Origin: Parabacteroides acidifaciens
GTDB taxonomy: Bacteria; Bacteroidota; Bacteroidia; Bacteroidales; Tannerellaceae
Reading direction: 5' to 3'
Length of the DNA stretch: 64,000 nucleotides
Assembly (NCBI RefSeq): GCF_003363715.1
Contig: NZ_QREV01000006.1
Coordinates: 1 to 64,000 of the forward strand
Part shown: piece by piece, positions 1-64,000 of the stretch
Layout of the letters: every line of letters starts with the position of its first letter
How positions within the stretch are numbered: the stretch's first letter is position 1
Notes under the pieces: generated by a model
What the model was told of the DNA's origin: nothing
Seen by the model: the letters and a program-made list of their open reading frames with translations, nothing else
The model's database searches: none
Program-made: the position numbers and the translations under genes

Positions 1-146
1 AAAGCGTAACGAACGCTGTTTCAGCTAATTCGCTACGCTTTGCTCAAATTTTCTTTTTCGCTATGTGTTTATTTTAATCTGCGGCTGTTCCCCTCGATAA
101 TCTGTACCCTATCCGTAATTAATCGCGTAAATACCTTCCCGACAGG

Positions 147-177
147 TTGGCAAAGGCAGAGATTATTCCTATATTTG
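147..177 (+). promoter_or_regulatory. Predicted promoter of cysS
   Basis: TTGG at 147-150 is followed after 19 bases by TATATTTG at 170-177. This fits the Bacteroidetes primary sigma-factor pattern (TTTG, 19-21 bases, TAnnTTTG) with one mismatch in the upstream element. Transcription would start near 184 and leave a short A-rich leader before the ATG at 200. The call rests on pattern match only. Confidence 0.6.
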
Positions 178-199
178 CCCCTCTTAAAAATAAATAGAT

Positions 200-1675
200 A
201 TGGAACATCCATTAAGTATTTACAACACGCTTACAAGAAAAAAGGAACAGTTCATCCCGCTGCACGAGCCGCATGTGGGAATGTATGTTTGTGGTCCGAC
301 CGTTTACGGCGATGCGCATCTGGGACATGCACGCCCGGCCATCACCTTCGACCTGCTGTTCCGTTACCTGACTCATATAGGATACAAAGTACGTTACGTA
401 CGCAACATTACCGATGTCGGCCACCTCGAACACGACGCGGATGACGGCGAAGACAAGATTGCCAAGAAAGCCCGCCTCGAACAGTTGGAGCCGATGGAAG
501 TGGTGCAGTATTACCTGAACCGTTACCATCATGCGATGGAAGCGCTCAACGTCCTGCCTCCCAGCATCGAGCCGCATGCATCCGGACATATCATCGAACA
601 GATCGAACTGGTGAAGAAGATCCTGGACAATGGCTATGCCTACGAGAGCGAAGGTTCCGTCTACTTCGACGTGGAGAAATATAACAAGGATCATAACTAC
701 GGCGTCCTTTCCGGCCGTAACATCGACGATATGCTCAACACGACCCGCGCTCTGGACGGGCAGGACGAGAAGCATAACCCGGTCGACTTCGCCCTCTGGA
801 AATGTGCACAACCGGAACACATCATGCGCTGGCCTTCTCCCTGGAGCGACGGTTTCCCGGGCTGGCATTGCGAATGTACGGCGATGGGCAAGAAGTACCT
901 GGGCGAGCATTTCGACATCCACGGTGGCGGCATGGACCTCATCTTCCCGCATCACGAATGCGAGATCGCTCAGGCGGTCGCTTCGCAAGGAGACGATATG
1001 GTTCACTACTGGATGCACAACAACATGATCACCATCAACGGTCAGAAGATGGGCAAGTCGTTGGGTAACTTCATCACGTTAGACGAGTTCTTTACGGGTA
1101 GCAACAAGATATTGCATCAGGCTTATTCACCGATGACGATCCGCTTCTTTATCCTCCAGGCGCATTACCGTAGCACGGTAGACTTCAGCAACGAAGCCTT
1201 GCAAGCGGCCGAAAAGGGTCTGGAGCGTCTGATGGATGCCTACAACCACCTGATGAAGCTGAAAGCATCCGACGCCTCGACGGTCGACGTGAAAGACCTG
1301 CGCCGCCGGTGCTACGACGCCATGAACGACGACCTCAACTCGCCGATCGTGATCGCCCACCTGTTCGATGCCACACGCGCCATCAACTCTGTGAAGGACG
1401 GCAAGGCTACGATCTCGGCCGAAGACCTGAAAGAGTTGCAAGACGTCTTCCATACATTCGTCTTCGACATCCTCGGAATGAAAGACGAAGCAGCCTCTGC
1501 CGGCGGCAGCAGCTATGAGGCATTCGGCAAAGCGATGGATCTGTTATTGACCATCCGCCAGCAGGCCAAAGCCAACAAGGACTGGGCCACATCCGACAAA
1601 ATCCGCAACGAACTGACCGCCCTCGGCTTCGAAATCAAAGACACGAAGGACGGCGCGGAATGGAAGTTGAGTTGA
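200..1675 (+). CDS. cysS: Cysteine--tRNA ligase
   Basis: Class I aminoacyl-tRNA synthetase that charges tRNA-Cys with cysteine in the cytoplasm. The 491-residue product has the HIGH-type motif HLGH at residues 40-43, just after the zinc-ligand Cys31 in the [13 protein letters not shown] segment. The remaining zinc-site residues appear in [11 protein letters not shown] and in FPHHECE. The KMSKS loop is present as KMGKSLGN. The length is normal for Bacteroidetes CysRS. The ATG at 200 sits a sensible distance downstream of a promoter match and the protein aligns from its first residues (the start [10 protein letters not shown] is typical). It is monocistronic here, followed by a repeat element. 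Long reading frames inside it on both strands are shadows of its GC-rich codons. Confidence 0.97.
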
Positions 1676-1694
1676 CAGGGCGGACATTCGATAT

Positions 1695-2063
1695 TTGACA
1701 GAACTGAACTATCCCGTTCCCGCGCTCCGACGCGGGATCGCAAAGGAACAGGTTTTATATTGAACCATAAATGATGATTTAGCGACATTGTCTTAGGGCT
1801 GTAAGCCCGGCAGATCTCAGCCCAAGGCGTGAGCCTTGGGTTAAGGGAAACGGCTTCCTACCCTCTTTAAGCCCTGTAAGGGCGGCACCGGTAACATCCT
1901 GTGTCACAATGTATCGCCCTTACAGGGCTTTGGGCCGGGTTTGGGACCACCCCCACGAGGCCGTTATCCTGACATCGTTAAATCATCATTTGCAGGTGGA
2001 TATGGCTGGTTATTTTGCGATCCCGCGTCGGAGCGCGGGAACGAGGTAGTTCATTATTTCTTA
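1695..2063. repeat. Paired-hairpin repeat element, copy A
   Basis: The two ends of this element are inverted relative to each other. The left end carries a hairpin with stem CCCGCG/CGCGGG (1719-1724 and 1731-1736) and loop CTCCGA. The right end carries the same stem (2022-2027 and 2034-2039) with loop TCGGAG, the complement of the left loop. The outer sequence TTGACAGAACTGAACTATC and the right-hand end TTCnnTATTTCTTA recur in copy B near 61.3 kb. Copy C near 43.7 kb is more diverged. The layout resembles REP/BIME-type palindromic elements; that class is inferred. It fills the cysS-thioesterase gap and ends about 10 bases before the next ATG. Confidence 0.8.
1768..1991. repeat. Nested palindromic module inside repeat copy A
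   Basis: About 220 bases, absent from copy B, are bounded by TAAATGATGATTTA (1768-1781) and its near-complement TAAATCATCATTT (1979-1991). Copy B holds TAAATGATGATTTA only once. Inside are a hairpin CCCAAGGC-GTGA-GCCTTGGG (1821-1840, a GNRA-type tetraloop) and an inverted repeat GCCCTGTAAGGGCG (1871-1884) with CGCCCTTACAGGGC (1915-1928). No open reading frame of note lies inside. It reads as one small non-autonomous element inserted into another. Confidence 0.65.
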
Positions 2064-2073
2064 TACTATAATT

Positions 2074-2481
2074 ATGACAATAAACGAATTTCTTCAAGGC
2101 GACAAGTTCGCCCTATTGGCCGGTGTAGAACTGTTGGAAACCGGTAATGGCTATGCAAAAGCCCGGATGGAAATAAAACCGGAACATCTGAACGGTGGCG
2201 GAGTATGCCAGGGTGGAGCGATCTTCACTCTTGCCGATCTTGCTTTTGCCGCCGCGACGAACAGCCATGCACGGCTGACGCTCTCGATCACTTCCAGCAT
2301 CAACTTCTTCAAAGCCGAAAGCAAAGGCTTCCTCTATGCCGAAGCCCGCGAAGCCTTCAGCCACAAACGGCTTGCAAACTGCGAAGTACGCATCACCAAC
2401 GAAGCCGGTGACCTCATCGCCACCTTCAACGGAACGGGTTACAGAAAGGATACGGAGTTGCCGTTTGCGGCGATAGAGTAA
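2074..2481 (+). CDS. PaaI-type hotdog-fold thioesterase
   Basis: A 135-residue single hotdog-domain protein of the PaaI/YbgC-like acyl-CoA thioesterase group, which hydrolyses acyl- or aryl-CoA thioesters in the cytoplasm. The signature segment is HLNGGGVCQGGAIFTLADLA, with Asn40 and Asp55 at the positions expected for the active site. The usual HGG of the family reads QGG here (residues 46-48). The helix after it and the SINFF strand fit the fold. The start is the first ATG after repeat copy A, which may carry or disturb the promoter. The substrate cannot be told from sequence. Confidence 0.85.
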   Translation: MTINEFLQGDKFALLAGVELLETGNGYAKARMEIKPEHLNGGGVCQGGAIFTLADLAFAAATNSHARLTLSITSSINFFKAESKGFLYAEAREAFSHKRLANCEVRITNEAGDLIATFNGTGYRKDTELPFAAIE

Positions 2482-2485
2482 TTAC

Positions 2486-2794
2486 TTACTTTAATCTATC
2501 AAACAAACGTTTGGGATTTCGTCGGCAATCCCAAAGCAAAGCTATTTTAATGCTTTGTTCTTTAACATAATAGTAAATCTTATAATCTCCACAGACAAGA
2601 AAGCGATACTGCTCAGTTTTCCTGCCAAGTTCTTGCTCCGCTTTTCCCAAATAGGGATTTGCAGAGAGGAGAGAAACCCTTTCCGTGATTTCTCTTATAC
2701 GTTTTCGCGTCGCATTAATTCCTGCGTTATCTATGTAATAAGCACGAAGCTGACGTAAATCTTCCTGCGCTGTTTCCAGCCATTGGATTTTCAT
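2486..2794 (-). CDS. ParE/RelE-family toxin
   Basis: A 102-residue protein beginning MKIQWLETAQEDLRQLRAYY, followed by helical residues, a NPYLGK turn and the strand pattern YRFLVCGDYKIYYYV typical of the RelE/ParE fold, ending IALLWDCRRNPKRLF. Family members are ribosome-dependent mRNA nucleases or gyrase poisons; ParE-like is favoured from the N-terminal pattern. This start overlaps the antitoxin stop as ATGA. An ATG three codons upstream (2803) would add MVE and is a possible alternative. It is cotranscribed with the antitoxin encoded just upstream and runs convergent to the thioesterase gene, four bases away. Confidence 0.85.
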   Translation of the reverse strand: MKIQWLETAQEDLRQLRAYYIDNAGINATRKRIREITERVSLLSANPYLGKAEQELGRKTEQYRFLVCGDYKIYYYVKEQSIKIALLWDCRRNPKRLFDRLK

Positions 2795-3051
2795 TTCCAC
2801 CATGATTCTACTTCGTTAAGCATATCTTCATGGCTGATATAACGTCCCTCCTTATCTGCCTTTTCGGCTTCATCCAACCGCTCATTCACCTCTTCGAGCG
2901 TATAAGCGCAAGGACGATGCTGTCCGGCGGCAGAATTCTTCAACCGCTTATAAGCTGATTCCAGGCGGCTCATCAGTTCGTCGTTGTCGATCGTATTGAT
3001 GATATCCTGTATCAGGTTCAGTTTGCGTGCCTGCAATTCCAACTGCGTCAT
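2791..3051 (-). CDS. Type II antitoxin partner of the ParE/RelE-like toxin
   Basis: An 86-residue, charged, mostly helical protein beginning MTQLELQARKLNLIQDIINT and ending in EVESWWK. The N-terminal half would form the dimer or DNA-binding part. The YTLEEVNERLDEAEKADKEG segment, followed by a tail with aromatic residues, looks like the toxin-wrapping region. The frame stays open upstream to 3306 but runs into the neighbouring permease gene, so the ATG at 3051 is chosen; it follows an A/T-rich leader. Order and the four-base overlap with the toxin fit a standard type II operon. Confidence 0.82.
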   Translation of the reverse strand: MTQLELQARKLNLIQDIINTIDNDELMSRLESAYKRLKNSAAGQHRPCAYTLEEVNERLDEAEKADKEGRYISHEDMLNEVESWWK

Positions 3052-3134
3052 AATGAATGTCCTTTCTTTGTTATTGATACACGACAAATGTACGCTATTG
3101 CCGTCAGATAAGCAAATAGCGTACATTCTTTTAT

Positions 3135-5558
3135 TTACTCGTAGCGCAAAGAGCGGGCGGGCTTGCTGAAAATGGTTTTGGCGGTCTGCCAACCGATGGT
3201 CAATAAAGAGATCACACACAACAGAATCACCGGGACGACAAAGAACCAGGCCTCCCAGTCCGTACGGAACGAGTAATGGCTCAGCCAGCCGCTCATGATC
3301 AGCCACGAAAGCGGAAGGGCGATCACGATCGCAATAGCTATCAAGAGGAAGAACTCGCGTCCCAACTCATAGAACAGTTGCATATTGGAAGCACCCAGGA
3401 CCTTCCTAATCCCCATCTCACGCGTACGGGTCGAACAGGAGAACATGACCAGCACGCCTAACCCCATGCAAGAGATAAAGATCGCCAATATCGCAAACAA
3501 CGCCACGATCAGCCCGAACACCTCATCCTGCCGGTATTGCTGGTCGAAGAACTGGTCCAGGAAGAAGTAATCATAGCTGGAATCCGGGAAATAACGCTCC
3601 CACACCGCCTCCGTCTGCTTCACCAGATCGCGCGGACTACCGCTCTCCAGGACGACCGAGATATAACGCTGCTTCATCCAACTCAGCTTCTCGTGCAGGG
3701 CGAACAAGATGGGCGTATAGTCTTTGTTCAGGGATTGCTGGTGGTAATCCTTCACCACCCCGATAATTTGCATCGGGCGGTCGACCGTCTCGACAGACAG
3801 CCGTTGTCCCAAAGCGGCATCCGGCGAGTCGAAGCCTAACGTGCGGACCGCCGATTCGTTCAGGACGATATTATAGACATCTCCCCCGTAATCCTCCGAG
3901 AAACCCCGTCCGGCCACAAACTTCAGGCCGTAAGCATTCAGGAAATACTCGTCGCAGCTCAGCATCTCTAACAGGCGCGTCTGCTTCGTCACATCGCTCT
4001 CGCGGACGATGGAAAGAAAATCCGCCACCTCCGTCCCGGGCACCGCGCCGGAAACCGTAACCGCCTTCACGGAAGGCAATAAGGCGACCTCCTTTTTGAA
4101 CGCCTGCAGCTTCATCGCTAACTCCTCGCATTGCGCCGGGAATTTAAGGACAAGCGTCTGATTCACGCGCACGCCTAAAGAGGCGTTCCGCATATATTGC
4201 AATTGCGCATACACGATCAGCGTCCCGCAAAGCAAGACCAAGGAAGCCGTATATTGTAACACGACCAGCACTTTGCGGGTGATAGCCGCACCCCGCGTAT
4301 GCGTGAACTTCCCTTTCAGCAGGCGCATCGGCTTCACCCCCGACAGCACCGTCGCCGGATAGAAACCCGACAGGAACACCCCAACCGCAAAGATCAGCAA
4401 CAAATATCCCCCCAACGGCGTCGTAAACCAAACGGAGAAACTCAAAGCGCGTCCCGTCAGATGGTTGAAAGCCGGCATCAACGCCTCCATCAATCCCGCC
4501 GCTAAGACGAAAGCAATTCCGTTCGTCAGTAGCGATTCAAACAGGAACTGGCCGATGATCTGCCTGCGGCTCGCCCCCGAAGCGCGGCGTATCCCGATCT
4601 CCCTGGCGCGCTCCATTGAGCGGGCAACCGTCATATTGATATAATTGATCCAGGCGATGCAAAGGATGGCAAGCGCCGTGCAGATCAGTACCCAGATGGA
4701 AGAGCGGTTTCCCTTCACCTCCGGCTCGTAGGCCTTCTGCGGGTTCAGGTGGATGTCGCGAAGGTTGACCAGCTGGATCGCCCAAGTCTTGTTCTTCAGC
4801 GCCTCTTCCGTCTTATATTTCTCCGCCATGGCGGGAAATTCCTGCTCCACCTGCTCTTTCTTCCCGGCAGACTTCAGCAGGACGTAGGAATAGACCTCGT
4901 GCCGGTACCAATAGTCGTCCAGCCACTTCGGAAGCGTCTTGTAAGAAATCAGGAGATTATAGCGGATATGCGTGTTCACCGGCATATCTTCCATGATGCC
5001 CGTCACCTCGCAAGCCTCCTCCCCGATGTTGCTACGGAAGATCAGTATCTTCCCGATCGGGTTCTTTCCCTTGAAATATTTCCGGGCGATGCGTTCGGTA
5101 ATCACCACCTTGTTCGGCCCGTCCAGGCAGGTGTTCCTGTCCCCTTTCAGCAGCTTGAAGTCGAAGAAATTGAAGAAGTTAGCCTCCGCATATCCGATGC
5201 CGGTCTCCCGGTACAGCAGCTCGTTGTACTTCACCACCTGCTCGGGGAAGTACTGGCTGCCGACACGGGTGTAATCTTCCACGGCGCTCAGGTTCTGCTT
5301 CATCGCCGGAGCATATCCGGAGGAAGAAGAAGCCCAGTCGTCCGTCAGCTCCCCGTTCTCGTAGAAACGCGCCTCGACGCGGAAGATGCGCTCCTGCCGG
5401 TCGTGCATATCGTCGTAGCTATACTCGAAAGCCACATAGGTCAGGATCAGCAGGGCGGCCGCCATACCGATCGCCAGCCCCGCTATATTGATGGCGCTAA
5501 ATCCTTTCTTCTTCGCCAGGCTGCGCCGGGCACTGTTCCAATAGTTTGATACTACCAT
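3135..5558 (-). CDS. ABC transporter permease, MacB/FtsX type, fused double unit
   Basis: An 807-residue inner-membrane protein with two copies of the MacB periplasmic core plus FtsX permease unit. An N-terminal membrane segment (INIAGLAIGMAAALLILTYV, about residues 24-43) precedes a large periplasmic part. Membrane helices at about 290-430 follow, including the RAREIGIRRASGASRRQI coupling segment. A second periplasmic part leads to the C-terminal helices with TREMGIRKVLGAS. The coupling segments contact an ABC ATPase, but none is encoded nearby, so the ATPase must act from elsewhere. The gene lies 13 bases after the MacA-like adaptor gene and is surely cotranscribed under the sigma-54 promoter. 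The exported substrate is unknown. Confidence 0.9.
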   Translation of the reverse strand: MVVSNYWNSARRSLAKKKGFSAINIAGLAIGMAAALLILTYVAFEYSYDDMHDRQERIFRVEARFYENGELTDDWASSSSGYAPAMKQNLSAVEDYTRVGSQYFPEQVVKYNELLYRETGIGYAEANFFNFFDFKLLKGDRNTCLDGPNKVVITERIARKYFKGKNPIGKILIFRSNIGEEACEVTGIMEDMPVNTHIRYNLLISYKTLPKWLDDYWYRHEVYSYVLLKSAGKKEQVEQEFPAMAEKYKTEEALKNKTWAIQLVNLRDIHLNPQKAYEPEVKGNRSSIWVLICTALAILCIAWINYINMTVARSMERAREIGIRRASGASRRQIIGQFLFESLLTNGIAFVLAAGLMEALMPAFNHLTGRALSFSVWFTTPLGGYLLLIFAVGVFLSGFYPATVLSGVKPMRLLKGKFTHTRGAAITRKVLVVLQYTASLVLLCGTLIVYAQLQYMRNASLGVRVNQTLVLKFPAQCEELAMKLQAFKKEVALLPSVKAVTVSGAVPGTEVADFLSIVRESDVTKQTRLLEMLSCDEYFLNAYGLKFVAGRGFSEDYGGDVYNIVLNESAVRTLGFDSPDAALGQRLSVETVDRPMQIIGVVKDYHQQSLNKDYTPILFALHEKLSWMKQRYISVVLESGSPRDLVKQTEAVWERYFPDSSYDYFFLDQFFDQQYRQDEVFGLIVALFAILAIFISCMGLGVLVMFSCSTRTREMGIRKVLGASNMQLFYELGREFFLLIAIAIVIALPLSWLIMSGWLSHYSFRTDWEAWFFVVPVILLCVISLLTIGWQTAKTIFSKPARSLRYE

Positions 5559-5571
5559 ATTCGCAAATATA

Positions 5572-6819
5572 TCATTTTAGTATTAGTTTCTCGTTATCCC
5601 CAAACAAGTCATAGCCGGAAATAATCACCCGCTCGCCCGGTTGCAGTCCTTCCACCACCTCATAATATTGCGGGTTCTGTCGGCCGATACGGACAGGGCG
5701 GCGGCGGGCCGTCTTGCCTTCCTCGTCGACCACATACATATACTCGCCGCCGCTTGCCTGGTAGAAACTGCCGCGGGGGACGATCACCGCCTGCACCGGA
5801 TCGCCCAGTTGCAGGTTCAGGTGATAGGTTTGTCCGGCACGGATATTCTCCGGCCGGCCGGAGACAAAATGCAGGTCGGTACGAAACTGCCCCTCACGCA
5901 CTTCCGGGTAAACTTTCGTGACCGTCATATCATACGTCCTTCCCTCGCGTTCGAAGTTGGCGGGAAGGCCGGGCAGGATGCGCTCCACGTAATGCTCGTC
6001 GATCTTCGCCTCGACCTTCAGTTCGGGGGTGATGACCTGTCCGATCCGCTCTCCCTGGGCGATAGACTGCCCGATCTGGGCTTCGAGGTTGCCCAACTGC
6101 CCGTCCACAGGCGCTTTCACCTTCAGGTTCTCCAAGCGTTCGCGCACCAGGGCGAGGCTCTTCTTCATATTCCGGATGTTCTCGTCCAGGCTCTTCAGCT
6201 GGCTGCTTCGGAAAAGGGCGTCCTGTTCGATCCGTTCGTCCACGACGGCGAGCTGTCCGCGGGCGGTCTCATAATCTTCACGGGCCTGCAGGAACTCTTC
6301 GCGGGCGATGAGGCCCTCCTCGCACAGCCGCCCATACTGTTTGAACCGGCGTTCCTTCCGCGTCAGTTCCTTGCTCAGTTCGATGCGCTCCTGCTTCAGC
6401 CGGAGGTGTTCCTGTTCCATGCTGAGGCGTGTGTTACGAAGCTCGTTCTCCTGGTAGGCGAGGTCTGCTTCGCTTTGCAGGATACCGATATTCAGGAGCG
6501 GATTACTGAGGCGCAGGATGATGTCGCCCGCCTTGACCTGCGCCCCTTCTTCGATGAGGCGTTCCTCCACACGGCCGCCTTCAATCGCGTCGAGATAGAT
6601 GATACGGTCCGGCAAGACCTGCCCGATAACGCGGATATAATCGTTAAACTCACCCTTCTGCACGGCGGCAACCGTGAGGCGTTCCTTGTCCACCGTCAAC
6701 GAAGAAGAGGTGTCGCGAAAGATGAACCAGAGCAGGCAGAGCAGCACGAAACTCCCTCCTGCAACGGCATATATATGTTTCTTCTTAAAGCGGGACTTGC
6801 GCTCGATGCGGATGTCCAT
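5572..6819 (-). CDS. HlyD/MacA-type efflux adaptor (membrane fusion protein)
   Basis: A 415-residue adaptor that links the inner-membrane permease to an outer-membrane channel. It starts MDIRIERKSRFKKKHIYAV, with a single membrane anchor (VLLCLLWFIF). A split biotinyl-lipoyl domain follows (GGRVEERLIEEGAQVKAGDIILRL and APVDGQLGNLEAQIGQSI), separated by a long alpha-hairpin rich in E, L, R and K (about residues 120-240). Beta-barrel and membrane-proximal domains end the protein. The frame is open to 7047 and another ATG lies at 6837. The sigma-54 promoter puts transcription start near 6838, which makes 6819 the more plausible start. The permease follows at once. Confidence 0.88.
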   Translation of the reverse strand: MDIRIERKSRFKKKHIYAVAGGSFVLLCLLWFIFRDTSSSLTVDKERLTVAAVQKGEFNDYIRVIGQVLPDRIIYLDAIEGGRVEERLIEEGAQVKAGDIILRLSNPLLNIGILQSEADLAYQENELRNTRLSMEQEHLRLKQERIELSKELTRKERRFKQYGRLCEEGLIAREEFLQAREDYETARGQLAVVDERIEQDALFRSSQLKSLDENIRNMKKSLALVRERLENLKVKAPVDGQLGNLEAQIGQSIAQGERIGQVITPELKVEAKIDEHYVERILPGLPANFEREGRTYDMTVTKVYPEVREGQFRTDLHFVSGRPENIRAGQTYHLNLQLGDPVQAVIVPRGSFYQASGGEYMYVVDEEGKTARRRPVRIGRQNPQYYEVVEGLQPGERVIISGYDLFGDNEKLILK

Positions 6820-6848
6820 ATTACTGTCTGTCGTCATACAAGAAGGGA

Positions 6849-6864
6849 AGCAAACGGCGTGCCA
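6849..6864 (-). promoter_or_regulatory. Sigma-54 (-24/-12) promoter of the efflux operon
   Basis: On the minus strand the sequence reads TGGCACG-CCGT-TTGCT, an exact match to the RpoN consensus TGGCACG-N4-TTGCW. Transcription would begin near 6838, about 19 bases before the adaptor ATG at 6819. The divergent gene encodes an NtrC-family activator, the protein class such promoters need. The sequence match is direct; activity is inferred. Confidence 0.85.
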
Positions 6865-6917
6865 GAAACGTAGCGCACGGATAATCAGCAGGATAAGAGA
6901 GGACCTCCCCGCCAACC

Positions 6918-6955
6918 GTCCAAAATTTTGACACCCATCCGTCCAACTATTTGAC
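6918..6955. promoter_or_regulatory. Tandem enhancer sites for the NtrC-type regulator
   Basis: Two 15-base sites, GTCCAAAATTTTGAC (6918-6932) and GTCCAACTATTTGAC (6941-6955), fit the dyad GTCMAA-N3-TTTGAC. They are centred 23 bases apart, about two helical turns, and lie 80 to 117 bases upstream of the predicted sigma-54 transcription start. That is the usual place for dimer sites of an NtrC-type activator. A third site lies upstream of the regulator gene. Confidence 0.7.
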
Positions 6956-7069
6956 ACTGCCCGTCTCTTCCCGCCTGCCTGTCTGCCCGGCACCGCCTGC
7001 CGTCCTGTTTTCAACAATGTCCCATGAAAAAGCAGAAGAACAGGCACCTGATTCCCACAAACGCCGTCT

Positions 7070-7169
7070 CAATCCTTGTCCGACCCGGGTCGGACAGCTG
7101 TTCGACGAGGGTGGGACAGCTGTCCGACGGAGGTCAAACAACTGTTCGACCCGGGTCGAACAAGGATTG
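7070..7169. repeat. 22-nt tandem array of palindromes
   Basis: Four units start at 7079, 7101, 7123 and 7145, an exact 22-base period. The pattern is TYCGAC-N3-GGTnnnACA followed by gctg-like spacers. The outer units are near-perfect palindromes (CCGACCCGGGTCGG and TCGACCCGGGTCGA). The array is framed by CAATCCTTGT (7070-7079) and ACAAGGATTG (7160-7169), so the whole block has overall dyad symmetry. It lies between the two divergent promoters of the efflux/regulator locus. It could be an operator cluster or a large hairpin; the binding partner is not known. Confidence 0.8.
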
Positions 7170-7279
7170 CATGGGACACGATTCCTTTTAGATGGGAACA
7201 AAACCATTATTTCCTCCCATGTAACTGAAATCAGGACGGCAGCCGGCGGCGGCCAACCGCAGAATAATCCCCTGAAAGT

Positions 7280-7294
7280 GTCAAATATTTTGAC
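7280..7294. promoter_or_regulatory. Single regulator site upstream of the NtrC-type gene
   Basis: GTCAAA-TAT-TTTGAC is a perfect dyad of the same type as the two enhancer sites near 6.93 kb. It ends six bases before the -33 element of the regulator promoter, which suggests that the regulator controls its own transcription. Whether the effect is positive or negative cannot be read from the sequence. Confidence 0.65.
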
Positions 7295-7300
7295 GCTTGC

Positions 7301-7331
7301 TTGCAAGGTATTCCGGAAGCGGATAACTTTA
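7301..7331 (+). promoter_or_regulatory. Predicted promoter of the regulator-kinase operon
   Basis: TTGC at 7301-7304, 19 bases, then TAACTTTA at 7324-7331 fits the Bacteroidetes housekeeping promoter with one mismatch in each element. The ATG at 7347 follows closely. No sigma-54 consensus fits here, so the regulator is probably made by the primary sigma factor. Confidence 0.55.
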
Positions 7332-7346
7332 CAGGAAAAAGAGACT

Positions 7347-8681
7347 ATGCAAGCCGGAACAATCCTGATAGTAGACGACAACAAGAGCGTGCTGACCTCC
7401 CTCGAACTGCTCCTGGAAGACGAGTTCGAGCAGGTGGAGACTGCCTCGAACCCGAACAGCATCCTGTCGGTTCTGGACAGCAGGCCGGTCGACCTTGTCT
7501 TGTTGGATATGAACTTCTCCGCCGGCGTCAATACCGGCAACGAAGGGCTTTTCTGGCTTCGCCGGATACAGGAGATCGCGCCGGGGCTGCCCGTCATCAT
7601 GCTGACGGCCTACGGAGACGTCGAACTGGCGGTAAAGGCGTTGAAAAGCGGGGCTGCCGATTTCGTGCTCAAGCCCTGGGACAATGACAACCTGCTGGAA
7701 AAGATACGCGCCGCCTTGCAGGGACGGCAGTCCGGACAACCGCTGCCGCCTCCAAAGCGTCCGAGCGAACCGGCGATGATTATCGGCCATTCTCCGGTCA
7801 TGATGAAGCTCATCAAGGTCGTGACCAAAGTAGCCAAGACGGATGCAAACGTCCTGATCACCGGCGAGAACGGAACGGGGAAAGAGATGTTGGCACGCGA
7901 GATACACCGCCTCTCGCTCCGCAGCCGCCACGAAATGGTCCATGTGGATATGGGAGCCGTCAGCGAATCGCTGTTCGAAAGCGAACTGTTCGGACATGAG
8001 CGGGGCGCATTCACCGACGCGCGGGAGAGCCGGCCGGGCAAGTTCGAGGCGGCACACGGAAGCACGCTCTTCCTCGACGAGATCGGAAACCTGCCGTTGG
8101 GATTGCAGGCCAAGCTGTTAGCTGCCTTGCAGAACCGCGAGATCACCCGACTGGGGAGCAACCGGAAGATTCCGGTCGACATCCGCCTGATTGCCGCCAC
8201 GAACCGGAACTTGCCGGAAATGGTTGCGCACTCGCTCTTCCGCGAAGACCTGTTCTACCGCATCAACACGATACAGATCGAAATCCCGCCTCTGCGCAAC
8301 CGGCGGGAGGACATCGCGCTCTTCGCCGATTATTTCCTGAAGAAATACACCGCCCTTTATAAGCGGACGGGGATCAGCCTGCATCCGCAAGCGGTGGAGA
8401 AGTTGACGAACTACGACTGGCCGGGCAATATCCGCGAGCTGCAACATACGATCGAGAAGGCGGTGATCCTGGCCGAAAAGAATGTGATACGCGCTTCCGA
8501 CCTCTTCATCCGTCCCGGCAAAGCGGTTTCCTTCAGCGAAGCGCCTAATCTCGGCGAAGTGGAACGGCAGGCGATCCTGGCCGCCATCACCCAGAACGAG
8601 GGAAATCTGACAGCCGCCGCCGAACAGTTGGGGGTGAGCCGGCAGACACTATATAATAAGATGAAACGCTTCAACCTCTGA
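7347..8681 (+). CDS. Sigma-54-dependent response regulator, NtrC family
   Basis: A 444-residue activator with three domains. The receiver (residues 1-120) has the phospho-acceptor Asp54 in LVLLDMNF. The AAA+ domain has Walker A GENGTGKE (173-180), the sigma-54 contact loop GAFTDA (220-225) and Walker B TLFLDEIGN. The Fis-type helix-turn-helix at the C-terminus reads TAAAEQLGVSRQTLYNKMK. The contact loop has Asp where the textbook motif has Gly (GAFTGA); to my knowledge this is a recurrent variant in Bacteroidetes. The open frame extends upstream to 6951, but the conserved domain begins at the ATG at 7347, next to a promoter. It is 14 bases upstream of its kinase gene and divergent from the efflux operon it most likely activates. 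Confidence 0.93.
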   Translation: MQAGTILIVDDNKSVLTSLELLLEDEFEQVETASNPNSILSVLDSRPVDLVLLDMNFSAGVNTGNEGLFWLRRIQEIAPGLPVIMLTAYGDVELAVKALKSGAADFVLKPWDNDNLLEKIRAALQGRQSGQPLPPPKRPSEPAMIIGHSPVMMKLIKVVTKVAKTDANVLITGENGTGKEMLAREIHRLSLRSRHEMVHVDMGAVSESLFESELFGHERGAFTDARESRPGKFEAAHGSTLFLDEIGNLPLGLQAKLLAALQNREITRLGSNRKIPVDIRLIAATNRNLPEMVAHSLFREDLFYRINTIQIEIPPLRNRREDIALFADYFLKKYTALYKRTGISLHPQAVEKLTNYDWPGNIRELQHTIEKAVILAEKNVIRASDLFIRPGKAVSFSEAPNLGEVERQAILAAITQNEGNLTAAAEQLGVSRQTLYNKMKRFNL

Positions 8682-8695
8682 TCCCCCCGACCGAT

Positions 8696-9754
8696 ATGTT
8701 CAGCATCCGCCTTTACATCCGTATTTTGTTGCAAGTCGTTGCCATCGTCGTGGTGGCCGGGTTGGGCGCGGCAGGTATCGTGACGGGGCGGGCGGTCATA
8801 CTCGGCATCGTGGCGCTCTTCATCGCCGCCTGGATGATCAGCTATCTCGTCTACTATCTCAATGTTTACAACCGGAGGATACAACTCTTCCTGGATGCGA
8901 TAGAAGACAACGAGTCCATGCTCTACTTCCCCGAAAACATCGGCAGCCGCGAACAACGCCGCCTGCACGCCGCTTTCAACCGCATACACAAGCTGATGAC
9001 CGAAAACAAACGGAAGGAGTTCGACCGCGAACTGCACCGGAAGGAATATGAATCGTGGGACAGGCTGATGCGCGTCCTGACGCACGAGATCATGAACTCT
9101 ATCGCTCCGATCGTCTCGCTTTCCGGCACGCTCCTCTCCTATTTCCGGACAAAAGAATCCGTCAAAAGCAGCGAGGAGATCACCGACACGACGATCCGCA
9201 AGACCGTCCGCGGACTCGACACGATCAAGAGCCAGGGGGAAAGCCTGATACATTTCACCGAGTCGTACCGGCAATTCGCCCACCTGAAGAAACCGGAACC
9301 CAAACCGTTCTCCCTCATCCGCCTGCTCCAAAACCTGCAAACCCTGCACCAACCGGATATGCAACGGCAACAGATCCGCTTCTCCCTCGACCTTTTCCAG
9401 CCGGAGATAACGGTTTATGCGGATGAAGAACAGCTTTCACAGGTCTTGATCAACCTGCTGAAGAACGCCATGCAAGCCCTCGAAGGACAGGAAGACGGAC
9501 ATATCCGCATCCAGGTAAAGCAGCAAAAGAACGAGTTGGAAATACGGGTGACGGACAACGGGCCGGGCATCCCCTCGGACCTGCAGGACGACATCTTCGT
9601 CCCCTTCTTCACGACCAAAGCAACGGGAAGCGGCATCGGCCTCAGCCTCTCCCGCCAGATCGTACGGATGCACGGCGGAGAACTGTCCGTCGTCTCGCAA
9701 CCTTACGCGGAAACGTGTTTCACGATTGCTTTACCCGCAAAGCCGCGCGGGTAA
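8696..9754 (+). CDS. Sensor histidine kinase, NtrY/AtoS-like
   Basis: A 352-residue membrane kinase with two N-terminal transmembrane segments (about residues 7-29 and 34-55) separated by almost no periplasmic loop, so it probably senses within or near the membrane. A short linker leads to the phospho-acceptor His130 in LTHEIMNSIAPI. The ATPase domain has the N box (INLLKNAMQAL), G1 (DNGPGIP), the F region (FVPFFTTK) and G2 (GSGIGLSLS). It is the obvious partner of the response regulator 14 bases upstream. It converges with the DUF3108 gene, one base away. The signal is unknown; membrane or cell-envelope stress linked to the efflux unit is a reasonable guess. Confidence 0.92.
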   Translation: MFSIRLYIRILLQVVAIVVVAGLGAAGIVTGRAVILGIVALFIAAWMISYLVYYLNVYNRRIQLFLDAIEDNESMLYFPENIGSREQRRLHAAFNRIHKLMTENKRKEFDRELHRKEYESWDRLMRVLTHEIMNSIAPIVSLSGTLLSYFRTKESVKSSEEITDTTIRKTVRGLDTIKSQGESLIHFTESYRQFAHLKKPEPKPFSLIRLLQNLQTLHQPDMQRQQIRFSLDLFQPEITVYADEEQLSQVLINLLKNAMQALEGQEDGHIRIQVKQQKNELEIRVTDNGPGIPSDLQDDIFVPFFTTKATGSGIGLSLSRQIVRMHGGELSVVSQPYAETCFTIALPAKPRG

Positions 9755-9755
9755 C

Positions 9756-10652
9756 TTAGTATTGTTCCCTTCTCTTTATCTCTACCCGCGAAGTCAGCGG
9801 ATAGCGCAAGCCTTTGGAGGACTTATAGTAGACCTCGGCGGCACCGATCTTCAGCTTGGCGCGTATCTTGATCGGGATATGGTTCTCGTCGTCGCCGATC
9901 CAGATTTCGGCAGCTTCCTTGCTCTGGGTAAAGGCGTCGTCGTAGATGTCGATGTAGAAATGGCGGGTACGGTATTTCAGCGTCTCGGTCCGCTCGACAA
10001 TCTGCTGTCCGGTGTAACGGAAACTGATATTGATACGGTCCCGGCCGATCGCCACCTGGAAGGGGAAAGTGTCGCCCGTCTTCATCGTATGCCAGTCTAA
10101 GGAGCGCAGGAACATCGTCGCGCCCAGCATATCGAACATATAAGGGTCTTCCGAAACCAGCATCGTGTCGATCTTCGTGCGGGAAGGCGTATAGCGGTGG
10201 GAATGGGCGAATATCTTTTTGTTGTCGTACGAGAAATGAATATCGTCGATCAGGTAATAGTCATTCTCGTTCACGCGTTTCTCACTGCGGAGCAGCAGCA
10301 TATCGGAAGAGAAATGGCAATCGAGCGTGTCACGCATCTTGTAGAGTTTCTCGATAATACCGGATGTAGCGAAGAGAAGGCGGTAATGGTAGGAAGGCTT
10401 TCCTTCATATTCCGCATCCTGGATGGAAAGAGTGGCATGGCCTGCACGGGGCATCAGGAGTCCCCACTTGAAGTACAGCTCATACTGCACCTTCTCTCCG
10501 GGACAGAACCGTTCCCTGACAGGAATCGTCTGCGCTTCCGTCACGGCGGCAAACAGCAACAACAAAAGTACCAGCCACAGGCAGGCTACTTTAGAACGGC
10601 ATTCCCATATTGCCGCCGCTATTATTCCTTGACGATGATTGTTGACTTTCAT
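9756..10652 (-). CDS. DUF3108 domain protein, exported
   Basis: A 298-residue protein with an N-terminal hydrophobic segment (ACLWLVLLLLLFAAVTEAQ), probably a signal peptide ending near residue 41. The mature part matches DUF3108: the opening FCPGEKVQYELYFKWGLLMPRAGHA, then SYHYRLLFATSGIIEKLYKMRDTLDC, and the GDDENHIPIKIRAKLKIGAAEVYY strand near the end. DUF3108 proteins are envelope beta-rich proteins without an assigned reaction. The ATG at 10652 lies inside the upstream gene, giving a 62-base overlap. No later ATG precedes the signal peptide, so the overlap looks real and suggests translational coupling. Confidence 0.8.
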   Translation of the reverse strand: MKVNNHRQGIIAAAIWECRSKVACLWLVLLLLLFAAVTEAQTIPVRERFCPGEKVQYELYFKWGLLMPRAGHATLSIQDAEYEGKPSYHYRLLFATSGIIEKLYKMRDTLDCHFSSDMLLLRSEKRVNENDYYLIDDIHFSYDNKKIFAHSHRYTPSRTKIDTMLVSEDPYMFDMLGATMFLRSLDWHTMKTGDTFPFQVAIGRDRINISFRYTGQQIVERTETLKYRTRHFYIDIYDDAFTQSKEAAEIWIGDDENHIPIKIRAKLKIGAAEVYYKSSKGLRYPLTSRVEIKRREQY

Positions 10653-12504
10653 CTTTGTAGTTTCTTTTCTTCTTGGTTACTTCTTTAGGCTTATTCTTCG
10701 TTATCTCAAGAGGTTTCTGCTTGGCTAACGGGGTCGAGGTGACATTCCAGGTCTCTTCCACCTGCCAGTTCTGCATGATCTCGTACATCTTGGGTGAATA
10801 ATACACCTTCTCGGGTTGCCGCTTTTCGGCATAATTACCGGTATCCCAGACACCGTTATCATTCGTGTCGATGATGATGCGGGCATAATATTTATCGGGC
10901 TTCAGGTCCATAAAGAGGACGCCGCCGTCTTTTACTTTCGCCTTGCGGACCGGGGCATCTCCCGAACTCAGCAACTCGACAAAGGCAGTTGTGTCCACAC
11001 CGACGATATTGAGATAGAAATGGCCGTACTCATCTTCCTTCTTGATCTTAAACTCGCTGGTGAAGAAGTTGTTCCATTTGCCGTAAAGGCTGGTGATAGC
11101 AGCCGAATCCACTTCTATGCGATATTCCTCCCCATACTTCCAGGGACGTTTGATAAAGAAGTTCAGGCTGTTCGTCGTATCGGGGAAGAACTCGAAATCG
11201 ACGGCATTCCAAACGGTATCGACCTTCTGGTCGAGGAAGAACATATCTTCGTTGATATCCAGCACCGGTTCTGAGAACGTAACGGATATCGTGTCGAACA
11301 GATTCATCGAGCCGGAAGCGTTCACCTGCATTCCGAGGAAATCGATCGGTTCGGGCTCGTCTTTCTTCTTCTTTTTCTTTTCTGCCGGGCGGCGACGCAT
11401 GACTACTTGCACGGTGTCGGTCTGCGAACGGAGGATATTCAGGGAATCGCTTTTCGGATAAGAGACCTGCACCTGCAGCGTGTCCTGCTTCCAGACAGTC
11501 GAATCGGCCAGCCAATAGTTGACAGCTAAGCCGCCTTCCGTCTGCTGGACAAAATACCAGGCGCTGTCTTCCGGAGTAAAGTTGATGGGGACGGGCACCG
11601 GAACGGTATCCAACTTCGAGTTGAAGCGGAGCGTGAAGTATTTCTCGTCCGGACGTTCCGGCTTCACCATATACTGGCGCTCAAACTTCTCCTTAAAGAG
11701 GCGGAGTTCGATGTTGTCCGGCATGAAGCGGGTGTAGCCGACCGTACGGATCGTATCGATCGTCAGACTGTCCTTCCAGGCGGTATCCTGCCGGGAGGTC
11801 AGCTCAAAGGTTGGAACGATAACGGAGTCTAAAAAAGCGATATCTTCGCCGGGCTGGTCGAACTTATAGTCGCGGTTGACATCGTTCAGGGCAAAGATAT
11901 GATACGTGCCGGGGGCGATGTTGCGGATCGTGAACTGCCCCTTGTCGTTCGTGCGTGACGTGCGGTCGAAAGGCAATTTGACAAAGGCCGAATCTTCGAG
12001 GTTGCTATGCAGACCGATCGTAATACCGGGCATCGGTTCGAGGTTTTCCGCGTTCAGAAGCACTCCGGAGACTTCGAGCGTATCAATCACATCACCGGTG
12101 GAAAAGGCAAAAGAAAAGTTCTCAAAAATGTTCTTCTCATTGTTGTCGGCGATAGAGTTCGTGAAGTCGATCGTATAGGTCGTGTTCTCCTTCAGCGTAT
12201 CTTTCAGTTCAATCACCGCCTTCTTACCCGCAGAACGGATGATCGGCAGTTCCATCTGGGGAGGCGTGATAATCACGTTTTCCGAAGGTTTGTCGATTTG
12301 TATCAGTTCGTCAAACAGGATCTCGATCTTCTTCCCCTTGTAATTAACCTGGTTCGGTACAGGTGTGCTGCTCACGAACTTAGGCGGGTCCTCGTCGTAA
12401 GGTCCCCCGTTCGGACTGCCGATATTGGCACACGAATAGATGACAACCAGCAACAGCATTCCATACAACAAGCGGAATGAATTTCGTATATATTTATTAT
12501 CCAT
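10591..12504 (-). CDS. Lipoprotein with Ig-like (SbsA/Big_5-type) domains
   Basis: A 637-residue lipoprotein: MDNKYIRNSF, a hydrophobic stretch and a lipobox ending at Cys25 (VVIYSC). The mature N-terminus PNGGPYDEDPPKFVSSTPVPNQ and the FDELIQIDKPSENVIITPP segment are typical of the Bacteroidetes Ig-like domain (about residues 38-135). A carboxypeptidase-regulatory-like beta-sandwich follows (GVLLNAENLEPMPGITI to APGTYHIFALNDVNRDYKFD). A second Ig-like region and a third sandwich (YYARIIIDTNDNGVWDTG) follow. The C-terminus is basic and low in complexity (KNKPKEVTKKKRNYKDESQQSS). The likely location is the outer membrane; the role is unknown. It overlaps DUF3108, a pairing that suggests joint function. 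Confidence 0.83.
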   Translation of the reverse strand: MDNKYIRNSFRLLYGMLLLVVIYSCANIGSPNGGPYDEDPPKFVSSTPVPNQVNYKGKKIEILFDELIQIDKPSENVIITPPQMELPIIRSAGKKAVIELKDTLKENTTYTIDFTNSIADNNEKNIFENFSFAFSTGDVIDTLEVSGVLLNAENLEPMPGITIGLHSNLEDSAFVKLPFDRTSRTNDKGQFTIRNIAPGTYHIFALNDVNRDYKFDQPGEDIAFLDSVIVPTFELTSRQDTAWKDSLTIDTIRTVGYTRFMPDNIELRLFKEKFERQYMVKPERPDEKYFTLRFNSKLDTVPVPVPINFTPEDSAWYFVQQTEGGLAVNYWLADSTVWKQDTLQVQVSYPKSDSLNILRSQTDTVQVVMRRRPAEKKKKKKDEPEPIDFLGMQVNASGSMNLFDTISVTFSEPVLDINEDMFFLDQKVDTVWNAVDFEFFPDTTNSLNFFIKRPWKYGEEYRIEVDSAAITSLYGKWNNFFTSEFKIKKEDEYGHFYLNIVGVDTTAFVELLSSGDAPVRKAKVKDGGVLFMDLKPDKYYARIIIDTNDNGVWDTGNYAEKRQPEKVYYSPKMYEIMQNWQVEETWNVTSTPLAKQKPLEITKNKPKEVTKKKRNYKDESQQSSSRNNSGGNMGMPF

Positions 12505-12591
12505 TTATGTCTATTTCAAATGCATTTGACAAACACGCGCAAAAATAGGGAAAAATCCGGTGAAAATTAGCGATATATAGAGTTATTAATC

Positions 12592-12599
12592 TATCTTTG
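12592..12599 (+). promoter_or_regulatory. -7 element for the 12.6 kb toxin-like pair
   Basis: TATCTTTG matches the Bacteroidetes -7 consensus TAnnTTTG exactly; transcription would begin near 12606, 30 bases before the ATG at 12636. No good -33 element is visible. A divergent -7 match (TATTTTTG on the minus strand, 12540-12547) serves the Ig-like lipoprotein gene. Confidence 0.5.
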
Positions 12600-12635
12600 C
12601 ATCTATAAGATACAAAATCAACAACATATTAAGAT

Positions 12636-12809
12636 ATGCAGAACACAACAACATACCAAAACGAACATCCCGTCCAGGCCTTATCAAGAGAGGAACGCCT
12701 AAAACTCGAATTCGAGAGGGACTGGGAAAACGGACTGACTCCGGAAGAATTTCGCAAATATGCAAAAGAAAAGTTGAGAGAACATTATGCAGCTCGTCAG
12801 CGACAGTAA
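12636..12809 (+). CDS. Small charged protein, candidate antitoxin
   Basis: A 57-residue reading frame from ATG 12636 to TAA 12809. It is strongly charged and predicted helical in its second half (LSREERLKLEFERDWENGL, then TPEEFRKYAKEKLREHYAA). It follows a good -7 promoter element, and its 3' end overlaps the next gene by 23 bases in another frame. That order and overlap are what small type II operons look like. I do not recognise the family. The coding call rests on the promoter, the composition and the coupling to the next gene. Confidence 0.6.
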   Translation: MQNTTTYQNEHPVQALSREERLKLEFERDWENGLTPEEFRKYAKEKLREHYAARQRQ

Positions 12810-13167
12810 TAGAGTTATTATTCCTGTCGTTATATACGACTACCTACAGGATTTAACCATAACATTACTTGAAAAAGATTATTACTCTTTTCTCGAATAT
12901 GCAGAATCCCTTGTTGATGATATTGTCGACTTCATCGTTACAATACCTGAAATTCCCCATTACAAGCTTTCACCCATTACCCAAAAACGTTTTAACCGTT
13001 ATGGCAAAGACTTGTATTATGTATTCTTCCGGCGCAAAACCAGCAAGCATACCACCTGGTATATATTCTTTTCCCGCCGAGATGACCGGTATATTATCCG
13101 ATATATAACGAACAACCACAAAGACGGTAAATACATCCGGAACGATTTTGACGAAACGGAAGAATAA
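12787..13167 (+). CDS. RelE/ParE-like toxin candidate
   Basis: A 126-residue protein. The region YYSFLEYAESLVDDIVDFIVTIP is helical. It is followed by strand-rich sequence ending DLYYVFFRRKTSKHTTWYIFFSRRDDRYIIRYITNNH, which resembles the beta-sheet core and basic C-terminal strand of RelE/ParE-fold toxins (alternating hydrophobics with Arg and Lys). The family match is by pattern only. It is translated from an ATG inside the small upstream gene and followed by a strong terminator, so the two genes form a closed transcription unit. A-rich codons set it apart from the GC-rich gene upstream. Confidence 0.6.
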   Translation: MQLVSDSNRVIIPVVIYDYLQDLTITLLEKDYYSFLEYAESLVDDIVDFIVTIPEIPHYKLSPITQKRFNRYGKDLYYVFFRRKTSKHTTWYIFFSRRDDRYIIRYITNNHKDGKYIRNDFDETEE

Positions 13168-13232
13168 CGAACATCATATTTGCTAATATGTCTATTTTCA
13201 GTTGCAAAAAGGAAGAGTAAACCCAAAAAGAA

Positions 13233-13262
13233 ACCCCGGAAGTATTCTCCCGGGGTCTTTTT
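13233..13262 (+). terminator. Rho-independent terminator after the toxin-like pair
   Basis: ACCCCGG (13233-13239) pairs with CCGGGGT (13250-13256) around a ten-base loop and is followed by CTTTTTT. It lies 65 bases after the stop codon at 13167. Confidence 0.85.
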
Positions 13263-13322
13263 TAAAACCTGTTTTCTTTCTTCACAGAAATACTAACAGT
13301 AGAACTTTTAATTTCATTACTT

Positions 13323-13389
13323 TAGTATTAATACTACCACTTGTTCTCCCTCACAGGGTACTTGACACATAACGCCGCGTGGTATTATT
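13323..13389. terminator. Inverted repeats downstream of the DUF6383-type gene
   Basis: A perfect 14-base palindrome TAGTATTAATACTA (13323-13336) overlaps one arm of a longer inverted repeat. AATACTACCAC (13330-13340) pairs with GTGGTATTATT (13379-13389) at ten of eleven positions. For the minus-strand gene ending at 13417 this is in the terminator position, but it lacks a clear T tract. The call as terminator is tentative. Confidence 0.4.
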
Positions 13390-13416
13390 TAGATTATTTT
13401 GATTATAAAATCTCAA

Positions 13417-16350
13417 TTACTTAACAATAGCCTTTACAGCCTCTTCGCCTTCAACAGCTACGACTACGATACCTGCCGGAACAGCAATTGTTGCGTCACT
13501 TGAAGAGATTACTGTGTTAGCTATTACCTGGCCCAGAATGTTGCTTACAACAACTTTCTTGCCCTGAGCACCGATGATCTGGATAGCACCTTCAGATGCA
13601 ATCACTTTTACTTCGGTTACGGAAGGGGTGGCATCGTTGGCGGTAGGAACTCCGGAACCCAGAGTAAAGACCATAGCCTGTTCTTCCGTACCAAAACCAA
13701 GCTTACCATTTACGCTATACAGATATTTAGAAGCATCTGCTTTAGAATAGATCTTATATTCACCTTCAACATCTTCATCTGCCAAACAAATACCGAACTT
13801 GAAGCTCTTCAAGCCTTCAACCTCACCGGCCTTTTTAGCTTTGTTTACAACATTTACAGCTTCACCGTTCACAGTCGTAGCCAGTGTATCAACACCTGTC
13901 AGAGTAGCCAGACGGAAAATTGCTTTCGGATCGCTTTCAGTACCTTCTAACAAATAGTTTTTATTTTCTTTGATGATAGCACCACCTTCATTATAAATCG
14001 ACATTGAATCCTGTGCAAAGTACATGAACATTCTTTCAGCAGCTACTTCTTCATCTTCAGTAGCTACACCCTGAGAAAGATAGAATGACGGAGTGATTGC
14101 TTTGCTATCAGCCGTATCTAACCAGAAGATTATACCCTCATTGTTTAAGATGCCTTCATTGATTCCATTTGTATTCAGCTGCATGGCAATCGAACCTAAT
14201 TTATTATCAAATGAAGCATGACGAGGTTCTGCTGGCAATGTTGTTTTATCAGAATTATCATTCAACAGGATTGTAATGTCTGCAAAGTCTGCAGCAACAG
14301 GAGCATACAAATAGGGATCAGCACTAAACTCCGGTGTTGCAATTGTTTTGACACCTAACGCTTTTGAATTTGCAGCAACAGATGTATATGCAGGAGATGA
14401 AGTGAATACTGTCATTACATAAGTTCCATCTAATTGTTTTTTGAAAAAGTATTCAGAAGCAGTACTTGCATCCAGAGCCAAAACTCCTCTTACTTTATTT
14501 TCAGTTGTACCAACAAAATAGCTCAACTTATAACCTGGAACAGCTAATGTATCGCCATTTGCTTTAACAGTAGGTTCACCGTTATCATTGATATATGCAT
14601 AATCAATCTTGTTAATAATGTAGTTTTCTACATCAGAACCCTGACCATCCATTTTGCCTTTTGCTTTAGCAATGCTCAGAACTGCAGCCTTTGATGCATC
14701 CAAGTTCGGGACAAGTTTATCTGTAGCAGCCGCTGCATAATAAGTTTGTTCACCTACTGATGCATTTTTACCTTTGAATGACAGCATAACGCCAGCCTTC
14801 ATCTCATCGGCAGACATATTCAGGAAACCGTCTGTCTTGCTTGTTGAAGCAACCGGAATAAATTTAACTGTTGTTGCTGTTAAGGCTGTAGAAGTAGTTA
14901 CACCACCAACAATAGAACCAGAACCTGCCACAATTTCATATTCGCCTTCATTGTCTGTCGGCTGCAATTTCAAAGTCAATGTAGAAACATCTACAGTACC
15001 TGTTGCTTCTCTGTTTGTAAATGTAAATTCATACTTACCATCAAACTTAGATACAACCCATTGAGTTTGGGGTAAAGTCAAGTCTACATCATCAGCAGGA
15101 AGAGCAGACAATTGGTATGCTGAATGTCCGTCATTAGCTGTAACAGTCAAATATTTGTGATATTCAGTAAGAGTACCACCTTCTACACTCGGATCATTGC
15201 TTGTGAAATAGATGTTATAAACGCTCTTTTCATTCTTCTTCAACAAGGCAGAAGCATCGATATAAGAGTTAGCTCCCAGAGAAGCATAGATAGGTGTAAA
15301 CTTCGTTGCAGAGATAACTGTTGTTACATAAGCTTTAGTATCCGTATCAGAAGCTTTGATTGCGCAAACTTCAACAGGTGTAGCTGTAGGAGTAGCACCA
15401 ATTTTCGGTTTCATTGCCAACTTGATCTTACCTTCATCATTCAACTGATCAATAGCTGTAATTGTAATGAAAGCTGCATTGTCAAATTCAGCAGCATCTG
15501 TTGTCTTATAGAAATCAGCACCGCTTGTCATAACTAATTTATAACCTTCGCCAGCCTGTAAAGCATCAATCTTATACTGTTCATTCTTTACAGTTGCAAA
15601 AGAAAGCTTCTTTGCTGTTGCTTCTTTTGCGTCAGCAATGAAAGCAGCAATATCAGCCGCTTTGCCTGATACAAAGTAAGTACCGGCAGGAGATGTACCT
15701 AACTTATTAGCCTCTAATGTTACAGGTTTTAAAGAGCTGAAAACATTACCTTCCAGGTTGTCAGCATCAAAGCTCAATGTGATTGAGTTAGCGTTGTATT
15801 CGTTCAACTGAGTTGCACCGATTTCTTCGCTAAGAGATACAGCTGTAGCATCCTCGGCAACTTGTTTTGATGGAGTAGTAGCTGTGTACAAACCACTGAA
15901 GTTGATTTGTCCCTTATCTGCAACATCAGCATACCCTACAGAAAAAGAGGAAATTAGATCTTTCAGCTTTAAACCAGTTCCATCGGAAATAGCAGAACCA
16001 TCGGCTTTAACTAATACTTGTTTATCACCCACCCACAATTCAAAAGTCACACCAGATGCAGAGTTCGATAAATTACGAACTTCAAATACTGCAACATCAT
16101 TCCAAGTTGAAGTTGTTTTAGCTGTCCCGAAAGATACATAACCTTTGTTTTCTACCGTAATAGTTGCAGCAGGATAATAGTTATCAGAAGTTTGTGCTTG
16201 TAAATAGAATTTTGAGCCATTCTCAAGCTTCATTTTAGATGCAGTATACACAACTTTAGCTTTATCGCCAATAGCTGCATAGGCACTACTAAACACCGAC
16301 CCCGTCATAAGCAGAGCCGCTGTCATAAGAGTAAAAATACTTTTGTTCAT
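13417..16350 (-). CDS. Large secreted surface protein with C-terminal DUF6383-like domain
   Basis: A 977-residue protein. The signal peptide MNKSIFTLMTAALLMTGSVFSSAYA is followed by long beta-rich sequence with repeating short strands, Thr, Ala and Lys rich, that I cannot assign. The last 65 residues (VTEVKVIASEGAIQIIGAQG, then VVVSNILGQVIANT, ending VVAVEGEEAVKAIVK) look like DUF6383, a domain common at the C-terminus of Parabacteroides surface proteins. It also resembles the sorting domain of type IX secretion cargo (the VxNxLGQVI core). Codon use is richer in A and T than in the neighbouring housekeeping genes. The 660-base upstream region carries a long inverted repeat. The function is unknown; surface adhesion or display is a guess. 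Confidence 0.75.
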   Translation of the reverse strand: MNKSIFTLMTAALLMTGSVFSSAYAAIGDKAKVVYTASKMKLENGSKFYLQAQTSDNYYPAATITVENKGYVSFGTAKTTSTWNDVAVFEVRNLSNSASGVTFELWVGDKQVLVKADGSAISDGTGLKLKDLISSFSVGYADVADKGQINFSGLYTATTPSKQVAEDATAVSLSEEIGATQLNEYNANSITLSFDADNLEGNVFSSLKPVTLEANKLGTSPAGTYFVSGKAADIAAFIADAKEATAKKLSFATVKNEQYKIDALQAGEGYKLVMTSGADFYKTTDAAEFDNAAFITITAIDQLNDEGKIKLAMKPKIGATPTATPVEVCAIKASDTDTKAYVTTVISATKFTPIYASLGANSYIDASALLKKNEKSVYNIYFTSNDPSVEGGTLTEYHKYLTVTANDGHSAYQLSALPADDVDLTLPQTQWVVSKFDGKYEFTFTNREATGTVDVSTLTLKLQPTDNEGEYEIVAGSGSIVGGVTTSTALTATTVKFIPVASTSKTDGFLNMSADEMKAGVMLSFKGKNASVGEQTYYAAAATDKLVPNLDASKAAVLSIAKAKGKMDGQGSDVENYIINKIDYAYINDNGEPTVKANGDTLAVPGYKLSYFVGTTENKVRGVLALDASTASEYFFKKQLDGTYVMTVFTSSPAYTSVAANSKALGVKTIATPEFSADPYLYAPVAADFADITILLNDNSDKTTLPAEPRHASFDNKLGSIAMQLNTNGINEGILNNEGIIFWLDTADSKAITPSFYLSQGVATEDEEVAAERMFMYFAQDSMSIYNEGGAIIKENKNYLLEGTESDPKAIFRLATLTGVDTLATTVNGEAVNVVNKAKKAGEVEGLKSFKFGICLADEDVEGEYKIYSKADASKYLYSVNGKLGFGTEEQAMVFTLGSGVPTANDATPSVTEVKVIASEGAIQIIGAQGKKVVVSNILGQVIANTVISSSDATIAVPAGIVVVAVEGEEAVKAIVK

Positions 16351-17014
16351 ACTTTAAACATTTAAAATTAATAATACTATATATTGAAATGATACTCGTT
16401 CCAGTCTTAGCTTCCCAACCTTATATTAAGGTATATGTTAATGATTGTACTTTGTCTGCTAAAACGTACGTTTAAATTCGTCATTTCTTGGGGACTGTTT
16501 CAAGGTTCGTAACAAGAAGAGGTATTTTCGTATAGGTTAAGCTATCTAATTGATAAAAAAGCATATATGACAACACAAAATATTTGGGAAAAGAATTGCA
16601 GGTTTGAAAAGTATGCGTAAATTTGTGACGAATTTAAACGTACGTTTTTTTTAGTCATTTTGGAAAAGACTCTTATCTTTCTTATTCCCAATAGCTTACA
16701 AACACAAAACAGGGTAAAAACAGCCCTCTAAAACAGGCCTTAAAGTGTACCGTCCAATATCTTTTAAAAGACTTTTATATATCCATTACAATCAAATGCT
16801 TAGATATGTTTTTTAGCGCATACCCTTCCCTCCTCTTTTTTAGCCTTTTTGGAAAAAAGGGGCAAAATAGGGGGATTTTCTTTATGAAAACCTTACGGTC
16901 TGACTGACACAGGCACAGATTGCAGAGTTGTTTTAGAAAAGAGAAAAGCGTTATTACGAAACATTTGAAAAATATATTCTCCAGCCAAGAACTGGAAGGG
17001 AATGTAGGGGCCCG
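16351..17014. other. Gene-free, A/T-rich upstream region of the surface-protein gene
   Basis: 664 bases without a credible gene; the short frame at 16954-17151 is a shadow of the small gene at 17015. It contains the inverted pair of 23-base repeats given separately. It also has a U-rich hairpin-like segment near 16847-16875 (CCTTTTTGGAAAAAAGG), which could end transcription of the DUF3990 operon arriving from the right. Confidence 0.6.
16461..16648. repeat. 23-base inverted repeat with 142-base spacer
   Basis: The left arm (16461-16483) contains AAACGTACGTTTAAATTC and the right arm (16626-16648) is its exact reverse complement. Each arm itself includes the palindrome AAACGTACGTTT. The right arm continues into a T run. 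The pair lies 110 to 300 bases upstream of the large surface-protein gene. It may be two opposed binding sites, a long-range cruciform, or the ends of a small inserted element. Confidence 0.85.
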
Positions 17015-17233
17015 TTACACCATTTTCCCTGTTGCCAGTTCTTTTTCAAGATATTCATACACATAGGCTGTACTTTGGGCATACAGTCCCGTTTCAAGAT
17101 TAATAAGCCGAGTATATGTATCCGAGGTATAGAGTGCCTTGAGAGCCTCATTCATATCCATCTGATGCTCCTCCATAAGCAGCAACACAATTTCCTTGGA
17201 AATCTCCTCTATCATGAATGATTCTTTGGTCAT
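17015..17233 (-). CDS. Small protein, third gene of the DUF3791/DUF3990 unit
   Basis: A 72-residue, mostly helical acidic protein beginning MTKESFMIEEISKEIVLLLM and containing ALKALYTSDTYTRLINLETGLYAQS. Similar small proteins accompany DUF3990 genes, as far as I recall, but I cannot name a family with confidence. Its ATG overlaps the stop of the DUF3990 gene by four bases (ATGA), so it is translationally coupled. It is last in the unit. It could be a neutralising partner or part of a complex with the DUF3990 protein. Confidence 0.75.
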   Translation of the reverse strand: MTKESFMIEEISKEIVLLLMEEHQMDMNEALKALYTSDTYTRLINLETGLYAQSTAYVYEYLEKELATGKMV

Positions 17234-17718
17234 ACCTCACTTACTTTAGTTAAATAATGGACAGATTTTGGAGTACCGAAGAAGTACTGCATAGTCACAC
17301 CTTTCATATATTTAAGTTCTTCAAGAAACTTGTCCATCTCTATCAGTCCGGATGTAAGACGACGTATCTGAAAGCCAACTGAATCATTTGCTATGGGACC
17401 GATAACGATATCATAACTATGCGAAGGTGTACGTGTACGATTCCGGCGATTCATCAATACAAACTCTGCCCATTCTTTGCTGTATTCCTGAAATTCGAGT
17501 ACAGACAAACCCATATCACGCAAACCGTTCTCGTCAAATTCGTAAGTGTTCAGCGTAGGTGCTCCAATTCCCAATTGTTCGGTTTTTCTGACAGCCAACT
17601 CCAAGGCCTGTCCCTTATCTGCCGAAAGGTAGAAACCGCATCCAAAATCCTTGCCGACCTTAGAGATTGCAAGGTCTATCTCGGCGATGTCTGTATTAGA
17701 GCCATGATACAAAATCAT
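17230..17718 (-). CDS. DUF3990 protein, ADP-ribosyltransferase-like fold
   Basis: A 162-residue protein starting MILYHGSNTDI. The family hallmarks are YHGS at residues 4-7, the segment KVGKDFGCGFYLSADKGQALELA (about 22-44) and the C-terminal AMQYFFGT-like strand (here MQYFFGTPKSV). DUF3990 is related to the ADP-ribosyltransferase superfamily, where the YHGS and GFY elements would line the NAD pocket. An NAD-dependent activity is therefore an inference, not shown. The frame allows an upstream ATG (17745), but the ATG at 17718 overlaps the preceding stop as ATGA and begins the conserved domain. The flanking small genes suggest a toxin-like module. Confidence 0.82.
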   Translation of the reverse strand: MILYHGSNTDIAEIDLAISKVGKDFGCGFYLSADKGQALELAVRKTEQLGIGAPTLNTYEFDENGLRDMGLSVLEFQEYSKEWAEFVLMNRRNRTRTPSHSYDIVIGPIANDSVGFQIRRLTSGLIEMDKFLEELKYMKGVTMQYFFGTPKSVHYLTKVSEV

Positions 17719-17939
17719 ACCAACGCTCCCCCTTTCCTGTGGCAATAGGCTGTAAGGTCTTCTATTACGTCTTCAAACGAGAGTGTATGCTCCACATTAT
17801 AGAAACGGTTCACAAAATCGAGGCCTTTGAATCTCTCCAAATAGCGATATGCCTGTAATGTGTTAAGTGAATGGGCCGCGGCAAACTCACTTATAACGGC
17901 AATGATATATTCCACTTTATTTCTTACATTCGGATCCAT
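17715..17939 (-). CDS. DUF3791 protein
   Basis: A 74-residue protein starting MDPNVRNKVEYIIAVISEFA. The DUF3791 pattern is clear: a helical N-terminal half, LNTLQAYRYLERFKGLDFV, then YNVEHTLSFEDVIEDLTAYC and a terminal RKGG. The role of the family is not established. As first gene of the unit, before a DUF3990 gene it overlaps by ATGA, it occupies the usual antitoxin place. The frame is open upstream to 18011, but the ATG at 17939 fits the domain and sits 38 bases after a -7 promoter element. Confidence 0.82.
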   Translation of the reverse strand: MDPNVRNKVEYIIAVISEFAAAHSLNTLQAYRYLERFKGLDFVNRFYNVEHTLSFEDVIEDLTAYCHRKGGALV

Positions 17940-17976
17940 TCTGTCTTCCTTTCTTGTCTTTCTGTTACGTCTAATG

Positions 17977-17984
17977 CAAAGATA
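17977..17984 (-). promoter_or_regulatory. -7 element of the DUF3791/DUF3990 unit
   Basis: On the minus strand the bases read TATCTTTG, an exact TAnnTTTG match, 38 bases before the DUF3791 ATG. It lies in the 64-base gap after the hexosaminidase gene, so the three small genes can be transcribed separately from it. Confidence 0.55.
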
Positions 17985-18003
17985 CACTTTTTTTACAGAA
18001 ACC

Positions 18004-19578
18004 TTACCCATTCTTCAACTCATCCTCCTTGTCCGGTGCACCGGGTTCGGGAGTGGTGTCGGGGGCAAAGGGGTTGAAATAGTAAATGCCTTTGGTATCG
18101 AGGTATTGCAGAAAGTAAGGAAGCTTCTGCATGAAGAGGCTGCATTCCTTTGACTTGGCCGGGGTCCATGCGGATTCGGCTACGGCTACCAGACGGGGGA
18201 AAGTCATAAAGTCCAGACGTTTGGCATCGGCTACACGTTCGGTCCAGAGGGAGAACTGGAGGCCCATCAACTGGTCTTCGTAATCGCGTGTCAGGTGGAT
18301 AATGGTTTCCGGGAAACGGCAGATATCCTCGACCGTGTTGTAGCCGCCCCATACACGCCCCACCTTATGAGCGCCATACTGGATGAAGTCGGCATAGAAC
18401 GGACGGCGCGGAGTCATAATCACACGGTAGCCGTTTTCGAGAGCTTTCACTAACTGATGTTTGCGGTCGTGGCGCCACCACATGATAACAGCTTTGTCGG
18501 GCGAAACGCCGGCGTCGATCATTTCATCCCAACCGATCATTGTCTTGCCTTTGGAGGCTACGATATCGGCGGCACGGCGGATAAAGTAATGTTCCAGGCC
18601 GACCTCGTTACCTAAGTTCTTATCTTTGATGAACTGCTGGATTTCGGGATCGGTGAACCAACTCTGGTTACCGTAATGGACTTCGTCACCTCCGATATGG
18701 ATATAGGGAGACGGGAAAAGAGCTACAATCTCGTCGAGTACGTTACTGATAAACTCGAACGTTTCATCCTTGCAGGGATGGAAAGTAAAGCCATTCCATT
18801 TACCTTCACCGCCGCCCGATACTTCGGGATAAGCACGGCTGACGGATGTGGCATGCCCCGGCATATCGAATTCGGGAACTACCATAATCTGGCGGTCGGC
18901 GGCATAGGCCACAATTTCTTTGATCTCGTCCTGGGTGTAGAACTGTGCCGGAGCTTTCGGATCATGCCAGTTGCCGATAGCACCTACGCTGGTCAGCTTC
19001 GGGTAACGTTTGATCTCGATACGCCAGCCTGGTTCGTCGGTCAGATGCCAGTGGAAGACGTTCAGACGGAGAGACGCCATGATGTCCAGGTATTGTTTCA
19101 CTTTCTCTTTTCCGAAGAAGTGGCGGCTTTCGTCGAGCATGAAACCGCGCCAGCCGTAACGCGGCTGATCCTGTATCTTACAGGCGCGCACGCTGCCTTT
19201 ACCGAAACGGGAGAGTTGCAACAGGGCTTCCTTGGCATAGAACAGTCCGGATTCGGAAGAGGCTTGCAACAGGATACTGCCGGGTTCAACAACGAGCGTA
19301 TAGGCTTCATCGGCCATCTTCTGATCCGGGATCAGCTCCAGACGGATCGTCCCATTAGCAGGCGATGATTGCATACCGGCGTCTTTCAACTCGACCGGCA
19401 GGGCGGCAGCCAATTTATCGGCGTATCCGCCATTTCCTTGTATCTGGAGATTCTTTCCAATGGTGAACGAACCTTTGCCGTTCTGTACCTTTGCCGGCGT
19501 CGGGAACAAAGGTTGTTGTGCCATCGCAGGCAACACGAATAGAAGTAGTAATGTGCTTAAATAAATTAGTTTTCTCAT
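18004..19578 (-). CDS. Beta-N-acetylhexosaminidase, glycoside hydrolase family 20
   Basis: A 524-residue exported enzyme that removes terminal beta-GlcNAc or GalNAc. The signal peptide MRKLIYLSTLLLLFVLPAMA is followed by the GH20b domain, then a TIM barrel. The barrel has YGWRGFMLDESRHFFGKEKVK, the HWHLTDEPGWRIEIKRYPKL segment, and the catalytic pair Asp298-Glu299 in IHIGGDEVHYGNQ. GH20 uses substrate-assisted catalysis, in which this Asp-Glu pair acts. The ATG at 19578 is chosen over the open frame to 19644 because it begins the signal peptide. It is divergent from the C69 dipeptidase gene with overlapping promoters. Release of hexosamines from host or microbial glycans is likely. Confidence 0.95.
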   Translation of the reverse strand: MRKLIYLSTLLLLFVLPAMAQQPLFPTPAKVQNGKGSFTIGKNLQIQGNGGYADKLAAALPVELKDAGMQSSPANGTIRLELIPDQKMADEAYTLVVEPGSILLQASSESGLFYAKEALLQLSRFGKGSVRACKIQDQPRYGWRGFMLDESRHFFGKEKVKQYLDIMASLRLNVFHWHLTDEPGWRIEIKRYPKLTSVGAIGNWHDPKAPAQFYTQDEIKEIVAYAADRQIMVVPEFDMPGHATSVSRAYPEVSGGGEGKWNGFTFHPCKDETFEFISNVLDEIVALFPSPYIHIGGDEVHYGNQSWFTDPEIQQFIKDKNLGNEVGLEHYFIRRAADIVASKGKTMIGWDEMIDAGVSPDKAVIMWWRHDRKHQLVKALENGYRVIMTPRRPFYADFIQYGAHKVGRVWGGYNTVEDICRFPETIIHLTRDYEDQLMGLQFSLWTERVADAKRLDFMTFPRLVAVAESAWTPAKSKECSLFMQKLPYFLQYLDTKGIYYFNPFAPDTTPEPGAPDKEDELKNG

Positions 19579-19592
19579 GGCTTGTAATATTA

Positions 19593-19624
19593 TTGGGCAA
19601 ATATATATAAAATTTATATCTTTA
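19593..19624. promoter_or_regulatory. Overlapping divergent promoters (GH20 / C69 dipeptidase)
   Basis: Plus strand: TTGG (19593-19596), 20 bases, TATCTTTA (19617-19624), serving the dipeptidase gene at 19650. Minus strand: a -7 element TATATTTG occupies 19598-19605 inside the plus-strand spacer and serves the hexosaminidase gene. The two polymerase footprints would overlap, so the genes may compete for transcription. Pattern match only. Confidence 0.5.
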
Positions 19625-19649
19625 GCCGCTGAACAAAAGAACAAAACTC

Positions 19650-21260
19650 ATGAATAGACTTTTTATCCTTACGATCGCCTTTATCTGTTACTGTTGTAAC
19701 CTGCTGGCCCAGGAAATCGAATACTCCCGGCCGGTCAACACTCCCGAAAGTTGTACAAGCATCATGGTCGGCAAGAAAGCCTCAGCCGATGGTTCGGTGA
19801 TGACGAGCCACACGTGCGACGGAAACTACCGTACGTGGATGGAAATCGTCCCGGCTGCCCGGTATGACCGCGACACGACAGCCCAAATCTACAACGGACG
19901 CATGCACACCGAATACCCTGCCGACCGCACGAATGTGGAGTTGAAGGGGACAATTCCGGAAGCCCGTTCGACGTATCAGTTCCTGAACACCTCCTACCCT
20001 TGCCTCAACGAGAAGCAGTTAGGGATAGGCGAAACGACTATCTCCGGACGTAAGGAGATGCAGAACGAAAAAGGCATGTTCATGATCGAAGAGTTGGAAA
20101 AGATAGCTTTGCAGCGTTGCACGACGGCACGTGAAGCGATCCGGTTAATCGGCCAATTGGTTGCCGAGTATGGATACGGGGATTCAGGGGAATGCCTGAC
20201 GATTGCCGACCCCAACGAGGTGTGGCATTTCGAAGTGTTCGGCGAAGGGCCGGATAAGATCGGGGGTGTATGGGCGGCAGTCCGTATCCCGGACGACCAT
20301 GTGGGGGTATCGGCCAATATCTCACGTATCTCGACGCTCGACCTGAAAGACAAGGACTACTATATGGCTTCCGATAACGTATTCTCGGTGGCTAAAAAGA
20401 TGGGCTTCTGGGACGGCAAGGAGCCGTTTAAGTTCTGGAAGGCCTATAGCGGAAGCAACTATTTCGGAGAACTGAAATCGTTCAGTGTCCGCGAGTATTT
20501 CATCCTGAATGCGCTTGCTCCTTCGCTCAACCTGTCGTACGACTCGGAAGAGCTTCCGATCAGTGTGAAGCCTGACAAACCGGTTGCCGTTTCGGATGTG
20601 ATGGCCTTGCTCCGGCAGACATATGAAGGAACGGACTGGGATATGACGAAAAACCTGAAAGTGGCTGTCAGAAACCGGGAAACAAAAGAAATGGATACGA
20701 TTGTCAGTCCGGCTGCCAATCCCTGGATGGGAACGGATATGCTGAATATGCTGAACAGTGTGAAGGAAGGCACGGTGACACGCAATCGCCTGGTGGCTGT
20801 CCCGCAATGTTCTTACTCGCATGTGATACAGCTTCGCAGCTGGTTGCCGGATGCAGTGGGCGGCGTCGCCTGGCTGTCGTTCGATAATCCGGGACAGAGC
20901 CCGCGTATTCCGATCTTTGCCGGGACAACGCAGCTTCCTGTTTCTTTCGGTATATGCGGACAACACCGTCACCGGGAAGATGCCATCGTATGGAAATACC
21001 GGACGGCTAACAAGTTGGCAACAGTCCGTTGGGGATTGACGAAAGACAAAATCAACGGAGCGGTCGCTCATTTCGAGGAGAAAGGGCTGTCCGAACTGCC
21101 TTTCGTGGAAAGCCGCTACAAAGAATTGCAGGGCACGAAAGGGGAAGAAGCTGCACGGGCATTCCTGACCGGCTACACGGCGGACTTCGCAGGGGCTACG
21201 ATCCTTCGCTGGCAGGAGATGGCGGACGAGTTCTGGGGGATGTTTGCGAGAGGATTTTAA
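19650..21260 (+). CDS. C69-family dipeptidase (PepD-like), exported
   Basis: A 536-residue peptidase of the Ntn-hydrolase fold. A signal peptide (MNRLFILTIAFICYCCNLLA) precedes the probable nucleophile Cys35 in ESCTSIMVGKKASADGSV, the place where C69 enzymes carry it. Further family segments are EARSTYQFLNTSYPCLNEKQLGIGETT, GSGECLTIADPNEVWHFEV (here DSGECLTIADPNE) and ISRISTLDLKDKDYYMASDNV. Members cleave dipeptides, often with broad specificity. It is followed 46 bases later by a C1-type aminopeptidase, so peptide degradation in the periplasm is the likely theme. Confidence 0.92.
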   Translation: MNRLFILTIAFICYCCNLLAQEIEYSRPVNTPESCTSIMVGKKASADGSVMTSHTCDGNYRTWMEIVPAARYDRDTTAQIYNGRMHTEYPADRTNVELKGTIPEARSTYQFLNTSYPCLNEKQLGIGETTISGRKEMQNEKGMFMIEELEKIALQRCTTAREAIRLIGQLVAEYGYGDSGECLTIADPNEVWHFEVFGEGPDKIGGVWAAVRIPDDHVGVSANISRISTLDLKDKDYYMASDNVFSVAKKMGFWDGKEPFKFWKAYSGSNYFGELKSFSVREYFILNALAPSLNLSYDSEELPISVKPDKPVAVSDVMALLRQTYEGTDWDMTKNLKVAVRNRETKEMDTIVSPAANPWMGTDMLNMLNSVKEGTVTRNRLVAVPQCSYSHVIQLRSWLPDAVGGVAWLSFDNPGQSPRIPIFAGTTQLPVSFGICGQHRHREDAIVWKYRTANKLATVRWGLTKDKINGAVAHFEEKGLSELPFVESRYKELQGTKGEEAARAFLTGYTADFAGATILRWQEMADEFWGMFARGF

Positions 21261-21262
21261 GC

Positions 21263-21290
21263 AGTTGAAAGTTGAGAGTTGAAAGTTAAA
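21263..21290 (+). repeat. Heptanucleotide repeat between the two peptidase genes
   Basis: Four 7-base units in a row: AGTTGAA, AGTTGAG, AGTTGAA, AGTTAAA. They fill most of the 46-base gap before the aminopeptidase ATG. Slippage here could alter the leader length; nothing else about function can be read. Confidence 0.7.
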
Positions 21291-21306
21291 TTATAAATTA
21301 TATATC

Positions 21307-22479
21307 ATGAAATCACTTATTCTATCTTGTGTACTGGCGCTTTCTGCTTCGGCGGTGTTTGGCCAGGGGTATCAGTTTACAGAGGTGGTGAAGGTTCCCG
21401 CTACTCCGGTAAAGAACCAGGCTGCAACAGGCACCTGCTGGTGTTTTGCCACTACTTCGTTTATGGAATCGGAGCTGCTCCGTATGGGTAAGGGGACGTA
21501 CGATCTTTCGGAGATGTTCATTGTCCGCCAGAAATATATGAACCAGTTGCAGGACAACTACCTGCGTCGCGGGGAAGGGAACATCGGACAAGGCAGCCTC
21601 TCGCATACCTTTATGAATGCATACCGCCAGGTTGGGATCGTTCCGGAAGAGGTTTACACGGGTATCAACTACGATTCGGACCGACATAACCACAGCGAAA
21701 TGGTTCGTTTCATGCATGCTCTCGCCGACGTGGCTGTCAAGGCGAAACAACGCAGCCCGGAATATGACAAGCTGATCGAAAACCTGTTCGACACCTATTT
21801 AGGCAAGCTGCCGGAAAAGTTCACCTACAAGGGAAAGGAATATACACCAAAGTCGTTTGCCGAATCATTAGGCCTGAATATGGACGATTATATCGAACTG
21901 ACAAGTTTCACGCACCATCCGTACTATGTGAAGTTCGACGTGGAAGTGCCCGACAACTGGGAACATTCCCTGATGTACAACCTGCCGCTCGACGAGATGA
22001 TGGAAACTGTGGACTATGCCCTGAACAACGGCTATACGGTCTGCTGGGACGGTGACGTAAGCGAGAAGGGTTTCTCTTTCACGAACGGTGTCGCCATTAA
22101 TCCGGAAGTGAAGAAGGTGGAAGACCTGTCCGGTACGGACCGCGCCCGTTTCGAGAAATTAGGCGAGAAGGAACGCCTGGAAGAGGTCTTCAAGTTCGAA
22201 CATCCTTATCCGGAAATCAACGTGACTCCGGAAGTACGCCAAGCAGGTTTCGAATCGTTCGTGACAACCGACGACCACCTGATGCACGTGACCGGTATCA
22301 CCAAAGACCAGAACGGCACAAAATACTACATCACCAAAAACTCATGGGGCACCGACCGTAACAAGTTCGGCGGCTACCTCAATATGTCCGAAAGCTTCGT
22401 CCGCGCCAAAACCATCTATGTGATGGTTCATAAGGATGCGATACCAAAGGCTACTAAGGCTAAGTTGGGGATTAAGTAG
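21307..22479 (+). CDS. C1B-type cysteine aminopeptidase (bleomycin hydrolase/PepC-like), exported
   Basis: A 390-residue papain-fold peptidase. The signal peptide MKSLILSCVLALSASAVFG is unusual for this normally cytoplasmic family but common in Bacteroidales homologues. The nucleophile is Cys44 in QAATGTCWCFATTSFMESELLRMGKG. The catalytic His is in DDHLMHVTGI and the Asn in YYITKNSWGTDRN. The LSEMFIVRQKYM and HSEMVRFMHALADV segments also fit the family. Members trim N-terminal residues from peptides as self-compartmentalised hexamers. It probably works with the C69 dipeptidase just upstream. Confidence 0.93.
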   Translation: MKSLILSCVLALSASAVFGQGYQFTEVVKVPATPVKNQAATGTCWCFATTSFMESELLRMGKGTYDLSEMFIVRQKYMNQLQDNYLRRGEGNIGQGSLSHTFMNAYRQVGIVPEEVYTGINYDSDRHNHSEMVRFMHALADVAVKAKQRSPEYDKLIENLFDTYLGKLPEKFTYKGKEYTPKSFAESLGLNMDDYIELTSFTHHPYYVKFDVEVPDNWEHSLMYNLPLDEMMETVDYALNNGYTVCWDGDVSEKGFSFTNGVAINPEVKKVEDLSGTDRARFEKLGEKERLEEVFKFEHPYPEINVTPEVRQAGFESFVTTDDHLMHVTGITKDQNGTKYYITKNSWGTDRNKFGGYLNMSESFVRAKTIYVMVHKDAIPKATKAKLGIK

Positions 22480-22494
22480 CATACTATTACTGCA

Positions 22495-22557
22495 ATCATG
22501 GCACGCTGACACAATCTGTAATCATCCGCTCTATTAATGTCATCAGCGTGCCATGAT
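22495..22557. terminator. Bidirectional hairpin between convergent genes
   Basis: A perfect 15-base stem, ATCATGGCACGCTGA (22495-22509) with TCAGCGTGCCATGAT (22543-22557), encloses a 33-base loop. It is followed by a weak T run on the plus side. It sits in the 95-base gap between the plus-strand aminopeptidase and the minus-strand GH2 gene, so it probably ends transcription from both sides. The loop is long for a simple terminator. Confidence 0.6.
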
Positions 22558-22574
22558 ATTACTTTTGAAACTTT

Positions 22575-25571
22575 TCAAAACACAATCTTCATCTCACCAT
22601 AACAAGGCACAGCCTCCTGCGTCTTACAATAATTTCCCCAGGCTATTTCCGGGTAATCCCAGCGATTATTAATGTAAAGCATCAACTGTCCGTCACCTCT
22701 TTTAGAGGCGCGGCAAGCCAGCGAAGCATCCGGGGAGCAAACCGTAAGCCCAACCTTTTCGCCCGTAGAGGAAAGTGTATAGCGATAGATATTTTCTTTC
22801 ATGCCCTTTGCCATTTGGGTTAACGGGCGGTCACAGTTGGCACCCGCATCTGCCCAATAATAGTAGTTATGCGTATCAGACGACCAGGGCTGACCGGGAT
22901 TCTCGCCATATTGTACTGACTTCGGATTATAAAGAGATGTTTTCCCCGTATTACCGGCAAAAGCATCTTCAGGATAATAGCTCCACATACCTTTACGCTG
23001 CCATTGCAGATAATCCAGGCATTCGGGCAGATAGAAGGACAAACCTGTTTCACGAAGATAGCCATTCGGCTGTCCCGCTACCGTATAACTGACATTCATC
23101 TCACCATGAGGGGATATCCGGATCAGAATATCCGTTAGCACGTCCTTATACGAACCAGCGAGAGCGACTTCCACAGTTCCCTCTTTTCTGGTATAAGTAA
23201 AGCTCTGTTTCTTCCAGTCGTTATCCGAAGTCAGAAACTTTCGGGCGCTTTTGCGAACTTCCGCTCCGGTCAGGTGGTTCAGGTTGATATCGAGGTGCAG
23301 GAACGGGCCTTTCTCAATAATAACCTGCCCTTTGGATGTAGCGTTACAGATCAGACCGGTTTCTTTGGAGAACGGAATCTCGAAGTCCATACCTTTTACA
23401 CAAATCTGTCCGGGTGTCTCTTCTACCTGCAATTGGGCGGATACGGGAGACATCTGCTGCGAGACATCCCCATACGAATCACCGCCTAACGATACCTGTT
23501 CGGCATCCAGCAATTCACCGGTTGCCGTATAGAAACGAACCAGCAAGGGCTCTCCCTTTTCCCAAGCTTCGGCAGGGATTATCAACAGTCCCTTTTGATG
23601 AGGAGCGACGGAAGGAGCGGCAAGCTCTTTTTCTAAACCTTTATAGGTATAACGTATCTGTATCTCGTTCAGATCGGTATGGTCAAAACGGTTATAAACA
23701 GGAAGGAATAAACGCTGGCCGGAGGTAAAAGAGGGGATTTCGGTCGTCATCAGGCGAACTGGGGAATAGGCTTTCTTGGTGGCCCAGAACTCCGGTTTCT
23801 CACGGCGCCAGACATCCACAATTCCCCATTCGCCATAGCCGACACATTTCCCCTGATAATCCTCCGGCTTGGCGGTATGGGCAAACTCTTTCCAGAATGC
23901 AGTACCGACTTTCGGTTCCGGAAGCATAAAAGTTTCATCCACATATCCCCAAATGGCACCTCCCAGACCACCGGGAGCATCAAACAAGCCACGCCACATC
24001 ATCTCGAGAGAATGCCCCCAGAACTCACGGATATTCGGATCTTCCTGTAAGGTCTCATACGTGTAGCAGGCCGGATGCGCCCACTCATCGAACAGGGCAG
24101 GTATCCCTTCTCCCTGAAAGCCTCGAGTCGTGCGGTTCCACTGATTCAGGTTACCGTTTACATCCTGATAGTGCATACTCAGGATATCGTAGACCGGCTT
24201 TTTCTCTCCTACCGATCCGGGATAACTGAAAATGACAGGGCGGGTCTTATCCGTCGCCTTCACCCAGTCCCAGGACTGCTGGAAGTTGGCACCATAGACG
24301 CTTTCATTACCGATAGACCAAAAGAGAATGGAGGGATGGGAACGGAATGATTTCACCATCTCACGACATTGCGACAGGTAGCGAGGAGCAAACTCTACAC
24401 TATCCTGCGTCCTACCCGGCGCATAATTCTTCTGGCGGTAAGTGTCGACAAAACATACGGCGGTTTCACTCTCTACATAGATGCCATAGCGATCGCAATA
24501 TTCCAGAAAACGCTCCGTAGGAGGATAATGCGAGGTGCGAACAAAATTCATATTGGAACGCTTAAACAAAATCACATCGAGACTATCCAGCTCTGCTGTA
24601 GTCGTACGCCCTAACGTCGGATGGATATCATGGCGGCAAGCGCCCCTCAGCTTGACAGGCATACCGTTCACCAGCATACGGTCTTTCTCGATCTTCACGT
24701 CACGGAAACCGATACAGCGTTCAAAGCTGCCGATCTCTTTCCCGTCTTTTCGCAAGCTGACAGCCAGTTTATAGAGGTTCGGATGTTCGGCATCCCATTT
24801 CAAAGGACGCTCCACTGCCAGTTCGTTTATATTCTCACCCTCTTTTAAGGGAAATAAGGATCGGGATAACGGATATGTTTTCCCGTCAGGAGCGGTCAGT
24901 GTATAAGAGACTTCCACTCCATCCGGCTCGGGAGCGACATAGCCGACCTTCAGGACAGCATCCTGAAAGGCCGTATCGAGATGCGTTTCCGCATAGAAGT
25001 CGTACAGGCAGGTTTCAGGCAAAGCGAACAAGGTCACATCGCGCAAGATTCCTCCGATCGGATGGTGTGCATAACCGGATGCATACGAAATATCGTCTAT
25101 CCGATCCGTTACCTCCAGGCGTATCTCATTCTTTTTTCCAGGACGGACAAAAGTTGTTATATCCGTTTCCCAGCGGGTAAAGCCTCCATGATGTTCACGG
25201 ACAAAAGTACCGTTCACGAAAAGACGGGCGTGGCTGTAGACACCGTCGAAACGCAGGATCGTATGTTTACCGGCGTAATCAGCCGGAACGATGAACGATT
25301 TCCGGTATATAAACGGCTTGTCATGTTCAATGGCATATCCCTGCATGGCCGGTTCTCCCGGTACCTGTATCGGGGTCCATTTGCTATCCGGGGAATAACG
25401 GAACTGCCAGGTTCCGCTTAACAGGATAGCGGAGGTTTTGACTCCGGCCAATTCTTGCAGGACGGGATAGGACGCCTCATCCGGAAGCCTTTCAGCCTTA
25501 GCAAAAGTCGTTGGAACGGAAAGCAGAAAGCTGCAACCGATAGCGAATAATGTTGTCTTTATGTGTTTCAT
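22575..25571 (-). CDS. Glycoside hydrolase family 2 enzyme (beta-galactosidase-like), exported
   Basis: A 998-residue exported hydrolase. The signal peptide MKHIKTTLFAIGCSFLLSVP precedes a jelly-roll sugar-binding domain (SGTWQFRYSPDSKWTPIQVPGEP), an Ig-like domain and a TIM barrel. The barrel has VKLRGACRHDIHP, MNFVRTSHYPPTERFLEYCDRYGI, the acid/base Glu423 in WSIGNESVYG and the nucleophile Glu496 in ALFDEWAHP. A long C-terminal beta-sandwich part follows. GH2 covers beta-galactosidases, glucuronidases and mannosidases; the activity here is not fixed by sequence alone. It is only distantly like the other three GH2 enzymes in the window. It lies downstream of the AraC-type regulator, divergent from susC. 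Confidence 0.92.
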   Translation of the reverse strand: MKHIKTTLFAIGCSFLLSVPTTFAKAERLPDEASYPVLQELAGVKTSAILLSGTWQFRYSPDSKWTPIQVPGEPAMQGYAIEHDKPFIYRKSFIVPADYAGKHTILRFDGVYSHARLFVNGTFVREHHGGFTRWETDITTFVRPGKKNEIRLEVTDRIDDISYASGYAHHPIGGILRDVTLFALPETCLYDFYAETHLDTAFQDAVLKVGYVAPEPDGVEVSYTLTAPDGKTYPLSRSLFPLKEGENINELAVERPLKWDAEHPNLYKLAVSLRKDGKEIGSFERCIGFRDVKIEKDRMLVNGMPVKLRGACRHDIHPTLGRTTTAELDSLDVILFKRSNMNFVRTSHYPPTERFLEYCDRYGIYVESETAVCFVDTYRQKNYAPGRTQDSVEFAPRYLSQCREMVKSFRSHPSILFWSIGNESVYGANFQQSWDWVKATDKTRPVIFSYPGSVGEKKPVYDILSMHYQDVNGNLNQWNRTTRGFQGEGIPALFDEWAHPACYTYETLQEDPNIREFWGHSLEMMWRGLFDAPGGLGGAIWGYVDETFMLPEPKVGTAFWKEFAHTAKPEDYQGKCVGYGEWGIVDVWRREKPEFWATKKAYSPVRLMTTEIPSFTSGQRLFLPVYNRFDHTDLNEIQIRYTYKGLEKELAAPSVAPHQKGLLIIPAEAWEKGEPLLVRFYTATGELLDAEQVSLGGDSYGDVSQQMSPVSAQLQVEETPGQICVKGMDFEIPFSKETGLICNATSKGQVIIEKGPFLHLDINLNHLTGAEVRKSARKFLTSDNDWKKQSFTYTRKEGTVEVALAGSYKDVLTDILIRISPHGEMNVSYTVAGQPNGYLRETGLSFYLPECLDYLQWQRKGMWSYYPEDAFAGNTGKTSLYNPKSVQYGENPGQPWSSDTHNYYYWADAGANCDRPLTQMAKGMKENIYRYTLSSTGEKVGLTVCSPDASLACRASKRGDGQLMLYINNRWDYPEIAWGNYCKTQEAVPCYGEMKIVF

Positions 25572-25629
25572 TTGTCTTGTTTAATTACCTCCAAAAATAA
25601 TAAAGCCTTTTTGTTTGTTTTTCTGTTTA

Positions 25630-25658
25630 CAAAGATAAAGTCCATGGAAAGGAACAAA
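25630..25658 (-). promoter_or_regulatory. Predicted promoter of the GH2 gene
   Basis: On the minus strand, TTTG (25655-25658), 17 bases, then TATCTTTG (25630-25637). Both elements match the Bacteroidetes consensus, with a spacer two bases short. It gives a leader of about 50 bases before the ATG at 25571 and separates this gene from the AraC gene upstream. Confidence 0.5.
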
Positions 25659-25730
25659 CGACCAGGAAGAACCCTGTTATTTATGCAACAAGGAACACAA
25701 AAGAGGAATAAGTAGACAAAACGGCTCTGG

Positions 25731-26606
25731 CTATTTTGTCACTTCACGCGGAGAAATCCCCATTTGCCGCTTAAAGATACGGGAAAAGTATTGAGGAGAC
25801 TGGAAACCACAAGCAAAGCAAACCTCTTTAACGGACATCTCCGTATTCCGCAACAACTCTATGGCCTTGTTAATCCGTATTTGATTCAGATAGTCCAAAG
25901 GAGAAAGATTAAGATACCGGGAAAATAGCTTACGCAGATAACGCTCCCCTATCCCTGTCCGGGAAGCCACATCACTGATCGTGATATCGGACTGATAATT
26001 CTGGCGGATATATAAAATGGCTCTTTTTAACGAATCATTTGCACAAATCGGAAGATAAGCTTCATCCAGATAACGGTAAATCAAAATCAGCAATTCGGCA
26101 TAATACATGACTACCAGATATTGATAATACTTACTCTTCTGATTCATTTCGTTCACGATGCACTGTACGGCACGCATGATACGGACATTATTGACGATCT
26201 TAATCAACCGGTTCTCCTCTGAAAAGATTATGACCGGCGTCAATTCATTTGCCGGTTCCTGCTCATGAGAATTGAAGCGAGAAAAGACTTCAGGCAGAAA
26301 TTCAAGTTGCATCAGAGTCGTTTCCTCCGAACCCGCTTCAAACGTATGCTCGACATTGGAACAGATCACCATCATCTCATTCTCACTAAAACTGATACTC
26401 TCATTTTCCAAGTGCAGGATACAATTCCCCTTCTTCACATAGTTGATCTCGATACGCAAGTGCTTGTGCGGGCCAAACGTATCAAACGGCCGGAAAGAAA
26501 CAAAACGGAACACATCTGCCAGACGTTTATGCTTCAGGTTTTCAGTTATGCCTTCCAGCATTTCCCATAATGATTGTTCAGACGGTTGTTTCATATAACG
26601 CTGCAT
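25731..26606 (-). CDS. AraC-family transcription regulator of the susC/D locus
   Basis: A 291-residue regulator. The N-terminal 150 residues form a cupin-like sensor (FDTFGPHKHLRIEINYVKKGNCIL, then ENEMMVICSNVEHTF). The C-terminal 100 residues hold two helix-turn-helix motifs (ISDVASRTGIGERYLRKLFSRYL and MSVKEVCFACGFQSPQYFSRIFKRQMG). It probably binds a sugar released from the target glycan and activates the flanking genes. It lies between the GH2 gene (same strand) and susC (divergent), the usual place for the local regulator. A 21-bp-spaced direct repeat upstream of susC is a candidate binding site. Confidence 0.92.
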   Translation of the reverse strand: MQRYMKQPSEQSLWEMLEGITENLKHKRLADVFRFVSFRPFDTFGPHKHLRIEINYVKKGNCILHLENESISFSENEMMVICSNVEHTFEAGSEETTLMQLEFLPEVFSRFNSHEQEPANELTPVIIFSEENRLIKIVNNVRIMRAVQCIVNEMNQKSKYYQYLVVMYYAELLILIYRYLDEAYLPICANDSLKRAILYIRQNYQSDITISDVASRTGIGERYLRKLFSRYLNLSPLDYLNQIRINKAIELLRNTEMSVKEVCFACGFQSPQYFSRIFKRQMGISPREVTK

Positions 26607-27079
26607 TTATTGATTGAACAAAGTTAACAAAAAATTAAAACAAGCACCGGTTCCGAAAAAGTATCCAACCCCTATCAACCGGTCGGATTAATTCCGTTTT
26701 ATATCATTCTTTCCATCATTATATTCCTAAATATATACATATTTAAGCAATTAAAAAAGGCTGTTTTTCAGTTATTACACCTATCGTACATTATTATAAT
26801 ATAATCCTTTTATTTGCTACACATCTGAACAAAACGTATATATAACACTAATATCCAGATATATGTAAAAACACACCCATTCACACACATCCAGAATATA
26901 ATCCATTCTAATAATAAATTAATCCATTCCACCCAAATCAATAATAGCATTACTTTGCACAAAATTCAAGATGACACAAGAAGTACTATTCCAGATATAT
27001 AACGAATCTATTCAAATGAAATATCGCAACAAACAAAATAAGATATATCTAATTTCTTTATTAATTAAACACATGAAGT
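26607..27079. other. A/T-rich divergent intergenic region, AraC / susC
   Basis: 473 bases, very rich in A and T, holding the divergent promoters of the AraC regulator and susC. The only ordered signal seen is the direct-repeat pair and -7 element near 26.9 kb, listed separately. No small gene is visible. Confidence 0.6.
26899..26957 (+). promoter_or_regulatory. susC promoter region with 21-bp direct repeats
   Basis: TAATCCATTC occurs at 26899-26908 and again at 26920-26929, exactly 21 bases apart, the classic spacing of two AraC-type half-sites on one DNA face. A -7-like element TTACTTTG follows at 26950-26957, so the second repeat would overlap the -33 region, as activator sites do. A related single TAATCCAT lies at 32610 before the GH2 gene. 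Binding is inferred. Confidence 0.5.
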
Positions 27080-30000
27080 ATGTTGAAAAACTTTAAGCCG
27101 ATCAGTCTAATCTTGTTAGCCGGCGCATTAAGCTATCCTGCTGTCAGCCACGCAGAGATGATGCCCAAACAACAGAATGTTGGTTTTTCCCAACAAAGTG
27201 GAAAACTCACCGGAGTGGTAGAAGATAGCTTCGGCCCGGTGGCCGGAGCGAGCGTTGTGGTGAAAGGCACCACAAATGGCATTATGACCGATATGAACGG
27301 ACAGTTCATCTTGGAAGGAGTAAAAAACGGGGATATCATACAGATATCGTACATTGGCTATGTCACCAAAGAAATCAAATTCACAGGACAGGCAAGCCTG
27401 AAAATTTCTCTGGAAGAAGACACACAAAAACTGGATGAAGTCGTTGTTGTCGGCTTCGGTACACAAAAGAAAGTTAACCTGACAGGCTCAGTCGGCACGG
27501 TCAGTGCGGAAGCGTTGGAATCCCGTCCCGTCCAAAACGCAGTCCAAGCATTGCAGGGCATGGTTCCGGGTTTACAAATCTCAACCACAAGCGGTACGCT
27601 GGATAAAAAGATGGACATGAACATCCGAGGTACCGGTACCATTGGTGAAGGATCAGAAGGCGGGCCGCTGGTATTGATCGACGGTATGGAGGCCGATATC
27701 AACTCCATCAATCCGCAGGATATAGAAAATATTTCTGTTTTGAAAGATGCGGCAGCCTCCTCTATTTACGGTTCACGTGCACCGTTCGGTGTTATCCTGG
27801 TAACAACCAAAAGCGGAAAAACCGGCAAAACGACCGTCAACTACAACAATAATTTCCGGTGGGGAAGCCCGGTTAAGATGCCGAAGCAAATGGACTCTTA
27901 CACCTTTGCCACATTCTACAACGATGCTTGCTTCAATAAAGGCGACGGGGCCTATTTCAAACCGGAACATTTGCAACGTATCAAAGATTATCGAGACGGT
28001 AAAATATCTACGGTCAGCCTCGCAAACGGGGATTACTGGTATGACGGCTACACCGCCGGTAACGCCAATACAGACTGGTACGATACGATCTACCGCGACC
28101 ACACTTTCTCGCAGGAGCATAATCTGAGCCTGAACGGCGGTTCGGAAAAAATCAACTACTATCTCTCCATGAACTATCTGGATCAAAATGGTTTGATGGA
28201 GTTCAATCAGGATACTTACAACCGTTATACGACAACAGCCAAAATCAATGTCATATTGACCGATTGGGCGAAGCTCAATTACAGCAACCGTTTCACCCGC
28301 GAAGATTTCGGACGCCCTTCGGCTTTGACAAGCGACTTGTTCAGGGACCTTGCGAGACAGGGATGGCCGACATTGCCGGTATATGACGATAACGGCTATA
28401 TGTACTCTTCACCCTCTCCCGCCCTGGGATTGAGAGACGGAGGACGCGACAAAACCCAGACCGACAACGTCTACCAGCAGGCCTCATTGATTCTGGAACC
28501 GGTCAAAAACTGGATTACCCACGTCGATTTCAATTACAGGATCATGTCGGCCAACCGCCATTGGGACAAACAATACCTGTATAACCACGATGTCCACGGA
28601 AACCCGTATATATACGATTCAAGCTCCAATGTACATGAAGACCAGCTCAAAGAGAACTACATGAACATCAACGCTTACACGGAATACTCCCATAGCCTCG
28701 AATCCGGACATAATTTCAAGGGGATGGTCGGTTTCCAGGCAGAACAGTTAAAGAAGACCGAATTCGGATTGCAACGTAACGGCATCATCGTCCCGGGACA
28801 ACCGGAAGTCGATATTACAACCGGACAGGACTATTACGGAAATACGATCACCCCGAGTACGAACGGTGCACGCTACGCCTGGTCTACAGCCGGTTTCTTC
28901 GGCCGTATCAACTATGACTACCAGGGTAAATATCTGGCAGAAGTCAACCTGCGTTACGACGGAACATCCCGTTTCCGTAAAGAACAGCGCTGGAATTGGT
29001 TCCCCTCCTTCTCTGTGGGATGGAACATTGCACGCGAAAGCTTCTGGGAACCCGTAGCCGATTATGTAGGCACACTAAAAATACGCGGTTCTTATGGTGA
29101 ATTAGGAAACCAGAACACCAAAGAATGGTATCCGACTTACCGGGTACTGACGGTAAAAGCAAGTAACGGCGAATGGTTGCAAAACGGAATGAAGCCCAAT
29201 ACGGCAGAGGTCCCGGGCCTTATCAGCTCCTCTTTAGGTTGGGAACGCGTACGCAACTGGAATATCGGTTTCGACTTCGGAGCCTTCAACAACCGTTTGA
29301 CCGGTTCATTCGATTATTATAACCGCATGACGCTCGACATGGTAGGCCCGGCACCCGAATTGCCTTACATCCTCGGCCTGGAAGTCCCCAAGACGAACAA
29401 TACCGACTTGAAGACATACGGCTTCGATCTGGATATCAGCTGGAACGACCGCTTGCAGAACGGCCTGGGATATGGAATCAAATTTATCCTTTCCGATGCC
29501 CGTACCAAAATCACCCGCTATCCGAACCCGACCAATACGCTGGACAAATACCAGACCGGCCAGATGATGGGCGATATCTACGGATACGAAACGATCGGCA
29601 TTGCCAAATCGAAAGAAGAGATAGACCAACACTTGGCCTCACTCCCGAACGGCGGACAAAATGCGCTGGGAACCAATTGGGATGCCGGTGACATCATGTA
29701 CAAGGATCTGAACGGAGACGGTAAAATCGATAACGGCGGTAACAAGTACGACGACATGGGCGATATGAAAAAGATCGGTAACAACACGCCCCGTTACCTG
29801 TTCGGCCTGGATCTGAGCGCTGATTACAAAGGCTTCGATTTCCGCGCCTTCTTCCAGGGAGTGATGAAACGCGATTACTGGCAGGGCAGTTCTTATTTCT
29901 GGGGTGTAACCAGCCTTTGGCACTCGACCGGTTTTGTAGAACATACAGACTATTTCCGCGCGGAAGCGTCAAACGACCTGCCGGCCAATTTAGACGCTTA

Positions 30001-30304
30001 TTATCCCCGTCCCGTATTCGACTCCAGCAAAAACAGACAGAAACAGACAGCTTATCTGCAAAATGCCGCTTATATCCGCTTGAAGAACGTCCAGTTAGGC
30101 TATACATTGCCGGCAAACCTGACGCATAAGTTCTATGTTTCGAAACTGCGGGTATTTGTCTCCGGAGAAAACTTGTGGACCGGGACATCACTGGCTAAAA
30201 TGTTCGACCCTGAGACTATCGGAGGAGGTGATGACACCGACAAAAACGGTAATGCTTATCCATTATCCAAAACGATATCTTTCGGTATAAGTGTAACTTT
30301 ATAA
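27080..30304 (+). CDS. SusC/RagA-type TonB-dependent outer-membrane transporter
   Basis: A 1074-residue outer-membrane receptor that imports oligosaccharides with its SusD partner. The signal peptide (MLKNFKPISLILLAGALSYPAVSHA) is followed by a carboxypeptidase-regulatory-like domain (GKLTGVVEDSFGPVAGASVVVKG, about residues 40-120). A TonB box (LDEVVVVGFGTQKK) comes next, then the plug (QALQGMVPGLQI to VLKDAAASSIYGSRAPFGVILVTTK). The rest forms the 22-stranded barrel, ending in the aromatic-rich strand ISFGISVTL. No anti-sigma-interacting secretin domain is seen, consistent with control by AraC rather than an ECF sigma factor. susD follows after 17 bases. Confidence 0.96.
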   Translation: MLKNFKPISLILLAGALSYPAVSHAEMMPKQQNVGFSQQSGKLTGVVEDSFGPVAGASVVVKGTTNGIMTDMNGQFILEGVKNGDIIQISYIGYVTKEIKFTGQASLKISLEEDTQKLDEVVVVGFGTQKKVNLTGSVGTVSAEALESRPVQNAVQALQGMVPGLQISTTSGTLDKKMDMNIRGTGTIGEGSEGGPLVLIDGMEADINSINPQDIENISVLKDAAASSIYGSRAPFGVILVTTKSGKTGKTTVNYNNNFRWGSPVKMPKQMDSYTFATFYNDACFNKGDGAYFKPEHLQRIKDYRDGKISTVSLANGDYWYDGYTAGNANTDWYDTIYRDHTFSQEHNLSLNGGSEKINYYLSMNYLDQNGLMEFNQDTYNRYTTTAKINVILTDWAKLNYSNRFTREDFGRPSALTSDLFRDLARQGWPTLPVYDDNGYMYSSPSPALGLRDGGRDKTQTDNVYQQASLILEPVKNWITHVDFNYRIMSANRHWDKQYLYNHDVHGNPYIYDSSSNVHEDQLKENYMNINAYTEYSHSLESGHNFKGMVGFQAEQLKKTEFGLQRNGIIVPGQPEVDITTGQDYYGNTITPSTNGARYAWSTAGFFGRINYDYQGKYLAEVNLRYDGTSRFRKEQRWNWFPSFSVGWNIARESFWEPVADYVGTLKIRGSYGELGNQNTKEWYPTYRVLTVKASNGEWLQNGMKPNTAEVPGLISSSLGWERVRNWNIGFDFGAFNNRLTGSFDYYNRMTLDMVGPAPELPYILGLEVPKTNNTDLKTYGFDLDISWNDRLQNGLGYGIKFILSDARTKITRYPNPTNTLDKYQTGQMMGDIYGYETIGIAKSKEEIDQHLASLPNGGQNALGTNWDAGDIMYKDLNGDGKIDNGGNKYDDMGDMKKIGNNTPRYLFGLDLSADYKGFDFRAFFQGVMKRDYWQGSSYFWGVTSLWHSTGFVEHTDYFRAEASNDLPANLDAYYPRPVFDSSKNRQKQTAYLQNAAYIRLKNVQLGYTLPANLTHKFYVSKLRVFVSGENLWTGTSLAKMFDPETIGGGDDTDKNGNAYPLSKTISFGISVTL

Positions 30305-30321
30305 CAAAAACAAACAGAATC

Positions 30322-32337
30322 ATGAAACAGATCAATATATTCAAATATGTAGCCGGAGCCGCACTGATCACGGTTTTCAGTTCCTGCAACGACTTTCTGG
30401 ACAAGGAACCCCAAGCTACGATTTCACCGGACAAGTACCTGGTAGAAGAATCGCAACTGGCATCTTATGCAAACGGATTGTATAAAGACATACTGCCCGG
30501 GCATGGTTACGGCTACGGTATTTTCGGCGAAGACAAAGACACCGATAACCAGGCAAGCTTCGATTATAACGACCGGTACATTCCCGGACAATGGAAGACC
30601 AAACAATCGCAAAAAATGGACGACGACTCTTACCGTTTCAAGTTCATCTATAGCTGCAATTATTTCCTCGAAAACGTATTGCCGCACTACAACGGGAAAA
30701 CACTTTCGGGAGACGATACGAAAATCCGCCAATACATAGGGGAAATATACTTCCTCCGTGCACACGAATATTTCAAGCGTTACCAGATGTTCGGCGATTT
30801 CCCGATCGTACGCAACACGGTACCCGACCAGATGGAACCGCTGGCGGATGCCAGCAAACGCTCACCCCGTAATGAAGTGGCACGATTCATCATTTCCGAC
30901 CTCGACTCGGCAATCATGCTGATGGGATCAGGCAAAGGCACCGACAAAACACGCATCAACAAGGAAACCGCTCTGTTGCTTAAATCGCGTGTTGCCCTGT
31001 TCGAAGGTACCTGGTTGAAATATTTCAAGAACACAGCGTTTGTCCCTAACGGACCGGAATGGCCGGGAAAAAGCAAAGAGTACAATGCGGGGTATCAATT
31101 CCCGACAGGAGATATCGACAAAGAAATCAACTATTTCCTGACTCAATCGATGGAAGCGGCCAAAGCAGTGGGAGACGCAATCACATTGGTTGAAAACACA
31201 GGCTTGGTACAGCAATCTGCAGCAGAAGCCGCCAACCCTTATATGGATATGTTTTCAGCAGAAAATATGTCCGAATACAGCGAAGTATTGTTGTGGCGTC
31301 CGTACAGCAAAGCTCTTGGGGTTACGCACAACGTAGTGACAGCAGGACAGCACGGCAACTACGGGATCGGACTTACACGTGGTATGGTAGAAGGTTTCCT
31401 GATGGCCAACGGCCTGCCGATCTATTCGGCCAATAGCGGTTACCAGGGAGATGAAACAATCGCCGACGTACGTAAAGACCGTGATTCGCGCCTCTCGATC
31501 TTCCTCAAAGAACCGGGACAAAAGAATATCCTGTTTGAAGCAGCGGGAGGAGACATGGCCGTGCCTATCGAACCCTATCCGGTCATCCTGAACAGTAACC
31601 CTGAAAAAGGATACTCCACCGGTTACGCTTTACGCAAGGGCGGTAGCTATGATCGGAAGCAATGCGATAATACGCTTAACTATACGGGAGCGGTGGCATT
31701 CCGTGGCACGGAAGCCTTACTCAACTACATAGAAGCTTGCTACGAAAGAGACGGAGCATTGGACGGAACAGCCCAGAACTATTGGAGACAGATCCGCGAA
31801 CGTTCCCATATCGATCCGGATTATAACAAGACAATCGCCGCAACAGACATGAGCAAAGAAGCGCTGAACGACTGGGGAGCATACTCCGCCGGACAACTGG
31901 TGAACCCGACCTTGTACAACATCCGCCGCGAACGCCGCTGCGAACTGATGGCGGAAGCATTGCGTTATATGGACCTGCGCCGTTGGAGAGCCATGGACCA
32001 GATGATCAATACTCCTTACCACATTGAAGGATTCAAAATCTGGGGCGAAATGCAAAACTGGTATAAAAACGAAGACGGCACGTCGCAACTGGTTTATGGT
32101 ATGGACAATCAGAAATCAAACGTTTCGGAACCGACACGCAGCAAATACCTGCGCCCATACGAGAAAGTCAACAATAATATTGCAAAAGACGGATATAGAT
32201 GGTCAATGGCACATTACCTGACTCCGTATAATATCCAGCATTTCGATATTACATCGAGCACCGGAAATATAGAAGATTCTCCCATTTACCAGAATCCATA
32301 CTGGCCGACAGAAGCCAATATGCCGGCTATCCGGTAA
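30322..32337 (+). CDS. SusD/RagB-type glycan-binding lipoprotein
   Basis: A 671-residue surface lipoprotein that caps the SusC barrel. The signal peptide and lipobox end at Cys in TVFSSCNDFLDKEPQATISP. The SusD N-terminal helices (DKYLVEESQLASYANGLYKDI) and TPR-like helices (IYFLRAHEYFKRYQMFGDFPIV, ETALLLKSRVALFEGTW) are clear. The C-terminal RERRCELMAEALRYMDLRRWRAM motif is the family signature. It is cotranscribed with susC. The glycan bound cannot be read from sequence. The 41-nt repeat array begins 30 bases after its stop codon. Confidence 0.96.
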   Translation: MKQINIFKYVAGAALITVFSSCNDFLDKEPQATISPDKYLVEESQLASYANGLYKDILPGHGYGYGIFGEDKDTDNQASFDYNDRYIPGQWKTKQSQKMDDDSYRFKFIYSCNYFLENVLPHYNGKTLSGDDTKIRQYIGEIYFLRAHEYFKRYQMFGDFPIVRNTVPDQMEPLADASKRSPRNEVARFIISDLDSAIMLMGSGKGTDKTRINKETALLLKSRVALFEGTWLKYFKNTAFVPNGPEWPGKSKEYNAGYQFPTGDIDKEINYFLTQSMEAAKAVGDAITLVENTGLVQQSAAEAANPYMDMFSAENMSEYSEVLLWRPYSKALGVTHNVVTAGQHGNYGIGLTRGMVEGFLMANGLPIYSANSGYQGDETIADVRKDRDSRLSIFLKEPGQKNILFEAAGGDMAVPIEPYPVILNSNPEKGYSTGYALRKGGSYDRKQCDNTLNYTGAVAFRGTEALLNYIEACYERDGALDGTAQNYWRQIRERSHIDPDYNKTIAATDMSKEALNDWGAYSAGQLVNPTLYNIRRERRCELMAEALRYMDLRRWRAMDQMINTPYHIEGFKIWGEMQNWYKNEDGTSQLVYGMDNQKSNVSEPTRSKYLRPYEKVNNNIAKDGYRWSMAHYLTPYNIQHFDITSSTGNIEDSPIYQNPYWPTEANMPAIR

Positions 32338-32366
32338 GTTTCCGATATAAAAAAGAATTTTTACAA

Positions 32367-32571
32367 CAAGAAACGCCGTTTCCTGGTACGAAAAACAAAA
32401 TTTGCGACCAGCGGAGGCGTTTCTTGCTGTAAATTTTGTTTTTTGAAGCCAGAAACAGCGTTTCCGGGTGTAAAAAAATCATTTTGTATCAAGCGGAACC
32501 TCTTCTTGAACAAAAAATCACCGTTCGCAACAAGAAACAACGTTTCTTGAAACAAAAAAAACATTTTGATA
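32367..32571 (+). repeat. 41-nt tandem array A (five units)
   Basis: Units start at 32367, 32408, 32449, 32490 and 32531, exactly 41 bases apart. Units 1, 3 and 5 carry a palindromic core (GAAACGCCGTTTC, GAAACAGCGTTTC, GAAACAACGTTTC) and units 2 and 4 a diverged form. Between cores lie A/T-rich stretches with runs of A and T. The array fills the gap between susD and the downstream GH2 gene, on the susD transcript if read-through occurs. A second array with the same period but other sequence lies at 54.3 kb. Confidence 0.85.
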
Positions 32572-32683
32572 CTTTCCACAAACGAAAACAATAAAAAGAT
32601 TCTCCATCATAATCCATATTTAGTCTATCTTTATTACAAGACAAATACCTTTATTTGCACACGATAATTCTAATCTCTAATTT

Positions 32684-35473
32684 ATGCGACGAATAAATAT
32701 CTACATCTTGTTGACAGGCCTCCTTACCTGCCTGTTTTCATGTTCAAACAATCCTTCCCACATCTCCCTGGCCGGGAAATGGGAGTTTGCCTTAGACAGC
32801 ACCGACACCGGAATAAACGAAGGTTGGTACTCGCAAACCCTCCCCAACACCATCCAGCTCCCCGGTACGACAGACGATGCCGGATACGGGATACCCAACA
32901 AACTAAAGCCTGCCCTCCAGAAGCCGCAGGTCCTGCATCTCACCCGCAAGAACAGCTACGTCGGGCCCGCTTGGTACAGCAAAGAGGTCGACATACCTTC
33001 CGGTTGGAACGGAAAAAACGTCGAGCTCAAGCTGGAACGGGTGATCTGGCAGACATCCGTCTGGGTAGACGGAAAGCGAGTCGAAGGTATGCAGGAAAGC
33101 CTGGTCGCCCCTCATCTGTACGACCTCACAGAATATCTGACTCCCGGAAAACACAAAATAACGGTCCGCGTCGATAACCGGAAACGATATGATATTACGG
33201 CAGGCGACATGGCACATGCCTATACGAACGAGACACAGATCATGTGGAACGGGATCATCGGGGAAATATCCCTGACAGCCAAAGATGCCATATCGATCCG
33301 CAACCTGCAGGCATATCCCGACTACAAAAACAAGCAAGTAAGGATAAAATGCCAAATAAACAACGCGGGAGCCGCAACCACCGGCACACTGACAACCGAC
33401 ATAAAAACGGCAACAGGGCCTGCAACACAAATACAGCAACACGTAACGCTCCAGTCCGGAGAAAACCTTATCGACCAGGTTTGCCCAATCAAAGACGATA
33501 TCCAGGTATGGAACGAACTTTCGCCCACCCTTTATACGCTCCGGGCCTCCCTCGAAACAGATCCCTGCAAAGATTCCCGGGAAATCAAATTCGGCTTCCG
33601 GGATTTGGAGAAGAACGGACCGGCACTGCTGTTGAACGACCGGAAGATATTCCTTCGCGGGACGTTGGAATGCTGTATCTTCCCGCTGACCGGCTATCCC
33701 CCGATGGAACACGAAGGATGGGAAAAGGTGTTCAAGACTGCACGCGAATGGGGACTGAATCATCTCCGTTTCCATTCCTGGTGCCCGCCAAAAGCGGCGT
33801 TCGAAGTGGCGGACTCGCTCGGTTTCTATCTTCAGGTGGAACTTCCGCTCTGGTCGACCAATTTAAAGAAGGATGAACGTGCCCCCTATTTATATGCCGA
33901 GGCGAACCGCATACTGGAAGAATACGGCAACCATCCCTCCTTCTGCCTGTTCAGCTTGGGGAACGAACTTCAATATGACTTCGAGTTCTTAGGCGCACTC
34001 CTGAATCATGTCAAAGAGAAAGACCCGCGTCATCTTTATACCACCACCTCCTTCACATTCGAAAGAGGACACGGCGACTGGCCGGAAGCCGGTGACGACT
34101 TTTTCATCACGCAATGGACCCGGAAAGGATGGGTGCGCGGGCAAGGCGTGTTCAATACGGAATCCCCCCGGTTCGACAAAGACTATTCCGCCTCTGTCGA
34201 AGGGATGGATGTTCCCCTGATCACACACGAAATTGGTCAATATGCCGTCTATCCCGACCTGAAAGAGATCGAAAAATATACCGGCGTACTGGACCCGCTA
34301 AACTTTAAAGGCGTAAAAGAAGACCTCGAGAAGAAGGGACTGCTCGGCAAGGCAGACGACTACCTGATGGCAACAGGCCGGCTGGCAGCCCTGCTGTATA
34401 AGGAAGAGATCGAAAGAGCCATGAAGACTCCGGGAATCAGTGGTTTCCAACTGCTCGACCTGCACGACTTCCCCGGACAGGGAACGGCCCTTGTCGGACT
34501 GTTGAATGCCTTTTGGGAAAGCAAAGGCGTAACCGAGGCGGCTACATTCCGCCAGTTTTGCGCCCCCGTCACCCCCTTGGCCCGTTTCGCCAAAGCGGTC
34601 TATACATCCGCCGAAGAGTTCGAGGCAGGCATCGAAATGGTTAACTACAGCAATAGCGTAATCGAGGATGCCGTTATCGACTGGAAGCTGGCCGGACGGG
34701 ACGGAAAGGCGATTGCCCAGGGAGAATTTCCAGCACGCCCGTTGCCTGTCGGAGAAAACAGCCCGGTCGGTAACATCCGTTGCCCGTTGAATGCCGTCAC
34801 AGAGGCAAAAGAGCTGACCCTGACGGCTACATTACGAGGCAGTTCCTGCACAAATGAATGGAAGATATGGGTCTATCCGGCATCTTTGTCCGTCGACAAA
34901 GGGGATATTGTCGTCACAGACCGCCTCGCCACTGCCGAAAAAGCCTTGCAAGAAGGGAAGAAAGTATTATTCAACCCTCCTTACGAATCTTTAAAAGGAT
35001 TGGAAGGGAAATTCGTCCCCGTCTTTTGGAGTCCTGTGCATTTCCCCAAACAGGCCGGAACAATGGGGCTGTTGCTCGACCCGGCCCACCCGGCATTCGC
35101 CCGTTTCCCGACTGACGGACACACAGACTGGCAATGGTGGAGACTCACGACACAATCGAAAACGCTTTGCATCGACAGCCTGTACACGGAAGTCACCCCT
35201 CTTGTCGAATGCGTGGACAACTTTGCCAACAACCGTCGCCTGACCAACCTGTTCGAGACGAACTGCCTGAACGGCAAACTGATCGTATGCAGTATGGACC
35301 TGCTCCGCGAACAAGCCGAGAATCCAGAAAAGAAGCAATTGTTGTACAGCCTCGTGGAATATATGAAATCCGGTGCATTCAACCCGTCCCAACAGACATC
35401 TCCCGCTACCATCCGGCAACTTCTGACCACCGGACAAACAGGTTCCCGGGAAAGACCGGAGTCCATTTATTAA
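32684..35473 (+). CDS. Glycoside hydrolase family 2 lipoprotein, paralogue 1
   Basis: A 929-residue enzyme with lipobox Cys (TCLFSCSNN), probably in the outer membrane. The order is a jelly-roll domain (LAGKWEFALDSTDTGINEGW), Ig-like domain and TIM barrel. The barrel has the LRGTLECCIFPLTGYP segment and NHLRFHSWCPPKAAFEVADSLG, acid/base Glu428 in SLGNELQ and probable nucleophile Glu516 in ITHEIGQY. The C-terminal 200 residues are shared with the other two paralogues (DPAHPAFARFPTDGHTDWQWW, then LIVCSMDLLREQAENPEKKQ) and look like a glutamine-amidotransferase-like accessory fold. The gene follows susC-susD on the same strand and probably acts first on the imported glycan. The substrate is unknown. 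Confidence 0.92.
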   Translation: MRRINIYILLTGLLTCLFSCSNNPSHISLAGKWEFALDSTDTGINEGWYSQTLPNTIQLPGTTDDAGYGIPNKLKPALQKPQVLHLTRKNSYVGPAWYSKEVDIPSGWNGKNVELKLERVIWQTSVWVDGKRVEGMQESLVAPHLYDLTEYLTPGKHKITVRVDNRKRYDITAGDMAHAYTNETQIMWNGIIGEISLTAKDAISIRNLQAYPDYKNKQVRIKCQINNAGAATTGTLTTDIKTATGPATQIQQHVTLQSGENLIDQVCPIKDDIQVWNELSPTLYTLRASLETDPCKDSREIKFGFRDLEKNGPALLLNDRKIFLRGTLECCIFPLTGYPPMEHEGWEKVFKTAREWGLNHLRFHSWCPPKAAFEVADSLGFYLQVELPLWSTNLKKDERAPYLYAEANRILEEYGNHPSFCLFSLGNELQYDFEFLGALLNHVKEKDPRHLYTTTSFTFERGHGDWPEAGDDFFITQWTRKGWVRGQGVFNTESPRFDKDYSASVEGMDVPLITHEIGQYAVYPDLKEIEKYTGVLDPLNFKGVKEDLEKKGLLGKADDYLMATGRLAALLYKEEIERAMKTPGISGFQLLDLHDFPGQGTALVGLLNAFWESKGVTEAATFRQFCAPVTPLARFAKAVYTSAEEFEAGIEMVNYSNSVIEDAVIDWKLAGRDGKAIAQGEFPARPLPVGENSPVGNIRCPLNAVTEAKELTLTATLRGSSCTNEWKIWVYPASLSVDKGDIVVTDRLATAEKALQEGKKVLFNPPYESLKGLEGKFVPVFWSPVHFPKQAGTMGLLLDPAHPAFARFPTDGHTDWQWWRLTTQSKTLCIDSLYTEVTPLVECVDNFANNRRLTNLFETNCLNGKLIVCSMDLLREQAENPEKKQLLYSLVEYMKSGAFNPSQQTSPATIRQLLTTGQTGSRERPESIY

Positions 35474-35500
35474 GGACCTGCGATTTACAACAACTTATCG

Positions 35501-35556
35501 GGGATGTGTCAAAAACCGCTAAATGCTATAGGCAGGGGGTTGACGCATCCCTCTTT
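35501..35556. terminator. Hairpin between convergent GH2 and beta-propeller genes
   Basis: GGGATGTGTCAA (35501-35512) pairs with TTGACGCATCCC (35540-35551) at eleven of twelve positions, with a G-U wobble at the twelfth, and is followed by TCTTTT. It is a probable terminator of the susC-susD-GH2 transcript and may serve the opposite gene as well. Confidence 0.65.
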
Positions 35557-35562
35557 TGATTA

Positions 35563-36768
35563 TTACTCTTTCAATGTAGCGATCACCACGACCGGATTAT
35601 CATCGAATTGAAGATTTTCCAATATTTTCTTTCCGGTCGAACTCAACTTCACATCCTTATGAGTTTCCATATAATCTAAAAGTTCTTCCGGCATCAACAA
35701 GCCAACCAGCTTATTACCATCTAATCGTTGCATAAAAAAAGTACCTAATCCATCTATATCGTTCACAAACCCGCATCTTTCTCCTTCACGTTTACAACTA
35801 TACAATTGCTTTGTTTTCTTATCATAATAATTGGAAAAACTGATATTTGAACTCAATCCCTCCCATTCCATACTATTAAACAAGACATACCGGTTAGTTT
35901 GAGAAATAGAAGAATAACTCAAATAGCCTTTTTTATATCTTTGAACCGTTTCTATATTACCGGCTCCGAATTCCACTGTTCCGACTTCAGACTTTTTACC
36001 CAATGTCTCGTTAAAATGAAATATAATAGCGGGAACCAAACGTTCTTCTTCCACCAAATAAACGGTATCATTATCTGATGCCCCGTTAAAATACAATTTA
36101 TCACCTACTTTCTGAAACCGCCCCGAATTATAACAGGAAGATTTTCCCCCGTGCCATTCCGGAACCGGAAGACCATTATCTATAACCCTCAAAACCTCCC
36201 CGTCTTTATTAAAGACATAAAGTGCACAATGGTCATTGGCCAGTTCGTCATTAGCCAAACCCATGTACAGACCGTTTTTGTAAGGGTAAAGACTATTAAT
36301 GAGTTGTTGATATTTCTGTTCTTTTTCGTAGCGATATTTAGGTCTTATGACCTCATTCACGCACTTATTGGTTTCTATATCTATTCCTCTCCATCCCTTC
36401 CATATATCCACATAAAAAACATTTCTTTTCTTATCCAATGTGCAATTTGTCATAAGATGTGCATAATCATCAGGACCACCTCCTTCTTGACTGAGACGAC
36501 GAAGATACTTACCACTTTTCCTGTCAAACAAACATATTTTCCCTGCAAATTCAGACGTAATAATGTATCGATCCGTCAAAAAAACAGAAGGCTTTTTCAA
36601 TAAAGATTCTTTTGTCAATTCCAATGGAATATATTCCAGTTTGGATACAATTCTGCTTAAGGGGATATCGCCAACTTTGGCCTGAGTCATATCGATCACT
36701 AATTCTTTATCCTTAGCTTGTAACGTCAATGATAGAAGGAAACTTATCAATATATATGTATACTTCAT
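35563..36768 (-). CDS. Six-bladed beta-propeller protein, exported
   Basis: A 401-residue protein with signal peptide MKYTYILISFLLSLTLQA. The mature part fits the Bacteroidetes six-bladed beta-propeller (BF3164/NHL-like) type. The opening is PLSRIVSKLEYIPLELTKESLL, then blade-like repeats such as DRYIITSEFAGKICLFDRKSGKYLRRLSQEGGGPDDYAH and ALYVFNKDGEVLRVIDNGLPVPEW. Its function is not known; such proteins are often scattered within glycan loci. Codons are richer in A and T than in the neighbouring GH genes. It shares about 100 bases of upstream sequence with the region before the second propeller gene. Confidence 0.8.
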   Translation of the reverse strand: MKYTYILISFLLSLTLQAKDKELVIDMTQAKVGDIPLSRIVSKLEYIPLELTKESLLKKPSVFLTDRYIITSEFAGKICLFDRKSGKYLRRLSQEGGGPDDYAHLMTNCTLDKKRNVFYVDIWKGWRGIDIETNKCVNEVIRPKYRYEKEQKYQQLINSLYPYKNGLYMGLANDELANDHCALYVFNKDGEVLRVIDNGLPVPEWHGGKSSCYNSGRFQKVGDKLYFNGASDNDTVYLVEEERLVPAIIFHFNETLGKKSEVGTVEFGAGNIETVQRYKKGYLSYSSISQTNRYVLFNSMEWEGLSSNISFSNYYDKKTKQLYSCKREGERCGFVNDIDGLGTFFMQRLDGNKLVGLLMPEELLDYMETHKDVKLSSTGKKILENLQFDDNPVVVIATLKE

Positions 36769-36802
36769 ATTCTTTAGTTTTTAACATTTCCAGTTTGTAA
36801 TA

Positions 36803-36902
36803 CCCCTTATTTTTCTATTTCACCACAATAAAGGTACGATTTCAATTTGACTTTTCGCTATCGAAACAGCACATTTCGTGACAAACGAACCTATAGCCTG
36901 CG
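36803..36902. repeat. Imperfect direct repeat upstream of propeller gene 1
   Basis: This 100-base segment matches 38018-38117 along its whole length by eye, including CAATTTGACTTTTCGCTATC and ACATTTCGTGACAAACG. It contains the upstream region of the first propeller gene. The rest of the gap to 37124 shows further short matches to the 37.9-38.0 kb region and no gene. Confidence 0.75.
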
Positions 36903-37124
36903 TGACCAGCAAACACCAGGTGGCATATTCTACCGCCAAAAGGTTTTCCGGAGACTACACGGACTACAGCAGGCACAACGAACTGTCCGGCCGACTGTCC
37001 ATAAGGGTTTCGGCTTCCTGTAACAGAGGAAAGATATGGGATTGTTTTTGGCAGTTGAAAGTGTTTTCTCATATGTGTTATTTTTGTAGATGCAATGATA
37101 CAAAAACCCTCCCTTATTTCCATA

Positions 37125-37904
37125 CTATTTCGATAACATTTTGTTGGTACCTGCACTATTCTTTAATCCTTTCAATTTGTACACAAGCATATGATCCTCC
37201 GGATCGTCGTAGGCTCGAGGTCCATATAGCGTAAAGGTTTTCTCATCTACTGCAAAGTAGACAGGATACCCTCCATTCAAAAGGTATCGGATGACCGGAT
37301 TCCCGTCTAAATCATATACTTCAAGAAAAGTGCCCTGGGAAGAGAGGTACGTACGCTTGTCCGATGAAATCCCCAAATACAACGTATAGAAATAGCGCTT
37401 ACCTAAATAACTACAGATATAACTTAAATTTACGTCTTCCCGGCTTCTCAAATCGATATGCTTAGGGGCTGCAAATTCAAACTTCACCCGATTGATAAGG
37501 TTAAACTTGAAATCCATGAAATCAATCTGTTTCTTATATCCATAACAGAACACAACACGGCTGTCATTGACATACACGCGCTTCATATCAGGATCAGCAT
37601 AATACTCCGCCCCATTAGGAACTAAGCCGGAAGTTGCGTTCATAGCATCTGTCACATATAACGAATCAGCAATAAAGGAGACACCGTCTGAACTATCCGT
37701 TTGCGACAACGTCTTATGAAGAATCAAAAAAGAAGGCTTCACCTTTACTATCACAGAACCGGCTATCCCCCGCAAAGGCTTTAATTCTGGAGTTAAAGTC
37801 TCTTCGCGGGAAAAAGAGGGATCGACAGAGCTGTTGCATGCCATGATTAAACAGCTGCATAATATGAGGAAAAAACAGGGCAATCGCATAACTATTCTAT
37901 TCAT
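37125..37904 (-). CDS. BF3164-like beta-propeller lipoprotein
   Basis: A 259-residue lipoprotein: MNRIVMRLPCFFLILCSCLIMACNSS, lipobox Cys near residue 23. The remainder is beta-rich, with blade-like stretches (DMKRVYVNDSRVVFCYGYKKQIDFMDF, GTFLEVYDLDGNPVIRYLLNGGYPVYFAVDEKTFTLYG). It resembles the BF3164/TolB-like propeller lipoproteins of Bacteroidales. The frame extends to 37937, but the ATG at 37904 starts the signal peptide. It is on the same strand as the first propeller gene and composed of A/T-rich codons. It may be a diverged duplicate; the function is unknown. Confidence 0.75.
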   Translation of the reverse strand: MNRIVMRLPCFFLILCSCLIMACNSSVDPSFSREETLTPELKPLRGIAGSVIVKVKPSFLILHKTLSQTDSSDGVSFIADSLYVTDAMNATSGLVPNGAEYYADPDMKRVYVNDSRVVFCYGYKKQIDFMDFKFNLINRVKFEFAAPKHIDLRSREDVNLSYICSYLGKRYFYTLYLGISSDKRTYLSSQGTFLEVYDLDGNPVIRYLLNGGYPVYFAVDEKTFTLYGPRAYDDPEDHMLVYKLKGLKNSAGTNKMLSK

Positions 37905-38017
37905 ATAATTCTTATCCCGTACCGGTGTGACCAACAAACACCGGATACAATATTACAAATACTTTCTCTTATTTCCTTTATTATTCCGGTAATCTTTTGT
38001 TGGTATTTTTACAATAA

Positions 38018-38117
38018 CCCCCTATTTTTCTATTTCACCTCAAAAAATGAACGATTTCAATTTGACTTTTCGCTATCAAAACAGTACATTTCGTGACAAA
38101 CGGACCGGCGGCCTGCG
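38018..38117. repeat. Second copy of the propeller upstream repeat
   Basis: This segment matches 36803-36902 along 100 bases by eye, with scattered substitutions. It lies 114-213 bases upstream of the second propeller gene. Confidence 0.75.
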
Positions 38118-38288
38118 CAGCCCGTTCAAAAAAGGTGACATTTGTCAAAGCGGAGCAGAGACTTCCCGACATTCCGATAAAGCTTAACTCCCGGAGAATC
38201 GAATATTTGAAAGCATGAAGGGGAAGGGACAGGAATATGGCAAGGATTCGGAGGGTATTTTTCAGTAAACAGGCAGCTCTTTTCCATT

Positions 38289-38385
38289 ACGACCGTCCTA
38301 ATCGCCGTTACGACCGTCCTAATCTTCGCGAGGTGCCGAGTGCACTACCTATTAGTACGGTCGCGGTGGCGATTAGGACGGTCGT
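38289..38385. repeat. Long two-step hairpin with 21-nt direct repeat
   Basis: ACGACCGTCCTAATCGCC (38289-38306) and GGCGATTAGGACGGTCGT (38368-38385) are exact reverse complements. Inside, a second copy of ACGACCGTCCTAAT (38310-38323) opposes ATTAGTACGGTCGCG (38351-38365). The left arm is therefore also a direct repeat of period 21. It may end transcription of the GH95-GH2 operon or be a small mobile palindrome. Confidence 0.8.
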
Positions 38386-38519
38386 CTTTTAGAAAAATTG
38401 CATATTTCACTAAAATAACCGGTCCGAAAGCGCTTTTTTGACCGGAAAACAATCGTCTGGGAGACACTTCTCGAAGCCTCTAAAGGAGGTTCTCAAGACG
38501 TTTTTTACAATAAGCCCCC

Positions 38520-40802
38520 TCAAAATCCAATAGTCAACGTCTCTCCTTTACCTGTTTCCAGAGTCAGGATACCATCCTGCTCCTGTTTCTCACCTTTATT
38601 TCCGGAAACGAAACTGATTTTGCTTCCCTCGGGGATCGCCAGTCGCAAGGTTCCTCCCTGCTCCGGATAGATTCGGATCTGCCGAAGCCTGCCTCCTTCT
38701 CTCTCGGCCGAGACCAGGAAAGCTCCCATTGCACGCAATTTATTGAAAGAGACATCCTGCCACGATGCCGGGATAGCCGGGAATACACGGATAATACCTG
38801 TATGACTCTGAAGCAACATCTCCTGAATACCGGCGGCAAAAGCAAAATTACCTTCCAGCGTAAAAGGCCGGTAGGTGAACTTGGACTTTCCGCTCTTCGT
38901 CTGGTCGCCATTCGCATGGAACGTATTGGGCAGGCAGAAACATTCGGCAAAAGTGCGAAGCTCGCGGGCAGCCCCTTCACCATCGAAAGCACGGGCTTTC
39001 ATATTACCGAACCAGCTGTAAGAATAACCGCACCAGTAATCGGGACCGATATCCTGCAATTTCTTCAAGGTTGCTTTTATGATCTGCCGGGACTTCTCAC
39101 CCTGGCTCCAGTCGATCAGACCAAGCGGATGGATAGACATGGCATGCGAGAAATGGCGATGCGATTGATTGTAAGGGAAACCTTTGGCAAAAGCCAACGC
39201 GCCGTCTTCATCCAGCGCAAACTCAGGGAGTTCGGCACCGACGGCTTTCCAATGGACCGCCTCATCCGTGAGGTTCAGTTCCGAAGCTAACTCCGAGGCT
39301 GCACCGAAAGCAAAACGCATCAGGGCAAGGTCGTAATTTGTCATATTCTTGAACCAGGCATCGATCGAGTTATCAAAGATCTCCGGACTGGAACTAAGCG
39401 GCAATCTGCGAACGCCGTCTGCACCGACCTCGGAGATTTGTTCCAGGAAAGTTACCACCTCTTTCAAGAACGGATAAGCACGTTCCTTCAGGAATACACG
39501 ATCGGCAGAATACTTCCAATGCAGATAAAAATGCTGGGACAACCAGGCTCCGACTGTCGGAGACATGGAGTACTGTATCCAACCGCCCATCGGCTCGCCG
39601 GTCAGGGTACAAACACCCGGTATATTCATGCCGTCCGTTTCAAAATACCGACGGGTATATTGCTTATAAACATCGCGTTGGTTCCACAAGGTATTCAGAT
39701 AGCCCATCTCTTCCTGCAGGTGGTTCCCGATGTAGGAAGGCCAGTAACTCAACTGCGTATTCAAATCATGATGATAATCTCCCTTCCAGGGCGGCAACAT
39801 CCCGTTATCAGCTGTCCAAACAGCCTGTAAAGAAACCGGATAGGAGTCTTCGCGGGCGGCAGAACCGAACTTGTACATTTCGTTATCGTACTGCTTTTGC
39901 AAAACAGTGTCCGGCAGCGATACGGACGACTGTGCCCAATAGTCACGCCAAAATCCCATATGCGAACGATAATCGGTCTCGACGCCTCTCTTCATAGCAT
40001 CGGCGGTTTCCTTCTCAGCCCGGTCTTCCGAAAGGGAAGAGGTCAAACTCCATACACCCCGGAGAGTTCCGCCTTTCTGTTCCCAACGAACCACCACATC
40101 ATAAGAAAATCCGCCCCAGCCTTCCTGATGGAAAGTAGCCGTACCGGCATCCTTCCGCGTAGTACCCTGCTTATATCCCAAGCGGGCCAAAGCAGGACCG
40201 GCATGCGAATTATCATTGGCAACCTCATCGGGGTTATTATAGCGGGGAGCGACAATATCCGGCGAAACAGTATCCGGCAGGTTCTCAAACACAAACCATC
40301 CGACCGGTTCGGACGCGTGCACGAAGGTCTTCAGCTTCGTCCCGCTATCCCAAGCGACCTCACAAAGTGCATTATTGAGATAAAGATGTACCGAAGAAAC
40401 CTTCCCCATCTTCAGCGGAAATTCCAAGGCTGCTCCCGGAATCTTGGAAGGCGCGGGCAATGCATTATACGGCCAGTCGAACTTCTGCTGCACCGGCAGA
40501 TAATCCCCTTTCCGCACCTGCTCGCGCACCCAGGCAAAGCGGTTGTTCGGCCCCGAGATGCTATCGCTCGGACGCAAATCCCACAGGTCCGTCCTGTCCA
40601 GTGAAAGACGCAAAGCCGAATCGCGCTGCCAGACCAAAGCCCCGACAGTGGCATTCCCAAGCGGAATACCTTCATCCCAGGTCTGCGCCAGATTATCAAA
40701 CTGCAAATCACTGTCCGAAGGGACGACAGGCAGTGATCCATTCCCGCTACAAGCGACCAACAGGTATGCGCTTATACTACTTATCCAAAATTCCTTTTTC
40801 AT
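38520..40802 (-). CDS. GH95-like glycoside hydrolase lipoprotein, divergent
   Basis: A 760-residue protein with lipobox (AYLLVACSGN). The N-terminal domain reads TWDEGIPLGNATVGALVWQRDSALRLSLDRTDLWDLRP and the (alpha/alpha)6 barrel holds PPWKGDYHHDLNTQLSYWPSYIGNH, LEGNFAFAAGIQEMLLQSHTG and RVFPAIPASW. These match the layout of GH95 (alpha-1,2-L-fucosidase and alpha-L-galactosidase). Two signature places differ from what I recall of fucosidases. The paired Asn element reads D346-L-N348. The usual IDGNFGGTAGI reads LEGNFAFAAGI, putting Glu650 where the Asp stands. The fold call is firm; fucosidase activity is not. It lies 43 bases after a GH2 gene on the same strand. Confidence 0.82.
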   Translation of the reverse strand: MKKEFWISSISAYLLVACSGNGSLPVVPSDSDLQFDNLAQTWDEGIPLGNATVGALVWQRDSALRLSLDRTDLWDLRPSDSISGPNNRFAWVREQVRKGDYLPVQQKFDWPYNALPAPSKIPGAALEFPLKMGKVSSVHLYLNNALCEVAWDSGTKLKTFVHASEPVGWFVFENLPDTVSPDIVAPRYNNPDEVANDNSHAGPALARLGYKQGTTRKDAGTATFHQEGWGGFSYDVVVRWEQKGGTLRGVWSLTSSLSEDRAEKETADAMKRGVETDYRSHMGFWRDYWAQSSVSLPDTVLQKQYDNEMYKFGSAAREDSYPVSLQAVWTADNGMLPPWKGDYHHDLNTQLSYWPSYIGNHLQEEMGYLNTLWNQRDVYKQYTRRYFETDGMNIPGVCTLTGEPMGGWIQYSMSPTVGAWLSQHFYLHWKYSADRVFLKERAYPFLKEVVTFLEQISEVGADGVRRLPLSSSPEIFDNSIDAWFKNMTNYDLALMRFAFGAASELASELNLTDEAVHWKAVGAELPEFALDEDGALAFAKGFPYNQSHRHFSHAMSIHPLGLIDWSQGEKSRQIIKATLKKLQDIGPDYWCGYSYSWFGNMKARAFDGEGAARELRTFAECFCLPNTFHANGDQTKSGKSKFTYRPFTLEGNFAFAAGIQEMLLQSHTGIIRVFPAIPASWQDVSFNKLRAMGAFLVSAEREGGRLRQIRIYPEQGGTLRLAIPEGSKISFVSGNKGEKQEQDGILTLETGKGETLTIGF

Positions 40803-40845
40803 GTGTATTGAATCGATATTATCTTTTCTTCAGCAAAGGTACGGT

Positions 40846-43602
40846 TTATTGGTTTAATAGCTGCCTAATCGCTTCGCCTGATTGGGTTTCCGCACGATGG
40901 ATCTTGCTGTAGTCGAACAGGGCATCCAGCTCATACGGTTGCAAAGATACAGACGGGGCAAAACGGTCGGAGGCGACATAGTTGCGGACGGATGTCAACA
41001 GCTGTTGCATGGCCGGACGTTTTTCCATATCCTTCTCCGGATCGACACAAAGGACAAACAATTTACCACCGGCAACGTTGGCTTCAAACGAGATTCCTAA
41101 TTTACGGTTCACTTCGTAGGTGTCGATACTTTGGATAACGGGGGTCAACGTGCGCATATCGGTCAGATCCACCGCCGTTGCGTAGTTCAGGATGTCCCAC
41201 CACTGCCAGTCGGCATAATAAGAGGTCGGGAAGTCGCGAAAGGCGGGATGCTGATGATCAATGCAGGTTCCGACGATCATCGGTTTCCAGTTGAACATGA
41301 TCGGATTCCAGAAATGGCTGGCGAAATGCGCTTTCCGCCCGGCACAACTATCCGGAACCAGCAGGACGTTTTCGCCTTTCAGGAGCAACTCCTTAGCCTT
41401 TTCCCATTGGCGAACGTATGTATATCCTTCGGATGCGGGTTGTTTCACAGCCGGGTAGACCCAAATGTCCCATTCATTGCAAACACCGCCTGCGATACGC
41501 GCCTTCAACGTATATTTTCCGGCGGCAGTGACTTTATCCAACGGGATATTGACCACCCCCAGGGAGTCAACCGTACTGAACGGGATCTCCTTGTGGCTGA
41601 TCTTACCGCTTCCGACGATATCGCCGGCTTCGCCCTCGAGCTGCCAGGCGAGTTGTCCCTTGCGGATCGCTTCGGGACCGAACTGATAGACACCCAATTT
41701 TACAGTGAAGGTTTCATTGTTTGTATAGATACGTTTCGGAAGACGTGCCAGAAGGACGACCGGAGCGCATGACTCGCGGAATTTTTCCGGCGTCACCAAT
41801 CCCTTGCTCTCCCAGAAAGCATCCAGGATACCGACGAAGGCGCTTCCCTGCCCCGGGAAGTCGGAAAGGCCGAGCAGCTGGAAGCCGCCGGAGGTGGAGG
41901 TACGCAGCAGGGCTTCGTTCACCTCCTTATACTGAAGGACGGTATGCGCACCGGTTGCCCGGAAGAACTCGTCATCCTGGTGCAGCATGCCGTTACGGGC
42001 AAGACGATCCTGGAACACTTTAAAGTTACGGGGTTCCAGCACGCCGGTGTATTTCTTCATCTCTTCGAAGTTCGGATACATGCAGCGTTGGCCCGTTTCG
42101 TGGGCGATGACCGGCACGTCGATGGCCGATTCCTCACAGAGGTCCCAATCGGTGGAGGGCTTGCCCTCGTAGACGGTGATCCAGCGCCGGTTCTTATCCC
42201 CGACATTGGCGGCTACATGGGAGGCGTAATACTGGTCTGCCTTGACGTGTGTACGGGCTGTGGAGGCGGAATAGAGATGGCGGGGGTCGTAAGCCTGTCC
42301 CTTCTTCACAAGGTCTTCCAGCACAGCGAAGTCGCCTTCGTTCTCATTACCGTTACAGTAGAGGATAAAGGAGGGGTGGTTGCCATACTCGTCCAGAATG
42401 GCATACATCTCCTTCTCGAAGAAGTCGCGGCGGGCGGGGTATCGGCCGACATCCTTGATCCACATCGGAAGTTCCACCTGCAAGTAGAGTCCGAGTTCGT
42501 CGGCCGCATCGAAAGCGGCTTCCGGGGGACACCAGGAATGAAAGCGGATATGGTTCATCCCGTAATCTTTCACCGTACCCATGATACGCTTCCACTCCTT
42601 CACATCCGTAGCCGGATAGCCGGTGATCGGGAAGACACAGCAGTCCAGAACACCGCGCAGGTGGATATCGCGGCCGTTCAGGCGGACATGATGGCGTCCC
42701 TGTTCCACGTGCCGCATACCGAAAACAGACGAGCGCAGGTCTTCACCGGCTTCCGTATCGAGCGTCGCCGTCAGATCGTAGAGAGCGGGGGAAAACTCGT
42801 CCCACAGTTTCATATCCTTGCCTAACGCGAGTTCGTGCTCGATCGTGCTGGCGCCTGACAGGGCGACAGGCACTACCGCCCGGCAAACCCCTTTTCCACC
42901 CTTTTCACGGATGTGAAGCGTGAGGGTCCCCTTTACCGGGTTTCCGGCAGTATGGAAGGCAAAGCTGACTTTTACCTTCCCGGTTTCGGTATCGGGATAG
43001 ATATCCAACTTTTCAATATAGCAAGACGGTTTAGCGATCAGTTCCATCCGTCCGGCTACCCCGTTCCAGTTTGTTTGCGTATATTCGGTCGTTCCGTGTG
43101 TCCACTGGTCCATCGGATATTTCAGACGGTTATCGACACACAGGGTCAGCGTGTGCAGGCCGGGCGTCAGCTGTTTAGTCAGAATGAAACGGTTCGGGGT
43201 GGAGAGGCGTTCATCGGTCGCAACCGGTTCGCCATCCACGAAGACAGCCGTTTCCCAATGGCAGCGTTCCAGCGAAAGGATCACTTCCTTCCCTTTCCAG
43301 TCTTCCGGGATCACCACTTCACGCTGGTACCACGCCTGCCCGCAGTATTCGAACTTACGGCTCAGGCGGTCCACATGCGCCACTATATTCTGAATGCCTT
43401 TGCCTCCTTCATCCATAGAGCCGGGCAAAGTGATCGTTTCGGTCAGTTTACTTAAATACAATTCCGATCCGGGTGTCTTGCCAAACCCCATCGGGTCCAG
43501 TTGGAAGCGCCACAGGCCGGACAGGTCCATTCGCCCGGACTCCTCTGCCTGTACCACCAGACAAGCAAAGAGGGAGATCAATAACAGTGAGAGTCGTTTC
43601 AT
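40846..43602 (-). CDS. Glycoside hydrolase family 2 enzyme, paralogue 2
   Basis: A 918-residue exported enzyme with signal peptide MKRLSLLLISLFACLVVQAEE, so probably periplasmic rather than lipid-anchored. The domain order is the same as in the gene at 32684: a jelly-roll domain (DLSGLWRFQLDPMGFG), Ig-like domain, and barrel with LRGVLDCCVFPITGYP and NHIRFHSWCPPEAAFDAADELG. The acid/base is Glu420 in CNGNENEG and the probable nucleophile Glu502 in IAHETGQRC. The C-terminal DHQHPAFRDFPTSYYADWQWW segment is shared too. It lies between GH95 and another GH2 paralogue. A copy of the paired-hairpin repeat interrupts the gap upstream, so it may have its own promoter. Confidence 0.92.
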   Translation of the reverse strand: MKRLSLLLISLFACLVVQAEESGRMDLSGLWRFQLDPMGFGKTPGSELYLSKLTETITLPGSMDEGGKGIQNIVAHVDRLSRKFEYCGQAWYQREVVIPEDWKGKEVILSLERCHWETAVFVDGEPVATDERLSTPNRFILTKQLTPGLHTLTLCVDNRLKYPMDQWTHGTTEYTQTNWNGVAGRMELIAKPSCYIEKLDIYPDTETGKVKVSFAFHTAGNPVKGTLTLHIREKGGKGVCRAVVPVALSGASTIEHELALGKDMKLWDEFSPALYDLTATLDTEAGEDLRSSVFGMRHVEQGRHHVRLNGRDIHLRGVLDCCVFPITGYPATDVKEWKRIMGTVKDYGMNHIRFHSWCPPEAAFDAADELGLYLQVELPMWIKDVGRYPARRDFFEKEMYAILDEYGNHPSFILYCNGNENEGDFAVLEDLVKKGQAYDPRHLYSASTARTHVKADQYYASHVAANVGDKNRRWITVYEGKPSTDWDLCEESAIDVPVIAHETGQRCMYPNFEEMKKYTGVLEPRNFKVFQDRLARNGMLHQDDEFFRATGAHTVLQYKEVNEALLRTSTSGGFQLLGLSDFPGQGSAFVGILDAFWESKGLVTPEKFRESCAPVVLLARLPKRIYTNNETFTVKLGVYQFGPEAIRKGQLAWQLEGEAGDIVGSGKISHKEIPFSTVDSLGVVNIPLDKVTAAGKYTLKARIAGGVCNEWDIWVYPAVKQPASEGYTYVRQWEKAKELLLKGENVLLVPDSCAGRKAHFASHFWNPIMFNWKPMIVGTCIDHQHPAFRDFPTSYYADWQWWDILNYATAVDLTDMRTLTPVIQSIDTYEVNRKLGISFEANVAGGKLFVLCVDPEKDMEKRPAMQQLLTSVRNYVASDRFAPSVSLQPYELDALFDYSKIHRAETQSGEAIRQLLNQ

Positions 43603-43635
43603 GTCTATTTATTGTTTATTTGTTTAGGAAGCAAA

Positions 43636-43737
43636 GTTCCCCGTTCCCGCGCTTGACGCGGGATCGCATTAGAACCGGCAGTATAAACGGCCTGTTCTTT
43701 TGCGGCCCCGCGTCAAGCGCGGGGACAAGGGAGTTAG
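43636..43737. repeat. Paired-hairpin repeat element, copy C
   Basis: Two hairpins with the same CCCGCG/CGCGGG stems as copies A and B: left at 43646-43662 with loop CTTGA, right at 43707-43723 with loop TCAAG. The loops are complementary to each other but differ from those of copies A and B (CTCCGA/TCGGAG). It fills the gap between two GH2 genes that read leftward, five bases before the stop codon of the upstream one. Confidence 0.8.
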
Positions 43738-43741
43738 GACT

Positions 43742-46546
43742 TTAATATCTTATCTTATCGATTTCCACCTCTTGCTTAGGGTTAAACTGCCCGGACATCA
43801 TATATTCCAGGAGGCTTTGCCGGAACTGGGCGGCTGCCGGACGGCTTGCCAGATCGTTTTGCAGGTCGGCACTGCAAACCAGCAGTCTGCCTTTGCCGAC
43901 ACGGGCTTCGTAGAGCATCCCGAGTTTACGGTTCGTAAACCAGTCATCCACGATATGGACAATCGGGCGGAAGACTTCCGGATAGTCATCCAGGATCATG
44001 GCATCGCAACGGCTCACCAGGTCCCACCACTGATAATCGCTCACTCCTTCATTCGGGAAAGCGGCCAGTGCGGGATGTTTCGCATCACAACAAACGCCGA
44101 GTGTATGCGGAGCTTGTCCGCGTGTCCAGGCAGTGTTCCAGAAGATGCTGGAGAAACCGACAGCGATATCGCCTCCCTTTTCCGGCGGAACGGTTCCGTA
44201 GGTCAACAGCAAAACGGATTCACCGTTATTCAGCTTGTCCTGCGCCGTTTTATCCAGACGGGTCGTGATATACGGCAACTTCTCTATTGACTTCTTTTCC
44301 GCGGGATAAACCCAGATATGCCATTGGTTCCGTATGTCCGTGTTCTCAACCTGAGCCGAAACGAGTAGCTGGACAGGCTCTTTAAAACGAGACAGGTCAC
44401 AACGAGCTGTACCGACCGGTATGCAATTGCCAAGCGGCAGGTCACAAGTGAAAGAACGTTGTTCCAGCAGTTCATCATCCATCGTCGAAATACACAGGCG
44501 GATTGTTGCACCGGGCATCGCCTTTTCTCCGAAATGAGCTATTTCCAGGGGGACTTCCAGCACCTCATTATTCAACCAGACCATCTTCGGAAAACGAATC
44601 AACGGAACGGTACCGTTACAGAACGTACTGTATTCTTTGCCCGTCACATATCCTTTATCATCCCAGAAGGGGTCGAGCACACCGACAAGCGCCGTCCCCT
44701 GTCCGGGAAAATCATGCAGATCGAGCAACTGGAAACCGGCAAAGCCCGGGGTACGCAGGGCGGCTTCGATATCCGCCTTATAACAAAGAGTCTGCAGGCG
44801 GCCGGAGGCGTAGAGGAACTTTTCTCCCATATCAGCCATTCCTTTTTCCGCCAGGGTTTCCCGGAATATTTCCAGATTCTTGGCTTTCAGTACGCCCGTA
44901 TATTTCTCTATCTCCTTGAAGTTCGGATAAACGCACCACTGGCCGATCTCGTGACTGACAGTCGGCATATCCTGCCGGATGATACCGGCAAAGTCATAAT
45001 CCGTTCGCGGGGCTTCCCTGTTGATAATACTCCTGAGACCTGCTCCCCAAGCCTGGATACGCGGATTAGGGGCATTCCAGTAATCGGCATTCCCGACATA
45101 GGGCCATCCGCCGGCACTGGAATAAACGCGACGGGAGTCCTTACTTTTCCAATAATCGACCAGGCCGGACAGATAAGCCACCTGATCCGCTCCGGCAGGT
45201 TCATTCCCATACACCATCATGCAGAACGAAGGATGATTGCCATATGCTTTCAGGATACGGTCGCTTTCCTCCTTCAGCCATTGATCTTGCGGTTTGCCGC
45301 TGCCGACCTCCGCCCAGGCCCCACATTCCACCTGCAGATAGATTCCCATACTGTCCGCCACATGGAAAGCGGCTTCCGGAGGACACCAGGAATGGAAGCG
45401 GACATGGTTCAAGCCATATTCCTTACAGGTACGATAGATCTTTGCCCAATAGTCAGGCTGCATGGCGGGATAGCCTGTCAGCGGGAAAATACAGCATTCC
45501 AGCGTGCCCCGGAGGAAAACGGGCTGTCCGTTGACATCAAAACGGGTTCCGTTCGCCTTGAACTCACGGAGGCCGAAGTCGTAACAGGCTTCATCCGTCC
45601 CGCCGGAAGACTGAACGGAAACATTCATCTTATAGGCATTGGGGGTATGTTCCGACCAAAGCCCGGCTTCTTCTCCCATATCGACAGTCATTTCAACCGG
45701 TTCATTCTCTTTTCCGGGCTCAACAGCCGACTGCACCGGGTTTCCGACAGGTTTGCCGTCAAACGTCACGGCTTGCAATGAAACGGTAGATGCGCCTGCA
45801 TCTGCCGAGCCTTTTAATTGGATCTGTACCTGCGCTTGCTTCTTTTTTATATCCGGGAAGATCTGTACGGATTCGATATAAAGGGATGGCTTTGCAGACA
45901 GTTTCATCTCTCCGATAATCCCGTTCCAGTTGCTTTGCGTATGGTCGGAAACACTGTGCGCATTCATGCCGACATCGACGTAAAGGCGGTTATCCACCCG
46001 CAGGGTAAAGGTGTGTTCACCGACTTTCAATCCATCCAGGAGATAACGGTGAGGCGTCTGCAAAGAATTTTGCGACCCTACCTTTTGGCCATCCAGGAAA
46101 AGAGTGGTTTCCCAATGCGTCCGTTCGAGGTCCAGTATGACCGGACGGTTCTCCCAACCGTCCGGGACATGCACTTTCTTCCGATACCAGGCGACACCTA
46201 CATAATGCTTATCCGGGTTCAGCCAGAAAGGGACTTTGATATTACCTGCCTGGCGGTACTTGGCATATTCGGGGGCCTTATACCAGGAGCTGTCGACAAT
46301 CTGTCCCGTCCATTTCGTGTCCAGGCTGATATCTTCCCCCTTCCCCTGTTCCTGCAAGGAACCCGGCAGGCGGAGCGTTTCTCCCAATTCTTTATTCTGC
46401 CATTCCTGTTTCACACCTATATCTTCCGGGTCCAAAGCAAATTGCCACTCACCCGCCAAAGACAGTTCGGCCGGTCCCATCCGGCAAGACATCAAGGAAA
46501 GCAATCCTATCGACATCAGGAACAACACGCTATTCCGCAGTTTCAT
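43742..46546 (-). CDS. Glycoside hydrolase family 2 lipoprotein, paralogue 3
   Basis: A 934-residue lipoprotein (lipobox LLSLMSC). The domains are as in the other paralogues: LAGEWQFALDPEDIGVKQEW, an insert around residues 70-100 (DTKWTGQIVDSSWYKAPEYAKY) not seen in the others, Ig-like domain, and the barrel. The barrel has LRGTLECCIFPLTGYP, NHVRFHSWCPPEAAFHVADSMG, acid/base Glu449 in VYGNEPAG and probable nucleophile Glu533 in VSHEIGQW. The C-terminal part has DAKHPALAAFPNEGVSDYQWW and LLVCSADLQNDLASRP. It is downstream of the DUF5107-TPR gene on the same strand. The substrate is not known; the three paralogues may act on linked positions of one glycan. Confidence 0.92.
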   Translation of the reverse strand: MKLRNSVLFLMSIGLLSLMSCRMGPAELSLAGEWQFALDPEDIGVKQEWQNKELGETLRLPGSLQEQGKGEDISLDTKWTGQIVDSSWYKAPEYAKYRQAGNIKVPFWLNPDKHYVGVAWYRKKVHVPDGWENRPVILDLERTHWETTLFLDGQKVGSQNSLQTPHRYLLDGLKVGEHTFTLRVDNRLYVDVGMNAHSVSDHTQSNWNGIIGEMKLSAKPSLYIESVQIFPDIKKKQAQVQIQLKGSADAGASTVSLQAVTFDGKPVGNPVQSAVEPGKENEPVEMTVDMGEEAGLWSEHTPNAYKMNVSVQSSGGTDEACYDFGLREFKANGTRFDVNGQPVFLRGTLECCIFPLTGYPAMQPDYWAKIYRTCKEYGLNHVRFHSWCPPEAAFHVADSMGIYLQVECGAWAEVGSGKPQDQWLKEESDRILKAYGNHPSFCMMVYGNEPAGADQVAYLSGLVDYWKSKDSRRVYSSAGGWPYVGNADYWNAPNPRIQAWGAGLRSIINREAPRTDYDFAGIIRQDMPTVSHEIGQWCVYPNFKEIEKYTGVLKAKNLEIFRETLAEKGMADMGEKFLYASGRLQTLCYKADIEAALRTPGFAGFQLLDLHDFPGQGTALVGVLDPFWDDKGYVTGKEYSTFCNGTVPLIRFPKMVWLNNEVLEVPLEIAHFGEKAMPGATIRLCISTMDDELLEQRSFTCDLPLGNCIPVGTARCDLSRFKEPVQLLVSAQVENTDIRNQWHIWVYPAEKKSIEKLPYITTRLDKTAQDKLNNGESVLLLTYGTVPPEKGGDIAVGFSSIFWNTAWTRGQAPHTLGVCCDAKHPALAAFPNEGVSDYQWWDLVSRCDAMILDDYPEVFRPIVHIVDDWFTNRKLGMLYEARVGKGRLLVCSADLQNDLASRPAAAQFRQSLLEYMMSGQFNPKQEVEIDKIRY

Positions 46547-46579
46547 AATCTTATCTGTTTAAGTGATTGATATATTTGT

Positions 46580-49500
46580 TTATACCGTTCCTATCATCTG
46601 CCGGTGGATCTGTACTCCCTGGTGGTTGTTGTCCATTTCGGCGGCGATGCTGAAATAGGTTTCTGCCTTTTCCGGATGGCCGAGACCGAGGTGGCCGAGG
46701 CCCATCAGGTAGTTGCAGTGGATGCGGTTCTTCTTGTCCATATCGTCTTCCCAAATCTGGAGATCCGGAAGGGAGACGGCGAAATAATCCATCTTGAAGG
46801 TGTCGAACAGGTGCTTTTCCCCAAAATCGATCAGGCGGTTGAAACGGCTGCGGGCCTCCTCCTCGCGTCCAAGCTTGCGAAGCGCCAATCCCTGGTAGAA
46901 AATCTTATCCGGCTTCTGGTCGTTGTAATACATGGCGGCTGCCGGCTGGCTATTGCCGACGCTTGCGGCCAGGAACAGGTCATGCGCTTCCGCCTCACGT
47001 CCCAATGCTTGCAAGGCGCAAGCTTTATAATAATTGAAATCGTTCTCCTGGGCCCCATACAATTTACCTTCTCCCAAATTATGGGGATAGACGAAGCATT
47101 CTTCGATCAGTGCCAATGCTTTTTCGTTCTCTCCGGCTTTCAGGCAGGCTTTCACCAGTTCGACACGCGCCAGTTGGTATTGTGCAGGGATTTTCCCCTC
47201 TCCACCTTCCCAGGGATGGAAACGGCGGGCATCGATCATGCGGATCGCCTCCTCGTAGCGTCCCGACTGGTTGAGCAGGGTGACATATTCCAGATAGAGG
47301 TCGTCGCGGGAAAAAGCCGTCTCCTTGACTTTATCCAATATGGCCAGACGATCGGCATGAGGACGGTTCAGGCGCTTATACAGCTGGTCGCATTCCATCA
47401 GGATACGGGCATCCCGTATATCCAGTTTAAAGGCTCTTTCGAGCAAGGCGACCGCCTCCTGTTGTTTGCCCAGCTTATTGAAATATGCCAGGGACAAGTT
47501 GCGGAGGACTGTCGGGAAGGTATCGTCCTGCTCTATCGACTTTTCCCATGCAGCTATAGCTTCGGCATACTGTCGTTTGTCGTACCACAGGTTACCCAGA
47601 TAATAATACGCTTTGGGAGTAAATTCTGCAAAACGGACCACAGCCTGAAGAGCAAGAATCGCTTCCAAAACATTCGGGAAACAGCAGTCGGCCGGCTGAT
47701 GTTCGGCGATACAGATTGCCATTTCCGCCTCTCTCATCCGACCCGACACCAGCAGGAACCAACTCTTGTAATAGTAGAGCATGGTCCGTCCCGTTGTAAC
47801 CGCTTCGCAAGCTACCTCAACCACCTTCAAGGCTTCATTCCAGCAGCCGGCAGAAGCATAATCGAGGGCCAGTTCCTCATAATTATGACCTTCCCGACGC
47901 ATCCGGAGCACCAGATCGTCCAGGACCTCTTTCTTCTCCGTCAGCAAATATTCTTCAAAGCTACAACCGAAATTAAAACGGTCGATGGTTAGCGATTCGC
48001 GGATCAGAGCGAGCGCTTCATCGGTACGTCCGAGATGACGGAGAACAATCGCTTTCAGATGACGTCCACGCAAGTTATGCCAGTTACGGAGCAGGGATTT
48101 ATCTATTTCATATAGCGCATCTTCCCAGTTTCCTTTTGCGGCGGAGAGTTGTGCCAGCGAATAATAGCCGGCATCCTGCCAGGCGGCATTCCAGCAAGCC
48201 TTATAGAAATAGTCGTACGCTTCTTCCGTTTTACCCTGATATTTCAGGGAGAGCCCGAGATTATACAACGGTTCGCCGTCATAGGGGTTCGGATTCTTTT
48301 CCGTCAGCGTCTTCACCGCCCGACGCAAATAGGGTTCGGCTTTGGCAAACTGTCCCTTACGGATCAGCCACAGGCCCATCGCATTATTATTCCGCACATC
48401 GCCCGGATCACGGCGGAGCGCCTCTTCATAGTAATCAGTGGCGGAATATGTCGCGTGGCGATATTGTTCGAGGTGAAGTCCGGTCAGATACAGCTGCTCC
48501 GTCGTCCGGATCTCTTTCGGATCGAGAGCCGCTTTCGCCGGTTCGGGTACTTCCTTGATCTCATCGGGTTCGGGTTCCCAACCGAGAAGGAGTTTCCCTC
48601 CGGGACTATAAACCGACACCTTTATGCCTGCCAGGTCTCTGACCGGTACTTCTTCCTCCAGGATTGTTTCAGGGGTGACGTCACGGACGATATCCAACGC
48701 CGGCTCTCCCTCTTTTGTAACCACGATGTGCAACCCTTTCTGTGCAGAAGTGGCAAATATCTTCAGGCGGGACACCTCTCCTTCCGGTTCGATATTCATC
48801 AACAGATCGGAAGAAGCATTCTTGACAACACCTAATTCCCGGTAGGGCATAAAAAACTGCGTGAAGGTCTTTTCTTCATACGGTTGCAGCCAGGTAAAAT
48901 CGGGCTGGTTGTCGGTATAGACACCGGTCATCAGCTCGATATAAGGGCCGTCGGCATCCGTCAGGTTGCGGTCCCAGGCCTGCCCGAAATCACCGTTCCC
49001 CCAAGTCCATTGCTTTTTACCCGGAGAGATATGATGGTTTGCGACATGCAAGACGCCGGCACGGGTATCGTTCTCATAACCGCCGACAAAATTATACTTG
49101 GAACGGATAGCCATGTAGGAAGTGGGCACCGGAATATTCTTATAACGGGAGATATCGACGCCCGCCGAATAATCCATCTTATAATAGGTTCCGGTCGCAA
49201 TCGGATAACGGGAAACATCACGTTTGCCATGATCGAACACGGCATTCACATCGCCCGGAAAGACAGACTGGTAATGTTCGTTGACCGCCACCGCCGGATT
49301 CGCCCACCAGAGGAATGTCTGCGGCAGGGGAGTCGGATTATAAACCTTGCCCTGTATCTCCAGCACGGCGCGTCCCGGACGCAGGGTAAAGCCCGCCATC
49401 CCCTTCTGGTGGAACATCCGTTCCCGCTCGCTCACCCAGACCACCGCACTGCCGTCGGGGCGTTTCTCGATCGAATAGTCCACCGGGAGGAAGGTGCTGG

Positions 49501-49876
49501 GGCGGTGATGCTGCGGCCAGTTGAACTCGATGCCGCCGGAGATCCAGGGACCTGTCAGGCCGACCAGAGCCGGTTTGATCACATGGTTGTAGTAGATGAA
49601 ATGGCGCTCCTTGATCTTATCGTACGCCATCTGCACACGTCCGCCCAATTCCGGCAGGATCATCACCTTTATATATTCATTCTCCAGATAGACCGCATGA
49701 TAAGACTTGTCTTCGCAGGTATCTTCAATCTTTTCAATCACGGGATACGGATATACCACCCCGCTGCTTCCCTGGTAAACACGTTTTTCCAGGAACATCG
49801 GGTTCTTTTCCGGTTTACCGATGCCATAGGTGGGGAGAAGGATATCTTCTTCCCAAACTTTTACATTCTCTGCCAT
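46580..49876 (-). CDS. DUF5107 and TPR repeat protein
   Basis: A 1098-residue protein without a signal peptide. Residues 1-360 match DUF5107, a beta-sandwich domain with LENEYIKVMILPELGGRVQMAYDK and KPALVGLTGPWISGGIEFNWPQHHRP. The first segment recalls galactose-mutarotase-like folds that bind sugars. From about residue 460 to the end the sequence is a run of TPR helices (for example YNLGLSLKYQGKTEEAYDYFYKACWNAAW and VLRNLSLAYFNKLGKQQEAVALLERAFKL). A cytoplasmic sugar-processing or sensing role is inferred. It starts ten bases after the sugar-porter gene and precedes a GH2 gene, so transport and breakdown are linked. Confidence 0.85.
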   Translation of the reverse strand: MAENVKVWEEDILLPTYGIGKPEKNPMFLEKRVYQGSSGVVYPYPVIEKIEDTCEDKSYHAVYLENEYIKVMILPELGGRVQMAYDKIKERHFIYYNHVIKPALVGLTGPWISGGIEFNWPQHHRPSTFLPVDYSIEKRPDGSAVVWVSERERMFHQKGMAGFTLRPGRAVLEIQGKVYNPTPLPQTFLWWANPAVAVNEHYQSVFPGDVNAVFDHGKRDVSRYPIATGTYYKMDYSAGVDISRYKNIPVPTSYMAIRSKYNFVGGYENDTRAGVLHVANHHISPGKKQWTWGNGDFGQAWDRNLTDADGPYIELMTGVYTDNQPDFTWLQPYEEKTFTQFFMPYRELGVVKNASSDLLMNIEPEGEVSRLKIFATSAQKGLHIVVTKEGEPALDIVRDVTPETILEEEVPVRDLAGIKVSVYSPGGKLLLGWEPEPDEIKEVPEPAKAALDPKEIRTTEQLYLTGLHLEQYRHATYSATDYYEEALRRDPGDVRNNNAMGLWLIRKGQFAKAEPYLRRAVKTLTEKNPNPYDGEPLYNLGLSLKYQGKTEEAYDYFYKACWNAAWQDAGYYSLAQLSAAKGNWEDALYEIDKSLLRNWHNLRGRHLKAIVLRHLGRTDEALALIRESLTIDRFNFGCSFEEYLLTEKKEVLDDLVLRMRREGHNYEELALDYASAGCWNEALKVVEVACEAVTTGRTMLYYYKSWFLLVSGRMREAEMAICIAEHQPADCCFPNVLEAILALQAVVRFAEFTPKAYYYLGNLWYDKRQYAEAIAAWEKSIEQDDTFPTVLRNLSLAYFNKLGKQQEAVALLERAFKLDIRDARILMECDQLYKRLNRPHADRLAILDKVKETAFSRDDLYLEYVTLLNQSGRYEEAIRMIDARRFHPWEGGEGKIPAQYQLARVELVKACLKAGENEKALALIEECFVYPHNLGEGKLYGAQENDFNYYKACALQALGREAEAHDLFLAASVGNSQPAAAMYYNDQKPDKIFYQGLALRKLGREEEARSRFNRLIDFGEKHLFDTFKMDYFAVSLPDLQIWEDDMDKKNRIHCNYLMGLGHLGLGHPEKAETYFSIAAEMDNNHQGVQIHRQMIGTV

Positions 49877-49885
49877 ATTCTAAAG

Positions 49886-51259
49886 TTATTTCGTTAATTC
49901 TTTTTCAAGTTCTTCCAATGTCTTTCCTTTGGTTTCCGGAAGCCGTGCCCGTATAAAGAGGAAGCCTGCCAGACAGATCCCGCCATACAGCCAGAACGTA
50001 CCCGAGGCGCCGACCGCCTCATTCAGAAGCGGAAAGGTATAGGTAAGCAGGAAGCAGGCCACCCAAAGGAAGAAGGTGGAGAGCGCCATCGCCATACCAC
50101 GTATGCGGACCGGGAATATCTCGGAAAGGACTACCCAGACCACCGGAGCCAGCGACATCGCATAGCAGGCGATCGCCAGCACAACCAGCAACAGCATCGG
50201 CCAGCCGCTTATGCCTAAGAAATAGCAAGTCCCCAGAATCGCATAAATCAACGCCAAGCCCGCCGAACCGACAAACATCAGCGTACGCCGTCCCCATTTG
50301 TCCACCGTATAGATCGCAACAAACGTAAAGACCACATTCGTCACACCCGTCACCACGATATTCATCAGGACATCCGACACGGCATAACCGGCAGCCGAGA
50401 ATATCTCGTGCGCATAATTGAAGATCACATTGATACCGCACCATTGCTGGAAGACGGCCAGGACAATCCCGATCACCAACACACTGCGCACACCGGGTTG
50501 AAGCAAGGCTCCCCAGTTGGCTTTTTCTTTCTTATCCCCGTTCAACTGTCCCAGTTCGGAAAGCGTCTGCCGGGCATATTCCGTTCCGCCCACACGTCCC
50601 AGGATTTTTCCGGCCTCGGCTGTCCGTCCCGCCGTAGCCAACCACCGGGGGCTTTCGGGAATCACGAAAGAGAGGATGAAGAATAATCCTGCCGGGATCA
50701 GTTCGGCCCAGAACATCCAGCGCCAGGCCCATTCGATGCTCCCGGCGCTTAATGTTTCCCCGCCGGCAGTAAAGTACTCCCCGATCTGCCAGTTTGCCAA
50801 CTGCGCCATCAGGATACCTAACACGATCGTCAACTGGTTGAGGGAAACAAACTTTCCGCGAACGGAAGCAGGAGACACCTCAGCTATATAGACCGGAGAG
50901 ACATTCGAGGCAATACCGATGCCGAAACCTCCTATAATGCGATAAACGACAAACCAGAAGAAACTGTCCACCGCTCCTGTCCCCACAGCCGAAGCGACAA
51001 AAAGGAAGGATGCCGCAATGAGCATCTTCTTACGCCCGTAGCGATCGCTCCACGCGCCGGACAGCAAAGCACCCGCCAGGCATCCGATCAACGCACTGCT
51101 CATCGCCCACCCGCGCAGAGCGGCCGAACCTTCCAGATGGAAAAAGGGTTCATAAAAGATTTTAGCTCCTCCGATCACGACCCAGTCGTAACCGAACAGT
51201 AATCCCCCCATCGCCGAGACGAGGCAGATCAGTAATAAATAGGCTGTCGTTTGCTTCAT
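49886..51259 (-). CDS. Sugar:H+ symporter, MFS sugar-porter family
   Basis: A 457-residue inner-membrane protein with twelve predicted helices that imports a monosaccharide. The family marks are GGLLFGYDWVVIGGA in helix 1, the SDRYGRKKML loop, SPVYIAEVSPASVRGKFVSLNQ, the PESPRWL motif after helix 6, the QQWCGINVIFNYA helix and the C-terminal RLPETKGKTLEELE. It is first in a leftward operon with the DUF5107-TPR and GH2 genes and divergent from the second AraC regulator, which probably controls it. The transported sugar is not determined. Confidence 0.95.
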   Translation of the reverse strand: MKQTTAYLLLICLVSAMGGLLFGYDWVVIGGAKIFYEPFFHLEGSAALRGWAMSSALIGCLAGALLSGAWSDRYGRKKMLIAASFLFVASAVGTGAVDSFFWFVVYRIIGGFGIGIASNVSPVYIAEVSPASVRGKFVSLNQLTIVLGILMAQLANWQIGEYFTAGGETLSAGSIEWAWRWMFWAELIPAGLFFILSFVIPESPRWLATAGRTAEAGKILGRVGGTEYARQTLSELGQLNGDKKEKANWGALLQPGVRSVLVIGIVLAVFQQWCGINVIFNYAHEIFSAAGYAVSDVLMNIVVTGVTNVVFTFVAIYTVDKWGRRTLMFVGSAGLALIYAILGTCYFLGISGWPMLLLVVLAIACYAMSLAPVVWVVLSEIFPVRIRGMAMALSTFFLWVACFLLTYTFPLLNEAVGASGTFWLYGGICLAGFLFIRARLPETKGKTLEELEKELTK

Positions 51260-51284
51260 GATAATCAGTTATTAAGATATGATG

Positions 51285-51368
51285 CAAAGTAAAGGACTTC
51301 CGTATAAACGGAAAATAGATAAAAAGTCTATAACAATGGACAATCTTCCGATTTTAATCGTAAGTTTG
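51285..51368. promoter_or_regulatory. Divergent promoter elements, sugar porter / AraC
   Basis: Plus strand: TAAGTTTG at 51361-51368 is an exact -7 match for the AraC gene at 51392. Minus strand: TTACTTTG at 51285-51292 is a near match for the porter gene; the same variant is found before susC. A short dyad TTCCGT/ACGGAA (about 51298-51313) lies between them and could be an operator. Pattern match only. Confidence 0.45.
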
Positions 51369-51391
51369 CAGTATTCTTAAATCTATCAGCC

Positions 51392-52279
51392 ATGATCAAA
51401 AGAAAAGACGGTTTCAGCGGTGAACGGGCACTTGTCCTTCCCCAATCCATTATCCATGACATGGAAGAAGACCCAATCTCTTCCATCCTGCACATTACCG
51501 ACATCGGATATTACCCGAAAGCCTTGCACCATTTCCGGGAACGGGAAGAACCGATCTCCCAATTTGTCTTTATTTACTGCACGGAAGGTTCCGGTTGGTA
51601 CCGGACGGAAGGGCAGGAACACTCCGTGACCGCCAACCAATACTTCATACTGCCGGCAGGGAAACCGCATGCCTACGGAGCAAATGAAGCAGATCCCTGG
51701 ACAATCTACTGGATACATTTCAAGGGAAAACTGGCTTCCCACTTTGCGCGGCAATATACCCGCCCGGTAGAAGTCAAGCCAGGCGTACACTCGCGCATCA
51801 GCAACCGTATCGACATGTTCGAAGAGATATTCCGGACACTCGAAATGGGTTACAGCCACGAGAACCTGCTATATGCCAGCTCCATCTTCTACCACTATCT
51901 CGGGACACTCCGCTACCTGCAACAATACCGGGATGCCGCCCACAACGAAACGGAGAAGAACGACATCGTCACGGCTGCCATCCATTTCATGAAGGAAAAC
52001 ATCGAAAAGCGGCTGACCTTGCAGAAGATCGCCGACCACACGGGCTATTCCGCCTCCCACTTCTCCGCCCTGTTCAGCCAGCGGACAGGCTATGCCCCAC
52101 TCGCCTACTTCAACCAGCTGAAAATCCAGCAGGCTTGCCAACTGTTGGACTTCACGGACATGAAAATAAACCAGGTCTGCTATAAGATCGGAATCGAGGA
52201 CACCTACTACTTCTCCCGCCTCTTCAGCAAGGTGATGGGAATGCCGCCGAGGGAGTACAAGAAGATGAAGAAAGGATGA
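51392..52279 (+). CDS. AraC-family regulator of the sugar-porter operon
   Basis: A 295-residue regulator. A cupin-type N-terminal domain (FVFIYCTEGSGWYRTEG, then QYFILPAGKPHAYGANEADPWTIYWIHFKG) is typical of AraC sensors for plant or host sugars. The C-terminal pair of helix-turn-helix motifs reads LTLQKIADHTGYSASHFSALFSQRTG and INQVCYKIGIEDTYYFSRLFSKVMGMPPREY. It is divergent from the porter-DUF5107-GH2 operon and convergent with the sulfatase gene nine bases downstream. Control of the leftward operon is inferred from position. Confidence 0.92.
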   Translation: MIKRKDGFSGERALVLPQSIIHDMEEDPISSILHITDIGYYPKALHHFREREEPISQFVFIYCTEGSGWYRTEGQEHSVTANQYFILPAGKPHAYGANEADPWTIYWIHFKGKLASHFARQYTRPVEVKPGVHSRISNRIDMFEEIFRTLEMGYSHENLLYASSIFYHYLGTLRYLQQYRDAAHNETEKNDIVTAAIHFMKENIEKRLTLQKIADHTGYSASHFSALFSQRTGYAPLAYFNQLKIQQACQLLDFTDMKINQVCYKIGIEDTYYFSRLFSKVMGMPPREYKKMKKG

Positions 52280-52288
52280 AGTTGTTAC

Positions 52289-53860
52289 TTACCAGTAATA
52301 CCCATCTATAATCTCCTGCATCCGGGGCGTTGCCTCGTCCGTATCGCCGACCTCGCGGCGGAGTTGCAAAAGTTCGCGTTTCATCCGCTCGATCTCGCCG
52401 GCGTAGGCGGGGGAATTGTAGACGTTGTGATCTTCGTGGGGATCGGACAGAAGGTCGTAAAATTCCCAGGAGGGAGTGACGGGTGCTTTGTCCGAACCGG
52501 TCGCGTTCAACGGATCGCCATAAAGGAACATCAGCTTGTAGCGGTGGTTACGGATACCCATATGCGCCGGGCGGATCTTATGATGCGTCCAATAGCGATA
52601 GTACATAGACTGGCGCCAGTCACGCGGAGTCTCGCCTTTCAGGTTGTCGCGGAAGCTGCGGCCTTCGCTACAGGACGGGGCGTTCACTCCGGCATAGTCC
52701 GCCAGCGTAGAGGCAAAATCGGTGTTGAGGATGATATCGCCATTGCGTGTCCCGGCAGGGATTTCTTTCGGATAACGGATCACGAAAGGCATATGCAACG
52801 GCTCCTCGAACATCATGCGTTTATCGAAGAAGCCGTGTTCACCGAGGAAATATCCCTGGTCGGAGACATAAACTACGATCGTATTCCGTGACAACCCTTC
52901 TTCGTCGAGGAAACGGAGCAGACGGCCGATGTTATCGTCGATGGCGGCCCCGCAGCGCAAGTAATCCCGGATCATCTTCTGATAAGTCTTCCGACGGGCC
53001 TCCTCCTTCCCCATTCCCTGGATGGAGAACGGCAATTCGGGATATTGGCACCACCACGAAGCAGGGTCTTTCGAAGCCGTCTCCCAGCGCCACGCCATAT
53101 TCTCGAGCTGTTGCCCGGGGAAGGTACGGCCGGATTTCTCCGGTCCGAACTCCATCATATTGGCCGGTTCGGGGAACGTGACGTCGTCATAAAGATGCGC
53201 TAACCGTTCAGGGAAATCCCAAGGCTCGTGCGTCGCCTTGAAATGGCAGCACATCATAAAGGGACGGTCCTTCTCGCGCGAACGGATCCACTGGATCGTC
53301 TTGTCGGTCACCAGGTCGGTCGAGAAACCTTTCTCCGGCTTACCGCTCTTTCCCTGGTCATCGTCCACCCAGCCGTCGGCAGTCTTGAAAAGCGGGTCCC
53401 AATACTCGCCCTGATCGTGAAAGACACTGAAATAATCGAAGCCGAAGGGCTGCCGTTTCAGATGCCATTTGCCGATCAGCGCAGTCTGGTAGCCACCTTG
53501 CTGCATCTGCTTGGCGATATTATCGGTCATCGGGTCGAGGCCGTCCTCAAGGGTGTAGACTCCGTTATGATGGCTGTAAGCGCCCGTCAGTATGGCGGCG
53601 CGACTGGGCGCAGAGATCGAGTTTGTGCAGAAGCAATTGTCGAGCACACAGCCCTCGGCAGCCAGCCGTCGTATATTCTCATTCTTTACATATTCGCTCA
53701 GGATTCCCCCGTATATCCCCCACGCCTGCGAAGTATGGTCGTCGGAAAGGATAAAGAGGATATTCGGCCGTTCGGCAGGCGTCTCTTTATCCTCTGCCCG
53801 TGCAGGAGAAACGGCAGCCAGAAGGCCGGCACCGATGATCAGGTTATTAAATGTTCTCAT
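52289..53860 (-). CDS. Exported sulfatase, serine-type (S1 family)
   Basis: A 523-residue sulfatase with signal peptide MRTFNNLIIGAGLLAAVSPARA. The metal site begins with NILFILSDDHTS. The maturation motif SAPSR has Ser83, which must become formylglycine, within NSISAPSRAAILTGAY. Further S1 segments are ALIGKWHLKRQPFGFD and VVYVSDQGYFLGEHGFFDKRMMFEEPLHMPFVIRYP. The serine type depends on the radical-SAM maturase anSME, not encoded here. It would remove sulfate from a glycan in the periplasm. It is the last enzyme of the glycan region, transcribed leftward towards the AraC gene. Confidence 0.94.
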   Translation of the reverse strand: MRTFNNLIIGAGLLAAVSPARAEDKETPAERPNILFILSDDHTSQAWGIYGGILSEYVKNENIRRLAAEGCVLDNCFCTNSISAPSRAAILTGAYSHHNGVYTLEDGLDPMTDNIAKQMQQGGYQTALIGKWHLKRQPFGFDYFSVFHDQGEYWDPLFKTADGWVDDDQGKSGKPEKGFSTDLVTDKTIQWIRSREKDRPFMMCCHFKATHEPWDFPERLAHLYDDVTFPEPANMMEFGPEKSGRTFPGQQLENMAWRWETASKDPASWWCQYPELPFSIQGMGKEEARRKTYQKMIRDYLRCGAAIDDNIGRLLRFLDEEGLSRNTIVVYVSDQGYFLGEHGFFDKRMMFEEPLHMPFVIRYPKEIPAGTRNGDIILNTDFASTLADYAGVNAPSCSEGRSFRDNLKGETPRDWRQSMYYRYWTHHKIRPAHMGIRNHRYKLMFLYGDPLNATGSDKAPVTPSWEFYDLLSDPHEDHNVYNSPAYAGEIERMKRELLQLRREVGDTDEATPRMQEIIDGYYW

Positions 53861-54030
53861 GGTATGTATTTCATATTACTTTTCTGCAAAAGTAATTAAT
53901 TCAAGAAGATCTGAATGATTTATCTGTCAAATATTCTACAGAAGAAATAATATTCAAGGGAAAAAGAAGATTTATCAAAATAAAGCATACCTTTGAGATC
54001 AAGTTAATCAAACAAAAACACAATACGATT

Positions 54031-54305
54031 ATGTTTACACCCGCAATGACAAATAAAGAGATTCGTAACGAAGCGCTGCAGGATTACCTGGAGCTGAAAA
54101 CACGAAAACATTCCTGGATCGGACAACCGATCAAAACCGTCCGGATTATGACGAATATATACAGACACAAATCAAATCGTTGGAAAAACTTGAAAAAGCG
54201 GTCGCAATGTATGAAGAAAACCAAAAATGTATATCTGATTTGTACAAATCGGATACACTTTTAGAACTGAATCTTCCCGAGCCTCCTAAATGTCACAAAA
54301 AATAG
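54031..54305 (+). pseudogene. Small gene split by a single-base frameshift
   Basis: The ATG frame reads MFTPAMTNKEIRNEALQDYL, then ELKTRK, and becomes implausible after the AAAA run near 54107. From there the frame that needs one extra A continues with normal composition (FLDRTTDQNRPDYDEYIQTQ, IKSLEKLEKAVAMYEENQKC, ending LELNLPEPPKCHKK) to TAG at 54303-54305. Joined, the product would be about 91 residues, charged and helical. I do not recognise the family. A TACCTTTG -7 element lies at 53988-53995. One-base loss, sequencing error and ribosomal slippage on A-AAA are the options. Confidence 0.55.
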
Positions 54306-54313
54306 CTAAAAAG

Positions 54314-54550
54314 CTTTCCGGAAGTTTCCGAAAACATAGAAAATGATTTTTTAAGTCTCCGGAAGTTTCCGAAAGGTCTAAAAATCATTTTTTAAAATCG
54401 CGGAACTTTCCGAAAACTCAAAAAATCACTTTTTAACTCGTCGGAAACTCCCGAAAGAGAGAAAAACTATTTTTTAACTCGTCGGAAACTCACGACATCT
54501 TAAAAAATAATTTTTTGACTTAGCGGGAACTTCCGAAAAAACGATTATTT
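54314..54550 (+). repeat. 41-nt tandem array B (six units)
   Basis: The core GGAAGTTTCC or a variant (GGAACTTTCC, GGAAACTCCC, GGAAACTCAC, GGGAACTTCC) starts at 54320, 54361, 54402, 54443, 54484 and 54525, exactly 41 bases apart. Most cores extend to a dyad of the form CGGAA-N2-TTCCG. The spacers are A/T-rich and mostly end in ATTTTTTAA. The array occupies the whole gap between the frameshifted small gene and the DUF6261-like gene. Confidence 0.88.
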
Positions 54551-54574
54551 TATTCACTTAATAAATTTTATATC

Positions 54575-55384
54575 ATGAAACAGATTAATCAGAAATTTGA
54601 TCTTTCACGCCCTCGTAACGGCGAACATTACCAGTTCCATACCGATATCCTCGATATCCTCAGTTCAGCTTTCGTTACCACACATGGCATTGTAACCCTG
54701 CGTGATACTTATAAGGAATTGTTCGAAATAGAGAATGAATGCTATCTGCGCAACAGGAATTACATGGAAACACCGGAAGTAAAAGCCGCCGACAAAAAAC
54801 GCGACGAGCTTTTCCTCTACATTGCACAAACGATTGAAACTAACATCCATTGTCCGGTCAAGTCAAAAGAGGAAGCTGCCACCCGGCTGTATTTTTATCT
54901 TACTCCTTATCGAAATGCACCGCGCAAAAGCTATGCGGAAAAGACTGCAGAAGTGAAAGATTTTGCAGAAAAGATGCAAGAAGGCGATATAGAAGAAGAC
55001 ATCGAAACGCTGGGCCTGACGAACGACATCGTCGAACTCGATAATGCAAATAAAGCTTTCAACACGATCTACAACAAACGTTCGAAGGAGAGCCTTGCAC
55101 GTACGATTTCGGATAACATGAAGTCGATCCGCCCGAAGGTGGACGCTGCTTACAAAGAGCTGACATCTGCCGTCAACTCCCTTTATCAGGTTAATACCTT
55201 GGTGACAAAAAACAGTACTTACGGAGCATCTCTCGGTACAGCCATAGACGAGGTGAACGCCGTCATCCTTCGCTTGCAAGAGACGCTTTCACGCGCCGGC
55301 GTCGGCCCGAAACCCAACTTCACCTTTGTCGAGAAACTGGAACCGACCGTTAATACACCGGACGACCGACCGGGAATATTGTAA
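54575..55384 (+). CDS. DUF6261-like protein
   Basis: A 269-residue, mostly helical protein with no signal peptide and no membrane segment. It opens with the segments FDLSRPRNGEHYQFHTDILDIL and VTLRDTYKELFEIENECYL. Later parts include AATRLYFYLTPYRNAPRKSYAEKTAEVKDF and NALRLQE-like helices (here NAVILRLQETLSR). I take it for a DUF6261 member, a family found mainly in Bacteroidales with no known role; this name is from memory. It follows array B directly and is closed by a strong terminator. Confidence 0.7.
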   Translation: MKQINQKFDLSRPRNGEHYQFHTDILDILSSAFVTTHGIVTLRDTYKELFEIENECYLRNRNYMETPEVKAADKKRDELFLYIAQTIETNIHCPVKSKEEAATRLYFYLTPYRNAPRKSYAEKTAEVKDFAEKMQEGDIEEDIETLGLTNDIVELDNANKAFNTIYNKRSKESLARTISDNMKSIRPKVDAAYKELTSAVNSLYQVNTLVTKNSTYGASLGTAIDEVNAVILRLQETLSRAGVGPKPNFTFVEKLEPTVNTPDDRPGIL

Positions 55385-55391
55385 ATAAGAA

Positions 55392-55428
55392 AAAGGGGAA
55401 CAGCATTTGTGATACGCTGTTCCCCTTT
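55392..55428. terminator. Bidirectional rho-independent terminator
   Basis: AAAGGGGAACAGC (55392-55404) and GCTGTTCCCCTTT (55416-55428) form a perfect 13-base stem with an 11-base loop, flanked by A on the left and T on the right. It serves the convergent DUF6261-like and DPP7 genes. Confidence 0.9.
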
Positions 55429-55455
55429 CTCTTATCTATACGATACTAATCTTTC

Positions 55456-57597
55456 TTATTTCACCAACTTCAGCTCCTCGATCAACCGCGGGCATTTTCC
55501 CCATTTGTCGATCATGTACAGGACGTAGCGGATGTCTACGCTGATCGTGCGCTGGAGGTCCGGTTCGAAGGCGATGTCGCCGCTCATGGCTTCCCAGTTG
55601 CCGTCGAAGGCGAGGCCGATCAGGCGGGCGTTCTTGTCGAACACCGGGCTGCCGGAGTTACCGCCGGTGATGTCGTTGTTGGAAAGGAAGCAAAGCTGCA
55701 ATTCGCCGTCCTTATTGGCATACTGGCCGAAGTCTTTGCTGCGGATCAGGTCGAGGATTTCCGGTTGTACCCAGAACTCGTCGCTCTCCGGGTTCTCTTT
55801 TTCAAAGATACCTTTTTCGGTCGTATAATAGTTATACCAAGCTGCGTCGTACGGACGATAGCCGCCAACAGAGCCGTAGCTCACGCGCATCGTGAAGTTG
55901 GCATCCGAAGAAAGAGCCTTTTCAGGATACATCTCTTTCAGGCCGGCGAAATAGAGGCGTTCGCCTTTGGCGATGTCGTAATAGGAATCGCCTGTGAGCT
56001 GCTGCAATTCGAAGAGGGAGATCAGGACGGACAGGCTCAATTCGGCTGCCGGGTCTTTTTTCAGTTTCGCATATTTCTTCTGATCTTTCAGCATTTCGGC
56101 GATATTGTCGTACGACAGGATAGAGGTCTTCTTGAACAGGTCGGCGGCGTACTTCTTGTAATCGCCTTTGTATTTCTTGTCGATCTTCTTGTAGATGTCC
56201 GGGAGGTTTTCGGCCGGGACACGCTCTTTGGCTACCTGCATCATGGCGGCCAGCACCTTCTGGTCGAGAGTTGCGTCGTAGTCTTTGAAGAACGACTTGA
56301 TGTTGTCTTCCAGGAAGACGTCAATCTCTTCGGGGGTAGAGCCTTTCACATCCACACTCTGGATCATGCGGGCCAGTTTGACGATCTCGGCGCCGCTCAG
56401 GAAAGCTTCACCCAAATAGGTGGAGATCTTCTTATATTCGCTGGAAGAGGTATATCCTTTTTCCAACAGGTTCAGGACGTCGCCATAGACTTCCTTGCGT
56501 TTCTCATCCTGTGCCACCCAGGCAGCGAAAGCGACTTCTTCCTCGCGCTTGCGGTCGATCACCTTCAGGTTGGCAAGGCCTTTGTTCATACCGATCGAGT
56601 TCTTCCAGTAGTTGGAGCTGCCGGCATATTTGGAGGCGTATTTGATACGGACTTCGTCGCTCTTCAGCATCGCGTCTTTCCAGATCGCCTGCTTGATGCC
56701 GCGCACTTCGATGCGGGGCTTGTTGCTGTCCTCGATGCGCTGCTCGACGCCCCATGAACAGAGGTAGCGGTCCGTGCTGCCGGGGAAACCGATCGTCATG
56801 GCGTAATCCTTGTCCTGATAACCTTGCAGGGAGACTTCGGCCACGTATTTTGGCTGATAGGGTTTATTGTCCTTGCTATAGGCTGCCGGTTTGTTGTCGG
56901 CATCGGCATATACGCGGAAGACGGAGAAGTCGCCCGTATGACGCGGCCACATCCAGTTGTCCGTATCGCCACCGAACTTGCCCACCGAGCTGGGCGGGGC
57001 GAATACCATGCGGACGTCGTTGTAGACATCGTAAACGATCAGGAAATACTTGTTATTATTATAGAAAGGGATCACGTCGGCAGACAGAAATTCCGTATTC
57101 CCTACCGAGTCGGCTATCGCCTGCCCGATCGAGTCGGCGGCAGCCAGGCGCAGGTGTTCTTCCTTGATATCGCCGATCTGCGAATTGATACGGTCGCTCA
57201 CGTCCACCGTCTCACGCAGGTAACGGACGGTCAGGCCCGGAACCGGCAACTCTTCTTCTTTACTCTGGGAAACGAAACCGTCTTTCAGGTAATCATGTTC
57301 CACACTGCTCAACTGCTGGATCGAACCAAAACCGCAATGGTGGTTGGTGAAGACCAGTCCTTCGTTCGAGACGGTAATACCCGTACATCCTCCTCCGAAG
57401 ATGACAACGGCATTGGCAACACAAGGGTCAGTTTCACTGTACAACTGTTCGTAAGACGGAGTAAATCCCAACTCCTTCATTCTTTCCAGGTTTTGTTTAT
57501 TCAACTCTTTCAGAACCCACATGCCCTCGTCGGCAAATACTTGGCCTGAGATAACGAGAATCAATAACACAGCCCACAACTTCTTCATAAAACTCAT
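55456..57597 (-). CDS. dpp7: Dipeptidyl-peptidase 7, S46 family
   Basis: A 713-residue exported serine peptidase that releases N-terminal dipeptides. After the signal peptide come the family start DEGMWVLKELNKQNLERMKELGF, the catalytic His in GLVFTNHHCGFG, and the catalytic Ser648 in ITGGNSGSPVFD. The residue that sets specificity, 18 positions after the Ser, is Gly666 in LAFDGNWEAMSGD. Gly there is characteristic of DPP7 (hydrophobic P1), while DPP11 has Arg in the FDRNWE form. Length and Ser numbering agree with the P. gingivalis enzyme. It begins ten bases after the DUF389 gene on the same strand. Its role is periplasmic peptide use. Confidence 0.95.
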   Translation of the reverse strand: MSFMKKLWAVLLILVISGQVFADEGMWVLKELNKQNLERMKELGFTPSYEQLYSETDPCVANAVVIFGGGCTGITVSNEGLVFTNHHCGFGSIQQLSSVEHDYLKDGFVSQSKEEELPVPGLTVRYLRETVDVSDRINSQIGDIKEEHLRLAAADSIGQAIADSVGNTEFLSADVIPFYNNNKYFLIVYDVYNDVRMVFAPPSSVGKFGGDTDNWMWPRHTGDFSVFRVYADADNKPAAYSKDNKPYQPKYVAEVSLQGYQDKDYAMTIGFPGSTDRYLCSWGVEQRIEDSNKPRIEVRGIKQAIWKDAMLKSDEVRIKYASKYAGSSNYWKNSIGMNKGLANLKVIDRKREEEVAFAAWVAQDEKRKEVYGDVLNLLEKGYTSSSEYKKISTYLGEAFLSGAEIVKLARMIQSVDVKGSTPEEIDVFLEDNIKSFFKDYDATLDQKVLAAMMQVAKERVPAENLPDIYKKIDKKYKGDYKKYAADLFKKTSILSYDNIAEMLKDQKKYAKLKKDPAAELSLSVLISLFELQQLTGDSYYDIAKGERLYFAGLKEMYPEKALSSDANFTMRVSYGSVGGYRPYDAAWYNYYTTEKGIFEKENPESDEFWVQPEILDLIRSKDFGQYANKDGELQLCFLSNNDITGGNSGSPVFDKNARLIGLAFDGNWEAMSGDIAFEPDLQRTISVDIRYVLYMIDKWGKCPRLIEELKLVK

Positions 57598-57607
57598 TCT
57601 TTATTTA

Positions 57608-58966
57608 TTATTCAATTATTAATTTGATTTTCTTTTGTTCCACACGGGCGGCAAGCCACTCCTTAATCTTTTTCTGCTCCGCCTCGAGTACCTTTTCCTT
57701 ACTCTTCAGATATACTAACAGAACGGTATCGGGTTTGGCACTATCCGCAGCCATCAGATAAGTTCGTGCACAGGAGGCCTCCTCGACGTATGGGAAAAGC
57801 ACTTTCATCTCGGGCATCAGATCGACCGTGAGATGGTTATAAGTATGATACCTGTTCAGGTCACGTTTCAGTGAGTCGATTTGCACTGCCTGCGCACGGA
57901 GTACTTCTTCGTTGTTTTTATACAGGTCCTGCATCAGCAGGCTTTTCAACTCGTTAATATCGGTAGCTTCCTGCCCGAATCCCTGCTGCACGACAAGGTC
58001 TACATTTTTCAGACCGTATTTCGGCATCTTTGCACGGGCGTTTGTAATCATCGTTTCGGGCACCGTTTCACCGATCAGGACTACTTTCACCTCTTTCTTG
58101 TCGCTGGTGTCGGTAATCGTCTTGTTCAGTATCTGCGTATTGGGGAAGCTCAATTCTTCGGTGACGAACATACGGACCCGGTCGTTAAAATAACTGGCGC
58201 GGATCAGGTTGTAGCTCAGGAAAAGGCTCGGTACGATCGTAAAGAAAACGATCACGCCGACATAGCGCGTCACGATCTTCTCACGTTGCTTGTCGAGGAA
58301 CACTTTCTTCGGATACTTCAGCAGGCGCACCACTAAGTAAGTCGCCAAGCTGATAAACACCGTATTGATAAAATAGAGGTAAAAAGCGCCGAAGAAATAA
58401 TACAGGTTGCCGCTTGCCAACCCGAAACCGGCCGTACAGAGCGGCGGCATCAAGGCCGTAGCGATAGCCACACCGGGGATCACATTTCCTTTGCTCTTGG
58501 TCGAGCTGGCCACAATCCCCGCCAGACCGCCGAAGAAAGCGATCAGCACGTCGTAGACCGTCGGCTGCGTACGCGCCAGCAATTCACTCTGCGCCTCACT
58601 GATCGGGGAAATCAGGAAAAAGAGCGTGGAAGTAATCACACTGAACACCGTTGCCGTGGCAAAATTGCGAAAAGAGCGTTTGATCAGCTCGAAATCGGAG
58701 ATTCCCAAACCCAGGCCGAAGCCCATAATAGGTCCCATCAACGGAGAGATCAACATCGCACCGATAATCACCGCCGTCGAGTTCGTGTTCAACCCTAACG
58801 AGGCGACAAACGTGGCGAAGATAAGGACCCAGAGATTCGTTCCCTTAAATTCTATGCCTTTGCGGATGGACTCGATGGTCTCGAGCTCATCTTCTTTTTC
58901 CTGGCGGACATCGAAATTACGGACAAAGAAGTCCCTAATTTGCTTGTGCAACAATCCTTTTTCCAT
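57608..58966 (-). CDS. DUF389 (TIGR00341-type) membrane protein
   Basis: A 452-residue inner-membrane protein. An acidic cytoplasmic N-terminus (VRQEKEDELETIESIRKGIEFKG) is followed by the DUF389 block of about six helices: TNLWVLIFATFVASLGLNTNSTAVIIGAMLISPLMGPIMG, SFRNFATATVFSVITSTLFF, PTVYDVLIAFFGGLAGIVAS and GVAIATALMPPLCTAGFGLA. The last 200 residues are soluble, with a coiled-coil-like stretch (LYKNNEEVLRAQAVQIDSLKRDLNRY). No transport activity is established for the family. It is first in an apparent operon with DPP7. Confidence 0.9.
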   Translation of the reverse strand: MEKGLLHKQIRDFFVRNFDVRQEKEDELETIESIRKGIEFKGTNLWVLIFATFVASLGLNTNSTAVIIGAMLISPLMGPIMGFGLGLGISDFELIKRSFRNFATATVFSVITSTLFFLISPISEAQSELLARTQPTVYDVLIAFFGGLAGIVASSTKSKGNVIPGVAIATALMPPLCTAGFGLASGNLYYFFGAFYLYFINTVFISLATYLVVRLLKYPKKVFLDKQREKIVTRYVGVIVFFTIVPSLFLSYNLIRASYFNDRVRMFVTEELSFPNTQILNKTITDTSDKKEVKVVLIGETVPETMITNARAKMPKYGLKNVDLVVQQGFGQEATDINELKSLLMQDLYKNNEEVLRAQAVQIDSLKRDLNRYHTYNHLTVDLMPEMKVLFPYVEEASCARTYLMAADSAKPDTVLLVYLKSKEKVLEAEQKKIKEWLAARVEQKKIKLIIE

Positions 58967-59041
58967 CCTATTAAATCAATGTTGTGGTAACAAAACGCCC
59001 CATTAAATGATTGGTAAAAGCTAACACATTCAATAATCGCA

Positions 59042-59140
59042 CAAAGATAGAAATAGTATCCAGAAATAAAAAATAAGAGAAGTGAACATAAAATAAGTAG
59101 TGGAAATATCTGGATAATTGTTGATTTTCAGCTAAATTTG
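59042..59140. promoter_or_regulatory. Divergent -7 elements, DUF389 / histidine kinase
   Basis: Minus strand: TATCTTTG at 59042-59049, 76 bases before the DUF389 ATG. Plus strand: TAAATTTG at 59133-59140, 58 bases before the kinase ATG. Both match TAnnTTTG exactly; the upstream elements are weak. Confidence 0.5.
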
Positions 59141-59197
59141 CGGACAACAAATATACAAACACGTAAGTAAAATGAAATAAATCCCTCATAAGACAAG

Positions 59198-61267
59198 ATG
59201 AAACACCGCATTATTCTCCTATATCTCCTGTTTTTCCCTCTTGTTTCCACAGCGAATACTGCGGTTAAAGACTCTTTGATAAATGCTTTGCAAACCGCTT
59301 TATCCCCTCAGCAGAAGCTGGAAACCATGACGAACCTGATGGATATTTCCCGCCAGGAGGAACAAGTGGACTATGCCAAACAATTGTACCATCTGGCTCT
59401 GACCGAAAATGACGACTATCATAAGGAAGCGGCTTTAACGGAGATTCTACGCTATTACGTAAACAACGACGTAAAAGACAGTGCAAACGTCTATCTGGCG
59501 GAGGCCGAACGCGAGCTAAAGGGAAAAGCCCGCGATTTCCTGGTCACCTACATGAAGACAATCATGGACGTACGCGTCATCTATTATACGAAAGGCGAAG
59601 ACCGCATGAAGCTGATCGAGAAATACCGCCTGCGGCTGGAAACGGAGAAGAATATACCCGTACTCGAAAAGATGTCGATCTATTACACCCTCGGCATGGC
59701 AAACAGCAACCGGGTCGACCCGAAAAACCAGGATGCCATTTACAAAGAGGTCTGCCAACACTTCAACAACCTGATTAAGATATCAGATAATATCCCGCTC
59801 AACTATTCGTTTCTGTTCCGCCTGAACGCATTTAATATATTGAGCCTGATGGAAGCAGCCCCGGAAGACCGGGCAAAAGCCTCCCTTCGCTATCTGAATA
59901 TGCAAAAGGAATATGCGGAAACAAAAGAAATGAAAAAGCGTCCGTACACAAGCAAACGCCACCTGCTGAATGCCTACTCGACCCTGGCTACTTCGGCAGA
60001 AACCGTCGGAAAAGATATGGCGACCTACTATTTCAACATCTTTATCAATCTGAATAAGAAATATCCTGAAGATGCCGCATTTTCCGCCGAATACGACCGT
60101 TATTTTACGTCGCTCAACTACTATAAGTCGATACAGGACTACCAAAAAGCCATCGACTATAACGACTCGGTCATCCACTATTTCCGCGATGGTGATTTCC
60201 CGTTTGACTTGAGCGAAAACATCGTCTTGTCGTTAAAAGACAAAATAGACTGCCTCGACAGCCTGCACCGGTATAAAGAAGCTTATGAGGCCTATAAAGA
60301 ATATACCGTACTGTTGGATTCCGCCCGTACCAAAAGTATGGAAAACAAAGTGGAAGACCTCGAGATCAAGAAAAATGTAGACGAGTTAGTGATAGAGAAA
60401 AAGGCGCTGGAAGTGGAACTGCACAAAAGCCAGAGCCAGCTTTATCTGTTCCTCGCTTTGCTTATCCTGGCGATCAGTGTCGGAATCTATATTTTCTTCC
60501 GGTTGGGTAAGATCAAATCCCTTTACAAAGAACTCCAGGAATCGAACCGGTTGGTGGTCATCGCCAGCGAAAAGGCACAGGAAAGCGAACGGATGAAGAA
60601 TGCCTTTATTAAAAACATGTGCCACGAAGTACGCACACCGCTGAATGCGATCAACGGCTTTGCCGAGCTGATCACCAGCGAAGGCATCAGCTCCGAAGAC
60701 AAAAAGGAGTTCAGCAAGATCATTTTCACGAACTGCAATAACATCACATCCATGATGGATGATATATTGGTTATCGCCCAGCTGGATAGCAGCAATGATG
60801 TCCTTCCGCTGGAACCAACCCATATCGACCTGCTTTGCCACCATGAAATGGACCGGTTGAAGAAATTACATCAAAAGCCGGATATCGATTACCGGATTGA
60901 AGGAGACAAGAATAACGACCTGATTTATTCGGACCCGAGCCATTTCGGCCTCATCATCTCCCACCTGTTGAACAATGCTAATAAGTTCACGGAACGGGGA
61001 AATATCACTCTCTCTTATCAAACCGAAGACGACGGAAAAACAATGTGTATCACCGTTACGGACACCGGTTGCGGAATCCCCCTCGACAAAAGCGAATGGA
61101 TATTCGAGCGTTTCACCAAGAACGATGATTTCATTCCCGGCTCAGGGCTGGGGCTCTACCTCTGCCGCCTGATCACCCAACGACTCAACGGCAGCCTCAA
61201 CCTGGACACCGATTACACTGGGGGCGCCCGCTTCATATTACGGTTGCCGGTAAATCCGTATAAATAA
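59198..61267 (+). CDS. Histidine kinase with periplasmic TPR-like sensor
   Basis: A 689-residue kinase. A signal-type N-terminus (MKHRIILLYLLFFPLVSTA) is followed by about 380 residues of TPR-like helical repeats in the periplasm. A coiled-coil (NKVEDLEIKKNVDELVIEKKALEVELHKSQ) and one membrane helix (LYLFLALLILAISVGIYIFF) come next. The HisKA domain has His476 in NMCHEVRTPLNAINGF. The ATPase part has an N box (LNNANKFTE), DTGCGIP and GSGLGLYLC. There is no receiver domain and no response-regulator gene adjacent, so it is an orphan kinase. The TPR-plus-kinase build is common in Bacteroidetes; the ligand is unknown. Confidence 0.92.
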   Translation: MKHRIILLYLLFFPLVSTANTAVKDSLINALQTALSPQQKLETMTNLMDISRQEEQVDYAKQLYHLALTENDDYHKEAALTEILRYYVNNDVKDSANVYLAEAERELKGKARDFLVTYMKTIMDVRVIYYTKGEDRMKLIEKYRLRLETEKNIPVLEKMSIYYTLGMANSNRVDPKNQDAIYKEVCQHFNNLIKISDNIPLNYSFLFRLNAFNILSLMEAAPEDRAKASLRYLNMQKEYAETKEMKKRPYTSKRHLLNAYSTLATSAETVGKDMATYYFNIFINLNKKYPEDAAFSAEYDRYFTSLNYYKSIQDYQKAIDYNDSVIHYFRDGDFPFDLSENIVLSLKDKIDCLDSLHRYKEAYEAYKEYTVLLDSARTKSMENKVEDLEIKKNVDELVIEKKALEVELHKSQSQLYLFLALLILAISVGIYIFFRLGKIKSLYKELQESNRLVVIASEKAQESERMKNAFIKNMCHEVRTPLNAINGFAELITSEGISSEDKKEFSKIIFTNCNNITSMMDDILVIAQLDSSNDVLPLEPTHIDLLCHHEMDRLKKLHQKPDIDYRIEGDKNNDLIYSDPSHFGLIISHLLNNANKFTERGNITLSYQTEDDGKTMCITVTDTGCGIPLDKSEWIFERFTKNDDFIPGSGLGLYLCRLITQRLNGSLNLDTDYTGGARFILRLPVNPYK

Positions 61268-61282
61268 CAAAGGGTTCATAAT

Positions 61283-61434
61283 TTGACAGAACTGAACTAT
61301 CCTGTTCCCGCGCTCCGACGCGGGATCGCAGAAGAACAGGCTTTATCAGAACTTGTAAATGATGATTTAGGATGCGGCAGGCTGTTTTGCGATCCCGCGT
61401 CGGAGCGCGGGAACAAGGCGGTTCACTATTTCTT
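61283..61434. repeat. Paired-hairpin repeat element, copy B
   Basis: About 152 bases, close in sequence to copy A but without the nested module. The left hairpin has loop CTCCGA and the right hairpin loop TCGGAG, both on CCCGCG/CGCGGG stems. The single TAAATGATGATTTA in its middle marks where copy A carries its insertion. The right end supplies the last codons and the stop codon of the flippase gene. Confidence 0.82.
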
Positions 61435-62931
61435 AGATGCAAACCGCTTTCCGATATAAGGCAATTCGTTTAACGGCAAATCGCGTTTCACGATAATGGC
61501 GAGGAAGATCAGGAGCAGAACCGTACGGTAGCCCAGACGGAGGAGTTCCGAATCGATCCGGGGCAACATCCCGGCGGCATAGAATGCAACCGCCAACACG
61601 CCGTAGACAGCAGCCGATTTCAAATCATATTGGATCGGAAACTTCTTCTGCCCGATAACATAAGAGAGTATCATCATCAGCAGGTTACTGGCAAAAGAGG
61701 CCCACGCACAAGCCATATAGCCGAATGTAGGGGCCAGCAGCACGATTATCAGGACCGTCACCACACAGCCGATCGTAGAAAAATAAGCCCCCCACTGTGT
61801 CTGGTCAATCAGTTTATACCAGAAGGACAGGTTGAAATAGATGCCGAAGAAGAACTCGCCCAGCATCACAATCGGAACCACCCGGAGTCCGGGATAATAT
61901 TCCACCGGCACAATATATTTCAGTATATCCAGGTAATACATCACCCCCAGGAAGATAATCAGGGAGAAGATGATGAAATACTTCATCGCCTCCGAATAGG
62001 CCCTCGTATTATCGTCGCTCTTATTCTTGGCAAAAATAAACGGCTCGTAAGCATAACGGAACGCCTGGATAAACATCACCATCACCACTGCCACCTTGAA
62101 ACAGGCGCCGTAAATCCCGAGTTGGGTATTCGCATAGTCCTTGTCTTCAAACAGGAAAGGAAAGAGAATTTTATCCGCTGTCTGGTTGAAAATACCGGCA
62201 ATCCCCAGGATCAGGATCGGAAACGAGTACTTCAGCATCTGCTTCAGCAACACAAAGCTGGCCTTTTCGCGAAGTCCGGGAACCATATCCGGCACTAAAA
62301 GCAGGAAGGTCACCGCCGAAGTCGCCACATTGGCGATAAAGATATACCCAACCTGATAGTCCGGCACATAGAACCAACTGACTAATCCCGGCACGTGCTC
62401 GTACAGCCAGGGACACGCGATAAGGAAGAATATCACCAGCGCGATATTCAGGAATATATTAAACAGCTTGATACCGGCAAAGCGAACCGCCCTGCCCTGA
62501 TACCGGAGGAAAGCAAACGGGATACAGCAAAAGGCATCCACCGCGACAATCCCTGCCATCATCCCGACATATTCCGGATGAGCCTCATAGCCCAGCGAAT
62601 GGCTGATCGGCGTCAGTGCACCGAACACCAAGACCATAAAGAAAACAGAAGTCATCGCAAGACTGAACAGCGTCGTCGCATAGACGCGCATCGGAAGCTT
62701 AATCTCCTTCTTGTTCATAAAACGGAAAAAACCCGTTTCCATCCCATACGTAAGAATCACCATCAGCAAAGCTGTCCAGGCGTACAAATTCGTCACGATT
62801 CCATAATCGCTTTCTGTAGCCAACACACGCGTGTACATCGGCACCAACATCCAGTTCAGGAACTTCCCGACAATACTGCTGACGCCATAAATCGCGGTCT
62901 CACCGGCGAGCCGCTTCATTCCTCCTGCCAT
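61426..62931 (-). CDS. Polysaccharide flippase (Wzx/MATE-type membrane protein)
   Basis: A 501-residue protein with about fourteen hydrophobic helices that would move lipid-linked oligosaccharides across the inner membrane. The N-terminus KRLAGETAIYGVSSIVGKFLNWMLVPMYTRVL and the YSFPILILGIAGIFNQTADKILFPFLF helix pair are typical of the polysaccharide-biosynthesis/flippase group. It starts six bases after ruvB and is probably cotranscribed. The last residues (SKK and stop) are encoded by repeat copy B, so the original C-terminus may have been altered. Confidence 0.88.
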   Translation of the reverse strand: MAGGMKRLAGETAIYGVSSIVGKFLNWMLVPMYTRVLATESDYGIVTNLYAWTALLMVILTYGMETGFFRFMNKKEIKLPMRVYATTLFSLAMTSVFFMVLVFGALTPISHSLGYEAHPEYVGMMAGIVAVDAFCCIPFAFLRYQGRAVRFAGIKLFNIFLNIALVIFFLIACPWLYEHVPGLVSWFYVPDYQVGYIFIANVATSAVTFLLLVPDMVPGLREKASFVLLKQMLKYSFPILILGIAGIFNQTADKILFPFLFEDKDYANTQLGIYGACFKVAVVMVMFIQAFRYAYEPFIFAKNKSDDNTRAYSEAMKYFIIFSLIIFLGVMYYLDILKYIVPVEYYPGLRVVPIVMLGEFFFGIYFNLSFWYKLIDQTQWGAYFSTIGCVVTVLIIVLLAPTFGYMACAWASFASNLLMMILSYVIGQKKFPIQYDLKSAAVYGVLAVAFYAAGMLPRIDSELLRLGYRTVLLLIFLAIIVKRDLPLNELPYIGKRFASKK

Positions 62932-62937
62932 AACTTT

Positions 62938-63963
62938 TTAATCAAATAAAAATCCATGTTCACTTCCCCTGCTACGCCCCAAATGCGTATAAGCCAGTTC
63001 TGTCACCTCGCGGCCACGCGGTGTACGCTTAATAAAACCTTCTTTGATCAGGAAAGGCTCGTAGACCTCTTCCAGCGTTCCGGGATCTTCTCCAAGAGCC
63101 GTCGCGATCGTAGTCAGCCCCACCGGACCGCCACCGAACTTGTCGATAATGGTCGTCAACAGCTTGTTGTCGACCTGGTCGAGCCCGTAACGGTCTATAT
63201 TGAGCGCCTCTAACGAATAGCAAGCAATCGCCTTGTCGATTTCGCCGGACCCTTTCACCTGCGCAAAGTCACGCACACGGCGCAACAGCGCATTGGCGAT
63301 ACGGGGCGTACCGCGGCTACGGGAAGCAATCTCGCGGGCGGCACTCAGCTCGCACTTCACATTCAGGATATCGGCGCTGCGGAGCACAATCTTCGTCAAT
63401 GTCTCCATCTCGTAATATTCGAGGTGCATATTGATTCCGAAACGGGCACGGAGCGGACTCGTCAGCAAACCGCTGCGTGTCGTAGCCCCGACCAACGTAA
63501 ACGGAGCCAGGTCGATCTGGATGGAACGGGCGCTCGGCCCCTTGTCGATCATAATATCGATCCGGTAATCCTCCATCGCCGAATAGAGATATTCCTCGAC
63601 AATCGGGCTTAACCGGTGGATTTCATCGATAAAAAGGACGTCATTTTTCTCTAATGAGGTCAACACTCCCGCCAGATCGCCCGGTTTATCCAACACCGGT
63701 CCGGAAGTCACTTTAAAGCCGACTCCCAACTCGTTCGCAATAATATTGGACAGTGTCGTTTTACCCAATCCGGGAGGCCCATGCAGCAGCACATGGTCGA
63801 GTGCCTCCTTACGCATCCGGGCCGCCATCACGAATATCTTCAGGTTCTCGACCACCTTGGCCTGTCCGCTGAAATCATGAAACGAAAGCGGCCGGAGCGC
63901 ATTCTCATACTCCCGCTCGCTTTCCGGCACCCGTGCGTCCCTTATATCAAATTCATCTTCCAT
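62938..63963 (-). CDS. ruvB: Holliday junction branch-migration ATPase RuvB
   Basis: A 341-residue AAA+ motor that drives Holliday junction migration with RuvA. The N-terminus [34 protein letters not shown] is characteristic. The protein has Walker [13 protein letters not shown], Walker [11 protein letters not shown], sensor 1 [10 protein letters not shown], the arginine-finger region SPLRARFGI, and the C-terminal winged helix ending [19 protein letters not shown]. Length and all motifs are normal. The ATG at 63963 follows a -7 element. It heads a two-gene unit with the flippase. Confidence 0.98.
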
Positions 63964-63982
63964 ATTCTTTTACTTTGACAAG

Positions 63983-63990
63983 CAAAGATA
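63983..63990 (-). promoter_or_regulatory. -7 element of ruvB
   Basis: TATCTTTG on the minus strand, an exact TAnnTTTG match, 19 bases before the ruvB ATG. The expected -33 element would fall outside the window. Confidence 0.55.
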
Positions 63991-64000
63991 GTAAGAATTT

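Follow-up and report, generated by a model that had tools for sequence, protein, structure and literature searches.

A 41-bp palindromic array upstream of a DUF6261 gene in Parabacteroides acidifaciens: a putative private binding-site array

The window analysed here, a whole stretch of 64,000 nucleotides from Parabacteroides acidifaciens, contains a tandem array that we call array B, whose neighbours are genes for a sulfatase, a DUF6261 protein and a peptidase (Table 1). Immediately ahead of array B is a short reading frame (54031-54305) that appears to be frameshifted and is composed of two overlapping frames, 54031-54264 and 54180-54305, which points to a sequencing error or a decayed gene. 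The window also holds a weaker array, array A, and an array of a second class with a shorter unit. Separately, the minus strand at 1795-1840 matches the Acido-Lenti-1 RNA (RF01687) with 55 bits, above the gathering score.

Table 1. Features of the window and the evidence or remark attached to each.
Feature	Position	Strand	Evidence or remark
22-bp dyad array (TGTTCGACCCGGGTCGGACAGC), second class	7077..7163	+	Family common to the HU-HIG upstream array at G000:C68:93269 and several other genome sites
Array A, orphan, 41/82 bp, dyad CAAGAAAC-nnn-GTTTCTTG, between SusD gene and GH2 gene	32358..32568	+	Periodicity survey
Array B, six 41-bp units, CGGAAnnTTCCG-type dyad and A/T dyad 20.5 bp away	54317..54540	+	Periodicity, dyad column shuffle
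Leader, array B to start codon	54541..54574	+	About 35 bp; DUF6261 arrays typically stop 12-150 bp before the start
DUF6261 gene, 269 aa, product proposed to bind array B	54575..55384	+	PF19775 E=3.4e-33; AlphaFold all-helical
Codons 1-15, N-terminal arm, exchanged along with the array among relatives and proposed to determine specificity	54575..54619	+	Close-pair comparison, AlphaFold

A sequence-only reading of this stretch had claimed that array B consists of six units of exactly 41 bases, each with a CGGAA-N2-TTCCG core, separated by an A/T spacer. The six units held. The self-match of array B is 0.65 at lag 41, 0.64 at lag 82 and 0.59 at lag 123, against 0.4-0.48 at neighbouring lags, and lag 41 at this site is the top periodicity among lags 15-120 across the whole window, with a score of 75, whereas 200 mononucleotide shuffles reached no more than 13.6. 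The core also held in five units, being perfect in three and carrying one mismatch in two, with a worse match in the unit at 54483. The spacer had to be modified, as the A/T stretch is itself a dyad (AAAATnATTTT), present in every unit and centred half a period from the first. Symmetry about both axes was significant by column shuffling (p=0.007 for the first and p=0.003 for the second). The same reading had stated that arrays A and B have a common period and different sequences, which was also borne out, with array A the weaker of the two (match of 0.545 at lag 82 and 0.51 at lag 41, survey score of 40) and not detected by TRF. Since array A has no DUF6261 neighbour and matches none of the three DUF6261 arrays of its own genome, it counts as an orphan member of this class.

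A CRISPR array was considered for array B and rejected, given that the whole unit recurs at 65-73% identity without unique spacers and that no cas genes are found among its flanking neighbours. Array B has a homologue elsewhere in the genome, at C59:57371-57704, which is longer (eight units), 75% identical and flanked by genes for a TonB-receptor-like protein and an MFS protein.

The protein encoded downstream of array B scores 115 bits against PF19775, for which the curated cut-off is 27, and so meets Pfam membership. Its AlphaFold model, with a mean pLDDT of 94.6, begins with an ordered non-helical arm (residues 1-14), continues through ten helices, the last of which ends at residue 240, and finishes in a loose tail. 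No fold could be assigned because the best Foldseek matches among the PDB and viral models had an E of about 0.2-0.3 and a TM of at most about 0.35, and a sequence search of solved structures gave no match. No recognisable DNA-binding motif was found in the protein, NCBIfam, PADLOC and PHROGs returned weak, chance-level matches only, and there was no transposase signature, PF19775 being the sole match in the profile searches. The literature searched held no relevant paper on DUF6261 function. The family was detected in 29 of 39 genomes of the genus (up to 37 copies), in 48 of 67 genomes of the taxonomic family (at least 47 copies listed in one) and in six of 297 genomes of the phylum, a patchy distribution of 0-55 gene copies per genome. 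It was absent from the phage records and viral contigs searched. Two records labelled as plasmids, NZ_OY725757.1 and NZ_OY725748.1, were the only ones of that kind to encode it; both come from one assembly, P. distasonis TSDC17.2-1.1, and look like pieces of chromosome, in the case of NZ_OY725757.1 because it carries a ribosomal protein gene and other housekeeping genes.

DUF6261 genes are linked to arrays of the 41 type. A first set comprised 60 distinct genes, of which 52 were preceded by an array with a period of 40-43 or 80-83, and a single one had an array of any period downstream. Among all 115 genes with enough upstream sequence, 98 had an upstream array of period 40-43 or a multiple, compared to six with a downstream one. 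No such array was detected for the other 17, some of which have short degenerate ones. All three DUF6261 genes of the genome under study are preceded by an array (C101, 41 bp; C79, 42 bp; C134, 42 bp), and arrays there accompany 2/2 DUF6261 genes as opposed to 10/808 other genes (Fisher, p=2e-4). The corresponding counts are 10/14 versus 97/601 in a second genome, G358 (p=9e-6), and 20/21 versus 16/272 in a third, G016 (p=3e-20), the windows of G016 having been picked around DUF6261 genes, which those of the other two were not. The link recurs in P. distasonis, P. gordonii, Prevotellaceae, Prolixibacteraceae and other Bacteroidota assemblies, and the linked arrays differ in sequence except between close relatives. 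The pairing of a DUF6261 gene with a private array that keeps the same unit length and has its own palindrome appears not to have been described before; that the protein binds the array is an inference, as there are no binding data. Two side observations concern individual loci: a long inverted repeat (cccgttcccgcgcttgacgcgggatcgc and its reverse complement) lies upstream of the C79 gene (L005, 341-450), and a pair of orthologous arrays from two species (L246 and L094) differ in unit number and show concerted divergence inside each array.

The sequence-only reading had also proposed that some process fixes the unit length, and had named as its refutation a survey showing many different periods with no excess at 41. 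This outcome was checked by genome survey and did not occur. Across 1.1 of the 5.1 Mb of the genome under study, periods were almost all 21/22/44 or 41/42/82. The 800 kb read of G358 gave about 120-130 arrays of period 40-43 or two to three times that, approximately one per 6 kb, together with 11 arrays at period 21/22 and a scatter of other periods; the G016 survey covered 0.39 Mb, and 200 kb of E. coli K-12 contained a single array, of period 98. The fixed period is therefore shown, and the proposal is supported, with DUF6261 as the element linked to the arrays of 40-43 bp. G358 itself stands out: its single contig of 3.01 Mb carries 55 DUF6261 genes, and its intergenic dyad arrays are extremely dense.

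The same arrangement is found at a second, unrelated protein family. Across the genus, 38 of 41 HU-DUF4469 genes have arrays of period 22-24, or twice that, and 31 of these arrays are downstream, mostly just past the stop codon. The two families also have a domain in common, since the C-terminus of some G016 DUF6261 proteins is a DUF4469 Ig-like domain (three over the cut-off). DUF4469 also occurs on about 25 other G016 reading frames, most of about 250 aa, whose N-terminal half we take to be of the HU DNA-binding type on the basis of established knowledge and the HU-HIG matches in the genome under study, without a profile search. In that genome, the HU-HIG genes C68:93269 and C87:17750 are preceded by 22-bp arrays whose sequences recur in dispersed arrays. 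A PF18291 search found six HU-HIG genes there, of which only two or three are accompanied by a 22-bp array, and an HMM search with HU-DUF4469 proteins of the sampled parts of this genome and of G358 found two genes only, both in this genome and none in G358. Two families, two periods and two preferred sides indicate that unit length follows the neighbouring protein family. Of the two processes suggested by the sequence-only reading, a protein lattice thus fits far better than a copying mechanism, and is supported by the gene linkage, albeit that the lattice itself is inferred. As a separate observation, near-identical 22-bp arrays (ACAGTTGTGACATG...) occur in the genome at L064 19806-19889 and L068 19636-19718, perhaps inside duplicated mobile DNA.

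How a given protein would be matched to its array is suggested by close relatives. In 18 pairs of genes with a body identity of at least 62%, which are related and non-independent, array similarity correlated with identity over residues 1-14 (rho 0.61, p=0.007; partial 0.60) but not with identity over the protein body (rho 0.12; partial 0.00). Furthermore, in three near-identical gene pairs (97-100% over residues 15-250) the array differs along with the first ~15 codons. The nucleotides of L246 and L091 are 99-100% identical from codon 16 on and 47-60% identical in codons 6-15, and their arrays differ; those of L161 and L082 match at 96-100% from codon 16 on and at 40% in codons 6-10; the arrays are unrelated, and further upstream, past the array, identity returns to 95% over 837 bp. 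L135 and L134 also show a sharp step at the gene start, with a less uniform remainder (63-100% by block) and with the upstream sequence of L135 cut by a contig end. A further pair, L144/L139, was left out as unreliable owing to mismatched coordinates. Array, leader and N-terminal arm thus appear to move as one block. This result rests on few close pairs, since a scan of all protein columns against array similarity in all pairs of 98 arrays was not significant, and it is possible that the exchanged N-terminus is merely a hitchhiker on a recombination tract.

Within a genome, each repeat family has a single DUF6261 gene. When 152 G358 arrays were clustered, with duplicates from recently copied loci merged before counting, no two DUF6261-linked arrays fell in the same repeat family, compared to 5.1, 3.6 and 2.6 edges expected at three thresholds (P=0.009, 0.03 and 0.07); the exclusion is shown at the first two thresholds and falls short at the last, which is the strictest. 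Edges between DUF6261-linked and other arrays numbered 57, 36 and 25 at the same thresholds. Arrays related to those of DUF6261 genes therefore exist in trans, and dispersed palindromes with the sequence of a partner gene's array, a criterion taken from the REP/RAYT system, are found both in these links and in the C59 homologue of array B. In G358 the arrays not linked to DUF6261 lie between co-directional (75), divergent (28) and convergent (27) genes, without promoter bias. Most G358 arrays, like array A, have no identified partner gene, these genomes having been read in part only.

The dyads are a general property of the arrays. Column shuffling found significant symmetry in 43 of 53 arrays, and in 24 arrays a second axis half a period away. 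At variable dyad pairs, 524 of 675 cells are Watson-Crick, compared to 485 +/- 5.5 in shuffles, and paired changes within arrays produced 25 extra pair types compared to 12.6 +/- 2.5. Since units share ancestry, which the shuffle controls ignore, these margins are optimistic. Among dyad mismatches, G.U (39) and A.C (46) are about equal, without a wobble excess, as would be expected for double-stranded DNA and not for transcribed hairpins, which suggests that the arrays are DNA rather than RNA sites.

Based on these observations, we consider it more likely than not that array B serves the DUF6261 protein encoded downstream as a private array of binding sites, on which that protein would form a regular nucleoprotein lattice; binding, dimerisation, lattice and role are all inferred. 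The DNA helix repeats about every 10.5 bp, and dimeric proteins bind palindromes. In our model, a DUF6261 dimer would read the palindrome through its N-terminal arm, and units of 40-43 bp, or four helical turns, would place every dyad on one face of the DNA, such that many dimers could pack side by side into a regular filament, with the A/T dyads between sites easing DNA bending. The unit length would then correspond to the protein's footprint, a reason why many sequences keep to a single period. The protein would also bind, in trans, arrays of its family at other chromosomal sites (for array B, the one at C59), creating an addressable, self-regulating device for chromosome organisation; this biological role is the least certain step. 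The case for the model includes the same arrangement at HU-type proteins and the DUF4469 domain that they have in common with some DUF6261 proteins.

The alternative that survives best is that the array is an operator only, through which DUF6261 represses or tunes its own promoter, with the multiplicity of sites buffering its level and no chromosome-wide role. This remains possible. In its favour, arrays lie upstream rather than downstream of DUF6261 genes (98 compared to 6), typically stop 12-150 bp before the start, and at several loci (for example, L121, L114 and L106) are followed by a promoter-like TAnnTTTG box ahead of the start codon. However, related arrays occur in trans, in G358 they are found equally on 5' and 3' sides and also between convergent genes, and HU-DUF4469 arrays are mostly downstream of their gene. 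We consider it unlikely that the arrays are REP-like selfish repeats, in which DUF6261 would help its own palindrome array to multiply or disperse, with the orphans as daughter copies. The many dispersed copies, the single gene per family, the private sequences and the patchy distribution resemble REP/RAYT (PMC2817692, PMC8266576), but DUF6261 has no transposase signature, is all-helical without a match to a solved fold, and REPs do not form tandem arrays with a fixed period. Less likely still is a role in RNA, whereby a chain of hairpins in the transcript would control stability, termination or translation. The arrays do lie in leaders or between genes and their dyads could fold as hairpins; however, neither criterion of a structured RNA family is fulfilled, as array B has no Rfam match and the dyads across arrays show no G.U preference, several palindromes are loopless (for example, CCAGCATGCTGG and TTTGCACCGnCGGTGCAAA), and arrays also lie between convergent and divergent genes. 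Finally, neutral slippage minisatellites with a length near 41 by chance, although consistent with units that expand, contract and evolve in concert (L246 versus L094), are all but excluded by the gene linkage, by a period that depends on the neighbouring protein family (41 versus 23), by the kept dyads and by the lone period-98 array in the E. coli sample.

Returning to the private-array model, DUF6261, a family without a described function, gains a concrete and testable partner in its own upstream array, and the unit length of a tandem DNA array becomes predictable from the adjacent protein family. If the model is true, it would provide many naturally orthogonal protein-palindrome pairs and a code linking an N-terminal arm of ~14 residues to a palindrome of 16-20 bp, and would explain minisatellites in Bacteroidales of the gut, perhaps among them the BrickBuilt repeats, which have so far lacked an explanation. 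A bolder reading is that orthogonal systems of protein-DNA addresses make up a large class in Bacteroidales, in which each paralogue (DUF6261 at 41-42 bp, HU-DUF4469 at 22-24 bp) would have a private palindrome array in cis and daughters in trans, with specificity residing in an exchangeable cassette of array and N-terminal arm, and up to 55 DUF6261 genes per genome acting in parallel to shape the chromosome. The present evidence leaves us slightly more inclined to doubt this reading than to accept it.

The arrangement recalls several known systems. ParB-parS, MatP-matS and iteron arrays place a protein on chromosomal palindromes or repeats, in many cases close to the gene that encodes it. In contrast to the arrays described here, they use one conserved site per system and not many private sequences at a fixed period, and none of their domains was found in DUF6261. 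The REP/RAYT (TnpA_REP) system similarly consists of dispersed extragenic palindromes with one gene flanked by and matched to each family (PMC2817692, PMC3116915, PMC8266576). However, the DUF6261 system has no Y1 (HUH) transposase and instead an all-helical protein of unknown fold, its arrays are tandem and of fixed period whereas REPs are single or paired palindromes, and the DUF6261 N-terminus is exchanged along with the array. In the absence of a transposase, it is not a member of REP/RAYT. The HU-HIG and HU-DUF4469 proteins (PF18291, PF14734) are likewise rich in paralogues with their own dyad array nearby and have DUF4469 in common with some DUF6261 proteins, but differ in their HU-type DNA-binding domain, their unit of 22-24 bp and an array that is mostly downstream. 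The BrickBuilt minisatellite/MITE of Porphyromonas gingivalis, with a 23-nt unit, many intergenic tandem loci and predicted stem-loops (PMC4596501), is also an intergenic tandem array of Bacteroidales; unlike the DUF6261 arrays, it has a single homogeneous sequence bounded by a leader and a tail, and its unit of 23 is not met by array B at 41. BrickBuilt is not known to have been assigned a protein partner. Its unit equals that of the HU-DUF4469 class, and BrickBuilt_14 adjoins a PF00216 (HU-type) gene (Table 1 of PMC4596501). The place of BrickBuilt is probably in the 22-24 class and not in the 41 class, which is no more than a lead.
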